Assembly: GCA_019454045.1 (NCBI GenBank)
Contig: SKCR01034823.1
Location: 1-64,000 of the forward strand
DNA: 64,000 nucleotides
Direction of reading: 5' to 3'
From: Zanthoxylum bungeanum
Lineage: Eukaryota; Streptophyta; Magnoliopsida; Sapindales; Rutaceae
Below are positions 1-64,000 of this stretch, in pieces; the first letter of the stretch is position 1; the number at the start of each line of letters is the position of its first letter. The notes beneath the pieces are model-generated. The model ran no database searches and was not told the origin of the DNA. It saw nothing but the letters and a program-made list of their open reading frames with translations. A program made the position numbers and the translations under genes.

Positions 1-1623
1 TGTCGAAACTCTTTGAATTTCTCAAACATTTCCGACTTGTGTCTCATAAGATACACATAACCATAACGTGATGCATCATCCGTAAAGGTTACGAAGTATT
101 CATATCCACATCTAACCTGGCTAGACATGGGCCCACATACGTCACTATGAATGAGGGCTAACAGTTCGGTGGCGCGTTCACCCTTACCGCTAAAAGGCGA
201 TTTAGGCATTTTGCCTAATAAGCAAGATTCACAGACGTCATATGAATTTGGATTAAATCCGTCTTCGAAAATGTGGATATGCGAGTCTTGTTTATGTGTC
301 CCAGAGGACAGTGCCACATATAAGTTTCATCTTTGTTACTCATTTTGAGCCTTTTGTTTGTTATATTATATATTTGAGATTGATTTATATTCAAAATATA
401 AAGACAATATTTGCAACAGCAATGCAAATTTCTACATCATTTTTATACGTAAAACACCCAGTGTTCTTAAATACAAAAGTATACCCACATTGGGTTAACA
501 TAGATACAGAAATAATATTCCTGTCAAACTAGGTACATAATAACAGTCTGTAAGTTCAAGTACATGCCCTGAGGGCAGTTCCAAAACAAAAGTGCCAACG
601 GCCAAAAAGGCGACTGGAGCCCCATTTCCAACGCGTAGATCAATCTCCCCTGAGACCAGTCTCCTGCTAATCCGCAGATCCTGCACATTAGTACATATGT
701 GAGTACCACAACCAGAATCAAAAATCCAATTTTTAAAACTAGAAGTAGTCATATTATTTCAATAACAAACATACCTGAAGCCGGTGCCTTGCCCGCTTTA
801 ATATCTTTCTGGAGCGCTTTGTACTCGCGGCAGTCACGCTTCCAGTGACCATGCTTGCCGTACTGGAGGCAAACATCCTGAGATTTATCCTTAGGCTTCC
901 CAGAAAACTTTGATGATTTGGCCTTGCCTTTTCTATTATGCTTCTTCTTCTTCACACCTCCAGTCGCCTTAGGCCCAGCCCTCGGTGTCTGAGATGTTGA
1001 GGCAAATTACGTCTCGTGCTTATTGCCCTTAAGTAGCTCCTTCTCGGCTTCCTTTAGAACTGACAATAAGTCTCCAAGAATATCATCAGTGTTCATCAAA
1101 TTATAGTTTATGATGAACTGTCTCCAAGTGTCGGGGAGAGATTGCAAGATCATATCTATGGTAATCTCAGCCTCAAAGACTATCCCCATTTCAGCCAGCT
1201 CATCTATGTCAGCAATCATCTGTGCCACATGGGACTCAACAGACATGCCTTCTGACATACGTGAACGGAAGACCTTCTTTACTAACTCATATCTCTGTGA
1301 CCTTCGGTTAGATCGGTGAAGATCTTGCAACCTCGCCAACATGTTATAAGGATCCAAGTCCTTGTTCTGTCGATGGAAATGCTGAGTCATAGCAGCAAGC
1401 ATAATTGACTGAACAGTATCACAATCATCGCTGTGAGTCTTCCAAAGCTCCAGCTCAAGAGCTCATCAGGTTTGGGCTTAGGCCCAAGTGGTCTCTGTAT
1501 AGTGTACAGCAGCCTCTCGGCTCCAAGGACTATCCTTAGATTCATTTCCTAATCGACAAAGTTCGTGCCCTTAAAGACATTTTCGCCCATGATAATGTCT
1601 CGGACATTTCCCTTTCCTGTCAT
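1..1623 (-). pseudogene. gag-pol of copia element A (gag, protease, start of integrase), broken and truncated by the window
   Basis: The start codon is at 1623-1621, and the opening residues (GNVRDIIMG) match gag in elements B and D. Gag proper occupies about 1007-1620 and carries the UBN2-type region (LQSLPDTWRQF). A zinc knuckle follows at about 830-873; it reads CLQYGKHGHWKRDC, so the second cysteine of CCHC is tyrosine. The protease motif (FDSGCGTHIC) lies near 690-725, GAG-pre-integrase near 290-335, and the start of the integrase core at 1-200. In-frame stops occur around 1465 and 1007, and the frame is shifted near 495-750 and 290-430. It encoded capsid and replication enzymes and is non-functional as read. 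Domain assignments follow copia gene order; the breaks are seen directly. Confidence 0.9.
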
Positions 1624-3817
1624 CTTAACTACGATAGTCCAACTATCTAGTCAACGAAATTTGGGTACAGTCTAACTGTTATAAGAAAAACAACATTGTA
1701 TTAGTCCAACTAATAAAATAATTTTGACGAAATATTTTGAAAGCGCGTAAAGCTAAGTATTTGAATGAAATTGTAAATTCAATACTAGCCTTCTACTATT
1801 TTTCAGCGAGCCTCTAACCCTCTGTCGAGTACTCGGGAAACCCAGTTTCCTAGTGGGCTAGGATCCCGTTAAATAACACACAACCTTGACTTTGGCCAAC
1901 AAGCTGTATGAAACTTAACTAGGTAGATCTAGAAGATCAATTGGATCTCATCCAATTCCTAGATCCGGTAGGTGGACATCCAAGTCCGAAACATATATAC
2001 AGTATATATGCCAATTATCCAATTATTTTCCTAACCTTTTCCTCTGAATCAACTAAGCCTTGGTTTTGGCACAACAAGCTTAATGATTCCAGTTAAGCGG
2101 GACCCATTGACATGGAAAGCTTCGTAATCAATGTTGATGGACAAGAAGTGATCTTGACTTTGGCCAACAAATCACAACTTGGACAAGACCCCGATATAGA
2201 ACAAAACTCTCATGATTCAAACAAATCCGCAATTGACAAAGGTCTTGACTTTGGCCAACAAACCAGTGCCAATTTTGGATCTTGAGTAAGAATCAATCAA
2301 CAGAAGGAAAAACGCTTAATATGTTTTTGACGGGTTTTTCGCATAAATTGGAAACCAACTATTATCTTTGATTAGGTCTCATCATTACACCCTTAAGCAT
2401 GCTTCTAAAACATCATAAGGCGCAAAAGTAAATTAATAACGATATGCGGATGGATTTAAACAGATTGTTTCTAGAACAAATCGCTCTATTTCCTCTCCCT
2501 GGCTAGAACTATTCTAACTCCTACCCAATTACATAATACAATAAAGAAACCTCATTTACATTGAGGGGAATTGGTGAGAAGAGAAATACAAAGAATAAGG
2601 AGATAAAAGGCTGGACACGCAGGTCCAATTTAATAAATTCTAAATTTATTACAATTTCCAAAATTGCCATTGCCATTGCCCTTCTAATATCCATTCGATA
2701 TACATTATTCATACAACACATTTATGTATTCATATAAAGCATGTTATTCAATCAATCTAATCCAATTAATTAATCTTTGATTAATTACCATCCAATGTTC
2801 AAACAATGATTTGATTTGCGCGAGTCCAACTCGTTTAAGAATAAATACTTCTAAGTACGTATTCTTGAATTATATCGAACTACAACTTTAAATCCAATTT
2901 ATTTATATTCAATACTAATTCCATTTTAATTCCAAATTAAATATTTACACTTATATATTTGCCTTAAGACTTGGATTCTAAATCCAATCTTAATGGGTCT
3001 CAAAGGCCCAATAACATCCAATGTCATTTTAATTAAAGTCCAATGGGCTTTTAATTGATTCTTAAGGAATGGGCTTTGGCCATGATGGATCAAACCCAAA
3101 ATGCCAAGGCCCAATAGGAATCACCCTATTGCCAACAAATCAATTTAGGCCCATTAGGCCCAATTAAATTCTTTAAAGGTCCAAGTGATGTATTTGGACT
3201 TTATGGAATTGGTTTTGGGCCCAATTGGATCCAATCCAAAAGTCCAAAACCAAACTTGGTCAAACCAAGTCCATTAAGCCCAAATACACACTTTTAGCCC
3301 AATCATATTTAAAGGCTTATTACATAATTATAATATTCCAAATATCACAATTATTTTAATTAAAGTGTATTCGCCATGATTAATTAATTAAACTTAATAT
3401 TTCCAAAATACCAATTAACTTAATTAATTATGCTTAATCCAACAATTTATGCTCAACACAAATTGAAGCCAAAATTCATCATTTTATGCTCAACATGCTC
3501 TTTGATTTTAACATAAACATTATTGACTTTGATTCCAATCCAATCAAACCAACAATCAACATTTAAACATGCATTTAAACACATCATTTCATGTTACAAA
3601 AATAAAATAAACAGTGTAGTCCACTGCAGTATGCATTAGGCCAAGGGAGTAAATTTGAGATTTTTTATTCAATCAATATATTTCAAATGTAATCATGCAT
3701 AACTCTAAGTTATCATATTCTAAGCATGCTCAAAGCATCAATTGAAAGAATCATATTCAAAACATAAAAGCCACAAAATTTAGGCTCAAGAACCCTAGAT
3801 TTTTCATGCTTAAAATT
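1624..3817 (-). other. Leader (5' untranslated region) of element A
   Basis: About 2.2 kb without coding potential lies between the primer-binding site and gag. It is colinear with the leaders of D (60493-62820) and, in part, K. It contains the four spaced copies of the TTGGCCAA-bearing motif (1885-2261) and AT-rich stretches. Short open frames here are not shared in phase with the sister copies and are not called as genes. Confidence 0.8.
1885..2261 (-). repeat. Four-copy leader motif with TTGGCCAA core (element A)
   Basis: On the plus strand the 18-mer CTTGACTTTGGCCAACAA occurs exactly at 1885-1902, 2153-2170 and 2244-2261. A diverged copy (CTTGGTTTTGGCACAACAA) lies at about 2059-2077. In element sense it reads TTGTTGGCCAAAGTCAAG, with the perfect palindrome TTGGCCAA. 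The same pattern of three good copies and one diverged copy occurs in K and D. Confidence 0.85.
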
Positions 3818-3831
3818 GGCTCATGATACCA
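3818..3831 (-). other. Primer-binding site of element A (initiator-Met tRNA type)
   Basis: In element sense it reads TGGTATCATGAGCC, one base from the LTR end. The canonical tRNA-iMet site in plant copia elements is TGGTATCAGAGCC; here a T is inserted after TGGTATCA. The same variant occurs in B and D. Confidence 0.85.
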
Positions 3832-3832
3832 T

Positions 3833-5722
3833 TGTTAGTATTCCTAGAACATGCCAAGGATCTAATAAGCATGAAAACATGTGATTAAAATATTATAATT
3901 ACGGAATATACTTACAATGACGGATTTGAGCTTTTAAAATTTGAGTAGAAGATCTCCAAGATCCAACTTTGAATGTTGATTCCAAGTTTTGAGTTGTTTC
4001 CCTATCACCTTTGTTGATTCCTTGAAGTGCTAGCTTCTTTGAGTTTGCAAGAAAATCAAAGTGAAGAGAGTGAGGAAGCTCATACCCAAGCCCTTGGTTT
4101 GCTAGGGTTTGTGTTTTGTTCAAGTCATTCAAAATGAGAGAGAGAGTGATTTTGGTAAAATCACTTTTACCCTTTTCACCTAAACTAGGTGGTTGGGTAA
4201 ATGGTTTTACCAAAACCAATACAAGGTGGTTCAATGGTTGGTGGCTTCGCATAAATGCCAACTACCGCATGTGAAGTGGGCCCCACATTTGAATTCAAAA
4301 TTCAAATGTCTCTACGAACATTTACCGTGGCTCGGTTCCGTTTAATTCGATTAAACGAACTTTCGTAGCTAAATAATTAAATCTAATTTAATTAAATAAT
4401 GATGCCTCGCAATATATTACAAACGTCGTTTATGAATTAATTCTAAATTAATTCGTTCGTTCATATTAAAGTCCGATTTTAATTTCGTAATGAAATCCAA
4501 TTCATATTAATATATCCGACATATTAATTTTAGCCCATTCAAATAAATTAAATAGAAAAATCAAATTTAACTATTAAATTTATTTTACCGATTAATTCCA
4601 AATTAATCGCGTTCTCTCTCTTTCGAACACATTTAATCCCAGATTAAATAAAGCCTCAATTAATCCCAGATTAATTCTAGTCGAGTCAACTGTCATCGGT
4701 GAATCTTTGGGAAGTGACCCAAGAGACCTCTAGATATATTGGCAGTAAATCCGGTTATCGGACTATTCGATAAAGTGAGTACCTCGTACCACGTGTTTAC
4801 CAATTTACAAGACATGGTTGGCTTCTAGCAAAGCACCGTGCCTACCCAATTCTCCAGAATTATTCTTACTGGAATATATAATTCACATCAGACGTAGAAT
4901 ACGTAGTATTACGTATTGCGATCCAGTATCAGATGTCACGTGAAAGGCCTGGGGCTGGAATAGTGTCTGTCCCATACGAAGCACATATCGGATATCAAGC
5001 AACTAGTCTCTTTGAATCGGATAATCATGACCTTGTCATATTATCCCGATGGTTGCAACACAATAGAGAACTAGTTATGAATCCCTACGTGATCATCATC
5101 TCCATACGTCTGAAGTGATACTTCTGTCTTGACATCACATCCAATACACTACGATTCTCAATAAACCCAATAGAGACGTACACAGAACCTGTTAAAGCCC
5201 TGGATGACCAAAACTAAAGTTTACCGATTGTCGCAAGTACTAGCGATGCAAGTCTCAGGTTAAGACCAAATACATCTACCCTGATGCGGACTCCCATAGA
5301 CACATATACATACTACCAATGAGATTCCGCGGGGTCTATCCAGAGCGAAGCTATTTTCCGTACCATCGGTAAAACACAACCTCCTATCGCACTTGCATAA
5401 GTATCCTATACTTAAACATATGAGAACTATGCCGTTATGCCCTCACAACGCGCACAAGTGCAATGCTAGTCTATTCCGCATTATCGATGTCCAGTCTCGA
5501 TAATACTACGACGAGGGATATTTAATGATTAAACCTTTATGGATTGATACTGTCTCATATCATCTCAATCCGGAACTAATCATATGGACTTTTACCATTT
5601 ATATATTAAAGTAAATAAATTACGAAACAGTAAAAGGTAATTTCATTACTACATAGTTAATTTTATACAAAAATACAATGTCTTTTACAAACAGTGACAC
5701 TATGGGTCATAATTGTCTAACA
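3833..5722 (-). repeat. 5' LTR of element A
   Basis: 1890 bp, bounded by TGTTAG and CTAACA. In element sense it starts TGTTAGACAATTATGACCCA, the same as the 3' LTR of B. The primer-binding site adjoins its inner end. It holds a hairpin ladder at 4285-4676. A 61-codon open frame inside it at 4933-5118 is not a gene. Confidence 0.92.
4285..4676 (-). repeat. Hairpin ladder in the LTR of element A
   Basis: Eight perfect inverted repeats, each with a 3-nt spacer. On the plus strand: 4285-4309 (arm 11, spacer CAA), 4339-4357 (8, TCG), 4374-4394 (9, CTA), 4434-4454 (9, CTA), 4563-4581 (8, CTA), 4589-4609 (9, CCA), 4631-4649 (8, CCA) and 4658-4676 (8, CCA). The arms differ from one another. In element sense the spacers are TTG, CGA, TAG or TGG. 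Confidence 0.9.
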
Positions 5723-6032
5723 CCTATCTCTCTCTCATCCAAACATATAACACACAAAACATAAACTCTAGACATCTCTCAATTGAACCTCTCTATCTCT
5801 TCTCTTTGATTTTGTTGTAAAATCAAACAAGCTAACACTTCAAGGAGTCTTCTAAGGTAATAGGGAAACAACTACAAGAGTTGGAATCAACACTTAAAGC
5901 TTGGAGCTTCAAGAACACACCAAATTTTTGAAAGTCTAATCCGATCATTGTAAGTCATTCCGAAACTTTAATGATCTTAATCACTCATAATCTTGATTAT
6001 TAGATCCTTGGCATGTTCTAGGAAGACTAACA
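5723..6032 (+). repeat. Truncated 5' LTR of element B (inner 310 bp)
   Basis: It matches 13161-13477 of the 3' LTR almost base for base, starting at the CTATCTCTCTCTCATCC stretch, and ends in CTAACA directly before the primer-binding site. The truncation point is exactly the outer end of element A. Confidence 0.9.
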
Positions 6033-6033
6033 A

Positions 6034-6047
6034 TGGTATCATGAGCC
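6034..6047 (+). other. Primer-binding site of element B
   Basis: TGGTATCATGAGCC, one base after the LTR end. Initiator-Met type with one extra T, as in A and D. Confidence 0.85.
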
Positions 6048-7598
6048 AATTTTAAGCATGATTTTTTCTAGGATTCTTGAGACTTTACTTTAGGGTTTTT
6101 TTATGTTTTGAGCATGATTTCTTCAAATTGATTGTTTTAGTATGCTTAGAATATGATAACTTAGAGTTATGCATGATTAGATTTGAGAAATATTGATTGG
6201 ATCAAAAATTATAAATCCTCTTACCTTGGCCGAATATGAGGCAGTCCACTGCACATTGAATTTTTTAATTTTTAATACATTGGATGTGTTTAAATGCATG
6301 ATATAAATGTTGATTGTTGGTTTGATTAGATTGGAATCAAAGTCAATAATGATTATGTTAAATTCAAAGAGCATGATAAGCATAAAATGATATGTTTTGC
6401 TTCAATTTGTGTTGGACATAAATTGATAAATATAAGCATGATTAATTAATTTAATTGGTGTTTTGGAAATATTAAGTTTAATTAATTAATCATGGCTAAT
6501 ACAGTTTGATTATAATAATTATGATATTTGGAATATTGAAATTATAATAATTGGCCTTTAAGTTTTTAATTGGGCTAAAAGTATGTATTTGGGTTTAATG
6601 GGCTTGGTTAGACCAAGTTTGGTTTTGGACTTTTGGATTGGATACAATTGGGCCCAAAACCAAGTCCATAAAGTCCAAATACATCACTTGGGCCTTAAAG
6701 AATTTAATTGAGCCTAAATTGATTTGTTGGCAATAGGGTGATTCCTATTGGGCCTCGGCATTTTGGGTTTGATCCATTATGGCCAAAGCCCATGTCTTAA
6801 GAATCAACTAAAAGCCCATTGGACTTTAATTAAAATGACATTGGATGTTATTGGGCCTTTGAGACCTATCAAGATTGGATTTGGAATCCAAGTCTTTAAG
6901 GCATATAAATAAGTGTAAATGTTTAATTTAGAATTAAATTGAAATTAGTATTGAATACAAATAAATTAGATTTAAAGTTGTAGTTCGATATAATTCAAGA
7001 ATACGTACTTAAAGTATTTATTCTTAAACGAGTTGGACTCGCACAAATCAAATCATTGTTTGAACATTGGATGATCATTAATTCAAAGATTAATTAATTG
7101 GATTAGATTGATTGAATAACATGATATGTGTGAATACTTGAATGAGTTGTATGAATAATGTATATCGGATGAATATTAGAAGGGTGAGGGTAACTTTGGA
7201 AATTATTGTAATAATTTTAGAATTTATTAATTGGACCTGCGTGTCCAGCCTTTTATCTCCTTATTCTTTGAAATTCTCTTCTCACCAATTCCCCTTAATG
7301 TTAATGAGGTTTCTTTGATGTATTATGTAATTGGGTAGAAGTTAGAATAGTGCTAGCCGGGGAGAGGAAAGAGAGTGATTTGTTCTAGAAATAATTTGTG
7401 AGATATCCATCCGTATATCATTATAATTTATTTATCGCGCCTTATTTTGCTTTTAGAATGCATGTTTAATGGTGTATGATGAGACCTAATCAAAGATAAC
7501 CCTCAACAAATATTAAGTATTTTCCTTATATTGAGTGATTCATTCTCAAGATCCAAGATTGTCATTGTTAATTGAGTAGTTTGACTATTGCAATTAAG
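6048..7598 (+). other. Leader of element B, with an internal deletion
   Basis: About 1.55 kb without a gene. It is colinear with A's leader read in reverse up to AAGATCCAAGATTG (about 7563), then jumps to the last bases before gag. Roughly 650 bp present in A, D and K is missing, including all four TTGGCCAA motifs. Confidence 0.75.
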
Positions 7599-10500
7599 AT
7601 GACAGAAAAGAACAGTGTCCGAGACATCATCATGGGTGATAATGTCTTCAACAGCGCGAACTTTTCTGACTGGGAAATGAATCTCAAGATTGTCCTGGGA
7701 TCCGAGAAGTTACTTTACACTATAGAGAGAGCTCTTGGGCCTAAGCCTAGATCTGATCAGATAGTTGAGCTAGAGCTTTGGAAGACTCATAGCGATGACA
7801 ACTCGACTGCTCAATCTATAATTCTTGCTGCTATGACTCAACAATTCCATCGTCAGAACAAGGGGTTGGATCCCTATGAGATGGTTGCGAAGTTGAATGA
7901 TCTTCATCGATCTAATCTTAGATCGCAGAGATATGAGTTACAAAAGAAGCTCTTTCGCGCTCGCATGTCAGAGGGTACATCTGTCGAGCACCATATGTCG
8001 CAGATGATTGCTGACATCGAACAGTTGGAACAGATGGGCATTGTCTTCGATGCTGAGACTTCTATAGATTTGATCTTACAGTCTCTGCCCGACACTTGGA
8101 GTGGGTTTATAATGAATGACAATATGATGAACTAAAACGATACTGTTAGAGAGTTAATGTCCACACTGCACGAAGCAGAAAATGAGCTCTTAAAGAGTAA
8201 GAAGCACGAGGTGCACTTCGCTTCAACATCTCAGTCTTCGAGAGCTTGACCCAAGGCGACTGGAGGTGTAAAGAATAAGAAGAATAAGAAGGGTAAGGCC
8301 AAATCATCAAAACCTTCTGGGAAGGGTAAGGACAAATCCCAAGATGGGAAGGGTAATGACAAATCCCAAGATGTATGTCTGTAGTGCGGGAAGTGGGGTC
8401 ACTGGAAGTGTGACTGCCGCGAGTACAAGACACACATGAATGAAATCAAAGCAAGCAAGGCATCGGCTTCAGGTATGTTTGTTATAGAAATAAACATGTC
8501 TACTACTAGTTTTAAATATTCGATTTTTGATTCTGGTTGTGGTACTTATATATGTACTGATGTGCAGGATTTGCAGATTAGCGGAAGACTGGCCTCAGGG
8601 GTGATTGATCTACGCGTTGGAAATGGGACACGAGTCGCCGTTTTGGCCATTGGCACTTTTGTTTTGGAACTGCCTTCGAGGCATGTACTTAAACTTTCAG
8701 ACTGTTATTATGTACCTAGTTTGACTAGGAATATTATCTCTGTATCTCGTTTGACCCAATACTGGTACACTTTTGTATTCCAAAACACTGGGTGTTTTGT
8801 TTATAAAGATGATTTTGAGATATGTTCTGGTGATGCTAATAATGGTCTTTATATTTTGAATATAAATAAATCTCAAACATATAATATAACAAACAAAAGG
8901 CTTAAACTAAGTAACAAAGATGAAACTTATATATGGCATTGTCGTCTAGGACATATTAACAAGACTCGTATATCCACACTTTCGAAGTGTGTGTACTTGG
9001 ATGAATTTGATCCAAATTTATATGACGTCTGCGAATCTTACTTATTAGGCAAAATGCCAAAATCACCTTTTAGCGGTAAAGATGTACGTGCCACCGAACT
9101 GTTGGCCCTCGTTCTTAGTGACGTATGTGGGTCTGTGTCTAGCCAGACTAGAGGTGGATATGAATACTTCGTAACCTTTACAGATGATGCATCGCGTTAT
9201 GGTTATGTGTATCTTATGAGACACAAGACGGAAACCTTTGAGAAATTCAAAGAGTTTCGACAAGAAGTAGAAAAACAGACCGGCAAAAGTATTAAGACAT
9301 AACGGTCAGACCGTGGTGGAGAATACTTGAGCAATGAGTTTCTTGATTACTTGAAAGAGTATGGTATTCTTTCACAGTGGACTCCTCCCGGAACACCTCA
9401 TTTAAATGGTGTGTCAGAATGGAGAAACCGAACTTTATTGGATATGGTAAGGTCTATGATGAGTCACACAGAGCTACCCATTTCCTTCTGGGGATATGCA
9501 TTGAACAGTGCAATACTTCTATTGAATAAGGTTCCGTCAAAGTCTGTTCAACAGACTCCGTATGAGATATGGACAGGAAAGAAATCGGGTTTTTCATTCC
9601 TGAAGATTTGGAGATGCTGGTCATACGTTAAATGTTTGTAGGTACCAAACTAGGACCCAAATCAGATAATGCCTATTTGTAGGTTATTTTAGGGAAACCA
9701 AAGGATATTACTTTTACAACCCACAAGAGAACAAAGTATTTGTTGCTCTACATGCAGTTTTCCTTGAGAGAGAATTCCTAAATACAGTGGTTAGTGGGAA
9801 GAAAGAAGAACTCGATGAAAATCGGAGTGATACTGTTTCTGGTACAGAATCCTTAACAGAACAAGAACAGTTCATCAGGGATGAAACTATACCACGACCT
9901 TCGAATACACAAGAACCACGTAGGTCGGAGAGAGTTAGAAGCCAACTTGAGAGGTATGGGCTTCTGATATCACCTCATGTGGATATCAATCTTATTGAGG
10001 AAGATGAATCGGCTACATATAAATAAGCGATAAAAGATATCGACTCCACTTTATGGCAAGAAGCTATGAAGTCTGAAATGGATTCCATGTACACCAACCA
10101 AGTTTAGACAATGGTGATGCACCAGAAGGTGTAAAGCCGATTGGTTACAAGTGGATCTTCAAGAAGAATACCGACATGGATGGCAACATACAAACATACA
10201 AAACTAGGCTTGTAGCGAAAGGGTATCGTCAATGGCATGGTGTCGATTACGATGAAATGTTTTCACCAGTTGCCATAATTAAATCAATTCGGATTATGCT
10301 TACTATTGCTACATATTTCGATTACGAGATATGGCAGATGGACGTCAAAACCGCTTTCCTTAACGGAAACTTTTTGGAGGATGTTTATATGTAACAGCCT
10401 GACGGTTTTTCCGCACCAAAACTTACAAACAAGGTTTGTAAATTAAATCGATCCATTTATGGATTGAAGCAAACATCGCGTTCTTGGAACCAACGTTTTG

Positions 10501-11582
10501 ATGAGATCATCAAAGAATATGATTTCATTCAAAACAAGGATGACCCTTGTGTATATAAGAAGCTTATTGGGAACGCACTGACATTCATTGTCCTTTATGT
10601 TGATGATGTATTGCTTATGCCCAATGACATTCCCATGCTACAATCGGTGAAAGCTTGGCTTTCATTAAGATTCTCCATGAATGATCTGGGAGAAACAGCC
10701 TATATTCTAGGAATAAAAATATACCAGGATAGATCTAGAAAGCTGCTTGGACTCTCCCGGAGCACGTACATTGACAAAGTATTGAAGCGATTCAACATGA
10801 ATCAATCCAAGAGAGGACTGTTGCCAGTGTCACATGGCGTCACTCTATCTAAGGACATGTGTCCTAAAACTCAAGATGAGAGAGACAACATGAGTCAGAT
10901 CCCGTTCGTTTTGGCAGTCGGATCGATCATGTATGCCATGATATATATGCGACCTGGCGTTTAGTATGCTTTGAGCATGTGCAGTCGCTATCAGGCAGAT
11001 CTAGGTGATGGTCACTGGATGGCAATTAAAAACATCCTTAAGTATCTTAGATGAACTAAACATGCTTTCTTAATCTATGGAGATTGAGAACTTGAGGTAA
11101 CTGGGTATACCGATGCAAGTTTCCAAACCGATAAAGATGACTCTAAGTCATAATCCGGGTACTTATTTTGTTTGAACAACGGAGCAGTAAGTTGGGAATC
11201 TTCCAAGCAAGAGACTGTTGTCGATTCAACAACAACAGCGGAGTACATTGCTGCAGCTGAAGCAGCAAAAGAGGCAGTTTGGATCCATAAATTCCTAATT
11301 GGATTAGGAGTAGTTCCGTTAGTAGCTGAGCCCGTTCCATTGTATTGTGACAATAATAGGGCTATAACACAGGCTAAGGAACCGCAGTCTCATCAACGAT
11401 CCAAGCATGTTCTTCGAAATTTCCATCTGATTCGTGATATCATACATCATGGCGATGTGAAGATCGAGAAGGTCGTATCAGATGACAACATTGCAGATCT
11501 GTTGACGAAAGCTATTTCACAGCAAAAGTTTGAGCGACATGTACATAGTTCAGGTGTTAGATGCTTGAGTGACTGGCTATAG
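7599..11582 (+). pseudogene. gag-pol polyprotein of copia element B, decayed
   Basis: I chose ATG 7599 because its product aligns with the gag starts of A and D; the TTG 27 bases upstream is not needed. Gag runs 7599-8460, with a zinc knuckle at about 8376-8417 (CGKWGHWKCDC, with a stop just before). The protease motif FDSGCGTYIC is near 8521-8550, GAG-pre-integrase WHCRLGHINKTRIS near 8935-8975 and integrase about 9060-9640. Reverse transcriptase is about 10080-10720 with YVDDVLL near 10600, and RNase H follows to about 11300. In-frame stops lie at about 8133, 8247, 8382, 9300, 9639, 10392, 10962, 11055 and 11150. The frame shifts by one near 9641-9787 and returns by 10176. Several stops look like CAA/CAG/CGA to TAA/TAG/TGA changes, as expected from decay of methylated DNA. 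Not functional. Confidence 0.93.
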
Positions 11583-11585
11583 GCC

Positions 11586-11596
11586 AAGTGAGAGAT
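11586..11596 (+). other. Polypurine tract of element B
   Basis: AAGTGAGAGAT directly before the 3' LTR. K and D have AAGTGGGAGAT, so B carries one G to A change. Confidence 0.8.
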
Positions 11597-13477
11597 TGTT
11601 AGACAATTATGACCCATAGCGTCACTTTTTTTAAAAGACATTGTGGTTTTTGTGTAAATTAACTATGTGACTATGGAAATTGCTATTTTATCATTTTATA
11701 ATTGGATTACTTAATATAAAGTGATAAAAGTCCTTATGATTAGTTCCGGATTATAAGATATGAGACAGCATCAATCCACTAAGGTTTAATAATTAAACAT
11801 CCCTAGTCGTAGTATTATCGAGACTGGACATCGATAATACGGAATAGACTAGTATTGCGTTTGTGCGCGTTGTGGGAGCATAACGTCATATCTCTCATAT
11901 ATTTAAGTATTGGATGCTTATGTAAGTGTGATAGGAGGTTGTGTTTACCGATGGTACGGAAACAGCTTCGCTCCGAATAGACCCCATGGAATCCCATTGG
12001 TTGTATGACAATGTGTCTATGGGAATCCGATTCAGGGTAGATGTATTTGGTATTAACTCGAGACGTGCATCTCTAATACTTACGACAATCATTACGCTTT
12101 AGTTTTGGTCGTCCTAGACTTTAACAGGTTCTATGTACGCCTCTTCTGGGTATATTGAGAATCATAGAGTATTGGGTGTGATGTCAAGATGGAAATATCA
12201 CTTCAGTCATATGAAGATGATGATCACTCAGGGATACAGAACTGGTACTCTAATATATTGCAACCATCGGGATAATGTGACAACGTCATGATTATCCGAT
12301 TAAAGAGACTAGTTTCTTGTGATCCGATATATGCTTCGTACGGGGCAGACACTACTACAGCCTCAGGCCTTGCATGTGACATCTGATACTGGATCGCAAT
12401 ACGCAAAAACTACGTATACTACGCCTGAAAAAGATTGTATATTCCATTAAGAATATTTATGGAGAATTAGGTAGGCACGGTGATTTGCAAGAAGCCAACC
12501 ATGTCTTGTAAATCGATAAATATGTGGTGTGAAGTACGCACTTAATCGGATAGTCTGATAACTGGATTTACTGTCAATATATCCAGGGGTCTCTTGGGTC
12601 GCTTCCCAAAGATTCATCGATGACAGTTGACTCGAATTAGAATTAATCTGGGATTAATTAAGAGATGGAAAATTAATCTGGGATTAATTGAGGTATTATT
12701 TAATCTGGGATTAAATGTGTTCGGAATAGAGAGAACGCGATTAATTTGGAATTAATCGGTAAAATAAATTTAATAGTTAAATTTGATTTTTTCTATTTAA
12801 TTTATTCATATACGAAATTAAAGTCGGACTTTAATGCGTGTGAATAAATTAATTTAGAATTAATTCGTAAACGGCATTCGTAATATATTTACGAGGCGTC
12901 GTTATTTAATTAAATTAGATTTAATTATTTAACGATGAAAATTTGTTTAATCAGATTAAACGGATCCGAGCTAAACATTCGTAGAAACCGTTTGAATTTT
13001 GAATTCAAAAGTGGGGCCCACTTCACATGTGGTAGTTAGGAGAGTGGTTGGCATTTATGCCAAACCACCCACTTTCCAACCACTTGGTTTTGGTTTTGGT
13101 AAAACCAAAAACCCAACTACCTTGTTTAGGCGAAAAGGGTAAATGGCTTTTTACTATAACATATCTCTCTCTCATCCAAACATATAACACACAAAACATA
13201 AACCCTAGATATCTCTCAAATGGGGCGTGAACCTCTCTATCTCTTCTCTTTGATTTTGTTTCAAAATCAAACAAACTAGCACTTCAAGGAGTCTTCTAAG
13301 GTGATAAGGAAACAACTACAAGAGTTGGAATCAACACTTAAAGCTTGGAGCTTCAAGAACACACCAAATTTTTGAAAGTCTAATCCGATCATTGTAAGTC
13401 ATTCCGTAACTTTTGATGATCTTAATCACTCATATTCTTACTTATTAGATCCTTGGAATGTTCTAGGAATACTAACA
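11597..13477 (+). repeat. 3' LTR of element B
   Basis: 1881 bp, from TGTTAGACAATTATGACCCA to CTAGGAATACTAACA. It contains a hairpin ladder at 12641-13009. No gene is called inside. Confidence 0.93.
12641..13009 (+). repeat. Hairpin ladder in the 3' LTR of element B
   Basis: A run of short inverted repeats with 3-nt spacers. Examples are AATTAATC/GATTAATT with spacer TGG (12641-12659), CGATTAATT/AATTAATCG with TGG, AAATTTAA/TTAAATTT with TAG, ATTAAAGT/ACTTTAAT with CGG, and TTTGAATT/AATTCAAA with TTG (12991-13009). It is the same series as in A, read in the opposite direction. Confidence 0.85.
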
Positions 13478-13689
13478 ACAATCTCCTTATGGCATTGAGC
13501 GGTCTGTAGCTCAGTTTTCCAGGATATTTGGATTGTAAGGTTCAAAATTATTATTTTAGGCAGCTTGGGGAAGGATGCCACCTCAGTTACTTTGATATTT
13601 TTAGGTCGGTAAGGAGTGTGTGATACGTCACTCTGCGTTACACTTATCATCTTTAATTTATTTTTTACATGACGTGGTATAAGATATGG
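13478..13689. other. Unassigned sequence between element B and a tandem array
   Basis: I see no open frame with support, repeat or RNA gene here. It borders B's 3' LTR; B's target-site duplication cannot be checked because its left end is outside the window. Confidence 0.4.
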
Positions 13690-14565
13690 CTACCAATGTT
13701 TGTGAGGACGAACGGAGGTCGAAAATCCTCCATCAATTTTTATGGATTATGATTATAATGGTACGAGGTTGTATTCATTTCACCGAGGCCATGTTATTCA
13801 AATGGTAAAAGGAGTGATCATTCCATTGTGGCTAGATTATAATGGCTTCGGGCTGCATTCGTTCTGCCAAGGCCATGTTATTTAAATGACACAAAAAGAT
13901 CATTCCATTGTGTCCAAATTTGCATCGGTTCAGGGTCAGGTATGTCCCACCGAGGCCTTGTTATGTTCATTCGTATGAGGTCGAAGTGTCTCCCTCATGG
14001 CCCTATTCAAAATGGCACAAGGATGGATCATTCCCATGTGGCCAAATTATAATAGTTTAGGATTGCATTCGTTCCGTTGAGGCCATATTTTTCGAATGGC
14101 ATAAGGATAGAACATTCTCTTGTGGCTAGGTTTGTGCTGGTTTAGGGTTGGGTATGTCCCACTGAGGCCTTGTTATGTACGTTGGCATGGGGTCGGGGTG
14201 TCTCCCTCATAGCCCTATTCAAATGACATGAGGAATGATCATTCCCTTATGGCTAGATTTGCATCGATTTAGGGTATCCCACCGAGAGCATGTTATATTT
14301 GTTCGTATGAGGTCGGAGTGTCTCCCCCATGGCTCTATTTGAATGATACAACAATGAAACATTCTCTTGTTGCCAGGTTATGTTGGCTCAGGGTCGGGTG
14401 TGTCCAAACGAGGCCTTATTATATTCGATGCATGGGGTTAGAGTTTCTTCCCATGGCCCTATTCTCATTGAGTAAAGAGGGAATATTCTATTGTGGCCAG
14501 AATTGTAATGGATCGGGATTGGATTCGTTCCACCGAAGTCCTATTGTGTTGGCATAAAGTCAACT
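13690..14565. repeat. Degenerate tandem array with ~85- and ~125-bp spacing
   Basis: The phrase CACCGAGGCC(A/T)TGTTAT recurs in diverged form at about 13781, 13866, 13948, 14075, 14160, 14280, 14406 and 14531. Between copies are other shared phrases: ATGGCACAAGGATGATCATT, GTGTCTCCCTCATGGCCCTA and a GGTTTAGGGT-like stretch. Spacing alternates around 82-85 and 120-127 bp. It is old and non-coding. Confidence 0.7.
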
Positions 14566-15178
14566 TCTACATGGCCCAACAGAAGCAAAGCTGCAACAAG
14601 AAATTTAGGACCCAATGGGGATAGCATCAAATAAAAGAAGTGTGGATGTAGCAGATAATAAGGTCATCTTTGGAGGATTTCACCAAACAAAGTGGTAACC
14701 CAAGGCTTAGAATCTTATAAGTGTAGAAGAAATGCATTATGATTCGGCCGATAATATACTCGGGCATCTATGTTCATGCTTGGAATGAGGTCCCTTAAAG
14801 GAACGATTAAAGGAGTTAATTTTATTTCATTTACGAAGTGGTGATTAAGGTTGATATGCCAATTCAGCGTTTCGCTAAGTGAAAAAGTGAAAGCTGCCCC
14901 AGATCGAGTCTTTGCTCACTATGTGCTTTGTTGTGGAAATATATGATGCACAAATGTGTGTGTATATATGTGTATGTGTGTTTCACCAAGGCAAAATTAT
15001 ATATTTGGCTCCTTCAGGATTACCCACAATGAGAAATGACTTTGTTATATTTAAGAAAGGCCGATAATACTCTCAGTTGAGGCAGAAGGGGTAATAGTTG
15101 AAGACAAGGGGCCAAAATTTTCTACAATAAGAAGCAATGAAGAAATAAGAACTGGGTTGGAATTGCTTTAGCTTCTTT
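14566..15178. other. Unassigned sequence
   Basis: I see no supported gene. The only notable item is a short TG-rich stretch (TGTGTGTGTATATATGTG) near 14955. Confidence 0.35.
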
Positions 15179-16010
15179 TTAGGCTGTGCCAAAGGCATGT
15201 TCATGGGTTATTTCCCCATTGGAAACTTTCAAGATTTTCTGAAGCACGCCCAAATCCAAGTCATGGTATATCATCTCGATCAGCTCGATGGACTCTTCTA
15301 GTCCTTTATCCACCTTGGTATTTTCAAGTCGATCATGGAGGTTAGCCTACAAAGTTTTTAGCTATTCCTAAGACTTGGCTAGCTTCTCATTCATTTTATT
15401 TAGCTCATTTATGGCCTTTTCAAGATCAACCTTTTTTTTTCTTGGAGCTTGCTCTCGGTCGTAACAACTCTGGCCTGCTGCAATTTAATTTCCCTTGCTT
15501 TTAAAATGGTCTCAGTTTGAGCCCCATCCCTCTCTTTTTTCGTGTTATCTGAAGCACGGTGGAGGGAACTAATCTCGGCTTTGGCCTCATTTAGTTTCCT
15601 ATTAATCTTATGCTCCCTCTCGGTCATCTGGCTCTGAAGCCTTTGGGCCTTACCGCCCTCTGAAATGGTGCTTGAAAGTACGTCCATATTGGTGTCCAAC
15701 AGGTAGGCCAGCTGCGCATTCGAAGATCATTCTAGCTCATCAATAAGTGAGAATTATTATTGAAGTAACAAAAGGGAAAAGAATAAGTTTTGGGCAATTA
15801 CCTTCATCTGAAAGTGGCCAACTATTCCAAGAATGTCTTCGGGTGAGAGGCTTTTGTAGGCCATGGCTTGGTTAATATATAAATGCTCGGACAGATAGTT
15901 GATGGTCGGGATGAGATGAGCTATGTCTCTCCTCACGTTCTCTGGGACGTCTTCCAAGGTTGGGATCGCCTCCCTTTCTGAGACAGAAGTAGTCGAGGCC
16001 TTACTTCTCC
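15179..16010 (-). pseudogene. Unrecognised coiled-coil protein fragment with a candidate 90-bp intron
   Basis: Not a gene I recognise. On the minus strand one reading runs from about 16010 (RSKASTTSVSEREAIP) through LEDVPENVRRDIAHLIP to GHFQMK at 15802. It then meets a donor-like AAG/GTAATT, and coding resumes in the same phase after GCGCAG at 15711 with LAYLLDTNMDV. The second part is rich in E, K, Q and L (KAQRLQSQMTEREHKINRKL) and likely forms a coiled coil. A T10 run near 15430 breaks the frame. A weaker reading continues to a stop at 15179-15181 (ending HEHAFGTA) with internal stops. It may be a gag-like protein of an old retroelement or a transposon-associated protein. The product is inferred; the phase-preserving intron is seen directly. 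Confidence 0.5.
15712..15801 (-). other. Candidate intron in the coiled-coil gene fragment
   Basis: 90 bp, starting GTAATTG and ending GCGCAG in element sense. It contains stop codons in the flanking frame, and removing it keeps the reading phase (after AAG, before CTG). The length is usual for a plant intron. Confidence 0.45.
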
Positions 16011-16450
16011 CTGTCCTAGCCTTTTTTTAGGGGCCCTCCTAGCACTCTCTCCCCATAAGCCTAGCCCTGACCTGGTGAAAGCATCTTTTTGAAGGCTGGG
16101 GGTTGGTGTTTGGGACTGGCTCGGTGAGGGTCGATATGTTAGTGGTTTAGGTAGTAAGAGTTGGGGTATGCATCAGTGCCTTCTATTTGGAAAATATGGA
16201 AAGTACTTGATCACATATTCAAGTGATAATAAATTTCACATCTTAAAACTTGTAAAAGAGCTCAGAGCTTAAGAGCCAGTGATAGAAAGAGAAAGTTGGT
16301 TGGTTACCTGACCAAGTGAGTGAGTTGTAACAGGCTAATGTAAGATATGAGGTTCTGTAAACTCCTTGTAAGCTCACAACCCCACTTGTAGCTCGGGTCG
16401 GATTTGACCCCAAGCAGTAATAAAATACCCCTTTACTATTATGGACATTG
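16011..16450. other. Unassigned sequence, possibly the end of an old LTR
   Basis: No supported gene. The stretch GACCCCAAGCAGTAATAAAA near 16410, followed by GAACCACGTAAATTT, resembles the transcript-end part of plant LTRs, but no second LTR or priming site is seen. Inference only. Confidence 0.3.
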
Positions 16451-16540
16451 ATTATAACCACTCTCCGCCGAACCACGTAAATTTATGTCTCTGTAATTAT
16501 AACCACTCTCCCCCGAACCACGTAAATTTCTGTCTCTGTA
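16451..16540. repeat. 45-bp direct duplication
   Basis: Two adjacent 45-bp units (16451-16495 and 16496-16540), differing at about two positions. Each contains ATTATAACCACTCTCC and GAACCACGTAAATTT. Confidence 0.8.
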
Positions 16541-17446
16541 ATTATCTGTCTGTTTGCTAAGTTTACTTTGGATCCCTACTAATCAAACAAATTCATTGTT
16601 GAATGAGATTTGTTCGATGAGTTAATTTCCTATATTACCATTGGAAGGAAAAAACCATCTAAAATGTTATATATCAATGAAATATAATATCGATTAACTT
16701 TTAAAATCTCTTATATTTTAGTTCAAAGTGATTTCAAGATAAAGTCGAATAGAATCTAATTTTTGTTGGAAAATATTAAATCAAAGTTATTGATAGTATC
16801 CATTTAAAGTATGATATTTTAATATTATAGATGATATATATTTTGTTTTTTAAAATATAGAAAAGAAAACTCCCACAAGTTCCTTTATTGCTTGATATTG
16901 GTATTAAACTCCCCCAACTAGCTGACAATATACTATGGAAAGGAGAGGGTGGGACCACCAATAGGTGGAGTCCACGTGGTCCAAATTGGCAAATTGTTAA
17001 ATTTATTTATAAAAGATAAGAAATTGAAAAATGAAAAATGAAAAGAAAAGAGGAAGCTTGGTGTTTGATTGACGCGTTCCAAAGATTCACCCTCCCCGAT
17101 TGGCCCGGCGCCTCTGGACTGGATCTGTGAAAAAGAGTCAACGCTATTGATGGGAGTTATGGCCGACTGACTTTGTGGGGGCCACTGATATGCCGAAATT
17201 TTGAATAGTGCCACGTAGGACTAGTTCCATTTCTATTTTACCTACAATATCGGGTTGACTCCGTCACTGCTTAAAGACCGAATCCCTTGGCCTTACTAGG
17301 CTTTATTTGTCCACGCTACACAAAATTTTAACCACAATAATTTTTTTTTACCGCAAAATTTATATTCTTATAAGGGAAAATTGTCACTTTCCATATGTCT
17401 ATATCATCTACCATTTATTTTTCTACTTTTATTATAATACCTTAAT
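16541..17446. other. Unassigned, non-coding sequence before the first MITE
   Basis: I see no supported gene or repeat structure. Short open frames on both strands lack recognisable domains. Confidence 0.35.
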
Positions 17447-17932
17447 TAGGGATGGTAAAACGAATCAACAATCGAATTTGTATCGAATCATAAACGAATC
17501 GATTCAAAATATGATGGATTCGTATTCGATTCGTTTATTAAACGAATCCTAATATCAAGATTCGTTTTCGATTAGTTTATTAAATGAATCAAATACTAAT
17601 ATTCGTTTAGTTTTGATTTTAGTCAATAACATAATATACTATTTATTCACATTAATTTTTCATAAATATATACATATAAAATATGTAATTAATATATTTA
17701 CTAAAAATATCTCACCAAATATCCACAATATTATTTTTTTTTTTATGGTAATTAGTCATAATTTCTTGAATCTTAATTGAAAATAATAATAACTAGTAAA
17801 AGAAAATAATAAAACGAATCATAAACGAATAAACGAATCAATGAGCTTAAATTCGTATTCGATTCGTTTAACAAACGAATCGAATCAAATTGACCCATTT
17901 ATTAAACGAATCTATTTTCTCAAACCCGTATT
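17447..17932 (+). mobile_element. hAT-like MITE, left part (split by element H)
   Basis: Starts TAGGGATGGTAAAACGAATC and aligns with the complete copy at 52367-52922. The other end is at 39306-39368 (ends TTGCCACCCTA). Flanking 8-mers are ACCTTAAT (17439-17446) and ACCTCAAT (39369-39376), 7 of 8 identical, as expected for a hAT 8-bp target duplication. The interior is full of ACGAATC in both orientations. It encodes no transposase, so it is non-autonomous. Confidence 0.82.
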
Positions 17933-18834
17933 TGTTACAAATATCATATAGTAGTTACAAAAGAAATCCGAATTAGGCTTAATCTTAGCCCCTGATGAGC
18001 AAAGCAGACCTTGGTGAGCAGAGCAGACCCTCACGGCAGACCCACGCAGCAGACCCTGAGAAGTAGACCCACGCAGCAGAGCAGACCCTGACAGCAGACC
18101 CTGACGGCAGACACACATAGCAGACCCTGAGAAGCGGGGTCAGACCCTGACGAGAGGAGGCAGACCCTGGGGAGCGGAGGCAGACCCTGGGGAGCGGAGG
18201 CAGACTCTAGCGAGCGGAGGCAGACTCTAGCGAGCGGAGGCAGACCCTGGTGATGCGTCTGACTCTGAAAGCTTTGTGTCCCTGTCTGCTGAAGTCGAGC
18301 CTCTGACGATGCGAAGAAAGTGAGCCTCTGAAAGCGATGAAGCCCCGACCGATCCTCTGAAAGCGATGAAGCCCCTGACTCTGATAGGAACCGCACCGAA
18401 CCGAACCACTGCTTCTTTCTTCCGAGACATTTTGATGTCAACAATCTCCTTAAAATAAATTCGTCCCCTACCGAAGGTGCAGAAGAACGTGAGACGATTG
18501 TTTCCCAAGATGCAACGGAAAAAGAACGAGTAAGGGCACCACCGAATTCGTATCCAACGAACCACTAAAGTGTTTGAACTCTTCCAAAAACCGAAAACTA
18601 AGAAAAACCGAGGGAGAATTTTTTTCCTTGTGTGTTTTATCTTTTTCAAAAACGAAAACACTCCCCTTTTATAGAAGGAAAATAAACATGCCAATTAAAT
18701 CTCATAATGAGAGACCATTCACTTGAAATAACCCCCAAATTAATTTAATAGAATTAAATTAACTGTTATGGAACTTCAAAAGGCTTGGAAAAAATAAAGA
18801 GACTTGAAAATAATTGGCTGGGCCGGGCCCGCAC
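17933..18834 (-). repeat. 3' LTR of element H, first segment
   Basis: Starts TGTTACAAATATC, shared with the right LTR at 28080. It continues after insertion F at 22972-23362 and ends CCAACA next to the polypurine tract. It includes a minisatellite of GCAGACCCTG units. Long frames across this minisatellite (for example 18031-18444 minus) are by-products of the repeat, not genes. Confidence 0.88.
17998..18255. repeat. GCAGACCCTG minisatellite in the left LTR of H
   Basis: Units of about 20 bp of the form GGCAGACCCTGGGGAGCGGA, preceded by looser GAGCAGACC units. The left LTR has about three more 20-21 bp units than the right LTR: 781 versus 718 bp between the LTR start and the shared GAGAG. Confidence 0.82.
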
Positions 18835-19650
18835 TGTTGGACAATTATGACTCATATCATCACTATTTGTACAGATCATGGTGTTGTTGTACAAATTAAC
18901 TATGTCACAAGGAAATTGCTCTTTTATCATTTGTAATTGGATTACCAAGATATATAAATGATAGAAGGTCCTTATGATTAGTTCCGGATTGAGATGATAT
19001 GAGACAGTATCAATCCATAAAGGTTTAATCATTAAACATCCATAGTCGTAGTATTATCGAGACTGGACATCATGAATGCAGAATAGACTAGTATTGCACT
19101 TGTGCGCGTTGTGGGAGCATAACGACATAGTTCTCATATATTTAAGTATTGGATACTTATGCGAGTGCGATAGGAGGTTGTGTTTTACCAATGGTACGGA
19201 AAACAGCTTCGCTCTGGATAGACCCCGCGGAATCCCATTGGTAGTATGTCTGTGTGTCTATGGGAGTCCGCTTCAGGGTAGGTGTATTTGGTCTTAACAT
19301 GAGACTTGCACCGCTAATACTTGAGACAATTAATATACTTTGGTTTTGATCATCCAGGGCTTTAACAGGTTCTGTGTTCGCCTCTTCTGGATATATTGAG
19401 AATCATAGTGTATTGGGTGTGATGTCAAGATGGAAGTATCACGTCAGACATATGGAGATGATGATCATGTAGGATACGGAACTAGTACTCTTATATGCTG
19501 CAGCTATCGAGATAATATGACAAGGTTATAGTTATCCGATTATATAGACTAGTTAGCAGAGATCCGATATGTGCTTCCTACGGGGCAGACACAATCCCAG
19601 CCCCAGGCCTTGCACGTGGACATCAGATACTGGATCGACATACACAATAC

Positions 19651-21791
19651 TGTTGGTTTCTAATTAGGTCCCAAGATCATTATAAGCATGAAAATAACAA
19701 GTGAATACATCAACGGAGGTAGCAGAATACTCACATCGATCGGTTGAGACGATACGACAACAAATAAAATTTGTTTTTGGCCTCCAAAGTGGCGCCCAAG
19801 CAATGCAGTCCACTGTCCAGAATTTTCAGTTTTGAGTGATGATTTTGAGCTCCAAGCTTGAATCAAATGGTTCCCGGATCGTGGGTGGGTTTCCCTATCA
19901 CCTTCGTATAACTCTCGGTGTGCTAGCACTTCCGATTTTTCCATAAAATCAACCCCTAAATCCCCTTACTGCTCACGGTTTTGCAGTTCATTGCAGCCCC
20001 TTGGGCGTGTATTTGTGAGGGAGAAAGAGAGAAAAAGATGGGAAGAAAAGAGAGAGAGATGGGAAAGTGCTACCAAATTTGTGTATTAAATACACACATT
20101 TGAATTTCAAATGCATTTCATTTGAATTTGGTTTTAACGTAAAACAGTAAAACCACACCTACCACATCAAGTCACATCAAGTCAAGTGTCAAGTCACATC
20201 ACTCAATCAAGCTGTCACGTCACATCACTCAAAGTGACAAGTGATTTGACGCTTGAAACGACTAGTGATTTGACGCTTGATGCGACTAATGATTTGATGC
20301 TTGATTTGACTTGCGTGCCGCACTCGAATTCGAAATGCGAATGCGCTCACAAAATATCTCGGGCTCGGGTTCGTTAATTCCAAATTAACGATTTCTCCAT
20401 TACGTCGTAATTAAATTTAATTTAATTAAATAATCATGCCAAGCATAATTACTATTCACATCGGTAACGAATTAATTATAAATTAATTCGTTCGCCTGAA
20501 TTAAAATCTAATTTTAATTCCGCGTCGAAATCCAATTTCGTTTAATATATCTGAATTAAAATCTAATTTTAATTCCGCGTCGAAATCCAATTTCGTTTAA
20601 TATATCAAATATATTAATTTACCGATTAATTCCAAATTAATCGTTATCTCTCTTTAAATGATATTTTATCCTAGACAAAATATCTCCGAAATTAATCCCA
20701 GATTAATTTTCTCTCTCTTCTAATTAATCCCAGATTAATTAAAGTGCGAGTCATACATCATCGGTGAATCTTTGGGAAGCGACCCATTAGATCCCCAGAT
20801 ATTTTGGCAGTAAATTCGGTCGTCGGACTATCCGAACACGTAAGTACCTCGTACTACATTTTACCGATTTACAAGACAAGGTTGGCCTCTAGCAAAGCGC
20901 CATGCCTACCCAATTCTCCGGAAATATCCTTATAGGAATAAATGATCTGTATCAGGCGTAGTATACGTAGTATTGCGTATTTCTGTCCAGTATCGGATGA
21001 TCATGTGCTAGGCCTGAGGCTGGAATTGTGTCTGCCCCGTACGAAGCACATGTCGGATGTTTGGTGACTAGTGTCTATAATCGGATAAACCTGACCTTGT
21101 CATTTTATCCCAATAGCTGCAGCATTTAATAGAACCAGTCATGTATCCTACGTGACCATCATCTCCACTAAGACTGGAGTGATACTTCCGTCTTGACATC
21201 ACACCCAACACACTACGATTCTCAATATACCCCACATTGGCGTACATAGAACCTGTTAAAGCCCTGGACGACCGCAACCAAAGTACATTGATTGTCGCAA
21301 GTATTAGCGGTGCAAGTATCAGGTTAAGACTAAATACACCTACCCTGATTTCAGACTTCCATAGACACATAGTCTTACTACCAATGGAATTCCGAGGGGT
21401 CTATCCAGAGCGAAGCTGTTTCCCGTACCATCAGTGAAACACAACCTCCTATTACACTTGCATGAGTATCCAATACCCAAATATATGAGAACTATACCGT
21501 TGTGCCCTCACAACGAGCACAAGTGCAACACTAGCCTTTTACGTATTTATCGATGTCAATTCTCGATAATACTCTGACTAGAGATGTTTAATGATTTATC
21601 CTTCGTGGACTGATACTGTCTCATATCATTCTCGGTCCAGGAAAAAATCATAGGGACCTCTCATCATTTATACATCTAGGTGATCTAATCACAAATGATA
21701 AGAGTGCAATCTCATTTGTCACATAGTTAATTTGTACAACAACACAATGATCTGTACAAATAGTGACGCTATGGGTCATAATTGTCCAACA
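19651..21791 (-). mobile_element. Solo LTR G inserted in solo LTR F
   Basis: 2141 bp, from TGTTGGTTTCTAATTAGG to ATAATTGTCCAACA on the plus strand, opposite in orientation to F. A perfect 5-bp target duplication AATAC lies at 19646-19650 and 21792-21796. Its ends resemble K's LTR (GATCTTGGGACCTA near the sense end). No internal retrotransposon sequence. Confidence 0.92.
20371..20741 (-). repeat. Hairpin ladder in solo LTR G
   Basis: Inverted repeats with 3-nt spacers. Examples are TCGTTAATT/AATTAACGA with spacer CCA (20371-20391), AATTAAAATC-type dyads near 20500 and 20560 (a ~60-bp segment is duplicated here), and TAATTAATC/GATTAATTA with CCA (20721-20741). Confidence 0.85.
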
Positions 21792-22027
21792 AATACTACG
21801 TATACTACGCCTGATATATATTATAATATTCCTTTAAGAATATTTCTGGAGAATTGGGTAGGCATGACTCTTTGCTAGAAGCCAACCTTGTCTTGTAAAT
21901 CGGTAAAAATATAGTACTAGGTACATACGTGTTCGGATAGTCCGACGACCGGATTTACTGCCAATATATCCGGGGATCTCATGGGTCGCTTCCCAAAGAT
22001 TCACCGATGACGTATGACTCGCACTTT

Positions 22028-22340
22028 ATTAATCTGGGATTAATTAGATGAGAGAGAAAATTAATCTAGGATTAATTACGGAGATATTTTGTCTGGGATA
22101 AAATATTATTTAAAGAGAGAGAACGATTAATTTTGAATTAATCGATAAAATAATATATTCGATATATTAAACGAAATTGGATTTCGACACGGAATTAAAA
22201 TTAGGTTTTAATTCGGACGAACAAGTTAATTTAGAATTAATTTGTTAGCGACGTGAATAGTGATTTTGCTAGGCATAATTATTTAATTAAATTTGATTTA
22301 ATTACGTTGCAACAGAAAATTTGTTAATTCGGAATTAGCA
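22028..22340 (+). repeat. Hairpin ladder in solo LTR F
   Basis: Same series in plus orientation: ATTAATC/GATTAAT with spacer TGG (22028-22044), then dyads such as TTTTGTC/GATAAAA, CGAAAT-like and AATTAAAT/ATTTAATT. Several are slightly imperfect, consistent with an older copy. Confidence 0.78.
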
Positions 22341-22971
22341 AACCCGAGCCCGGGAGTGTTTACGGGCCCACTCGCATTTCGAATCAAGTGGGGCCCATAA
22401 ATCACATCACGCGTCCCATCATTTTTCAATCAAATGATAGATGTCTTGTCACTTTGAGTGATGTGATGTCAATCACTATTCATGAGTGATGTGGGTGGTT
22501 GAAAGGCTTTATTGCCTTGTACTTGTTTGACATTGGATTTGAATTTTGGTATTAGGTTTTTGGAAAACCAAATACACAAACCAATTCATTCTCTCCTCTC
22601 TCCCTCTCCAAGTTTCGGCCATGGTGGCCATATTATCTCTTCACCATTTTTTGGCTAGGCCGAAAATAACAAGAAGAAATAAGGAAACTTTGTGGCAATT
22701 TTTCCTATGCTAGCACATAAAGAGTCATCCAAGGTGAAAGGGAAACAAACCCTTGAGCATGGAATCTCAACACACAAAGCTTGGAGCTTGAAGACAAACA
22801 CGGAACACAAAATCCATGATTGGCCGAGAGCTTCACACAAAGGGAAGAAAATTGTGTTCTTCAAAGTTTCTCACATCCGTCAATGTAAGTATGATTCCGT
22901 CGTACTTCTTGATGTATTCACATGATTTCATTACTTGAAATTGATCTTATGACTATAGTAGAAACCCAACA

Positions 22972-23362
22972 GCACAATTTGGTCTGACATTCGTGTACGC
23001 AGGACGCGCGGGTGCACACGAGTCAGACCTGATCGGATTTTGATTTGCACGCCCGCGCAGTGGGGGAGCCTCTAACCTTATAACTCTTACCCATCTACAT
23101 ATGAGCAATCATATATAAACACAACTTCTCTCTATTAGTTTTCCCATGTGGGACAAGCACATTTCTCATTATTTTCCAACACAATGGGTGAACTTTGAGC
23201 AATAATTTCTCATTCACCCAAACACCATTTTAAGCATATGAATATATCATTTCGAACTACTCATAGAGGAGTATCTGAATCATTCAATAACAACCACTAA
23301 CACGAAGTGGACCATGCTTAAAATTATGCCTCAAAATGCTTACTCATAAGCATTTTCCAACA
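22972..23362 (-). repeat. 3' LTR of element H, second segment
   Basis: Continues the left LTR of H after insertion F and ends TTTTCCAACA. It matches 38905-39305 of the right LTR closely. Confidence 0.88.
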
Positions 23363-23958
23363 ATCCCCTACATGAATGAAATTGGCGAAAAAAACGTCAA
23401 ATAAAAATATTTTAATTTGACCTATAAGAGTTCAACGGTTCAACACTTGCATAGGATAGGTAGGCCTCAGCCTTTGAACCTTCCATAGTGAAAATATATT
23501 TCATATACTGGCTGATAGTGGACGCGAAGTCATTGAACTGTCATGCCGTTCATGTAAATGGAAAACATATATCACACAGATGTTTTACCTAACACATCTG
23601 AGTTTTCATTATTATGTTCATTTTGGCCATGAACATCAACCTGGTTCTGCAAGAGTTTACAAGAATTGAGCCCCGTACAATTCCTTTTGAAGCGGCCCAA
23701 GTTCTTTCTCACATAGGTGATTTCTTATTTAAGAGTATCTCGTAATACTCTACTCGGATTCCCGACGCATAAGAATCATTTAAAGCCTTTGCTTAACCTC
23801 TATCCATACGAGCATCACTGTTTCATTTCACCATAGGAATGGACTAAGGGTAACCCCCACAGTGAACCAATTATGTCATTTATGAGTAGGTTGTCCCATT
23901 GAACCTAGATCTTGGGATCTCCAGTCAACAAGGTTGGGTTTTCATTCGTAATAAAAAT
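23363..23958 (-). other. Polypurine tract and 3' untranslated region of element H
   Basis: In element sense GTAGGGGAT lies directly before the 3' LTR (23363-23371). The remaining ~590 bases up to the end of pol show no gene. Confidence 0.65.
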
Positions 23959-24109
23959 TTATCTAACGGGCTTTAGTCCCATTCCCCTCGATGATTTCAC
24001 AACTATCTCTCTGTTTAACTCTTTGGTTAGCGGATCCGTAATGTTATCCTTTGACTTTACATAGTCAATCGAAATAACTCCAGTAGAGAGTAATTGTCTA
24101 ACGGTATTG

Positions 24110-24150
<41 letters not shown>

Positions 24151-27100
24151 GTTATGTGCCCTTCCAATTACAGATTGACTATAGCAATGAATGCAAATTG
24201 CTGGCACTAGCTTAGGCCAACTTGGAATATCCTCTAGAAAATTTCGAAACCATTCTGCTTTTTCAGCACACTTATCTAATGCAATGAATTCTGATTCCAT
24301 TGTAGACCTGGCTGTCACAGTCTGTTTGGAGGATTTCCATGATATAGCTGCACTTGCTAGTGTAAACACATAGCCACTGGTAGACTTTGAGTCTTTCATG
24401 ACAGATATCCAATTAGCATCAATGTATCATTCGACTACAGCTGGATATCTATGATAGTGCAACCCATAATTACGAGTAAAACGTAAGTACTTGAGTACTC
24501 TTACTATTGTTTTCTAGTGATCAACCCCTGGATTACTCTATATCTGCTGAGCTTGTTTACTACAAGGCTATATCAGGCCTTGTACAACTCGATAAGTACA
24601 TCAAACTCCCGATAACTCTAGAGTATTAGACTTAAGATATACACTCTCTCATATTCTTTGATAGATGTAAACTCACATCTAGAGGAGTTCTTGTTGAATT
24701 TACCAAGAATCTTGTCCACATAGTACGACTGATCAAGAATAAGTCCATCTGAACTTCTCGAGATCTTTATTCCTAGAATGACATCTGCTAGACCCATGTC
24801 TTTCATGTCAAACTTGGATTTCAGTATATTCTTGGTAGATTTCACCATTTTTACATTACTCCCGACAATCAACATGTCATCAATGTAGAGACATAAAATG
24901 ACATAGCCAACTGCTTTCTCTCTGAAATAAATACACTTATCACATTCATTGATTGTGACACTATTTGCCAACATGGTGTCGTCAAACTTTTTATGCCATT
25001 GTTCGAAGATTGTTTCAATCCCTACAAGGATTTTACTAACTTACAGACTTTCTTTTCTTGTCCTGGAGCTATAAAGCCTTCAGATTGTTCCATGTAGATT
25101 TCTTCATCTAAATCTCCAATCAGAAAGTCTGTTTTCACATCCATCTGATGTACCTCAAAATTGCGCAAAGCTGCAATCGCTAGTATCATCCTTATGGAAT
25201 TTATTCTTGTTACAAGAGAATAAGTATCAAAGTAATCAAGACCTTCACGTTTTTTGTAACCTTTAATTACAAGTCTTGCTTTGTATTTATCAATTGATCC
25301 ATCTGCTTTCATTTTCCTTTTGAAAATCCACTTGGACCCTAAAGGTTTACATCATAGAGGAAGATTCACTAACTCCTAGGTGTGATTTTGTAAGATGGAT
25401 TCAATTTCACTATTGATGGCATCTTTCACAAAGCACCATCAGCTGACCTTATAACTTCGTTATAGCTTTGAGGATCATTCTCTAGCAAAAATGTCAAAAA
25501 ATCTAGACTAAATGATTTTTCTGTTCTAGCTCTTTTGCTATTTTGCTATGTCTTGGTTCAAGTTCAACAACTTATTGATCCTCTGGAACATTTATGTGTT
25601 CTTGTTCCTGACTATCTTCAATGATAGTCTCATGTGCCCGTTTATGCACATTTGAATTCGAATTAGTTTTATAGGGAAAAATATATTCGAAAAGGATGCA
25701 TTCCTCGACTCCATTATCGTATTCTTGTGAATATCTAGTACATTAGAATCATACACAAGAAATCGATAAGCATTACTGTTATGTGTATATCCTATGAAAA
25801 TACAATCAACAGTTTTTGGTCCTATCTTCACCTTCTAAGGTGGAGGAATGACTACTTTGGAAAGACACCCCCACACTCATAGGAATTTATAGGAAGGTAC
25901 TCTTCCTTTCCACATCTCATAAGGAGTTTTCCCTGCTTCTTTCCGTGGTATCTTATTTAAAAGGTAATTAGCTGATAAAACAGCTTCTCCCCACATATTC
26001 TGAGGTAAGCCAGAGCTGATAATATAACGTTCATCATCTCTTTCAAGGTACAATTCTTTCGTTCTGCAATCATATTGGATTGAGGTGAATAAGGAGTTGT
26101 GGTTTGATATATGATTCCATTTTATTCACAAAGTGATTCAAAAGGAAAAACATACTCACCACCACGATCACTTCTTAACTCCTTAATTCTTTTATTCAGT
26201 TGGGTCTCAACTTCATTCTTATAGAGAAAAAATTTCTATATAGCTTCATCCTTGCTTTCCATCAAATACACATAGAAAAATCTTGTGCAATCATCAATAA
26301 AGGAAATAAAATATTTATTACCGCCTCTCGATTGTATTGAATTAAAATCACATACATCGGTATGAATTAGACTAAGTGGTTCAGAGTTTCTTTCAATACC
26401 ATGAAAAGATGATCTAGTTAGTTTTGCCTCAACATAAGTATCACACTTATGTCTGTTATCAATTTTAAAATTGAGAATGTGATTCATGTTAATTAATTTC
26501 CGCAATGAATTAAAATTAACATGTCCTAATCTACCATGTCATAGATTAGAGTACTCAACAATATAAGCAGAAGAACTAGTTTTATTGATATTTTTGGGTT
26601 TAATAATGATTACATTGAGCTTAAAGAGCCCATCAGTTACATACATTTTTCCCATATACATCCTATTTTTAGTCAAAACTATTTTATCAGACTCGAACAC
26701 CATCCGAAATCCATGCTTGTTCAGAAGCGATCCAGACACAAGATTCTTCCGTATTTCTGGTACATACAAAATATTGTTCAAAGTCAACTCTTTCCCAGAG
26801 GTCATCTTTAGAATCACCTTTCCTAGACCTCTAATCTCAGATGTTGCTGAATTTCCCATGTATATTTTTTCCTCATTACCACCAGGCTCAAATGAAGAAA
26901 ACATGCTCTTGTTTGAGCACACATGTCGAGTGGCACCAGTGTCAATCCACCACTCTCTTGGGTTAGAACCCATCAGATTCATCTCAGAAACCACAGCAGA
27001 AAGATTAATGTCTGAAACATCTTGAGTCATGTTTTCCAACATATTAGCCTCTTGTTTCTTTTTCTTCTTCGGCAGTATGCACTCAGAAGACTTGTGACCG

Positions 27101-28057
27101 ATTTTGTCATAGTTGAAGCATCTTCCTTGAAATTTGAATTTCTTGGAAACTCCTCCTTTAGGTCACATCTTTGACCATTTTTTCTTGAGGTTCTTGTTCT
27201 TATGGCTATGTTCAACAACATTTGCTTGGCCTCATGAGATATTCTTCTCTTGTCAGATACTCGGTTATCTTCCTCAATTCTGAGCTTAAGAACTAAGTCT
27301 TCAATGCTCATTTCTTTTCGCTTATGCTTTAGATAATTCTTTAAATCTTTCCAACCAGGTGGTAGTTTCTCAATTATCGAGGCTACTTGGAAGGTTTCAC
27401 TTAAAACCATCCCCTCAGCATGAATTTCTACTAGAATAATCTGCAGTTTTTGTACTTGGCTTAACACAGTTTTGGAATCAACTATCTTAAAATCTAGGAA
27501 TCGGCCTACGACAAATTTCTTAGTACCGGCATCCTCAGTTTTATATTTTCGATCTAAAGATTCCCAAAGCTCTTTTGCTGTTTTCATTCCGGCGTACACA
27601 CTGTACAAGGAATCACTTAGCCTATTCAGCACATAAATCCGACATAGGAATTCAGAATGTTTCCAAGCATCGATCGCACTGATCACTTGGATATCAATCT
27701 CACCCTCTTTGGGTACAGAAGCATCTTCCTTTAGGAACCTCGCAAGGTTCAACGTGGTCAAGTAAAAGAACATCTTCTGTTGCCACCTTTTGAAATTCTG
27801 ACCAGTGAATTTTCAGGTTTTTCCGCAGCAGGATTGACATGGTTCACATGTCTAACAGGTTGTCTAGCCATAGAGGTAGTAACACCTTGGCCAGCCACAA
27901 CAGCTGCCATATTAAGGCCAGAGGCTGAAGCAAGTTGGCCAGCTGAAGAGGCTGTCACTGCACTTTGGTCAGCCACGGGGGCTGCCACAACATTCTGGTC
28001 AGCCAAAGAGGCTGCCACATTCGGATCAACTGTAATTGGACTATTTTCCATATCCAA
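23959..28057 (-). pseudogene. gag-pol polyprotein of copia element H, decayed
   Basis: Starts at 28057 with an A/V/S-rich N-terminal segment (to about 27760). UBN2-type gag follows (27027-27770: [35 protein letters not shown]), then a zinc knuckle region near 27090-27130. Protease is at 26539-27042 (WWIDTGATRHVC), integrase core at 26236-26505 (HTDVCDFNSIQSRGGNKYF) and near 25592-25900. Reverse transcriptase is at 24618-25312 (YIDDMLIVGSN) and copia RNase H at 23959-24399 ([19 protein letters not shown]). Frames change between pieces and stops interrupt integrase and reverse transcriptase. It belongs to a copia family different from A, B, D and K. An antisense frame at 26585-27025 is a shadow. 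Not functional. Confidence 0.9.
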
Positions 28058-28079
28058 AGAACCGATTTTTTCTAAAAAC

Positions 28080-28797
28080 TGTTACAAATATCAAATAGTA
28101 GTTACAAAGGAAATTCGAATTAGGCTTAATCTGAGCCCCTGATGAGCAAAACAGACCTTGGTGAGCAGAGCAGACCCTCATGGTAGACCCACACAGCAGA
28201 CCCTGAGAAGCAGACCCACACAGCAGAGCAGACCCTGACAGCAGACCCTAACGGTATAGACCCACACAGTAGACCCTGAGAAGCGGGGTCAGACCCTGGC
28301 GAGTGGAGGCAGACCCTGGTGAGCAGAGGTATACCCTGGTGATACGTCTGACTCTGAAAGCTTTGTGCCTCTATCTGCTGAAGTTGAGCCTCTGACGATG
28401 CGAAGAAAGCGAGCCTCTGAAAACGATAAAGCCCTGACCGATCCTCTGAAAGCGATGAAGCCTCTGACTCTGATAGGAACCCACTGAACTGAACCACTAC
28501 TCTTTCTTCCGAGGCTTGTTGATGTCAACAATCTCCTTAAAATAAATTTGTCCCCACCGAAGGTGTAGTAGAACGTGAGACGATTGTTTCCCAGGATGCA
28601 ACGAAAAATGAACGAGTAAGGGCACCACCGAACTCGTATCTAACGAACCACTAAAGTATTTGAACTCTTCCAAAAATCGAAAACAAAGAAAAACCGAGGG
28701 AGAATTTTTTTTCCTTGTGCGTTGTATCTTTTCAAAACGAAAACACTCCATTTTATAGAAGGAAAATAAACATGCCAATTAAATTTTATAATGAGAG
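28080..28797 (-). repeat. 5' LTR of element H, first segment
   Basis: Starts TGTTACAAATATCAAATAG; continues after insertion K at 38785-39305. It carries the shorter form of the GCAGACCCTG minisatellite (about 28150-28345). Frames at 28126-28825 on the minus strand are repeat by-products. Confidence 0.88.
28150..28345. repeat. GCAGACCCTG minisatellite in the right LTR of H
   Basis: Same repeat family as 17998-18255, but with only about two of the 20-bp GGCAGACCCTGG units before the shared GTCTGACTCTGAAAGC. Confidence 0.8.
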
Positions 28798-30875
28798 TGT
28801 TAGACAAAATGACCCATAGCGTCACTATTTACACAGATCATTGTGTTGTTGTAGCAAATTAACTATGTGACAAGGAAATTGCACTCTCATCATTTGTGAT
28901 TAGATCGCCATAGATATATAAATGAAGAGAGGTCCATATGATTAGTTCCTAGACTGAGAATGATATGAGACAGTATCAGTCCCCGAAGGATTAATCATTA
29001 AATATCCATAGCCGGAGTATTATCGAGACTGGACATCGATAATGCGAATAGGTAGTATTGCACTTGTGTGCGTTGTGAGGGCACAACGACATAGTTCTCA
29101 TATATATAAGTATTGGATACTTATGCAAGTGCGATAGGAGGTCGTGTTTCACCGATGGTACGGGAAACAGCTTCGCTCTGGATAGACCCTTCGGAATCCC
29201 ATTGGTATTATGACTATGTGTCTATGGGAGGCCGAAATCAAGGTAGGTGTGTATAGTCTTAACCTGAGACTTGCATCGCTAATACTTACGATAATCGGTA
29301 GACTTTGGTCTTGGTGGTAAGGGCTTTAACCGGTCTGCGTACACCACTTCTGGGTTATCAGAGAGTCGTAGTGTATTGGGTGTGATGTCAAGACGGAAGT
29401 ATCACTTCAGTCATATTGGAGATGATGTCACGCAGGATACGGTATTAGTGCTCTTAAGTGATGCGCATCCAATCGTGATATTATGACCAGGTCATGAATA
29501 TCCGATTATAGAGACTAGTTACCAGACATCCGACATGTGCTTCGGACGGGGCAGACACTTATCCAGCCCCAGCCCTAGCACGTGACTATCCGATACTGGG
29601 CCGATACACACAATACGATGGTATACTACGCTTGATATAGATCTTAAATATTTAAAAGGATATGTCCGGAGAATTGGGAAGACTTGGTGCTTTGCTAGGA
29701 GCCGACCTTGTCTCGTAAATCGGGTAGAACGTAGTACTTGGTACTTACGTGATTCGGATACTCCGACGACCGTATTTACTACCAACTTATCCGGGGATCT
29801 CATGGGGTCGCTTCCCGATAATCCACCGATGACGCACAACTCGCACTCTTGAATAATCTGGGATTATATAGAAGAGAGAGAAAATTAATCTAGGATTAAT
29901 TACGGAGATATTTTATCTAGGATAAAATATCGTCTAGAGAGAGATAACGATTAATTCGGAATTAATCGATTAAATTAATATATTCGATATATAAAATGAA
30001 ATTAGATTTCGACGCGGAATTAAAATTAGATTTTAATTCGGGCAAACGAATTAATTTAGAATTAATTCGTTAGCGACGTGAATAGTGAATTCGCTAGGCG
30101 TAATCATTTAATTACAACGCGACGGAAAAATCATTAATTTGGAATTAACGAACCCGAGCCCGAGTGTGATTGCGAGCGCATTCGTATTTCGAATTCGAGT
30201 GCGGTGATGCAAGTCACATCAAGCATCAAATCAAATGTCACTTTGAGTGATGTGATTGATTGATGTGATTGATTGATTGAAAGACATGTCACTTTATTAA
30301 AGTTGATATGACTTAAAGTTGATGTGAATAGTGGATGCAAGTGGATGGAAATCATCTTTTGCTTTTGGCTCCAACATTTTTGCTTGATTTTGAATTAAAG
30401 TAAAATGGTAAATCATTTTTATATTTTGGAAATATAAAAGGTAAATTGATTTACACTTTTGCACCAACCATTACAACTTTATTCTCTCTCTTTCCTCTCT
30501 TCTTCCTCACGCCATTACCCAATTTTCTTCACTGGTTTTGAACCAGAAATGGCGTGAACTTTAGGGAAGCTTAGAGTGGTTTTCATGGTGAGAAATCAAG
30601 TGCTAGCACACTTACGAGTCTTGCGAAGGTGGTGGGGAGGTTCACCAATAAGCCGGGATCCGTTAGACGAGGCTTGGAGCTCCATTTTCTCAGCTCAAAA
30701 CTGAAATTAGAAGGCAGTGGACTGGTCAGATTTGGCGCCCTTGGCAGTGAGTTTTGTGGGTTCGTTCGTCTTCAATCGACTCAACCGATCGATGTTTATT
30801 TCCGCTACCTTCGTTGATGTATTCACACAATGTTTCATGTCTTGTTTGATCTTGGGACCTATATAATAACCAACA
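28798..30875 (+). repeat. 5' LTR of element K
   Basis: 2078 bp, TGTTAGACAAAATGACCC to ATAATAACCAACA. A small frame near its end (30629-30817) is repeated in the 3' LTR (38536-38775) but differs at its terminus and is not called. Hairpin ladder at 29853-30148. Confidence 0.93.
29853..30148 (+). repeat. Hairpin ladder in the 5' LTR of K
   Basis: Same order of dyads as in the 3' LTR: ATAATC/GATTAT spacer TGG (29853-29867), then spacers TAG, TAG, CGG, TCG, TAG, TAG and TAG, ending TTAATT/AATTAA spacer TGG (30134-30148). A few arms have lost an outer base pair relative to the 3' LTR. Confidence 0.88.
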
Positions 30876-30876
30876 A

Positions 30877-30888
30877 TGGTATCAGAGC
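30877..30888 (+). other. Primer-binding site of element K
   Basis: TGGTATCAGAGC, the canonical initiator-Met tRNA complement, one base after the LTR. Confidence 0.9.
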
Positions 30889-32598
30889 TATTGGTTCAAG
30901 CTTGAAATTGTAGGGCTTAAAATTTGGGTAAATGTTTGTTGAGCATGATTTGAATAAATTGATTTTTTAAATATGCTTATAACATGTCTAATTTCATTTT
31001 GGTTGGACCAATTTGTTGAAAATTGATTTGGAATCATTTTCCCCAAAAATATCATGTTGGCCGAATGTAATGTGAATTTTGGATTCTTGGAATTTTTGAT
31101 TTTGATTCATTGGATGAGTTAGAATCATGTAGGATGATGTTAATTTAAGACGAATTGGATTGGATTTTGAATTGAACATAAATCCCCAATTTGCTTCACT
31201 TGGCCGAATGGTATAATGCCCTAATGTCTTGGTATTTTTTGATTTTATGACATTGGATGTGTATGAAATCATTTAGGATGTTGATTTGATGTCGATTGTG
31301 GGTTCGATTGGATTGAAACCAAATCGGATGTGAAATCCTTCCTTGGCCGAGACTAAAGAAGCATGTCAATGGGTTTGATTTTTTCATTTGTGTGTTGGAC
31401 ATATAATGATGAATTGAGTATGATTAATTGGACTAATTTAGTGTTTTGGAAATGTTGATTTAGTTGATTAATCATGTAATGCACTTTAGGTAATTAAATT
31501 GCGGAATTGGATTCATGAAATTTAATTATTTGAGGCCTTAAAATTGGATTTGGGCTATTAAAGTTGTTATTGGGCTTATTGGGCTTTGTTGTACAAAGTT
31601 GGGTTTAGGCCAAATGGATTGGATCCAATTGGGCCCAAAACCACTTCCGTTAAGCCCAAATGCGACTTAATGAACCTTTAAAGTTTAATTGGGCCTAATG
31701 GGCCAAGATTGAATTATGGCTTATGGGGTAAATCCCGGATTGGACTTTGGTTATCGTTTGACCCGAGTTGACCAAAAGTCCACGCCTTAACAAATCAATT
31801 AAAAGCCCATTGGACTTTAATTGAATTGACGTTGGACGTTAATCGGTCTTTGAGACGCGTTACGATTAAATTTGGAATTTAAATCGTAAAAGGTTTATTA
31901 ATAAAGTGTAATGTTTAATTTGGAATTGAATAGTGAATTAGTATTAAGTACATGTTAAATTAGGTTTAATAATGTAGTTTAATTAATTCATGAATTCGTA
32001 CTTCAAGTACTTATTCGCAAAAACGAGTTTGACTCGAACAAAATCAAATCGTTGTTTGAACATTGGATGATCACTTAATTATCAGATTAATTAATTTGAT
32101 TAGATTGATTGATAGCATGCTTATGTGTGTGAATACGTTTGTGTTGAATGAATAATGTATATCGGATGGATATTAGATGGGTGGGCAATTTTAGAAATTG
32201 TGTAATAAATTCGATTTATTAAATTGGACCTGCGTGTCCAGCCTTATCACCTTCATTCTATTTGTATTCTCTTCTCACCTATTCCCCTCTATGTATATGA
32301 GGTTTTTTAGAAGTGTAGTGTAACGGGTAGAAGTAATACTAGTGCTAGCTTGAGTGAGAAAGGGAGAGATTTGATCTAGGATCAATGTAAAGTATCCATC
32401 CGCATATCATTATTATTTAATTTTCATACTCGCTTTATTATGTATTTAGAATGCATGTTTAAGGGTGTATGATGATGAGACCTTAACAAAGATAATAAAT
32501 TGGTAGCCAATTTGCACGCGAAAAACCCTCATTAAATATCAAGCGTTTATTTTCCTTCCATTGAGTGATTCTTGCTCAAGATCCGAGATTGGCAGGGG

Positions 32599-32973
32599 TT
32601 GTTGGCCAAAGTCAAGCCCTTGTCCGTCGAAGATGTGCTTTAATCACGAGGCTTTGTTCTATATCGGTGTCGTGTCCAAGTTGTGGTTTGTTGGCCAAAG
32701 TCAAGACCACTTCTTGTCCATTGACATTGATTACGAAGCTTCCATGTCAATGGGTCCGCGCTTGACTGGGATCACTAGGTTTGTTGTGCCAAAGCCAAGG
32801 CCTAGTTGATTCAGAGGAAAAAGGTTAGGGTATATATTCGATATATAGGCATATATTAGATATATGTTTGGGACTTGGAAGTCCACCTACTGGATCTAGG
32901 AGTTGGATGGGATCCAATTGATCTTCGAGATCTACCTAGTTAACTATCATACAATTTGTTGGCCAAAGTCAAG
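32599..32973 (+). repeat. Four-copy leader motif with TTGGCCAA core (element K)
   Basis: TTGTTGGCCAAAGTCAAG occurs exactly at 32599-32616, 32688-32705 and 32956-32973. A diverged copy (TTGTTGTGCCAAAGCCAAG) lies at 32781-32799. The order and spacing match A and D. Confidence 0.87.
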
Positions 32974-33207
32974 ATTGTGTGATACTTTAACGGGATCCTA
33001 GCCCACTAGGAAACACAGTTTCCCGAGTACTCGACAGAGGGTTAGAGGCTAGACGAAAAATAGTGGGAGGCAAGAATTGAATTTGCAATATTCGTTCAAT
33101 TACTCGCCATACCGCGCTTAAACAATATCACTCGTCAAATAAATTAAAAGTATTAGTTTGACTAATATTTAAATTGTTGTTTTAATAAACAGTTGGACTG
33201 TATTATA

Positions 33208-33413
33208 GTTGATTATATAATTGGATAATAGTAATCAATATATTTGAATTAATTAATTTCGATTTACAGTTGATTTTATAATTGGATTATAGTAATCAAT
33301 GTAATTGAGGTTAATTAATTTAAATCATATTGATTGTATAGTTGGACTATGATAATCATTATAATAAATAGTACCTATAATAAATTGATTAAATGGTTAG
33401 ACTATTGAAATCA
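33208..33413 (+). repeat. Tandem repeat directly before gag of K
   Basis: Four diverged copies of a ~55-62 bp unit start near 33208, 33269, 33330 and 33385. Each holds a form of TTGATTATATAATTGGA followed by TAGTAATCAAT. Elements A and D have this segment once. Confidence 0.72.
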
Positions 33414-33419
33414 AGAAAG

Positions 33420-36400
33420 AATTGAAAAGTTGAATATTTAAAATATATATATAATCCTCGGATTAATGTTTTAAATGATTTAATTTTCAATTGGGAATAA
33501 ATAATAGGTTACTTTATTTGATAAAATAACTTATTATACCTAGGCCCATAATTAAGCGAATAAGTAGAGCATAAAATCTTTGGAAGATTTATGTGATGAT
33601 GACTTTAGTGCTTAATTTAATATACTTGACAATAAATCTATTTTAAAGTCAAAATTTACAATTGGGCAAGTTGCACAAGGTGCATATCGTTTCGATATTC
33701 CGAAACCCAAGGCTTGGCCAAAGGTTGTGAAATATTGAAAAGATAATTGACATATCCCAAAGTGACTACCATTTGGATATGGAAGACACGAAAGAATTAA
33801 AGAAAGGGCGAGGCTCTAAATTTAAAATATTTGTCAAAGTTATGTTCACTACTAGTATTGAAATTGGATTTTAAATACTTAGTGTGGTACATAAAATATA
33901 TGTATTGATGTTCAGAATCCGCTATGAGCTGGATACTGACTTCAAGTCGAGATTTCTCTGCGAATCGGAAACGGGACGAAAGTCGCTGTTTCGACCGTAG
34001 ATACCTAAGTTTAAAAACAACCTAGGGTATGTACTTAAATTAGGAAATGTTATGATGTAACTAGTTTGACTAGAGACATTATCTCTATATCAGTGTTTAA
34101 TCCGATGCGGATAAAACCTTTATATTCTAGAACACTAAGTGTTTCATTATATAAAGATGATACTGAGATAAATACATTAGATGTAAATAACAGAATTTAT
34201 ATTTTGAATATAATTAAAATCTCAAACATATAAAATGACAAATAAATAGCTCAAATTGATTTGATCAATAGAGACTTATTTGTGGCATTGTTGTCTAGGA
34301 CATAATTAAACAAGACTCGTATATCCACACTTTTGAAGAGTGGGTACTAGGACTGATTTGACTATTCAAATAAGGTCTGCGAATCTAGTTTATTAGGTAA
34401 AATACCTAAAATACTATTTACTTGGTAATAGTAAAAGGGCCACCGATCTGTTAGCCCTATTCATGGTGAAGTTAGTGGGCCCATATCTAGCTAGACTAGA
34501 TGTGAACATGAATATTTCGTGACCTTAACGGATGTGGCATCACGTTGTGGTTATGTGTTTCTTTTGAAGAACACAGATCGGAAACTTTTGAAGTTTCGAC
34601 ACGAAATGAATAAACAGATCAGCTATAGTATTATTCCGCCACGATTAGACCGTAATGGAAAATACTTAAGCGGTAAGTTTCATACGTAAATGAAAGAGTA
34701 CGGTATTCTTTCATATGAGGACTCCTCCCGAGACACCGTCAGTTAAACGGTGTGTCCGAACTAAAACCGAATTTTGTTGGACATGATAAGGTTTATCACG
34801 AGTCGCTCTGAGCTACTGTTTCCTTCAATAGGATATGTATTAACAGTGCAAAACTTATTTAGAATAAGGTTCCATATAAATCTGTTTGAAAGATATCATA
34901 TAGGATATGAACAGGAAAGAAACGAAGTTTCTCATTCCTGATAATTTGGGTATGCCAGGCATAACGTTTGGATGATACCAAACTAAAAGACCCAAATTGG
35001 ATAAGTGCCAATATAGGTTATCCTAAGGGAAACCTTAAGTATAGTACTTGTAAATCTCACATGAGAACAATGTGATTGTTGCTCACCATGCGGTTTTTCC
35101 TGAGAGGAATACCGATATGCAGTGGTCAGTGGGAGGATAGTGATACTCGATGAAAATCGGAGTAATACTGTTCAAGGCACGAAGTCCTTAATGGAACACA
35201 AATAGTTCATCAATGATGAATCTGTACCATTAATCTTCGAATACACAAGAACTGAGTAGATCGGATAGAGTCAGAAAACAACCTAGGGTATGGGTTTCTG
35301 ATCTAACCTCATAAAGATGTCAATCTTATGAAGGTATACCAACCGACTACATTTTGAGGAAGTGATACGAGGTATCGACTCCCTATTATGGCAAAGTGCC
35401 ATGAGTCCGAAATGGATTCCATGTATAACAACTATTTTGGATACTAGTTGTTGTACCACAAGGCATTGTGCTTATTGGTGCATTAAACGTCTTCAAGGAA
35501 GACATACATGGAAGGCAACATACCAACGTACAAAGCTGGGCTTTTGACGGAAAGGTATCGTTATCAACATTGTGTTAATAACGGTTCAACCTTTTACCTG
35601 TTGCCATGGTAAATCCATTTTGAAAATGCTTGAAGATAACTGTATATTTCATTTATGAAATGTGACAGTTACAAATCAAAATCGCTTTCCTGAAAAGGAA
35701 ACCTTTTGGAGGATGTTTACAACATCCTGACGATTTTGTATAACTGACAAACAAGGTTTGCGGGTTATTCGATCCATGTTTGGATTGAAGCAAGCATAAG
35801 GTTCTTGGAACTGGCGTTTTGAAATAATCATAATGGTTTATGATTTGACTCAAAACGAAATAATTCTTGTGTATATATGGAGGTCAGTGGGAGGGCACTG
35901 ACAATGAAATTCCCATAAAGCTATTGTTGAAAGCTTGGCTTTCATAGATATTCTTTCAATAGAAATTCTCCGTAGAATTCTGGGGAGTAACAACCTTTAT
36001 TCGAGGAATAAAGATCTACTGGGATAGATTTGGAGTTTGTTAACACTCTCTGGGAAATTGTACATTTCAAATGTACTTGATAGGGTGTCTCATACGCTTC
36101 GAGCATATGGAGTCACGATCAGGTCAATCCAAGTGATAGTCACTGGATTAAAGATTAAGAACATCTGTTAGTATCTGAGAGAACTAAAGATGCTGTCTTA
36201 AACTATGGAGACGGAGAACTTGAAGTGACTGGGATCACTGCTGCAAGTTTCCAAACAATTAAATACTACGGTACTATAAAGTTTGAATTACGGGACAGTG
36301 AGCAGGAAATCTTCCGAGCAAGATAACTGTTGCCGAATAAACAACAAATGCGGATTATTGCTGCAGCTGAGGCAGCAATAGAAGCCATTTGGAACGAAAA

Positions 36401-36662
36401 TAAATCTAATTAGATTAGATATAGTTCTTTTAGCAGCTGAGCTAGGCGTCAGCACATGCTAAGGAATTAAAGGTCTCATCGACGATCCAGATATATACTT
36501 CTATATCATCTGATTCGTTCAGATCATACATCGTGGCGATGTGATGATCGTATAAATCGCATCAAACGATAATCAAACAAATCTGCTGACGAAAACCTTT
36601 CCTCAGCAATTTGAGCGAACCGTACATAGTTCGAGTGTGGGACACTTGAGTGACTGGCTATG
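33420..36662 (+). pseudogene. gag-pol of element K, shortened and heavily decayed
   Basis: DNA-level alignment with B is visible all along but no frame stays open. Gag is recognisable at 33420-33650 (CTTTGGAAGATTTATG matches B near 7777), and about 400 bp of it is missing. Protease-region sequence follows near 33890-34020. Integrase relics run about 34250-35100 (GTGGCATTGTTGTCTAGGAC; GGACTCCTCCCGAGACACC). Reverse transcriptase relics run about 35270-36000 and RNase H relics about 36100-36420. The terminal segment GACACTTGAGTGACTGGCTA matches B's end, but the stop codon is altered. Every domain carries indels and stops. The element cannot encode its own proteins. Confidence 0.88.
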
Positions 36663-36667
36663 TGCCA

Positions 36668-36677
36668 AGTGGGAGAT
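36668..36677 (+). other. Polypurine tract of element K
   Basis: AGTGGGAGAT directly before the 3' LTR; intact despite the decay of the adjacent gene. Confidence 0.85.
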
Positions 36678-38784
36678 TGTTATACAAAATGACCCATAGC
36701 GTCACTATTTGCACAGATCATTGTGTTGTTGTAGCAAATTAACTATGTGACAAGGAAATTGCACTCTCATCATTTGTGATTAGATCGCCATAGATATATA
36801 AATGAAGAGAGGTCCACATGATTAGTTCCTAGACTGAGAATGATATGAGACAGTATCAGTCCCCGAAGGATTAATCATTAAATATCCATAGCCGGAGTAT
36901 TATCGAGACTGGACATCGATAATGCGGAATAGGCTAGTATTGCACTTGTGTGCGTTGTGAGGGCACAACAGCATAGTTCTCATATATATAAGTATTGGAT
37001 ACTTATGCAAGTGCGATAGGAGGTCGTGTTTAACCGATGGTACGGGAAACAGCTTCGCTCTGGATAGACCCTTCGGAATCCCATTGGTATTATGACTATG
37101 TGTCTATGGGAGGCCGAAATCAAGGTAGGTGTGTATAGTCTTAACCTGAGACTTGCATCGCTAATACTTACGATAATCGGTAGACTTTGGTCTTGGTGGT
37201 ACAGGGCTTTAACCGGTTCTGTGTACACCACTTCTGGGTTTATCAGAGAGTCGTAGTGTATTGGGTGTGATGTCAAGACGGAAGTATCACTTCAGTCATA
37301 TTGGAGATGATGTCACGCAGGATATGGTATTAGTGCTCTTAAGTGATGCGCATCCAATCGTGATATTATGACCAGGTCATGAATATCCGATTATAGAGAC
37401 TAGTTACCAGACATCCGACATGTGCTTCGGACGGGGCAGACACTTATCCAGCCCCAGCCCTAGCACGTGACTATCCGATACTGGGCCGATACACACAATA
37501 CGATGGTATACTACGCTTGATATAGATCTTAAATATTCTTAAAAGGATATGTCCGGAGAATTGGGAAGACTTGGTGCTTTGCTAGGAGTCGACCTTGTCT
37601 CGTAAATCGGTAGAACGTAGTACTTGGTACTTACGTGATTCGGATACTCCGACGACCGTATTTACTGCCAACTTATCCGGGGATCTCATGGGTCGCTTCC
37701 CGATAATCCACCGATGACGCACAACTCGCACTCTTGAATAATCTGGGATTATATAGAAGAGAGAGAAAATTAATCTAGGATTAATTACGGAGATATTTTA
37801 TCTAGGATAAAATATCGTCTAGAGAGAGATAACGATTAATTCGGAATTAATCGATTAATTAATATATTCGATATATAAAACGAAATTAGATTTCGACGCG
37901 GAATTAAAATTAGATTTTAATTCGGGCAAACGAATTAATTTAGAATTAATTCGTTAGCGACGTGAATAGTGAATTCGCTAGGCGTAATCATTTAATTACG
38001 ACGCGACGGAAAAATCGTTAATTTGGAATTAACGAACCCGAGCCCGAGTGTGATTGCGAGCGCATTCGTATTTCGAATTCGAGTGCGGCGACGCAAGTCA
38101 CATCAAGCGTCAAATCAAGCGTCAAATCATTCGTCACATCAAGCGTCAAATCAAATGTCACTTTGAGTGATGTGATTGATTGATTGAAAGACATGTCACT
38201 TTATTAAAGTTGATATGACTTAAAGTTGATGTGAATAGTGGATGCAAGTGGTTGGAAAGCATCTTTTGCTTTTGGCTCCAACATTTTTGCTTGATTTTGA
38301 ATTAAAGTAAAATGGTAAATCATTTTATATTTTGGAAATATAAAAGGTAAATTGATTTACACTTTTGCAACCAACCATTACAACTTTCTTCTCTCTCTTT
38401 TTCTCTCTTCTTCCCCCGCCATTACCCAATTTTCTTCACTGGTTTTGAACCAGAAATGGCGTGAACTTTAGGGAAGCTTAGAGTGGTTTTCATGGTGAGA
38501 AATCAAGTGCTAGCACACTTACGAGTCTTGCGAAGGTGGTAGAGAGGTTCACCCATGAGCCGGGATCCGTTAGACGAGGCTTGGAGCTCCGTTTTCTCAG
38601 CTCAAAACTGAAATTAGAAGGCAGTGGACTGGTCAGATTTGGCGCCCTTGGCAGTGAGTTTTGTGGGTTCGTTCGTCTTCAAATCGACTCAACCGATCGA
38701 TGTGAGTATTCCGCTACCTCCGTTGATGTATTCACACAATGTTTCATGTCTTGTTTGATCTTGGGACCTAGATAATAACCAACA
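36678..38784 (+). repeat. 3' LTR of element K
   Basis: 2107 bp, TGTTATACAAAATGACCC to ATAATAACCAACA. The T at its sixth position differs from the 5' LTR (G). Differences from the 5' LTR are roughly a dozen in the first kilobase, mostly single-base indels. One short duplication of CAAATCAAGCGT-type sequence occurs near 38105-38150. Confidence 0.93.
37738..38035 (+). repeat. Hairpin ladder in the 3' LTR of K (best example)
   Basis: Nine perfect inverted repeats in 298 bp, every spacer exactly 3 nt: 37738-37752 (arm 6, TGG), 37768-37786 (8, TAG), 37792-37816 (11, TAG), 37833-37853 (9, CGG), 37862-37876 (6, TCG), 37881-37895 (6, TAG), 37901-37923 (10, TAG), 37929-37955 (12, TAG) and 38015-38035 (9, TGG). 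They cover 181 of 298 bases. The arms are AT-rich and differ from one another. Confidence 0.95.
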
Positions 38785-39305
38785 GAGAGACCTTTCACTT
38801 GAAGTAACCCCCAAATTAATTTAATAGAATTAAATTAACTGTTATGGAACTTCAAAAGACTTGAAAAAATAAAGAGACTTGCAAAAATTGGCTGGGACGG
38901 GCCCACACAATTTGGTCCAGCATTCGTGTACGCAGGACGCGCAGGTGCACACGAGTCAGGCCTGATCGGATTTTGATTTGCACCCCCCCTGCGCGCGCAC
39001 GTAGAGAGAGCCTCTATCTTTATAACTCTTACCCATCTACATATGAGCAATCATATATGAACACAACTTCTCTCTATTAGCTTTCCCATGTGGGACAAGC
39101 GCATTTCTCTTTATTTTCCAACACCAATGGGTGAACTTTGAGAAACAATTTCTCATTCACCCAAGCACCATTTTAAGCATATGAATATATCATTCCGAAC
39201 TACTCACGGAGGAGTATCCGAATCATTCAATAACAACCACTAACACGAAGTGGACCATGCTTAAAATTGTGCCTCAAAATACTTACTCATAAGCATTTTC
39301 CAACA
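38785..39305 (-). repeat. 5' LTR of element H, second segment
   Basis: Continues the right LTR of H after insertion K, beginning with K's GAGAG duplication. It holds the uninterrupted equivalent of F's insertion site (GGGCCCACACAATTTGG) and ends TTTTCCAACA at 39305. Confidence 0.88.
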
Positions 39306-39368
39306 GTATCGTTTTAAAGTGAATCGAATCGAATGAATAAATGAATCATAACCCAAATTGCCACCCTA
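39306..39368 (+). mobile_element. hAT-like MITE, right end (other side of element H)
   Basis: 63 bp matching the end of the complete MITE (AAATTGCCACCCTA), followed by the 8-mer ACCTCAAT. Partner of 17447-17932. Confidence 0.82.
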
Positions 39369-40530
39369 ACCTCAATACCCTTCTAATTTTTTTTTTTAAA
39401 AAAATCAAAAAAAAAATTCTCATCTTATTAATGTTTTAACATATTTACCATTCTCATAAATAATTAACAATTTTACATTATTATTGCAGTGAACTAATAA
39501 TATTTTATTGTTAGATAATTTTTTTTATTTTTATTTTTATAAAACTTACATGATGACATGTACATTAGAAATACATTATATAAACCTCTCATATATTCCC
39601 AGTAAGAGTTACATTTTATAAGATAATTAAATAAAAAAAATCTTTAGAGAAAAAAGATTTTTTAATATTTTGTATATAAATGTTATGTTTTTAATCATCT
39701 AATGCATAATAATGGTGAAAAAATGTTAATTGTTTTATTATGAAGGGTAAATAAGTAAAATAACCAATATTTTTTTTGACTTTTTCAAATCAAGGGTATT
39801 AAGGTATTATGATAACAATAGAGAGGAAAATGGTAGATGTTACAAATCTTTTCTTAAAATGGTTATTTACATTTCACTATTAAATTTATAATAAAATAAT
39901 AATTTTGTACTGTAAAATTTAAAATATTATATTTTATTACAAAATTTATAAAATTTAAGGTAAAATAATATTTTACAACTAAAGTTATATAAAAATTTAA
40001 AATTATACTACTTTCCTTTAGTTGACCTTATACTTAATGTTAAAATGCAACAATCAACTAAAAGTTTAACAAAAAAATAGTATAATATGTAATTTTATTA
40101 TAAGTTTAGTAATTAAATATAATATTTCAAATTTTAAAATAAGAAATTATTATTTTATCATAAATTTAATAGTAAAATATAAATAATCATTCTTACAAAT
40201 AAATAATAATATTTTTAAAATAACATTTACAAAAATTGCTTGACCGGAATTGTTTATTACAAATGTTAAAAATTTGGTTCAATTTCAAGATTCAGATCCA
40301 CAAAATAAATGTTTTATAAGTAGTTTTTGAATGATCCAAACAAAATTATATGTGAAAAAATATATATTAAAAATCAATCAAAATTACAACGGAATCAACA
40401 TATTTAATATTTTATGTCACAGGAGATTGTAATAAATGAGGTCAAGACAGAAAAGGTAAATAAAACTAGATAGACGCCTAGACTTCTCTCAATAACAAAT
40501 AAGATTTTAATATCTCAAATTCTATAACAC
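39369..40530. other. Very AT-rich non-coding sequence
   Basis: Runs of A/T, with reshuffled phrases such as AATTTAAAATATTATATTTT and TTATAATAAAATAAT. I see no gene, LTR or RNA gene. Confidence 0.5.
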
Positions 40531-40547
40531 AGACTATCTTTACACTT

Positions 40548-41099
40548 TTTTTTTTTTTGAATGGAAATTAAATTTCATTCCTGAACTGATGTAAAAATAC
40601 AAGAAATTTTTGAAGGAAAGTCTCATTTCCAAATAACAGGTAAATATGCTAGAAAAGCTTACTTAGCTAGCGCTTGGGCAATAACATTACTAGATCTAGG
40701 GGTGTAGCTAAGTCTAGATCCTGTTAATCTTGCTAACCTCTCCTTAATATCTTCAATAACCCAAAAAACTTCAGTCTTGCTGCCCTCCCTGTTAGCAACC
40801 CAGTTGACGACATTCTGACAATCTGACTTAATCCATACTAATCGACAATGGGCTTCAATTGCTACATCCAATCCAAAAGTGATTGCTTCCACTTCCCCAT
40901 AAAATCTGGTATTTTTGATAGTTGCTGCAATCACTTCCCCTTTATCGTTTCTTATAACAACCCCAAGTCCTGTTATCATACTGTCTTTATCTATGGTTGT
41001 GTCCGTGTTAATCACAAAGTACCCTATAAAAGGATAAAAAGTCCGGCTATGGGAGCGAATAACACAGTGAATGATGAAAGAAGGTTGGGGGGAGCTGAT
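40548..41099 (-). mobile_element. 5'-truncated LINE (non-LTR retrotransposon)
   Basis: A 552-bp insert on the minus strand ending in an A-rich tail (T run from 40547 to 40558 on the plus strand). It is flanked by a perfect 17-bp direct repeat AGACTATCTTTACACTT at 40531-40547 and 41100-41116. Poly-A plus a long target duplication is the signature of target-primed reverse transcription. It contains the C-terminal RNase H domain. Confidence 0.88.
40659..41095 (-). pseudogene. LINE ORF2 C-terminus with plant RNase H domain, 5' truncated
   Basis: The frame stays open from the left stop (TAA at 40659-40661) to the 5' end of the insert near 41095; the first ATG is at 41015. Motifs of the RNase H fold seen in plant LINEs are: first strand GLGVVIRNDKGEVIAA, the E of YGEVEAITFGLDVA, the third acidic residue in WIKSDCQNVVNW, and the C-terminal YTPRSSNVIAQALAK. 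No reverse transcriptase domain remains. It is a dead fragment; it could also be read as a retrocopied RNase H-like protein, but the poly-A and truncation fit a LINE. Confidence 0.78.
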
Positions 41100-41116
41100 A
41101 GACTATCTTTACACTT

Positions 41117-41508
41117 AAAATGGGATAACTAAAAAAAAGAAGAAGACTAATACGTAACAAGACATATGTAATAAAGGTACTGATAATTAGTTTGTATCGT
41201 GTGTATCAAAAATTATAATTAATTCAATACAAAAACTTGTTTTCTATAAGGTTAGCACATCTATCTATCTATATCTAATATTTATACATTTATTTGTGTA
41301 ATTAATCTCACAAATAATAAAATTCAATAAAATACCGAGGTAGGTGTGGTCCAAATTAGTGTCATTAAACAACAAATCAACATGCTTCAAACAAATCAAA
41401 GGATAAAACCAGAAATTAGATCTACATTACATGCAAAACCCTAAAACCTTGAGAACCAGAAAAACCTGAAAAATAATGTCCAAGTCGAGATGATTCTCTG
41501 TCCTTAAG
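41117..41508. other. Unassigned AT-rich sequence before LTR E
   Basis: No supported feature. Confidence 0.4.
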
Positions 41509-43106
41509 TGTTTGGTTTCTAAGGCAATCCCAAGATCAATCCAAGCATAAAACATGTGAATACATAAAGAAGTATAATGGAATTATACTCACTTTGATCG
41601 ATTGTAGGATGTGTGTAGAACAAAAATTTGCTTTGAGAAGTTCCTCCAAGCTCCTCTTTGAAAGTTGAATCCAAGCTCCAAGCTTTGAGATTTGAGATTC
41701 CAAGCTCTTAGGAATGGTTTCCATATCAACTTGAATGATTCCTTTGATGTGCTAGCAATGGGGATTTTGCAACAAAATCACCTTCTTCCTTAGTTGTATT
41801 CAGCCAAGGAGGAAAAAATTGGGAGAGAAAATTTTGCTCAATAGGCGTGAATGGTGAGAGAGAGAAATGAGTTATGTTGACTTGTATTTGATTTCAAAAA
41901 TCAAAATAAAATGATATACCAAATATTTGGTATTAAGTCAATCACATTTCACCAAGTGTGTTTTACAAGTTAACAACCACCCACCAACTTCCATCACCAA
42001 AAAGGTAAGTTAAATAACAAGTGATGTGACTTGTGATGTGACATGTGTGCCCCACTTAAATTCAAAATCCGAGTGGTCCCGCAAATATTTCTGGGATCGG
42101 GTTCGTTAATTCCGAATTAACGAATTTTCCGTTGCGACGTAATTAAATCAAATTTAATTAAATAAATATGCCTAGTAAAATTACTATTCACGTCGCTCGT
42201 GAATTAATTCTAAATTAATTCGTTCGCCCGAATTAAAATCCAATTTTAATTCCGTTATGAAATCTAATTTCATTTAATAAATCGAATATATTATTTTATC
42301 AATTAATTCCAAATAAATCGTTGTCTCTCTTCAAATAGTATTTTATCCCAGATAAAATTTCTCCGTAATTAATCCTAGATTAATTATGTTCAAATCATAC
42401 GTCATCGGTGAATCTTCGGGAAGCGACCCATGAGATCCCTGGAAATGTTGGCAATAAATCCGGTCGTCAGACTATCCGAACACGTGCGTACCTCGTACCA
42501 TATTTTTAACCGATTTACGAGACATGGTTGGCTTCTAGCAAAGCACCGTGCCTGCCCATTCTCCAAAAATATTCTTAAAGGAATATATAATCTTTGTCAG
42601 GCGTAGTATACGTAGTATTACGTATTGCGATCCAGTATCAGATGTCACATGCAAGGCCTGGGGCTGGAATAGTGTCTGCCTCGTACAAAGCATATATCAG
42701 ATCACAAGCAACTAGTCTCTTTATTCGGATAATCATGACCTTGTCATATTATCCCGATGGTTGCAACATATTAGAGTACCAGTATGTATCCCTGTGATCA
42801 TCATCTCCAATGACTGAAGCGATACTTCCGTCTGACATCACATCCAAAACACTACGATTCTCAATAAACCAGAAGAGGCGTACACAGAACATGTTAAGGT
42901 CTCAGACGACCAAACCAAAGTGTATTGATTGTCGCAAGTACTGGTTTGCTATTAAGTCTCAAGTTAAGACCAAATACACCTACCCTGATTCGGATTCCCA
43001 TCGACACATAGTCAAACTACCAATGAGATTCAAGGGGTCTATCCAGAGCGAAGCTGTTTCCGTACCATCGGTAAACACATCCTCCTATCACACCTGCATA
43101 AGTATC
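41509..43106 (-). repeat. Copia LTR E (solo LTR or 3' LTR), cut by element C
   Basis: Starts TGTTTGGTTTCTAAGGCAATC, like the sense end of G and K, and stays LTR-like until ATAAGTATC at 43106, where the gypsy LTR begins. The last ~300 bp of a full LTR (through ATAATTGTCTAACA) is missing and should lie to the right of C, beyond the window. No primer-binding site lies left of 41509, so this is a solo LTR or the outer (3') LTR of a minus-strand element. Confidence 0.85.
42102..42386 (-). repeat. Hairpin ladder in LTR E
   Basis: Perfect dyads include TTCGTTAATT/AATTAACGAA spacer CCG (42102-42124), AATTAAAT/ATTTAATT spacer CAA, GAATTAAAAT/ATTTTAATTC spacer CCA, GAAAT/ATTTC spacer CTA and TAATTAATC/GATTAATTA spacer CTA (42366-42386). 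Confidence 0.87.
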
Positions 43107-43994
43107 TGACCGCGTAATCACACACGTTTAACGCAAGCGCACGTATCGTTCAAGTAGTATAAAAAGATATCGATCCCACGAGGACTTATTACCTATTCTA
43201 TCAATTTTATGAGGTCAAGTTATTACTAATATCTAACAAGTTGTTTGATTGTTTAGAAAGATGATGATTCTAAATTTAAAACAAGTAAAAGAAATTGAGA
43301 GTAGATTAATGAGAATTAAAAATATCTAGGGTTGTGAATTTTTCCAATATTAATTAAAAGATGAAGTAGTTAAATCATAGTTGGGTAAAATATGAATTAT
43401 TAATCTGGAACACTAAATTATGTAAAAGCCTCTTCCGATGGTCATTTACAAATACCTAGAATAATCAAATTGAACCATATGTCTATGTCAATTAAATTAC
43501 CTGGATTCATTAAGATTGAATTCCAATTATGATTACCCCCTCCCAACAGGTAGATTCCTATCCTGTAAGGAAATCTATTAAAGGTTTATCTATCCGTAAA
43601 GAAGATTGTGGGTTGTTGAGTATAAGGTCTTTAAACTTAAAATCCCTATGTCTAGTTCATTTTAAGTTTTATCTAATCAATTTTTAATGGCCAGTTAATA
43701 AAAAGGCATTAAGATTATGACTCAACAAATAACTCTTTAAATTACCCAAACTATAATCTAACTCTTTTTAAAACCGTGATATTAGATTTTATCACAACCC
43801 AAGATATTTAACTTAGTTTACAACACATAGCTAAAATTGATAAAAACTTAAAAGACATAAAGTGAAATTGCTGAAAAGTAATTGTAGAATAATAATTTGC
43901 AATAAAATGAAATGAAATGCTAAGGCAAAGAATTAACTTCTACTATTTACTATTTAGATATCTCCCAATAATATATATATAATCTTGTGATTTT

Positions 43995-44180
43995 TAAACC
44001 AACCGTCTAGAATGGCGGTATCCTCATTAAGTCAATATTCAAATATACCAGCCATAAGGCGGAATAGTAAAATAAATTTAAACCAACCGTCCAGAATGGC
44101 GGTATCCTCATTAAGTCAGGTTTAAACCAGATTAATTTGAATTACCTACCGTCCAGTATGGCGGTATCCTTTATTAATTC
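43995..44180. repeat. Threefold repeat in the LTR of C
   Basis: ACCGTCCAGAATGGCGGTAT followed by CCTCATTAAGTCA occurs at about 43999-44034, 44084-44118 and (diverged) 44147-44180. Confidence 0.8.
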
Positions 44181-44608
44181 AGATTTTAAATAGTTTATAT
44201 ATTATATTTTAAGGGAGATTAATCTAAATAGCAAAAGTAAAAGTATTACCTTATTACCTCAGCATAGAGAAGTTACCTCCTCATGGATGAATAAAACTAC
44301 TATTTATATAAGAAAATTACTACTACAAACTTAAATAAAACTGAACAAAAGAAACTAAAGAAGAGAACTCTCAATTTTATATATGAAATTTCAGAGGAAG
44401 TGGTACATCAAAACTTAAGAAATTCAAATCTATTTATAGGAAAAAAAAACTAATTTTTTATTATTATTTTTCTGATTTTTTATTATTTTATTATTTTATT
44501 ATTATTTTTTTGGATCGCTGAATCTTCGACACGTGGCATGGTGGCTAACAAAGACGGCTCTATGAATTTTTGACATGTGGCATGGTGGTGCAATTACCAA
44601 AATACCAT

Positions 44609-44840
44609 CGGTGTCGGGACGCCCAAGATTACCAAAATACCATTTTTGCCAAATTTCACAGTTTTGCTCCAAATCACCTCCAGAATGTCCTGAAATTTTA
44701 TTTCGGTGTCGGGATGCCCAAAATTACCAAAATACCCTTTGTCTCGGGACGCCCAAATTACCAAAATACCCTTTTTGCCAAATTTCACCAAATTTCACAG
44801 TTTTCTTCAAATCACCTCCAAAATGTCCTGAAACTTTATT
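44609..44840. repeat. Duplicated ~95-bp block in the LTR of C
   Basis: GGTGTCGGGACGCCCAAGAT, then TTACCAAAATACC, GCCAAATTTCAC and CAAATCACCTCCA...TGTCCTGAAA. It is present fully at 44609-44703, partly at 44704-44741 and again at 44742-44840. Confidence 0.8.
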
Positions 44841-44947
44841 TATCTACAAAATAACACAAAACACATCAAAATATTCACAAAACTCAAGAAACTATATAAA
44901 TATTAAGTTAAATGAGTGGGAAATAGTGATAGTTTTACCACTCATCA

Positions 44948-44958
44948 CACCCCCAAAC
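44948..44958 (-). other. Polypurine tract of element C
   Basis: In element sense GTTTGGGGGTG directly before the 3' LTR. Confidence 0.85.
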
Positions 44959-46546
44959 CTAACATTTTGCTAGTCCTCGAGCAAAAAAAATAAAATAACA
45001 TAATAAAATTTAACTAAGCCACTTTCGTAGGGATCACGATTGCATTTAGCATATGCAACAAGCCTTTAAACCCCTAGGTGTCCCTAGTGGACGAGTTATA
45101 GTCTCGTGAGGGTTTACAGCAATGATACCCACAAACATTTTAAAAGTAAAAAGTAGTGAAACTAATGCACACAAAAGCAAAAATACAAGAGAAAAGAGAA
45201 TAAAGAAGTTAGTGACTAATTAGGTGAAACTTCTACTCCAAGTTTAGTAGTTGTTTTATTTCATTCTAAATTATTAATAAGTAAATTCTCCGATTATATT
45301 TACCATTTTCTTATATACTTAGCTAACAAAGTATTATACAACTCATTTTTGCCCACAACAGTCATAAGAACAGTTGATAAGAGAGTAATATTTTTGTCTA
45401 AATTTCTATCAGATTTCACACCTTTTTGTAGTAATGGAATAAATTTTCTGATTTTTTTTTTATTTTTCTTTGATTTTTTCTCTATTTTTTATTTATATAC
45501 AATACCTTCCATCTATGTAGCGAGCTTTGGGTCGGTGGCTCCCAAACCAGATGGCTTTAGGGCAGAGGTGTTAAAACACCCCTACGGACTTAATTACCCA
45601 GACTTCAGATATAAATATATATATTTTTATTTTTATTTTTCATCATTTTTGATCCATATAGCGAGCTTTGGGTCAATGACTCCCAAACCAGTTGGTTTTA
45701 GGGTACTAGGTGTTAAAACACCCTTACAGACTTAATAACTCGGATTTCAGATGAATTTTTTTTTATTCCATCACTTTTTTTTTGAAATGCTTCTTCTCCA
45801 ATTAAACTATAGTACTGAATATTACAATCTTTTCAATCTTAGCTCATGTCTGTATTTTACCATGAATGTTGATAATACCTGCCAACTAAGCATACGAAGA
45901 TCTATTTAAGTCAGTTTTATGGAGAATTTACAAATTAAATAATTGAAAAGGAAATAAACGAAAATTAACTTTTGTTTCGAAAAATGGGTTTGAAATACGT
46001 CTCAGGAGTGGAATTCCTTACACAGTATTCTTACCAATTCCATCTTTTTAGTCAACAAACATAAACATAAAGAAATAACTCTACTACTGGTCATGGTGTG
46101 TGACTAACTGTCGAATGGACTTCCCGTTGTAGATTCCCCAGAGGAAGGTGGAGCGAAGCTCTCTTAAATACCCAAGCCTCTTAGGCTCTTATCGCTTGGT
46201 GTCAGGAATAAACAACGAGTCCTCCAAACTAGTCTATCACACAGCAGCTACGGTGAATGATTATCTAGGTGCCTTCACAGCTTTTCCTTATAAAGAGGTA
46301 GTAAGTGAAGAAAGACACCAAACCATCACCTAGCTTAAATATGCCTCTTTTTTTTTTTTTTGAAATTTTTTTAATTTTTTTTGTATTTTTCGAAAAATTT
46401 TGGACTAAAAATAAAAACACAATAAAACAAGATACTATTAACTATTCCTCACCCCAAATCTAAATGAGACATTGTCCCCAATGTCTTAAACAATAGAAGA
46501 AGAGTTTAAAAGATAATACCTGATTAGCTGAAATTCTACAGGAAAA
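44959..46546 (-). other. 3' untranslated region of element C
   Basis: AT-rich with no gene. It holds two ~93-bp direct repeats (45518-45610 and 45659-45752) sharing TAGCGAGCTTTGGGT and CTCCCAAACCAG, a T14 run (46348-46361), and an ACATTGGGGACAATGTC motif in element sense near 46468-46485. From memory, this last motif is typical of the 3' region of plant gypsy elements, so retrotransposon sequence resumes within ~60-80 bp of the LOG stop codon. Confidence 0.7.
45518..45752. repeat. Direct repeat pair in the 3' region of C
   Basis: Copies at 45518-45610 and 45659-45752, about 85% alike by eye, separated by an AT-rich 48-bp spacer. Confidence 0.8.
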
Positions 46547-47197
46547 TTAAAGATTAAGATCCAGATTTATTCGACGCTTCTTACCACGATCATCTTCAGA
46601 CCATTTTATCTTTGAAATGATAGGATCAATTTGTGGTTCAAAAGCCAAGATTTGGTCAAACAAATCCTGGGCAGTTCTAGCAGTGAAGAGGAGTTCCTTA
46701 AGAGGTTTTGTCACGAATCCATTTCTCCCGGCATCCTCAAGAAACACACAAAGAAAATCATAAAATCCATCAACATTATACAGCCCAATTGGTTTCTGGT
46801 GTATGTTCAAGTTCGCCCAAGATAGCACTATGAAAATTTCCTCCAATGTGCCCAAGCCTCTGGCAAAGCAATAAAAGCATCAGCACGGTTAATCATTTCT
46901 ACCAGTCGTTCAGACATACCTGCACAATTAGTTCTTCTCCTTTGATGGTCCAATAAGATTTGCCTCTGCCAAAGGTTTTGGTATGATTCCCAAAACTGAA
47001 CTGCCTCTATCATGTACAGCCTTTGAAATGGTCCCCATAAGTCCAAGATTGCCTCCGCCATATATTAAGTGCATATTCTTTTCAGCCATGACTCGACCCA
47101 ATTCTTGTGCTGCCTCTATGTATTGTGGATTAGTACCAACACTAGTACCACAAAACACACAGATGTTTTCAACTCGTCTTCTTGAAGTGGCTTCCAT
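46547..47197 (-). pseudogene. Intronless LOG-type gene (cytokinin riboside 5'-monophosphate phosphoribohydrolase) inside gypsy element C
   Basis: LOG enzymes release active free-base cytokinins from their nucleotides. This copy is about 217 codons long, the usual length, from ATG 47197 to TAA 46547-46549. Motifs in order: ICVFCGTSVGTNPQY (N-terminus), LIYGGGNLGLMGTISKAVHD (nucleotide binding), LGIIPKPLAEANLIG, MSERLVEMINRADAFIALP, the PGGxGTxxE catalytic region near 46845-46865, then GTLEEIFIVLSWANLNIHQKPIGL in two overlapping pieces, and a basic end (GKKRRINLDLNL). Plant LOG genes are multi-exonic, but no intron interrupts this copy, so it derives from spliced mRNA. Three breaks, each explained by one missing base, lie near 46940, 46920 and 46858 (inside the PGG motif); no other stop is present. 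Splice-acceptor-like CAG sequences precede it (47251-47253 and 47282-47284). It is dead as read, but intact if the three gaps are sequencing errors. Confidence is high on family, moderate on function. Confidence 0.9.
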
Positions 47198-47302
47198 TTT
47201 TTAACTCTGGATGTCTCCAAACGTGCAATGATGAATTGAATTTATAGAACCTGAAAAGGGTGAGTATAATAGCACTAGTACCTGCCAGATGACAATTATT
47301 AG

Positions 47303-47995
47303 TTAAACAGTAAAATAAATCATGATAGTCAAAAAGGTCTGGATCTTGTCGGAGAAAATAAAAGAAAACAACAAAATAATTACAATTATTAGGAAAAAAA
47401 ACAAAGAGATATAATATGTACAAAAAAGTAACGGCTTGATTGACATCAATGTGTCAGGGACAAGCTTCCCGTCCAATTTTCTTATAATTGGCAAACAGGG
47501 TCTTTTTGAGTCAGATTCCCAAGACTTAACTGTTGTCTTTTCTTTTTGAAATTGTGTGTGTAATTTGTGAATGGCTATATGAACATATCCACTGGAATGC
47601 GTCTCAAGAGTCGAAGATATGTCATCTGCAGACTCCTTACTCAAGCCATCCCTAATGAATTTAATTTTATCTTCACGATTATCAGACACCATTCCTAAAG
47701 AACGACAACGAGAATTACAATTCCAACGTGCACATTTGAAACAAACACCCTTTTTTAGTTCTACTACGTTTCTTTGCATAGGTGCTTCTTCCAAAACCAG
47801 GTAAGTAAGAATTACAAGTCTCAGAATACTCACCTGCAAATCGGACCTGTGCTTCGATCACCCAACGAATGTCATTAGGAATACCATGGATTGTCAGTAG
47901 TCTCATACGTTCCAAGCGAGCTTTGTAAACTTTGATCAGAGAATTTTGAGGGAGAGAAGGAAATTGCTTGTGAAGATTTGCGAGAACTTCTTCCA
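47303..47995 (-). pseudogene. Unrecognised cysteine-rich reading frame upstream of the LOG copy in element C
   Basis: Not recognised. ATG at 47995 opens MEEVLANLHKQFPSLPQNSL; the frame runs to KKRSRTKKG near 47745, then shifts by one in an A/G run and continues as CFKCARWNCNSRC (CX2CX4CX3C, near 47710-47750). The sequence then reads CRSLGMVSDNREDKIKF, SSGYVHIAIHKLH and IRKLDGKLVPD to about 47460. After that it becomes T-rich and hydrophobic, probably untranslated or intronic. It begins ~60-140 bp after the pol stop, behind TTAATTTTTGCAG (acceptor end near 48013). This is where Athila-type elements keep an env-like or extra gene expressed by splicing. It could be such an extra ORF or a second captured host fragment. 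Confidence 0.55.
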
Positions 47996-48012
47996 TCCTG
48001 AAATGTCTTGAT

Positions 48013-48060
48013 CTGCAAAAATTAACACAAAAAATAAAATCACACCAGATTGCAATATAT
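48013..48060 (-). promoter_or_regulatory. Candidate splice acceptor before the extra reading frame of C
   Basis: In element sense a T-rich stretch (TTTTATTTTTTGTG) and TTAATTTTTGCAG end at 48013, 18 bp before ATG 47995. This fits a spliced subgenomic RNA for the downstream reading frames. No donor was identified. Confidence 0.4.
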
Positions 48061-48132
48061 ACAAAATTACATGGGTTGCCTCCCTGCTAGCACTAAGTTT
48101 TAAGTCGTCAGCTAGACGTAACTTCTCGAACA

Positions 48133-51100
48133 TTATGCTGAATCTGAAAGTGTGACACTATCTTTTTGTCGCTCCAACGGTTCTCCCCAGTAGTGCTTGA
48201 CACGCTGACTGTTAACTTTGAATGTGTTGTTGGTGATGGGATCCAGTAACTCACACAGCTCCATATGGTAAAACCTGAGTGATCACAATGGACCTGACCA
48301 CTTTGATTTCAACTTTCCAGGAAAAGTTTCAACCTCGAATTATATAACAACACCTGTTGCCTTGGTTTCAACTGTCTGTGCACTATTTTAGGTCATGCCA
48401 TTTCTTGGTCTTTTCTTTGTATAATTTAGCATTCTCATAAGCTGTAGGCGAAATTCCTCCAATTCATTGACTTGGTGAAGTCGTTTCTTTCTGCAGCTTG
48501 TGGCTCAAAATTCAACTTCTTCAGTGCCCAGTATGCCTTGTGTTCAAGTTCAACTGGCAGATGGCATGCTTTCCCAAACACCAATTGATATGGGGACATA
48601 CAAATGGGTGTCTTGTAAGCTGTACGGTAGGCCCATAATGCATCATCCAGTTTTGTAGACCAGTCCCTCCTTGTTGATCCAACGGTTCTTTCCAAGATTC
48701 TTTTGATTTCCCTGTTTGAAACTTCAACTTGCCCATTTGACTGTGGATGGTAGGCTGTGGTAACTTTGTGAGTAACTCCGTATTTAGATAGGAGTGCATC
48801 AAAATATTGTTGCAGAAATGTGTGCCTCCATCACTATAATTGCTCGAGGTGTTCCGAAGCAGTGAAAATATTCTTCTTCAAGAATTTGACCACCACTTTT
48901 GAATCATTGGATGGTAGTGCAATTGCTTCAACCCATTTTGAGACGTAATCTACAGCAACCATGATGTACAGATTTCCAAATGATGGAATAAAGGGTCCCA
49001 TAAAATCAATTCCCCACACATCGAATATCTCTACTTCCAGAATATTTTGCAATGGTCCTTCATTTCTCCTCGAAATATTTCCCATTCTCTGACACCTGTC
49101 ACATTGAAGAACAAATAAGTGAGCATCTTTAAAAAGAGTGGGCCAGAACAAACCTGATTGAAAGACTTTAGCTCCAGTTTTATTCCCACTGAAGTGTCCG
49201 CCGTTTGGTGATGAATGACAGTGTTGCAAAACACTGTTGACCTCTTCCTGTGGAACACATCGTCTTAGTAATTGATCAGCACATCTTTTGAACAGGTATG
49301 GCTCATCCATCCCAGACATAATGTTTGACTTATTGAAGAATTTCTTCCGTTGCTGAGTTGTCCATTCCAACGACCATTTTCCTGACACTATGTAATTGAC
49401 ATAGTCAGCATACCAAGGGACTTCCTGCTGTTTTATGGTAAACAGCTGTTCATCAGGAAAAGTTTCTTTTTGAGAAATTCTTTGCCAGCTGTTTCTCCAT
49501 TCTCGAGCCATGATAGATGATCTGCCACTGGATTTTCTGTCCCTTTCCTGTCTCTGATCTCCACATCGAATTCTTGCAGAAGAAGTATCCAACGGATCAA
49601 TCTGGGTTTGGCATCTTTCTTCGCGATCAAGTATTTGATTGCTGAATGATCTGTGTAGACCACCACTTTGGGACCCAGAGATAAGAGCGGAATTTGTCAA
49701 AAGCGAACACAACTGCAAGCAATTCCTTTTCAGTGGTTGTGTAGTTGAGTTAAGCTTCATTCAAAGTTCTGCTGGAGTAGTAAATGGTGTGGAATATCTT
49801 TGCTTTGCGTTGTCCCAAAATTGCACCTACAGCAAAATCACTAGCATCACACATTACCTCAAATGGAAGGGTCCAATCTGGTGTAACTATGATGGGGGCA
49901 GAGATCAGCTTCTGTTTTAAGATCTCAAAAGCATCCTGGCATTCTTTGGTGAAGTTGAAAGACACATCCTTTTCCAGAAGATTGCAAAGAGGTTTTTGCA
50001 ATTTTGGAAAAGTCTTTGATAAATCTCCTATAAAAACCTGCATGTCCAAGAAAACTCCGAATTCCTTTGACTGATGTTGGTGGAGGTAGTTTTTCAATTG
50101 TCTCGATCTTTGCTTTATCTACCTCGATTCCCTTTTGTGAGATGCGGTGTCCAAGAACTATGCCTTCATGTACCATAAAGTGGCATTTCTCCCAATTAAG
50201 TATCAGGTTTGTATCTTCACATCTTTGTAATACTTGTCTCAAATTTAACAACAATGATCAAAGAATCTCCAAACACAGAAAAGTCATCCATGAAAACCTC
50301 CATACTCTGCTCCAGCATGTCTGAGAAGATGGCCATCATGCAACGCTGAAATGTGGCAGGGGCATTACATAATCCAAATGGCATTCTGCGGAAAGCAAAA
50401 GTACCATAGGGACATGTAAATGTGGTTTTCTCCTGATCTTCTGGGGCGATGGCAATCTGATTGTATCCTGAATAACCATCTAAAAAACAATAGAACTCAT
50501 GTCCCGCCAATTTGTCCAGCATCTGATCAATGAATGGCAGTGGAAAATGATCATTCCTCGTGGCTTTGTTCAGCTTTCTGTAGTCCATACATACTCTCCA
50601 TCCAGTCACCGTTCTTGTTGGGATTAGTTCATTCTTTTCATTGGTAACCATAGTATTCCTCCTTTCTTTCTTCGGCACACACTGCATAGGACTCACCCAA
50701 CTGCTGTCTGATATGGGGTAAATGATGCCAGCATCCAACATTTGATGATTTCTTTCTTCACAACTTCCTTCATGATTGGATTGAGTCTCCGTTGATGTTC
50801 CACTGTGGGTTTATACTCATCGTTCATCAGGATCTTGTGCATGCAGAATGATGGACTAATTCCTCGAATGTCTGCTATAGTCCGCCAATGGCTTTCTTGT
50901 TCTCTCGTACACTCTCAACAACTTTTCTTCCTGCTCCAATGTTAGAGAAGATGAAATAATAACAGGTAATTCAGAAGATTTTCCAAGAAATGCATACCTG
51001 AGATGACTCGGAAGTAATTTCAACTCCAACTGTGGTGGTTCTTCAATTGAAGGCTTGATCCGGTCTTTCTTTTGGTAGTTCCAAACTTTCAATTGGTTGT

Positions 51101-53968
51101 GTCACTTTGAAAGAAATGGCCTGTCAAGATAGTTGATACATTCCAGAATTTCAGCATCTAACTCAGTTTCAGTCATGTTGGTGATGCAAGCTTCAAGTTT
51201 ATCTGTAGGAGCTGTATTAGTATCATGAATGATACTATCAACAACATCAATTCTGAAACATTCCTCCTCTTTTTCTTCACTCGGGAATTTCATGACTTTG
51301 AAAACATTGAAGGTAACTTCTTGGTCCTGAACTTTCATGGTCAGTTCTCCTTTTTGTACATCAATCACAGTTCGACTTGTTGCTAAGAATGGTCTCCCAA
51401 GGATAATTGCCACATCTTTGTCTTCATCCATGTCAAGGATAATGAAGTCTGCTGGAAGAATGAGTTTATCAACTTTGACCAGCACATCTTCAATGACTCC
51501 TCTCGGAAATGCGAGCGTTCGATCAGCGAGTTGCAGTGAGACTGAAGTAGGCATTGCTTCTCCAATTTGCAGTTTCCTGTAAATAGAAAAAAGGCATTAA
51601 ATTAACACTTGCACCTAAATCACATAAAGCCTTACCGAAGTTATTTTCTCCTATGATCAAGGAATGGTGAAACTTCCAGGATCCTTCAACTTTGGGGGAA
51701 GTTTTCTTTGAATGATGGCGCTGCATTCTTCTGATAATGCTAATGTCTCATAATCTCCCAATCTCCATTTTCGTGAAAGAATGTCTTTCATGAATTTAGT
51801 ATAGCTGGGCATTTGTTCCAAAGCTTTTGCAAAAGGGATGTTGATGTGCAGCTTTTTGAAAACCTCCAAGAATCGAGCAAACTGCTTGTCTAGTTTACTT
51901 TCTGAAGACGCTGAGGAAAGGTGGAGGTGGAGTGATCTGTTCTTTTTCCTTTGCTTCTTTTTTTCCTTTGCTTCTTTTCCTTTGCTTCTTTTTCCTCCAT
52001 CTGTTTCTCTGTTTCTTTTGGAACATCTTCAACGGTTGCCTTGATTCCAACATCTTTGTTGATTTCAGTACCACTTTTCAAAGTAATGGCTTGACATTGC
52101 TCATTTCCTCGGTTCCTTGGATTTGGTTCTGTATTGCTGGGAAGATTTCTTGTTGGTCTGTAACTCTGTGCATTGGCCAGTTGTCCAATTTGATTCTCCA
52201 ATGCTTTGATGGAAGCAGATTGGCTTTGAAATATAGCATCATATGCTGCTTGTTGCTTTTTGAACATCTCTGCAATCCAATCTTTCATTTCTGGGTCTTT
52301 TTCAAACTCTTGGCTTTTGTTCTGTTGCTGGAATCTAGGTGGTGGATAGTTCTTTTGCCCTGAATTTAGGGCTGTCAAAACAAATCAACGAATCGAATTC
52401 GTATCGAATCATAAACGAATCGAATCAAAATATGATGGATTCGTATTCGATTCGTTTATTAAACGAATCCTAATATCAGGATTCGTATTCGATTCGTTTA
52501 TTAAACGAATCGAATACGAATATTCGTTTATTCGTTTAGTGAATAATATTATTTAATAAAATAATCTATCATACTTGATTTACATTAATTCTTCTTCATA
52601 AATATATACATATGAAATATGTAATTAATATATTACTAAAAATTACTTCACCAAATATTGAAAATATTACTTTTTCTATGATAATAGCTATAATTTCTCG
52701 AATCTTAATGAAAATTAACAATAACTAGTAAATAAAAATAATAAAACGAATCCTAAACGAATAAACAAATCAATGAGCTTAAATTCGTATTCGATTCGTT
52801 TAATAAACGAATCAATCGAATTGATCCATTTATTAAACGAATCCATTTTTTCAAACCCGTATTCGCTTTAAAGCGAATCGAATCGAACGAATAAACGAAT
52901 CCTGCCCCAAATTGCCACCCTACCTGAATAATTGCTCCATGAAAATTGGGATGATTCCTCCACCCGGATTGTAGGTGTTGGAATATGGATTGTTTCCTTG
53001 TCTGTTGAAATTGTTGACATAATTCACCGTTTCTTCAAGTTGATTTTTATGTGCTTCTCCATATGGTGAATTTGTTGTTCCAATATTACTTTGCATGCCG
53101 AGAGTTCCATAAATTTGCATATTTGATCCAGTTTGATACTGACTGCTGAATTGGCTCCAACTTCATAAATTCCAGCAATTCGTGAATCATGCTCCTTTCT
53201 GTTGGCCACAAGGAATTGTTGTTGGCCATTTCTTCGATTAGGTCCCAAGCTTGATGGTTCTCCTTTTGCCATTAATGCTCCTCCAGCAGCAGCATCAATT
53301 GTGGTTCTCATTAGTCCAGAAAGTCCATTATAGAATGTTTGGACTTGAAGCCATTTTGGAATCTCATGGTGAGGACATTTCCGGAGCAAATCTTTGTACC
53401 TTTCCCAAACTTCGTTGAGAGTTTCCGATTCTTGTTGTACAAGGATGTGATGTCATTCCTCGGCTTTCCAGTTCTCGCTGGTGGAAAGTACTTTGCAAGA
53501 AATTTGGTGGCTAAAGTGTTCCAAGTTCTGATAGGACTGCTGGAAGTGAATGTAGCCAAGCTTTAGCTCTGTCTTTCAAGGAGTATGGAAAAACACGCAG
53601 TCTCATTGCTTCTTCAGCTTCTCGGTTGTAATTGAAAGTGCCGCAAACTTCCAGGAAGTTGCTGATGTGGGTATTAGGATCTTCAGTTGCTTTTCCCTAA
53701 ATTGCACTGATTGCTGAATCATCTGAACGCAAGTTTTAATGTCGCCTGCATTTGCTGGTAAAGGAGGAAGTACAATACATGAAATGAGGCCATCTACCAC
53801 CGGAATGGTTCTGTCTCGAATGGGAATTGGTGGTGCAATCTCCAAAGGTTAAGGTTCCATGTTAACAATTGCTTCTTGGACTTGTCGCCTTTCCCTTCTC
53901 AATTGTCTGATGGTTCTTTCAATTTCTGGGTCAAGCGATCGTAGTTCAAAGCTTCTGGTTCGTCTCAT
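48133..53968 (-). pseudogene. gag-pol of Athila-like gypsy element C, broken
   Basis: Starts at 53968 (MRRTRSFELRSLDPEIERTI), with an early in-frame stop near 53850. Gag follows to about 51900, including a Q/K/E-rich part (QAAYDAIFQSQSASIKALEN) split by a MITE at 52367-52922. Protease motif DLGASVNLMP is near 51620-51650 and the AIILGRPFLATSR segment near 51375-51415. Reverse transcriptase is 50217-50800 (KLNKATRNDHFPLPFID, MPFGLCNAPATFQRCM, FMDDFSVFGDS). RNase H is about 49430-50090 ([32 protein letters not shown]). Integrase is about 48435-49300 with HHCC residues ([19 protein letters not shown]), [14 protein letters not shown] and [12 protein letters not shown]; its C-terminus ends at TAA 48133-48135. 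Most breaks are single-base frame changes rather than stops. Not functional as read. Confidence 0.92.
52367..52922 (+). mobile_element. Complete hAT-like MITE inserted in gag of element C
   Basis: 556 bp, TAGGGCTGTCAAAACAAATC to AAATTGCCACCCTA, with terminal inverted repeats TAGGGNTG. Flanked by 8-mers CCTGAATT (52359-52366) and CCTGAATA (52923-52930), 7 of 8 alike. The interior repeats AAACGAAT/ATTCGTTT, including 21-bp palindromes built on GATTCGTTTA and TAAACGAATC. It is the same family as 17447/39368 and shows that copy's uninterrupted form. Confidence 0.87.
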
Positions 53969-54076
53969 TAAGATTCTGATAACCTGAAACACAATAAAAC
54001 AAAAATAATCAGTAAAAAGGAAATTAGATACAAGTAACGTATCTAACCCCTAAACTAATAGTAAAAGATAAAGAAG

Positions 54077-54094
54077 TCCCCGGCAACGGCGCCA
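54077..54094 (-). other. Primer-binding site of element C (tRNA-Asp type)
   Basis: In element sense TGGCGCCGTTGCCGGGGA, six bases inside the LTR. From memory this is the usual site of Athila and Tat gypsy elements. Confidence 0.87.
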
Positions 54095-54100
54095 AAAAAT

Positions 54101-54579
54101 TGACCGGCGTAATCACACACGTTTAACGCAAGCGCACGTATCGTTCAAGTAGTATAAAAAGATATCGATCCCACGAGGACTTATTACCTATTCTATCAAT
54201 TTTATGAGGTCAAGTTATTACTAATATCTAACAAGTTTTTGATTGTTTAGAAAAGATGATGATTCTAAATTAAACAATAAAGAAATTAAGAGTAGATTTA
54301 TGGAATTAAAACTATAAGGGTTGTGAATTTTTCCAATATTAATTAAAAGATGAAGTAGTTAAAAAATATAGTTGGGTAAAATATTGAATTATTAATCTGG
54401 AACACTAAATTATGTAAAGCCTCTTCGATGGTCATTACAAATACCTAGAATAATCAATTGAACCATATGTCTATGTCAATTAAATTACCTAGATTCATTA
54501 AGATTGAATTCCAATTATGATTACCCCCGCCCAACAGTAGATTCCTATCCTGTAAGGAAATCTATTAAAGGTTTTATCT
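54101..54579 (-). repeat. 5' LTR of element C, inner 479 bp
   Basis: TGACCGGCGTAATCACACAC; matches the start of 43107-44947. It stops at AGGTTTTATCT, where element D begins; the intact LTR continues there with ATCCGTAAAG (about 43592). Confidence 0.9.
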
Positions 54580-56508
54580 TGTTAGTGTTCCTAGAACATT
54601 ATAAGGATCTAATAAGCATGCATAATAAAGATTTAATCATTATAAAGTGCGGAATATACTTACATGAGTTTTGGAGCTTTAAAAAAAAATGAGATCCAAG
54701 ATCTCCAAGATCCAAGCTTTATGATGATTCCAAGCTTTTTAGAGTTTCCCTATCCCATTTGTTCACTTCCTCACTTCAAAGTGCTAGCTTTGTTGATTTG
54801 AAAAATCAATCAAAGAGAGAAGGGCTCTCAATTCGGCCAAGGAGAGACAATTCTAGGGTTTTTCAATTTTTCATCTATGAATGTCTTGGCAAAAGTGTGT
54901 GTGTCTACCCTTTTTGTTTTTTCACCTTTTAGTAAAACCTTTTCACCTTCTACCCTAAACTAGGTAGGTTTGGTAAATGGTTTCCAAAAGTAAAACAAGG
55001 TAGTTGTGTGGTGGGAACCCTACCACACTTTTGGCTCCAAATATTTGAATCCGAAATTCAAATATCTCTACGGGCATTTGCCGCGGCTCGGTTCCGTTTA
55101 ATCCAACTAAACGATCCTTCGTCGCTAAATAATTAAATCTAATTTAATTAAATAACGATGCCTCGCAAATATATTACGAACGTCGTTCACGAACTAATTC
55201 TAAATTAATTCGTTCGTTCGCATTAAAGTCCGACTTTAATCTCGTAATGAAATCCAATCCATTTAATATATCTGATATATTAATTTTAGCCCGTTTGAAT
55301 AAATTAAATAGAAAAATCAAATTTAACTATTAAATTTATTTTACCGATTAATTCCAAATTAATCGCGTTCTTTCGCCACTGTACACTTTTAATCCCAGAT
55401 TAAATAAAGCCCATATAATCCCAGATTAATTTTCTCTCTCTTAATTAATCCCAGATTAATTCCAATTTAAGTCAACTGTCATCGGTGAATCCTTGGGAAG
55501 CGACCCAAAAGATCTCTGGATATGTTGGCAGTAAATCCGGTAATCGGACTATCCGATAAAGCGAGTACCTCGTACTACATGCTTACCGATTTACAAGACA
55601 TGGTTGGCTTCTAGCAAAGCACCGTGCCTACCCAATTCTCCAGAAATATTCTTACTGGAATATATAATCTATGTCAGACGTAGAATACCTAGTATCTCGT
55701 ATTTCGATCCAGTATCTGATGTCACGTGCTAGGCCTGGGGCTGGAAAATGTCTGCCCCGTACGAAGCACATATCAGATATCAAACAACTAGTCTCTTTGA
55801 ATCGGATAATCATGACCTTGTCACATTATCCCGATGGTTGCAACACAATAGAGAACGAGTTATGAATCCCTGCGTGATCATCATCTCCATATGTCTGGAG
55901 TGACACTTCCGTCTTGACATCACATCCAATACACTACGATTCTCGATAAACCCAATAGAGGCGTACACAGAACCTGTTAAAGCCCTGGACGACCAAAACC
56001 AAAGTTTACCGATTGTCGCAAGTATTAGCGATGTAAGTCTCAGGTTAAGACCAAATACATCTACCCTGACGCGGACTCCCATAGACACATATTCATACTA
56101 CCAATGGGATTCCGCGGGGTCTATCCAGAGCGAAGCTGTTTTTCCGTACCATCGGTAAAACACAACCTCCTATTGCACTTGCATAAGTATCCTATACTTA
56201 AACATATGAGAACTGTGCCGTTATGCCCTCACAACGCGCACAAGTGCAATACTAGTCTATTCCGCATTATCGATGTCCAGTCTCGATAATACTACGACTA
56301 GGGATATTTAATGATTAAACCTTTATGGATTGATACTGTCTCATATCATCTCAATCCGGAACTAATCATATGGACTTTTACCATTTATATATCATAGTAA
56401 ATAAATTACGAAATGATAAAAGGCAATTTCAATATTACATAGTCAATTTTGTACAAAACACAATGTCTTTTACAAAACAGTGACGCTATGGGTCATAATT
56501 GTCTAACA
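54580..56508 (-). repeat. 3' LTR of element D
   Basis: 1929 bp, TGTTAGTGTTCCTAGAAC to ATAATTGTCTAACA. Differences from the 5' LTR are mostly single-base indels. Hairpin ladder at 55041-55461. Confidence 0.93.
55041..55461 (-). repeat. Hairpin ladder in the 3' LTR of D
   Basis: Same series as A: starts with ATATTTGAAT/ATTCAAATAT (55041-55065, here with a 5-nt spacer), then dyads with CTA and CCA spacers, ending AATTAATC/GATTAATT spacer CCA (55443-55461). Confidence 0.85.
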
Positions 56509-56519
56509 ATCTCCCACTT
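56509..56519 (-). other. Polypurine tract of element D
   Basis: In element sense AAGTGGGAGAT directly before the 3' LTR. Confidence 0.87.
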
Positions 56520-56522
56520 GGC

Positions 56523-59500
56523 CTATAGCCAGTCACTCAAGCATCTAACACCTGAACTATGTAATGTGCTTCTCAAACTTTTGCTGTGAAATAGCTTTCG
56601 TCAGCGGGTCTGCAATGTTGTCATCTGATGATGCACCTTCTCGATCTTCACATCGCCACGATGTATGATCTCACGAATCAGATGGAAACGTCGAAGAACA
56701 TGCTTGGATCGTTGATGAGACCGTGGTTCCTTAGCCTGCGCTATAGCCCCGTTATTGTCACACAATAATGGAACGGGCTCAGCTGCTAACGGAACTACTA
56801 CTACTCCTATCCAATTAGGAATTTACGGATCCAAACTGCCTCTTTTGCTGCTTCAGATGCAGCAATATACTCCGCTTCTGTTGTTGAATCGGCAACAGTC
56901 TCTTGCTTGGAAGATTTCCAGCTTACTGCTCCGTTGTTCAAACAAAATATGTACCCGGATTGCGACTTAGAGTCGTCTTTATCGGTTTGGAAACTTGCAT
57001 CGGTATACCCAGTTACCTCAAGTTCTCCATCTCCATAAATCAAGAAAGCATCCTTAGTTCGTCTAAGATACTTAAGGATGTTCTTAACTGCCATCCAGTG
57101 ACCATCACCTGGATCGGCCTGATAGCGACTACACATGCTCAAAGCATACGAGACATCAGGTCGAGTACATATCATGGCATACATGATCGATCCGACTGCC
57201 GAGGCGAACGGTATCCGACTCATGCTATTTCTCTCATCTTGAGTTTTAGGACACATGTCCTTAGATAGAGAGATGCCATGTGACACTGGCAACAGTCCCC
57301 TCTTGGACTGATCCATGTTGAATCTTTTCAACACTTTGTCAATGTACGTACTCTGAGAGAGTCCAAGCAGCTTTCTAGATCTATCCCTGTAGATCTTTAT
57401 TCCTAGAATAAAGGCTGCTTCTCCCAGATCTTTCATGGAGAATTTTAATGAAAGCCAAGCTTTCACCGATGTTAACATGGGAATGTCATTGCCCATAAGC
57501 AATACATCGTCAACATAAAGGACAATGAATGTCAGTGCGCTCCCACTAACCTCTTATATACACAAGGATCATCCTCGTTTTGAATGAAATCATATTCTTT
57601 TATGATCTCATCAAAACGTTGGTTCCATGACCGCGATGCTTGCTTCAGTCCATAAATGGACCGATTTAACTTACAAACCTTGTTTGCAAGTTTAGGCACG
57701 ATAAAACCGTCAGGCTGTTGCATATAAACATCCTCCAAAAGGTTTCCGTTAAGGAAAGCGGTTTTAACGTCCATCTGCCATATCTCGTAATCGAAATATG
57801 CAGCAATAGCAAGCATTATCCGAATGGATTTAATCATGGCAACGGGTGAGAAAGTTTCGTCGTAATCGACACCATGTCGTTGACGATACCCCTTCGCTAC
57901 AAGCCTAGCTTTGTACGTTTGTACGTTGCCTTCCATGTCGGTCTTCTTCTTGAAGATCCATTTGCATCCAATAGGCTTTACGCCTTCTGGTGCATCAACC
58001 AGTGTCCAAACTTGGTTGGTGTACATGGAATCCATTTCGGACTTCATGGCCTCTTGCCATAAAGTGGAATCGATATCTTGTATCGCTTCCTCATACGTAG
58101 CCGGTTCATCTTCCTCAATGAGATTAATATCTACATGAGGTGAGATCAGAAACCCATACCTCTCAGGTTGGTTCCTGACTCTCTCCGACCTACGCGGTCC
58201 TTGTGTAATAGAAGATTGTGGTACAGTCTCATCCCGGATGGACTGTTCTTGTTCCGTTGAGGATTCTATGCCAGGAACAGTATCACTCCGATTTTCATCG
58301 AGTTCTACTTTCCTCCTCCCACTTACCACTGTATTTAGGAATTCCTTCTCAAGAAAACCGCATGTAGAGCAACAAATACTTTGTTCTCTCGTGGGTGATA
58401 GAAGTAATATCCTTTGGTTTCCCTAGGATATCCTACGAATAGGCATTTATCCGATTTGGGTTCAAGTTTGGTACCTTCCAAACGTTTGACGTATGCCCAG
58501 CATCCCCAAATCTTTAGGAATGAGAAACCCGGTTTCTTTCCTGTCCATATCTCATATGGTGTCTGTTGTACAGACTTTGACGGAACCTTATTCAAAATAA
58601 GAACTGCACTGTTTAATGCATATCCCCAGAAGGAAATAGGTAGCTCAGTGCGACTCATCATAGACCTTACCATGTCCAACAGAGTTCGGTTTCTCCGTTC
58701 GGATACACCGTTTAATTGCGGTGTTCCAGGAGGAGTCCACTGTGAAAGAATACCATATTCTTTCAAGTAATCTAGAAACTCATTGCTCAAGTACTCGCCA
58801 CCACGGTCCGACCGTAATGTCTTTATACTCTTGCCGGTCTGTTTTTCAACTTCGTGTCGAAACTCTTTGAATTTCTCAAAAGTTTCCGACTTGTGTCTCA
58901 TAAGATACACATAACCATAACGCGATGCATCATCCGTAAAGGTTACGAAGTATTCGAATCCACCTCTAGCCTGGCTAGACATGGGCCCACAAATGTCACT
59001 ATGAACGAGGGCTAACAGTTCGGTGGCGCGTACACCTTTACCGCTAAAAGGTGATTTAGGCATTTTGCCTAATAAGCAAGATTCGCAGACGTCATATGAA
59101 TTTGGATCAAATCCGTCCAAGTACCACCCACTCTTCGAAAGTGTGGATATGCGAGTCTTGTTAATGTGTCCCAGACGACAATGCCACATGTAAGTCTCAT
59201 CTTTGTTACTTAGTTTGAGCCTTTTGTTTGTTACATTATATGTTTGAGATTGATTTATATTCAAAATATAAAGACCATTATTAGCATCAGCTGAACATAT
59301 CTCAAAATCATCTTTATAAACAAAAACCCAGTGTTTCGGAATACAAAAGTGTACCCGCATTGGGTCAAACAAGATACAGAGATAATATTCCTAGTCAAAC
59401 TAGGTACATAATAACAGTCTGATAGTTTAAGTACATGCCCCGAAGGCAGTTCTAAAACAAAAGTGCCCACGGCCAAAACAGCAACAGGTGTCCCGTTTCC

Positions 59501-60492
59501 AACACGCAGATCAATCTCTCCTGAAGCCAGTCTCCTGCTAATCTGCAGATCCTGCACATCAGTACATATATGAGTACCACAACCAGAATCAAAAATCCAA
59601 TTTTAAAGCTAGAAGTAGCCATGTTTATCTCAATAACAAACATACCTGAGGCCGGTGCCTTGCCCGCCTTTATCTCCTTCTGAAGCGCCTTGTACTCGCG
59701 GCAGTCACGCTTCCAGTGACCCCGCTTGCCGCACTGTAGGCAAACATCTTGAGATTTGTCCTTTGGCTTCCCAGAAGCCTTTGACTTTTGGCCTTGCCCT
59801 TTTGCATATGCTTCTTCTTTCGCACACCTCCAGTTGCCTTGGGCCCAGCCCTAGGTCCATGAGATGTCGATGCAAAGTGCGCCTCGCGCTTGTTGCCCTT
59901 TTGAAACTCCTTTTCAGCCTCCTTGAGAGTTGACAGTAACTCTCCAAGAGTATCACTGGTGTTCATCAAATTATAATTTATGATGAACTGTCTCCAAGTA
60001 TCGGGGAGGGATTGCAGGACCATGTCCACAGTAATCTCTGCCTCAAAGACAATCCCCATGCTGGCCAGCTCATCGATGTCGGCGACCATCTGAGCCACGT
60101 GGGACTCAACGGACATGCCATCTGTCATGCGTGAGCGAAAGAGCTTCTTGACTAACTCGTACCTCTGCATCCTCTTGTTAGAGCGATGCAGATCTTGCAA
60201 CCTTGCCAACATATTATAAGGATCCAAGTCCCTATTTTGTCTGCGAAAGTGCTGAGTCATCGAAGCAAGCATAATTGACTGAGTTGTGTCACAATCATCG
60301 CTGTGAGTCTTCCAAAGCTCCAGCTCAAGTGTCTCAGTCGGTCCGGGTTTTGGCCCAGAGGTCTTTGTGTAGTATACAACAGCCTCTCTGAACCTAGGAC
60401 AATCCTAAGGTTCATTTCCAATCAGCAAAATTTGTGCCCTTGAAGACATTATCTCCCATGATAATATCACGGACATTTCCTTTGCCAGTCAT
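56523..60492 (-). pseudogene. gag-pol polyprotein of copia element D, frame-shifted but well preserved
   Basis: Starts ATG 60492 (MTGKGNVRDIIMGDNVF) and ends TAG 56523-56525. Gag has two one-base losses near 60415 and 60360, then an open 200-codon stretch (59670-60272). The zinc knuckle is intact (CLQCGKRGHWKRDC, 59701-59744) and the protease motif FDSGCG lies near 59575. The largest open piece (58335-59372) holds GAG-pre-integrase (WHCRLGHINKTRIS) and integrase with HSDICGPM, FTDDASRYGY and the conserved E in NGVSERRNRTL. Reverse transcriptase is 57532-58330; a one-base loss near 57530 separates it from YVDDVLLMGN. RNase H (ADSTTEAEYIAASEAAKEAV) follows to 56807, and another frame change lies near 56630. 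About seven single-base breaks disrupt it. Either a recent pseudogene or partly sequence error. Confidence 0.93.
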
Positions 60493-62820
60493 CTTGATCT
60501 ACGATAGTCTAACTATCTAGTCAACGATAATGGGTACAGTCTAACTGTTACATAGAAAAATAACAATATATTAGTCCAACTAATAAAGTAATATTGACGA
60601 AATTATTTGAAAGCGCGTAAAGCTAAGTATCTGAATGAAATTGCAAATTCAATACTAGCCTCCCACTATTTCGGCGAGCCTCTAACCCTCTGTCGAGTAC
60701 TCGGGAAACCTAGTTTCCTAGTGGGCTAGGATCCCGTTAAATAACATACAACCTTGACTTTGGCCAACAAGCTGTATGAAACTTAACTAGGTAGATCTCG
60801 AAGATCAATTGGATCTCATCCAATTCCTAGATCCGGTAGGTGGACATCCAAGTCCGTAACACATATACTTATATATGCAACATGTCAAACATATTTCCTA
60901 ACCTTTTTCCTCTGAATCAACTAAGCTTGGCTTTGGCACAACAGCTTAATGATTCCAGTTAAGCGCGGGACCCATTGACATGGAAAGTTTCGTAATCAAT
61001 GTCGATGGACAAGAAGTGATCTTGACTTTGGCAAACAACACAACTTGGACAAGACACCGATATGTAACAAACCTTCATGATTCAAACACATCCTCAATTG
61101 ACAAAGGCCTTGACTTTGGCCAACAAGCCAATGCCAACTTTGGATCTTGAGTAAAGAATCACTCAACGGAAGGAAAACGCTTAATATATTTTTTGAGGGT
61201 TTTTCGCGTAAATTGGCATCCAATTTATTATCATTGATTAGGTCTCATCATACACCCTTAAGCAGCTTCTAAAACATCATAAGGAGCAAAAGTAAATTAA
61301 TAACGATATGCGGATGATATTTAAACAGATTGTTCCTAGAACAAATCACTCCATTTCCTCTCCCCGACTAGAACTATTCTAACTCCTACCCTTTTACAAA
61401 TACAATAAAGAAACCTCATATACATAGAGGGGAATAGTGAGAAAGAATTACAAGGAGTAAAGAGATTAAAGGCTGGACACGCAGGTCCAATTTAATAAAT
61501 TCTAAACTTATTACAATTTCCAAAATTGCCCTTGCCCTTCTAATATCCATCCGATATACGTTATTCATACATCACATTTATGTATTCAATCAAAACATGT
61601 TTATTACAATCAATCTAATCCAATTAATTAATCTTTGATTAATGACCATCCAATGTTCAAACAATGATTTGATTTGCGCGAGTCCAACTCGTTGAGAATA
61701 AATACTTTTGAGTACGTATTCTTGAATTATATCGAACTACAACTTAAATCCAATTTATTTGTATTCAATACTAATTCTTATTTAATTCCAAATTAAATAT
61801 TTACACTTACATAGTTGCCTTAAAGACTTGGATTCCAAATCCAATCTTGATGGTCTCAAAGGCCAATAACATCCAATGTCTTTTAATTAAAGTCCAATGG
61901 GCTTTTAATTGATTCTTAAGGCATGGGCTTTGGCCATAATGGATCAAACCCAAAATGCCAAGGCCCATAGGAATCACCCTATTGCCATCAAATCAATTTA
62001 GGCCCATTAGGCCCAATCAAATACTTTAAAGGGTCAAGTGATGTATTTGGACTCATGGAATTGGTTTTGGGCCCAATGGATCCAATCCAAAAGTCCAAAA
62101 CCAAACTTGGTCAAACCAAGCCCATTAGGCCCAATACACACTTTTAGCCCAATTCAATTTTAAAGGCAATTTACATATTATAATATTCCAAATATCACAA
62201 TTATTTTAATTAAAGTGTATTAGCCATAATTAATTAATTAAACTCAATATTCCAAAATATTAATAAAATTCAGCAAAAAATTCTGCTTAACAAAAAAAAC
62301 CAGCCAAAAAAACACATCGTGCTGAAGACAAGATCAGCCATTTAAACATCCAACATGCTTCAGACTTTAGAAAATTGATGTTAAGAAACCAATCATTTCG
62401 TAATTCTTGACATGCATCAAAATTGAGTCATGCAACAAGTAGGCGCAAAAACAAAATAGTCATTTAACTAATCTGCTTAACAGCCATATTGCATCTTAAC
62501 ATATTGAATTCATTTTCATGCTCAACATTGATTTTAACATGAACATTATACATTGATCTAATCATATTAACCAACTATCATCATTAAACATGCATCCAAA
62601 CCCATACATGTTACAAAAAACAAAACTGCAGTGCACATAGTAACTTCGGCCATGCTAACATTTTTTATCTTTGTTGCTTATGATTTATTTGAAATCTAAT
62701 CATGCTAACCCTAAGTATCATGTTAAACATACTCAAAGCATCAATTTCAAAAAATCATGCTCAAAATAAAAAAACCCCAATTTTAAGATCAAGAACCCTA
62801 AAATTATCATGCTCAAATTA
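60493..62820 (-). other. Leader of element D
   Basis: About 2.3 kb, colinear with A's leader. Contains the TTGGCCAA-bearing motif: exact at 60753-60770 and 61109-61126, one mismatch at 61021-61038, diverged at 60926-60943. No gene. Confidence 0.8.
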
Positions 62821-62834
62821 GGCTCATGATACCA
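62821..62834 (-). other. Primer-binding site of element D
   Basis: In element sense TGGTATCATGAGCC, one base from the LTR; same extra T as in A and B. Confidence 0.87.
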
Positions 62835-62835
62835 T

Positions 62836-64000
62836 TGTTAGTGTTCCTAGAACATTATAAGGATCCTAATAAGCATGCATAATAAAGGATTTAATCATTA
62901 TAAGGTGCGGAATATACTTACAATGAGTTTGGAGCTTTAAAAAAATGAGATCCAAGATCTCCAAATCCAAGCTTTATGATGATTCCAAGCTTTTGAGGAG
63001 TTTCCCTATCACCTTTGTTCACTTCCAAAGTGCTAGCTTTGTTTATTTGAAAAATCAAATCAAGAGAAGAGGGGCTCTCAAATTCGGCCAAGGAGGAGAC
63101 AATGTCTAGGGTTTTCAATTTTTCATCTAATGAATGTCTTGGCAAAAGTGTGTGTGTCTACCCTTTTGTTTTTCACCTTTTATTAAAACCTTTCACACCT
63201 TTTACCCTAAACTAGGTGGTTTGGTAAATGGTTTCCAAAAAGTAAAAACAAGGTAGTTGTGTGGTGGGAACACCTACCACACTTTTGGCTCCAAATATTT
63301 GAATCCGAATTCAAATATCTCTACGGGCATTTGCCGCGGCTCGGTTCCGTTTAATCCAACTAAACGATCTTCGTCGTTAAATAATTAAATCTAATTTAAT
63401 TAAATAACGATGCCTCGCAAATATATTACGAACGTCGTTCCAGAACTAATTCTAAATTAATTCGTTCGTTCGCATTAAAGTCCGACTTAATCTCGTAATG
63501 AATCCATCCATTTTAATATCCGATATATTAATTTTAGCCCGTTTGAATAAATTAAATAGAAAATCAAATTTAATTTAACTATTAAATTTATTTTACCGAT
63601 TAATTCCAAATTAATCGCGTTCTTTCGCCACTGTACACTTTTAATCCCAGATTAAACAAAGCCCATATTATCCCAGATTAATTTCTCTCGATAATTAATC
63701 CCAGATTAATTCCAATTTAAGTCAACTGTCATCGGTGAATCCTTGGGAAGCGACCCAAGAGATCTCTAGATATGTTGGCAGTAATCCGGTAATCGGACTA
63801 TCCGATAAAGCGAGTACCTCGTACTACGTGCTTACCGATTTACAAGACATGGTTGGCTTCTAGCAAAGCACCGTGCCTACCCAATTCTCCAGAAATATTC
63901 TTACTGGAATATATAATCTATGTCAGACGTAGAATACCTAGTATCTCGTATTGCGTTCCAGTATCTATGTCACGTGCTAACCTGGGCTGAAATAATGTCT
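62836..64000 (-). repeat. 5' LTR of element D, truncated by the window
   Basis: 1165 of about 1929 bp. Its own hairpin ladder lies at 63295-63711. A 75-codon frame at 62918-63145 is not conserved in the sister LTR and is not a gene. Confidence 0.93.

What the first reader, a model, noticed from the sequence alone, without database searches (positions are those of the whole stretch)
46547..47197. Cytokinin-activating LOG gene carried inside an LTR retrotransposon
A full-length, intronless LOG-type coding sequence lies on the sense strand of gypsy element C, between the pol stop (48133) and the 3' LTR (44947). Conserved retroelement 3' sequence resumes within 60-80 bp of its stop. No target duplication or adjacent poly-A marks a separate LINE-driven insertion, so capture of spliced mRNA during reverse transcription is the simpler view. 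If C or its relatives move with it, the element could spread a hormone-activating enzyme gene.
Basis: partly seen in the sequence, partly recalled or inferred. Interest (0 to 1): 0.87.

Follow-up and report, generated by a model that had tools for sequence, protein, structure and literature searches.

The report
Cytokinin enzyme gene spread by retrotransposons
A plant hormone-activating enzyme gene of the LOG type sits inside a very abundant family of jumping elements, next to a gene resembling a plant-virus nucleic-acid-binding protein; this copy is broken, but many others are intact and the gene seems to have been kept by selection while it spread.

Summary
A LOG gene does lie between pol and the 3' LTR of an Athila-like Ty3/gypsy element, but its frame is broken here (4 stops). 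It is no local accident. Of 40 copies listed by a pol probe in this 3.96 Gb genome, 33 of 35 examined carry full-length LOG at that place; two are cut by insertions. A LOG3 search scored 150 intronless copies, 145 without internal stop, while a host LOG has introns. dN/dS between LOG lineages is 0.14-0.25; in pol-probe copies, broken ones included, 0.25-0.35. Four elements without recognisable capsid, protease, RT, RNase H or integrase keep an open LOG; two show target duplications. Unexpectedly, a homologue of the carlavirus cysteine-rich nucleic-acid-binding protein precedes LOG, and LOG relatives carry a C-terminal basic + LxLxL (EAR-like) tail (86/120, against 0/120 canonical LOGs). A LOG/YgdH domain in Citrus and Populus Ty3/gypsy elements is already in print; the virus-like partner and LOG-only elements did not turn up in ten searches. 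Function is inferred.

The parts
43107..44949 (-). 3' LTR of element C
   Evidence: 43107-43591 matches 54101-54579; ends read from the sequence
44950..44959 (-). purine-rich tract (GGTTTGGGGG) next to the 3' LTR
   Evidence: read; assignment inferred
44960..46546 (-). conserved 3' non-coding part of the element
   Evidence: shared with other copies
46547..47197 (-). LOG gene, frame broken in this copy
   Evidence: PF18306 and PF03641 halves; 4 in-frame stops
47198..47307 (-). LOG 5' flank with a pyrimidine-run + CAGG string and TATAAA
   Evidence: TATAAA in 38 of 38 copies, pyrimidine run + CAGG in 32 of 38; role inferred
47447..47996 (-). remains of a 182-codon gene like the carlavirus cysteine-rich nucleic-acid-binding protein (frame broken here, open in L018)
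48834..49760 (-). integrase part of pol (H2C2; rve weak)
   Evidence: PF17921; PF00665 below its cut-off
49750..50097 (-). RNase H part of pol
   Evidence: PF17919, PF17917
50217..50741 (-). reverse transcriptase part of pol
   Evidence: PF00078
51102..51554 (-). aspartic protease part
   Evidence: PF08284, weak, below its cut-off
51890..53389 (-). gag remains (interrupted by a 556-bp insertion)
   Evidence: ORFs, no Pfam hit for them; gag domain PF03732 in the equivalent ORFs of L013 and L028
54077..54094 (-). primer binding site TGGCGCCGTTGCCGGGGA
   Evidence: read; complementarity to tRNA-Asp is recalled
54101..54579 (-). 5' LTR, truncated at 54579 by the LTR of another element (a Copia one by the RVT_2 matches at 56807-58329)

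Best explanation
LOG is a standing accessory gene of a high-copy Ty3/gypsy (Athila-like) retrotransposon family. It came from a spliced host LOG mRNA (intronlessness shown; an old date inferred) and has since been copied by retrotransposition as part of the element (shown). It has stayed under purifying selection for protein sequence between lineages (shown by dN/dS) and has been exchanged between sub-families by recombination (shown by mosaics). Elements without recognisable capsid, protease, RT, RNase H and integrase still carry it and were moved in trans (structure shown; trans-mobilisation inferred). The protein most likely still has LOG-type phosphoribohydrolase chemistry and raises active cytokinin in cells where the element is transcribed, favouring dividing or meristematic states (inferred; about 0.45). 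The basic + LxLxL tail may send it to the nucleus and to TOPLESS-type corepressors (inferred; about 0.3). The neighbouring virus-like cysteine-rich protein would bind nucleic acid and may weaken RNA silencing of the element (inferred from its viral relatives). The window copy itself is dead.
For: LOG inside element sequence in 20/20 LOG-found copies, with element sequence well past LOG on both sides in 19 (L020 is cut at 47446); in 33 of 35 examined of 40 pol-found places. 145 of 150 scored LOG3 matches have no internal stop and all 150 are contiguous. dN/dS 0.14-0.25 in ten between-lineage pairs; for four of them Fisher p is 1.4e-6 to 4.5e-19, against 0.84-2.14 in the wrong frames; 0.25-0.35 in the pol-probe sample whatever the frame state; 0.14-0.25 in ten pairs of reduced elements. 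Four reduced elements: LTR pairs 96.3-97.7% (93.7% for one segment of L064); target duplications in L062 and L063; open LOG in 4/4; gag capsid, PR, RT, RH, IN and the virus-like gene in 0/4 by tblastn. R98 and E121 both kept in 103/120 relatives. Tail 86/120 versus 0/120. Virus-like gene: PF01623 in 38/42 and PF05515 in 37/42 relatives, best 1.1e-8. Retroelement 5' flank attached to LOG in database relatives P0008 and P0009.
Against: No expression, enzyme or localisation data. H96 and K99 of the canonical MHxRK motif are changed in most relatives (H in 32/120, K in 13/120) and R98 is lost in 14/120, so substrate or activity may have shifted. Many copies are broken: open in 6/20 and 4/18. Close pairs inside the window's sub-family give dN/dS 0.35-0.44 and once 3.26 (L010-L021: 11 non-synonymous, 1 synonymous). 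Young singletons in LOG show weak constraint (63 non-synonymous, 27 synonymous); shared against singleton variants differ only at p 0.07. LOG3-ranked copies are biased to intact ones. The tail is absent from the Xanthoceras LOG proteins listed.
Confidence: 0.72

Rival explanations
1. Passenger: LOG was captured once and merely rides along, with no function for the element; the low dN/dS reflects a few young source copies.
For: Most copies of the window's own sub-family are broken (open 6 of 20), singleton changes are only mildly constrained, and one close pair has dN/dS 3.26.
Against: Between-lineage dN/dS 0.14-0.25 with synonymous divergence up to 1.3-1.7, 0.25-0.27 with broken copies included, and open LOG in elements without recognisable replication genes.
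Confidence: 0.1
2. Repurposed LOG: kept by the element for something other than cytokinin release, for instance as a nuclear protein that recruits corepressors through the LxLxL tail or as a nucleotide-binding regulator of silencing.
For: Tail 86/120 versus 0/120; MHxRK changed in most relatives and R98 lost in 14 of 120; separate from the canonical LOGs sampled, SH-aLRT 96.
Against: R98 in 106/120 and E121 in 117/120 relatives, PGGxGTxxE intact in 99/119, which argues for a kept active site.
Confidence: 0.25
3. Independent LINE-type retroposition of a LOG mRNA into element C.
For: None found beyond the gene being intronless.
Against: Copies sampled with and without regard to LOG have it at the same place.
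Confidence: 0.01
4. The element LOGs are a host-domesticated gene family that provides cytokinin to the plant, so that selection acts through the host.
For: Very many open copies.
Against: Open copies read in full lie between LTRs, two with target duplications; LOG has passed between sub-families; a host LOG with introns exists separately.
Confidence: 0.06

Closest known systems
YgdH/LONELY GUY domain in Citrus and Populus Ty3/gypsy consensus sequences (PMC9289625, passages read; it cites Steinbauerova et al. 2011, which is not held and not seen)
   Same: A LOG-type domain inside plant Ty3/gypsy elements
   Different: The passages I read mention the domain only as a result of a screen; they give no partner gene, tail, selection test or reduced LOG-only elements. 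The cited 2011 paper may say more
Athila retrotransposons of Arabidopsis (PMC2410132, abstract and outline read)
   Same: Recombination among distant lineages; non-autonomous elements that keep intact ORFs under purifying selection
   Different: The abstract does not say which ORFs are kept; it names no host-enzyme cargo
Orchid Ty3/gypsy elements with an AlkB RNA demethylase (PMC9289625, passages read)
   Same: Host-type enzyme gene kept as an extra ORF
   Different: Nested in the Tat family, sister to Ogre; a different enzyme, with a proposed RNA-modification role
Carlavirus cysteine-rich nucleic-acid-binding protein (PF01623, PF05515)
   Same: Profile match over the basic region and Cys cluster of the gene next to LOG
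   Different: Encoded by a retrotransposon; in P0121 the last 60 residues or so lie outside both profile matches
Defective transducing retroviruses (recalled)
   Same: Replication genes lost, a growth-related host gene kept, moved in trans
   Different: Plant element, high copy number, apparently old cargo

Membership tests
LOG cytokinin phosphoribohydrolase | PF03641 domain over its whole length | tested here: met
   P0001 (same protein as open copies L010 and L011) E 5.4e-36; window only in two halves
LOG cytokinin phosphoribohydrolase | PGGxGTxxE and catalytic Arg/Glu | tested here: met
   Relatives: motif 99/119, R98 and E121 together 103/120; broken in the window copy. Role of the residues recalled
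LOG cytokinin phosphoribohydrolase | Releases active cytokinin from its nucleotide | not testable with these tools
   No assay
Canonical plant LOG1/3/8 orthologue | Falls inside the canonical clade | tested here: not met
   38 element-type rows (of 120) and 25 canonical rows (of 120), picked by hand, separate with SH-aLRT 96 (quick method, one long outgroup)
Ty3/gypsy LTR retrotransposon | LTRs, PBS, gag, order RT-RNase H-IN | tested here: met
   gag domain from copies L013 and L028
Athila lineage | No additional RNase H (aRH) as in Tat | tested here: met
   Only one RNase H found in the window ORFs scanned; frames are broken, so weak. Criterion from PMC6317226 passages
Athila lineage | Place in an RT-RH-IN tree | not tested
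   No reference set at hand
Athila lineage | Athila ORF-1 domain PF03078 | tested here: not met
   No hit in the gag and accessory pieces scanned; PMC6317226 says only 16% of Athila elements have it
Carlavirus-type nucleic-acid-binding protein | PF01623/PF05515 match with basic run and Cys cluster | tested here: met
   38/42 and 37/42 at E 0.01; basic run then CxxC in 108/120, C-x2-C-x4-C-x3-C in 99/120; the single L018 copy lies just under both curated cut-offs
Carlavirus-type nucleic-acid-binding protein | Silencing suppression | not testable with these tools
   Described for viral relatives (PMC12172455 passages)
EAR-motif (LxLxL) repressor tail | LxLxL near the C-terminus | tested here: met
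   86/120 versus 0/120; among relatives of 205 aa or more, 78 of 104. TOPLESS binding not tested; the meaning of the motif is recalled

The most novel reading that the evidence does not exclude
A plant retrotransposon lineage carries a two-gene host-manipulation cassette: a plant-RNA-virus-type nucleic-acid-binding protein (silencing and proliferation control) and a hormone-activating LOG enzyme with a nuclear corepressor-recruiting tail. LOG alone is enough to be kept in elements stripped of replication genes, so the element reprogrammes host cells through cytokinin to favour its own spread, a plant counterpart of growth-gene-transducing retroviruses.
Probability: 0.3. Interest if true: 0.93.

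Novelty: new variant of a known kind. Interest (0 to 1): 0.77.

Why it matters
Whether the extra ORFs of plant LTR retrotransposons do anything is an open question; PMC6317226 raises it (passage), and its survey counted only ORFs of 250 codons or more, which would miss both genes here (182 and 217). This family gives a testable case: a known enzyme class, clear between-lineage selection, reduced elements that isolate the gene, and a virus-like partner. It also warns that LOG gene counts in plant genomes can be inflated by element copies, and it suggests a possible link between mobile DNA and cytokinin biology.

Tried and rejected
LINE-type insertion of LOG: rejected (same place in copies sampled with and without regard to LOG). 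LOG-less copies: none found among the 40 copies fetched except two cut by later insertions (L034 by a sequence matching LTRs of the window's other elements; L029 by a sequence unmatched in the window). Relatives in IMG/VR viral contigs for the virus-like gene and for P0001: none confirmed. Fold of the virus-like protein: model poor (pLDDT 63.8, pTM 0.31), so not searched; no convincing solved relative by profile (best E 0.78). Rfam (gathering) and tRNA scans of the window: nothing. LOG identity higher than in neighbouring segments was not used as evidence, because those copies were chosen by LOG. Unbiased sampling of LOG state in the reduced elements: 40 places found with a non-LOG probe, but their LOG letters could not be fetched. 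Alignments made from broken copies can misplace codons near indels; this affects. Dropped rows: L009 (near copy of the window) and L024 (near copy of L023); L044 (copy of L043) and L046 (third lineage). Rows of the tree and loci were picked by hand.

Full report
Observation. The LOG-like sequence is at 46547-47197 on the minus strand. Its halves match Pfam PF18306 and PF03641. Frame 0 is shared by both ends, but four stops lie between; against an open copy the window has three single-base gaps. Length and ends are right, but it is not a working gene. One fetched locus, L009, is 99.9% identical to the window element over 7 kb and may be a second haplotype or a duplicate.

The element. LTRs 43107-44949 and 54101-54579 (the latter truncated), K2P 0.061 over 475 sites. 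The PBS string TGGCGCCGTTGCCGGGGA is at 54077-54094. Protease (weak), RT, RNase H and integrase matches are on the minus strand; the gag domain was recognised in the copies L013 and L028, not in the window's own fragments. The Athila-like label rests on a single RNase H, the PBS and extra genes after pol; I built no RT tree, and the Athila ORF-1 domain was not found.

Family-wide, not a single capture. The window lies in a genome of 3.96 Gb in 51,709 contigs. A LOG DNA search listed 40 places, the scoring limit, of 10,927 first-look candidates. I fetched 20 of them (the best-ranked other than the window itself, 6.5-7 kb each); LOG lies in element sequence in 20 of 20, with element sequence well past it on both sides in 19, L020 being cut at 47446. 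Six of these (L013, L019, L022, L025, L027, L028) lack the RT-to-integrase part yet keep gag, LOG and the virus-like gene or part of it. A probe from the end of pol, chosen without regard to LOG, listed 40 places. Fifteen of them, the window included, pair with a LOG hit at the expected distance. Of the other 25 I fetched 20: LOG is full length in 18; L034 is cut inside LOG by a sequence matching LTRs elsewhere in the window, and L029 is cut before LOG by an unmatched sequence. That is 33 of 35 examined, 5 not examined. An Arabidopsis LOG3 protein search scored 150 of 57,829 candidates: all are contiguous and near full length at 49-52% identity, 145 without internal stop. This ranking favours intact copies, and haplotype duplicates may be counted twice.

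Origin from mRNA. A 42-residue canonical-type C-terminal piece found 18 places up to E 10, 12 of them at E 3.4e-5 or better. One, L065, is a canonical-type LOG locus whose matched parts are separated by introns and whose matched end has no LxLxL; its first part lies outside the 3 kb fetched. The element LOG runs through these junctions without a break.

Selection. Nei-Gojobori dN/dS in ten pairs between LOG lineages or sub-lineages of this genome is 0.14-0.25. For four: 0.24 (L010-L036), 0.19 (L010-L039), 0.21 (L036-L039), 0.19 (L010-L046); Fisher p 3.3e-8, 2.5e-11, 1.4e-6, 4.5e-19; wrong reading frames 0.84-2.14. The 3' non-coding segment gave 0.50-1.72 in arbitrary frames, so values near 0.5 are not by themselves evidence. 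In the pol-probe sample, whatever the frame state: 0.27 between groups (60 pairs), 0.25 and 0.35 within groups (45 and 15 pairs). Against this, close pairs inside the window's own sub-family give 0.35, 0.37, 0.44 and once 3.26 (L010-L021); pooled pN/pS there is 0.43 (19 copies). Singletons look only mildly constrained and shared variants more so, but that contrast alone is p 0.07. This is what one expects if sources are selected and most insertions then decay. The virus-like gene gives 0.20-0.79 in 12 of 13 pairs tried (the thirteenth had no synonymous change), which overlaps the control range.

Reduced elements. Of 12 places picked by hand from the 150 of the LOG3 list, 11 have an open LOG, 4 have the virus-like gene nearby, and in 6 the LTR end and leader lie about 1.7-1.8 kb upstream of LOG. 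Four were then read at 8.8 kb. L062 and L063 are complete, LTR pairs 97.4% and 97.7%, target duplications AATGT and ACAAA. L061 has both LTRs (96.3%) but lies in a tandem arrangement without a target duplication. L064 (96.3%, 93.7% for a second segment) runs off one end of the stretch. LOG is open in 4 of 4; gag capsid, protease, RT, RNase H, integrase and the virus-like gene are found in 0 of 4 (tblastn, E 1e-3), with weak gag-NC similarity in L063 and L064. Among five of the six, ten pairs of open LOG have dN/dS 0.14-0.25 (chosen by protein score, so biased low). A non-LOG probe from such an element again filled the 40-place limit, but the LOG state there could not be read.

Exchange. L046 carries a LOG 72% identical to the window while its neighbouring segments are 89-92%; L019, L022 and L028 carry a virus-like gene at about 82% while their LOG is 97-98%. 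The modules recombine. Recombination between distant Athila lineages, and non-autonomous Athila elements with ORFs under purifying selection, are reported for Arabidopsis (PMC2410132, abstract read).

The neighbour. Between pol and LOG lies a 182-codon gene, broken in the window, open in 3 of 38 nearly complete copies (the 2-kb stretches of L029-L048 do not reach its start, so this undercounts). One open copy scores just under the cut-offs of PF05515 and PF01623; in 42 of the listed relatives the families are hit 37 and 38 times, best 1.1e-8. The 120 listed relatives carry a precomputed PF01623 label. Named hosts include Xanthoceras, Populus, Acer, Rhamnella and Orobanche; Xanthoceras and Populus also appear in the LOG list. 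Viral CRPs of this kind are described as RNA silencing suppressors, and that of chrysanthemum virus B also as a transcription factor causing hyperplasia (PMC12172455 passages).

The tail. Of 120 element-type LOG relatives, some partial, 86 have LxLxL in the last 15 residues and 111 a basic pair in the last 18; of 120 canonical LOGs, 0 and 7; among relatives of 205 aa or more it is 78 of 104. The canonical ones are top hits of a LOG3/LOG8 profile, so other canonical clades may be under-represented. Hand-picked members of the two sets (38 and 25) separate in a quick ML tree, SH-aLRT 96. R98 is kept in 106/120 and E121 in 117/120, but His96 and Lys99 of MHxRK are mostly changed. That LOG sits in elements is shown in this genome; for P0008 and P0009 it is supported by attached retroelement flank; for the rest it is inferred from cluster sizes and from the published Citrus and Populus report.

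Literature. PMC9289625 (passages read) reports the YgdH/LOG domain in Citrus and, with a looser filter, Populus Ty3/gypsy consensus sequences, citing a 2011 paper that is not held. Ten full-text searches were made. Carlavirus + retrotransposon + nucleic acid binding gave one paper (PMC5967125, on viral proteases), judged unrelated from its listing. No search was made for the tail itself. I read listings and selected passages only, in a library that lacks most subscription papers.

Mechanism. Shown: position, intronlessness, mobility with LTRs and target duplications, between-lineage selection, mosaic exchange, LOG kept where replication genes are gone. Inferred: enzymatic activity, cytokinin effect, nuclear role of the tail, silencing-related role of the neighbour, movement in trans, and how LOG is expressed. 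Its 5' flank has TATAAA in 38 of 38 copies and a pyrimidine run + CAGG in 32 of 38, which allows either an internal promoter or splicing.

Noticed in passing
window 47447-47996 (-): Broken copy of a gene homologous to the carlavirus cysteine-rich nucleic-acid-binding protein, between pol and LOG; relatives in several plants.
   Followed up: yes
L061-L064: LTR elements with LOG as the only recognised gene; L061 appears to lie in a tandem arrangement sharing an LTR with a second element.
   Followed up: partly
window 52367-52922 and 17446-17932: About 500-bp repeat, 86% alike, with an inverted-repeat pair inside the first; it interrupts gag in element C and is absent from the six copies that span the place; likely a small DNA transposon.
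   Followed up: no
window 47198-47307 (-): LOG 5' flank has TATAAA in 38 of 38 copies and a pyrimidine run + CAGG in 32 of 38; possible internal promoter or splice acceptor.
   Followed up: partly
L009; L043 and L044: Near-identical pairs (L009 with the window; L043 and L044 identical in the LOG codons compared), perhaps alternative haplotypes in the assembly or recent duplicates.
   Followed up: no
P0156, P0102: Single 90%-identity clusters standing for 566 (virus-like gene) and 81 (LOG) member sequences, suggesting high copy number in other plants.
   Followed up: no
L055:3036-3581 (-), L051:3279-3641 (-): Reduced elements keep a short ORF with a C-x2-C-x3-H-x4-C-like motif (L055) and no Pfam match; perhaps a gag nucleocapsid remnant used for packaging.
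   Followed up: partly
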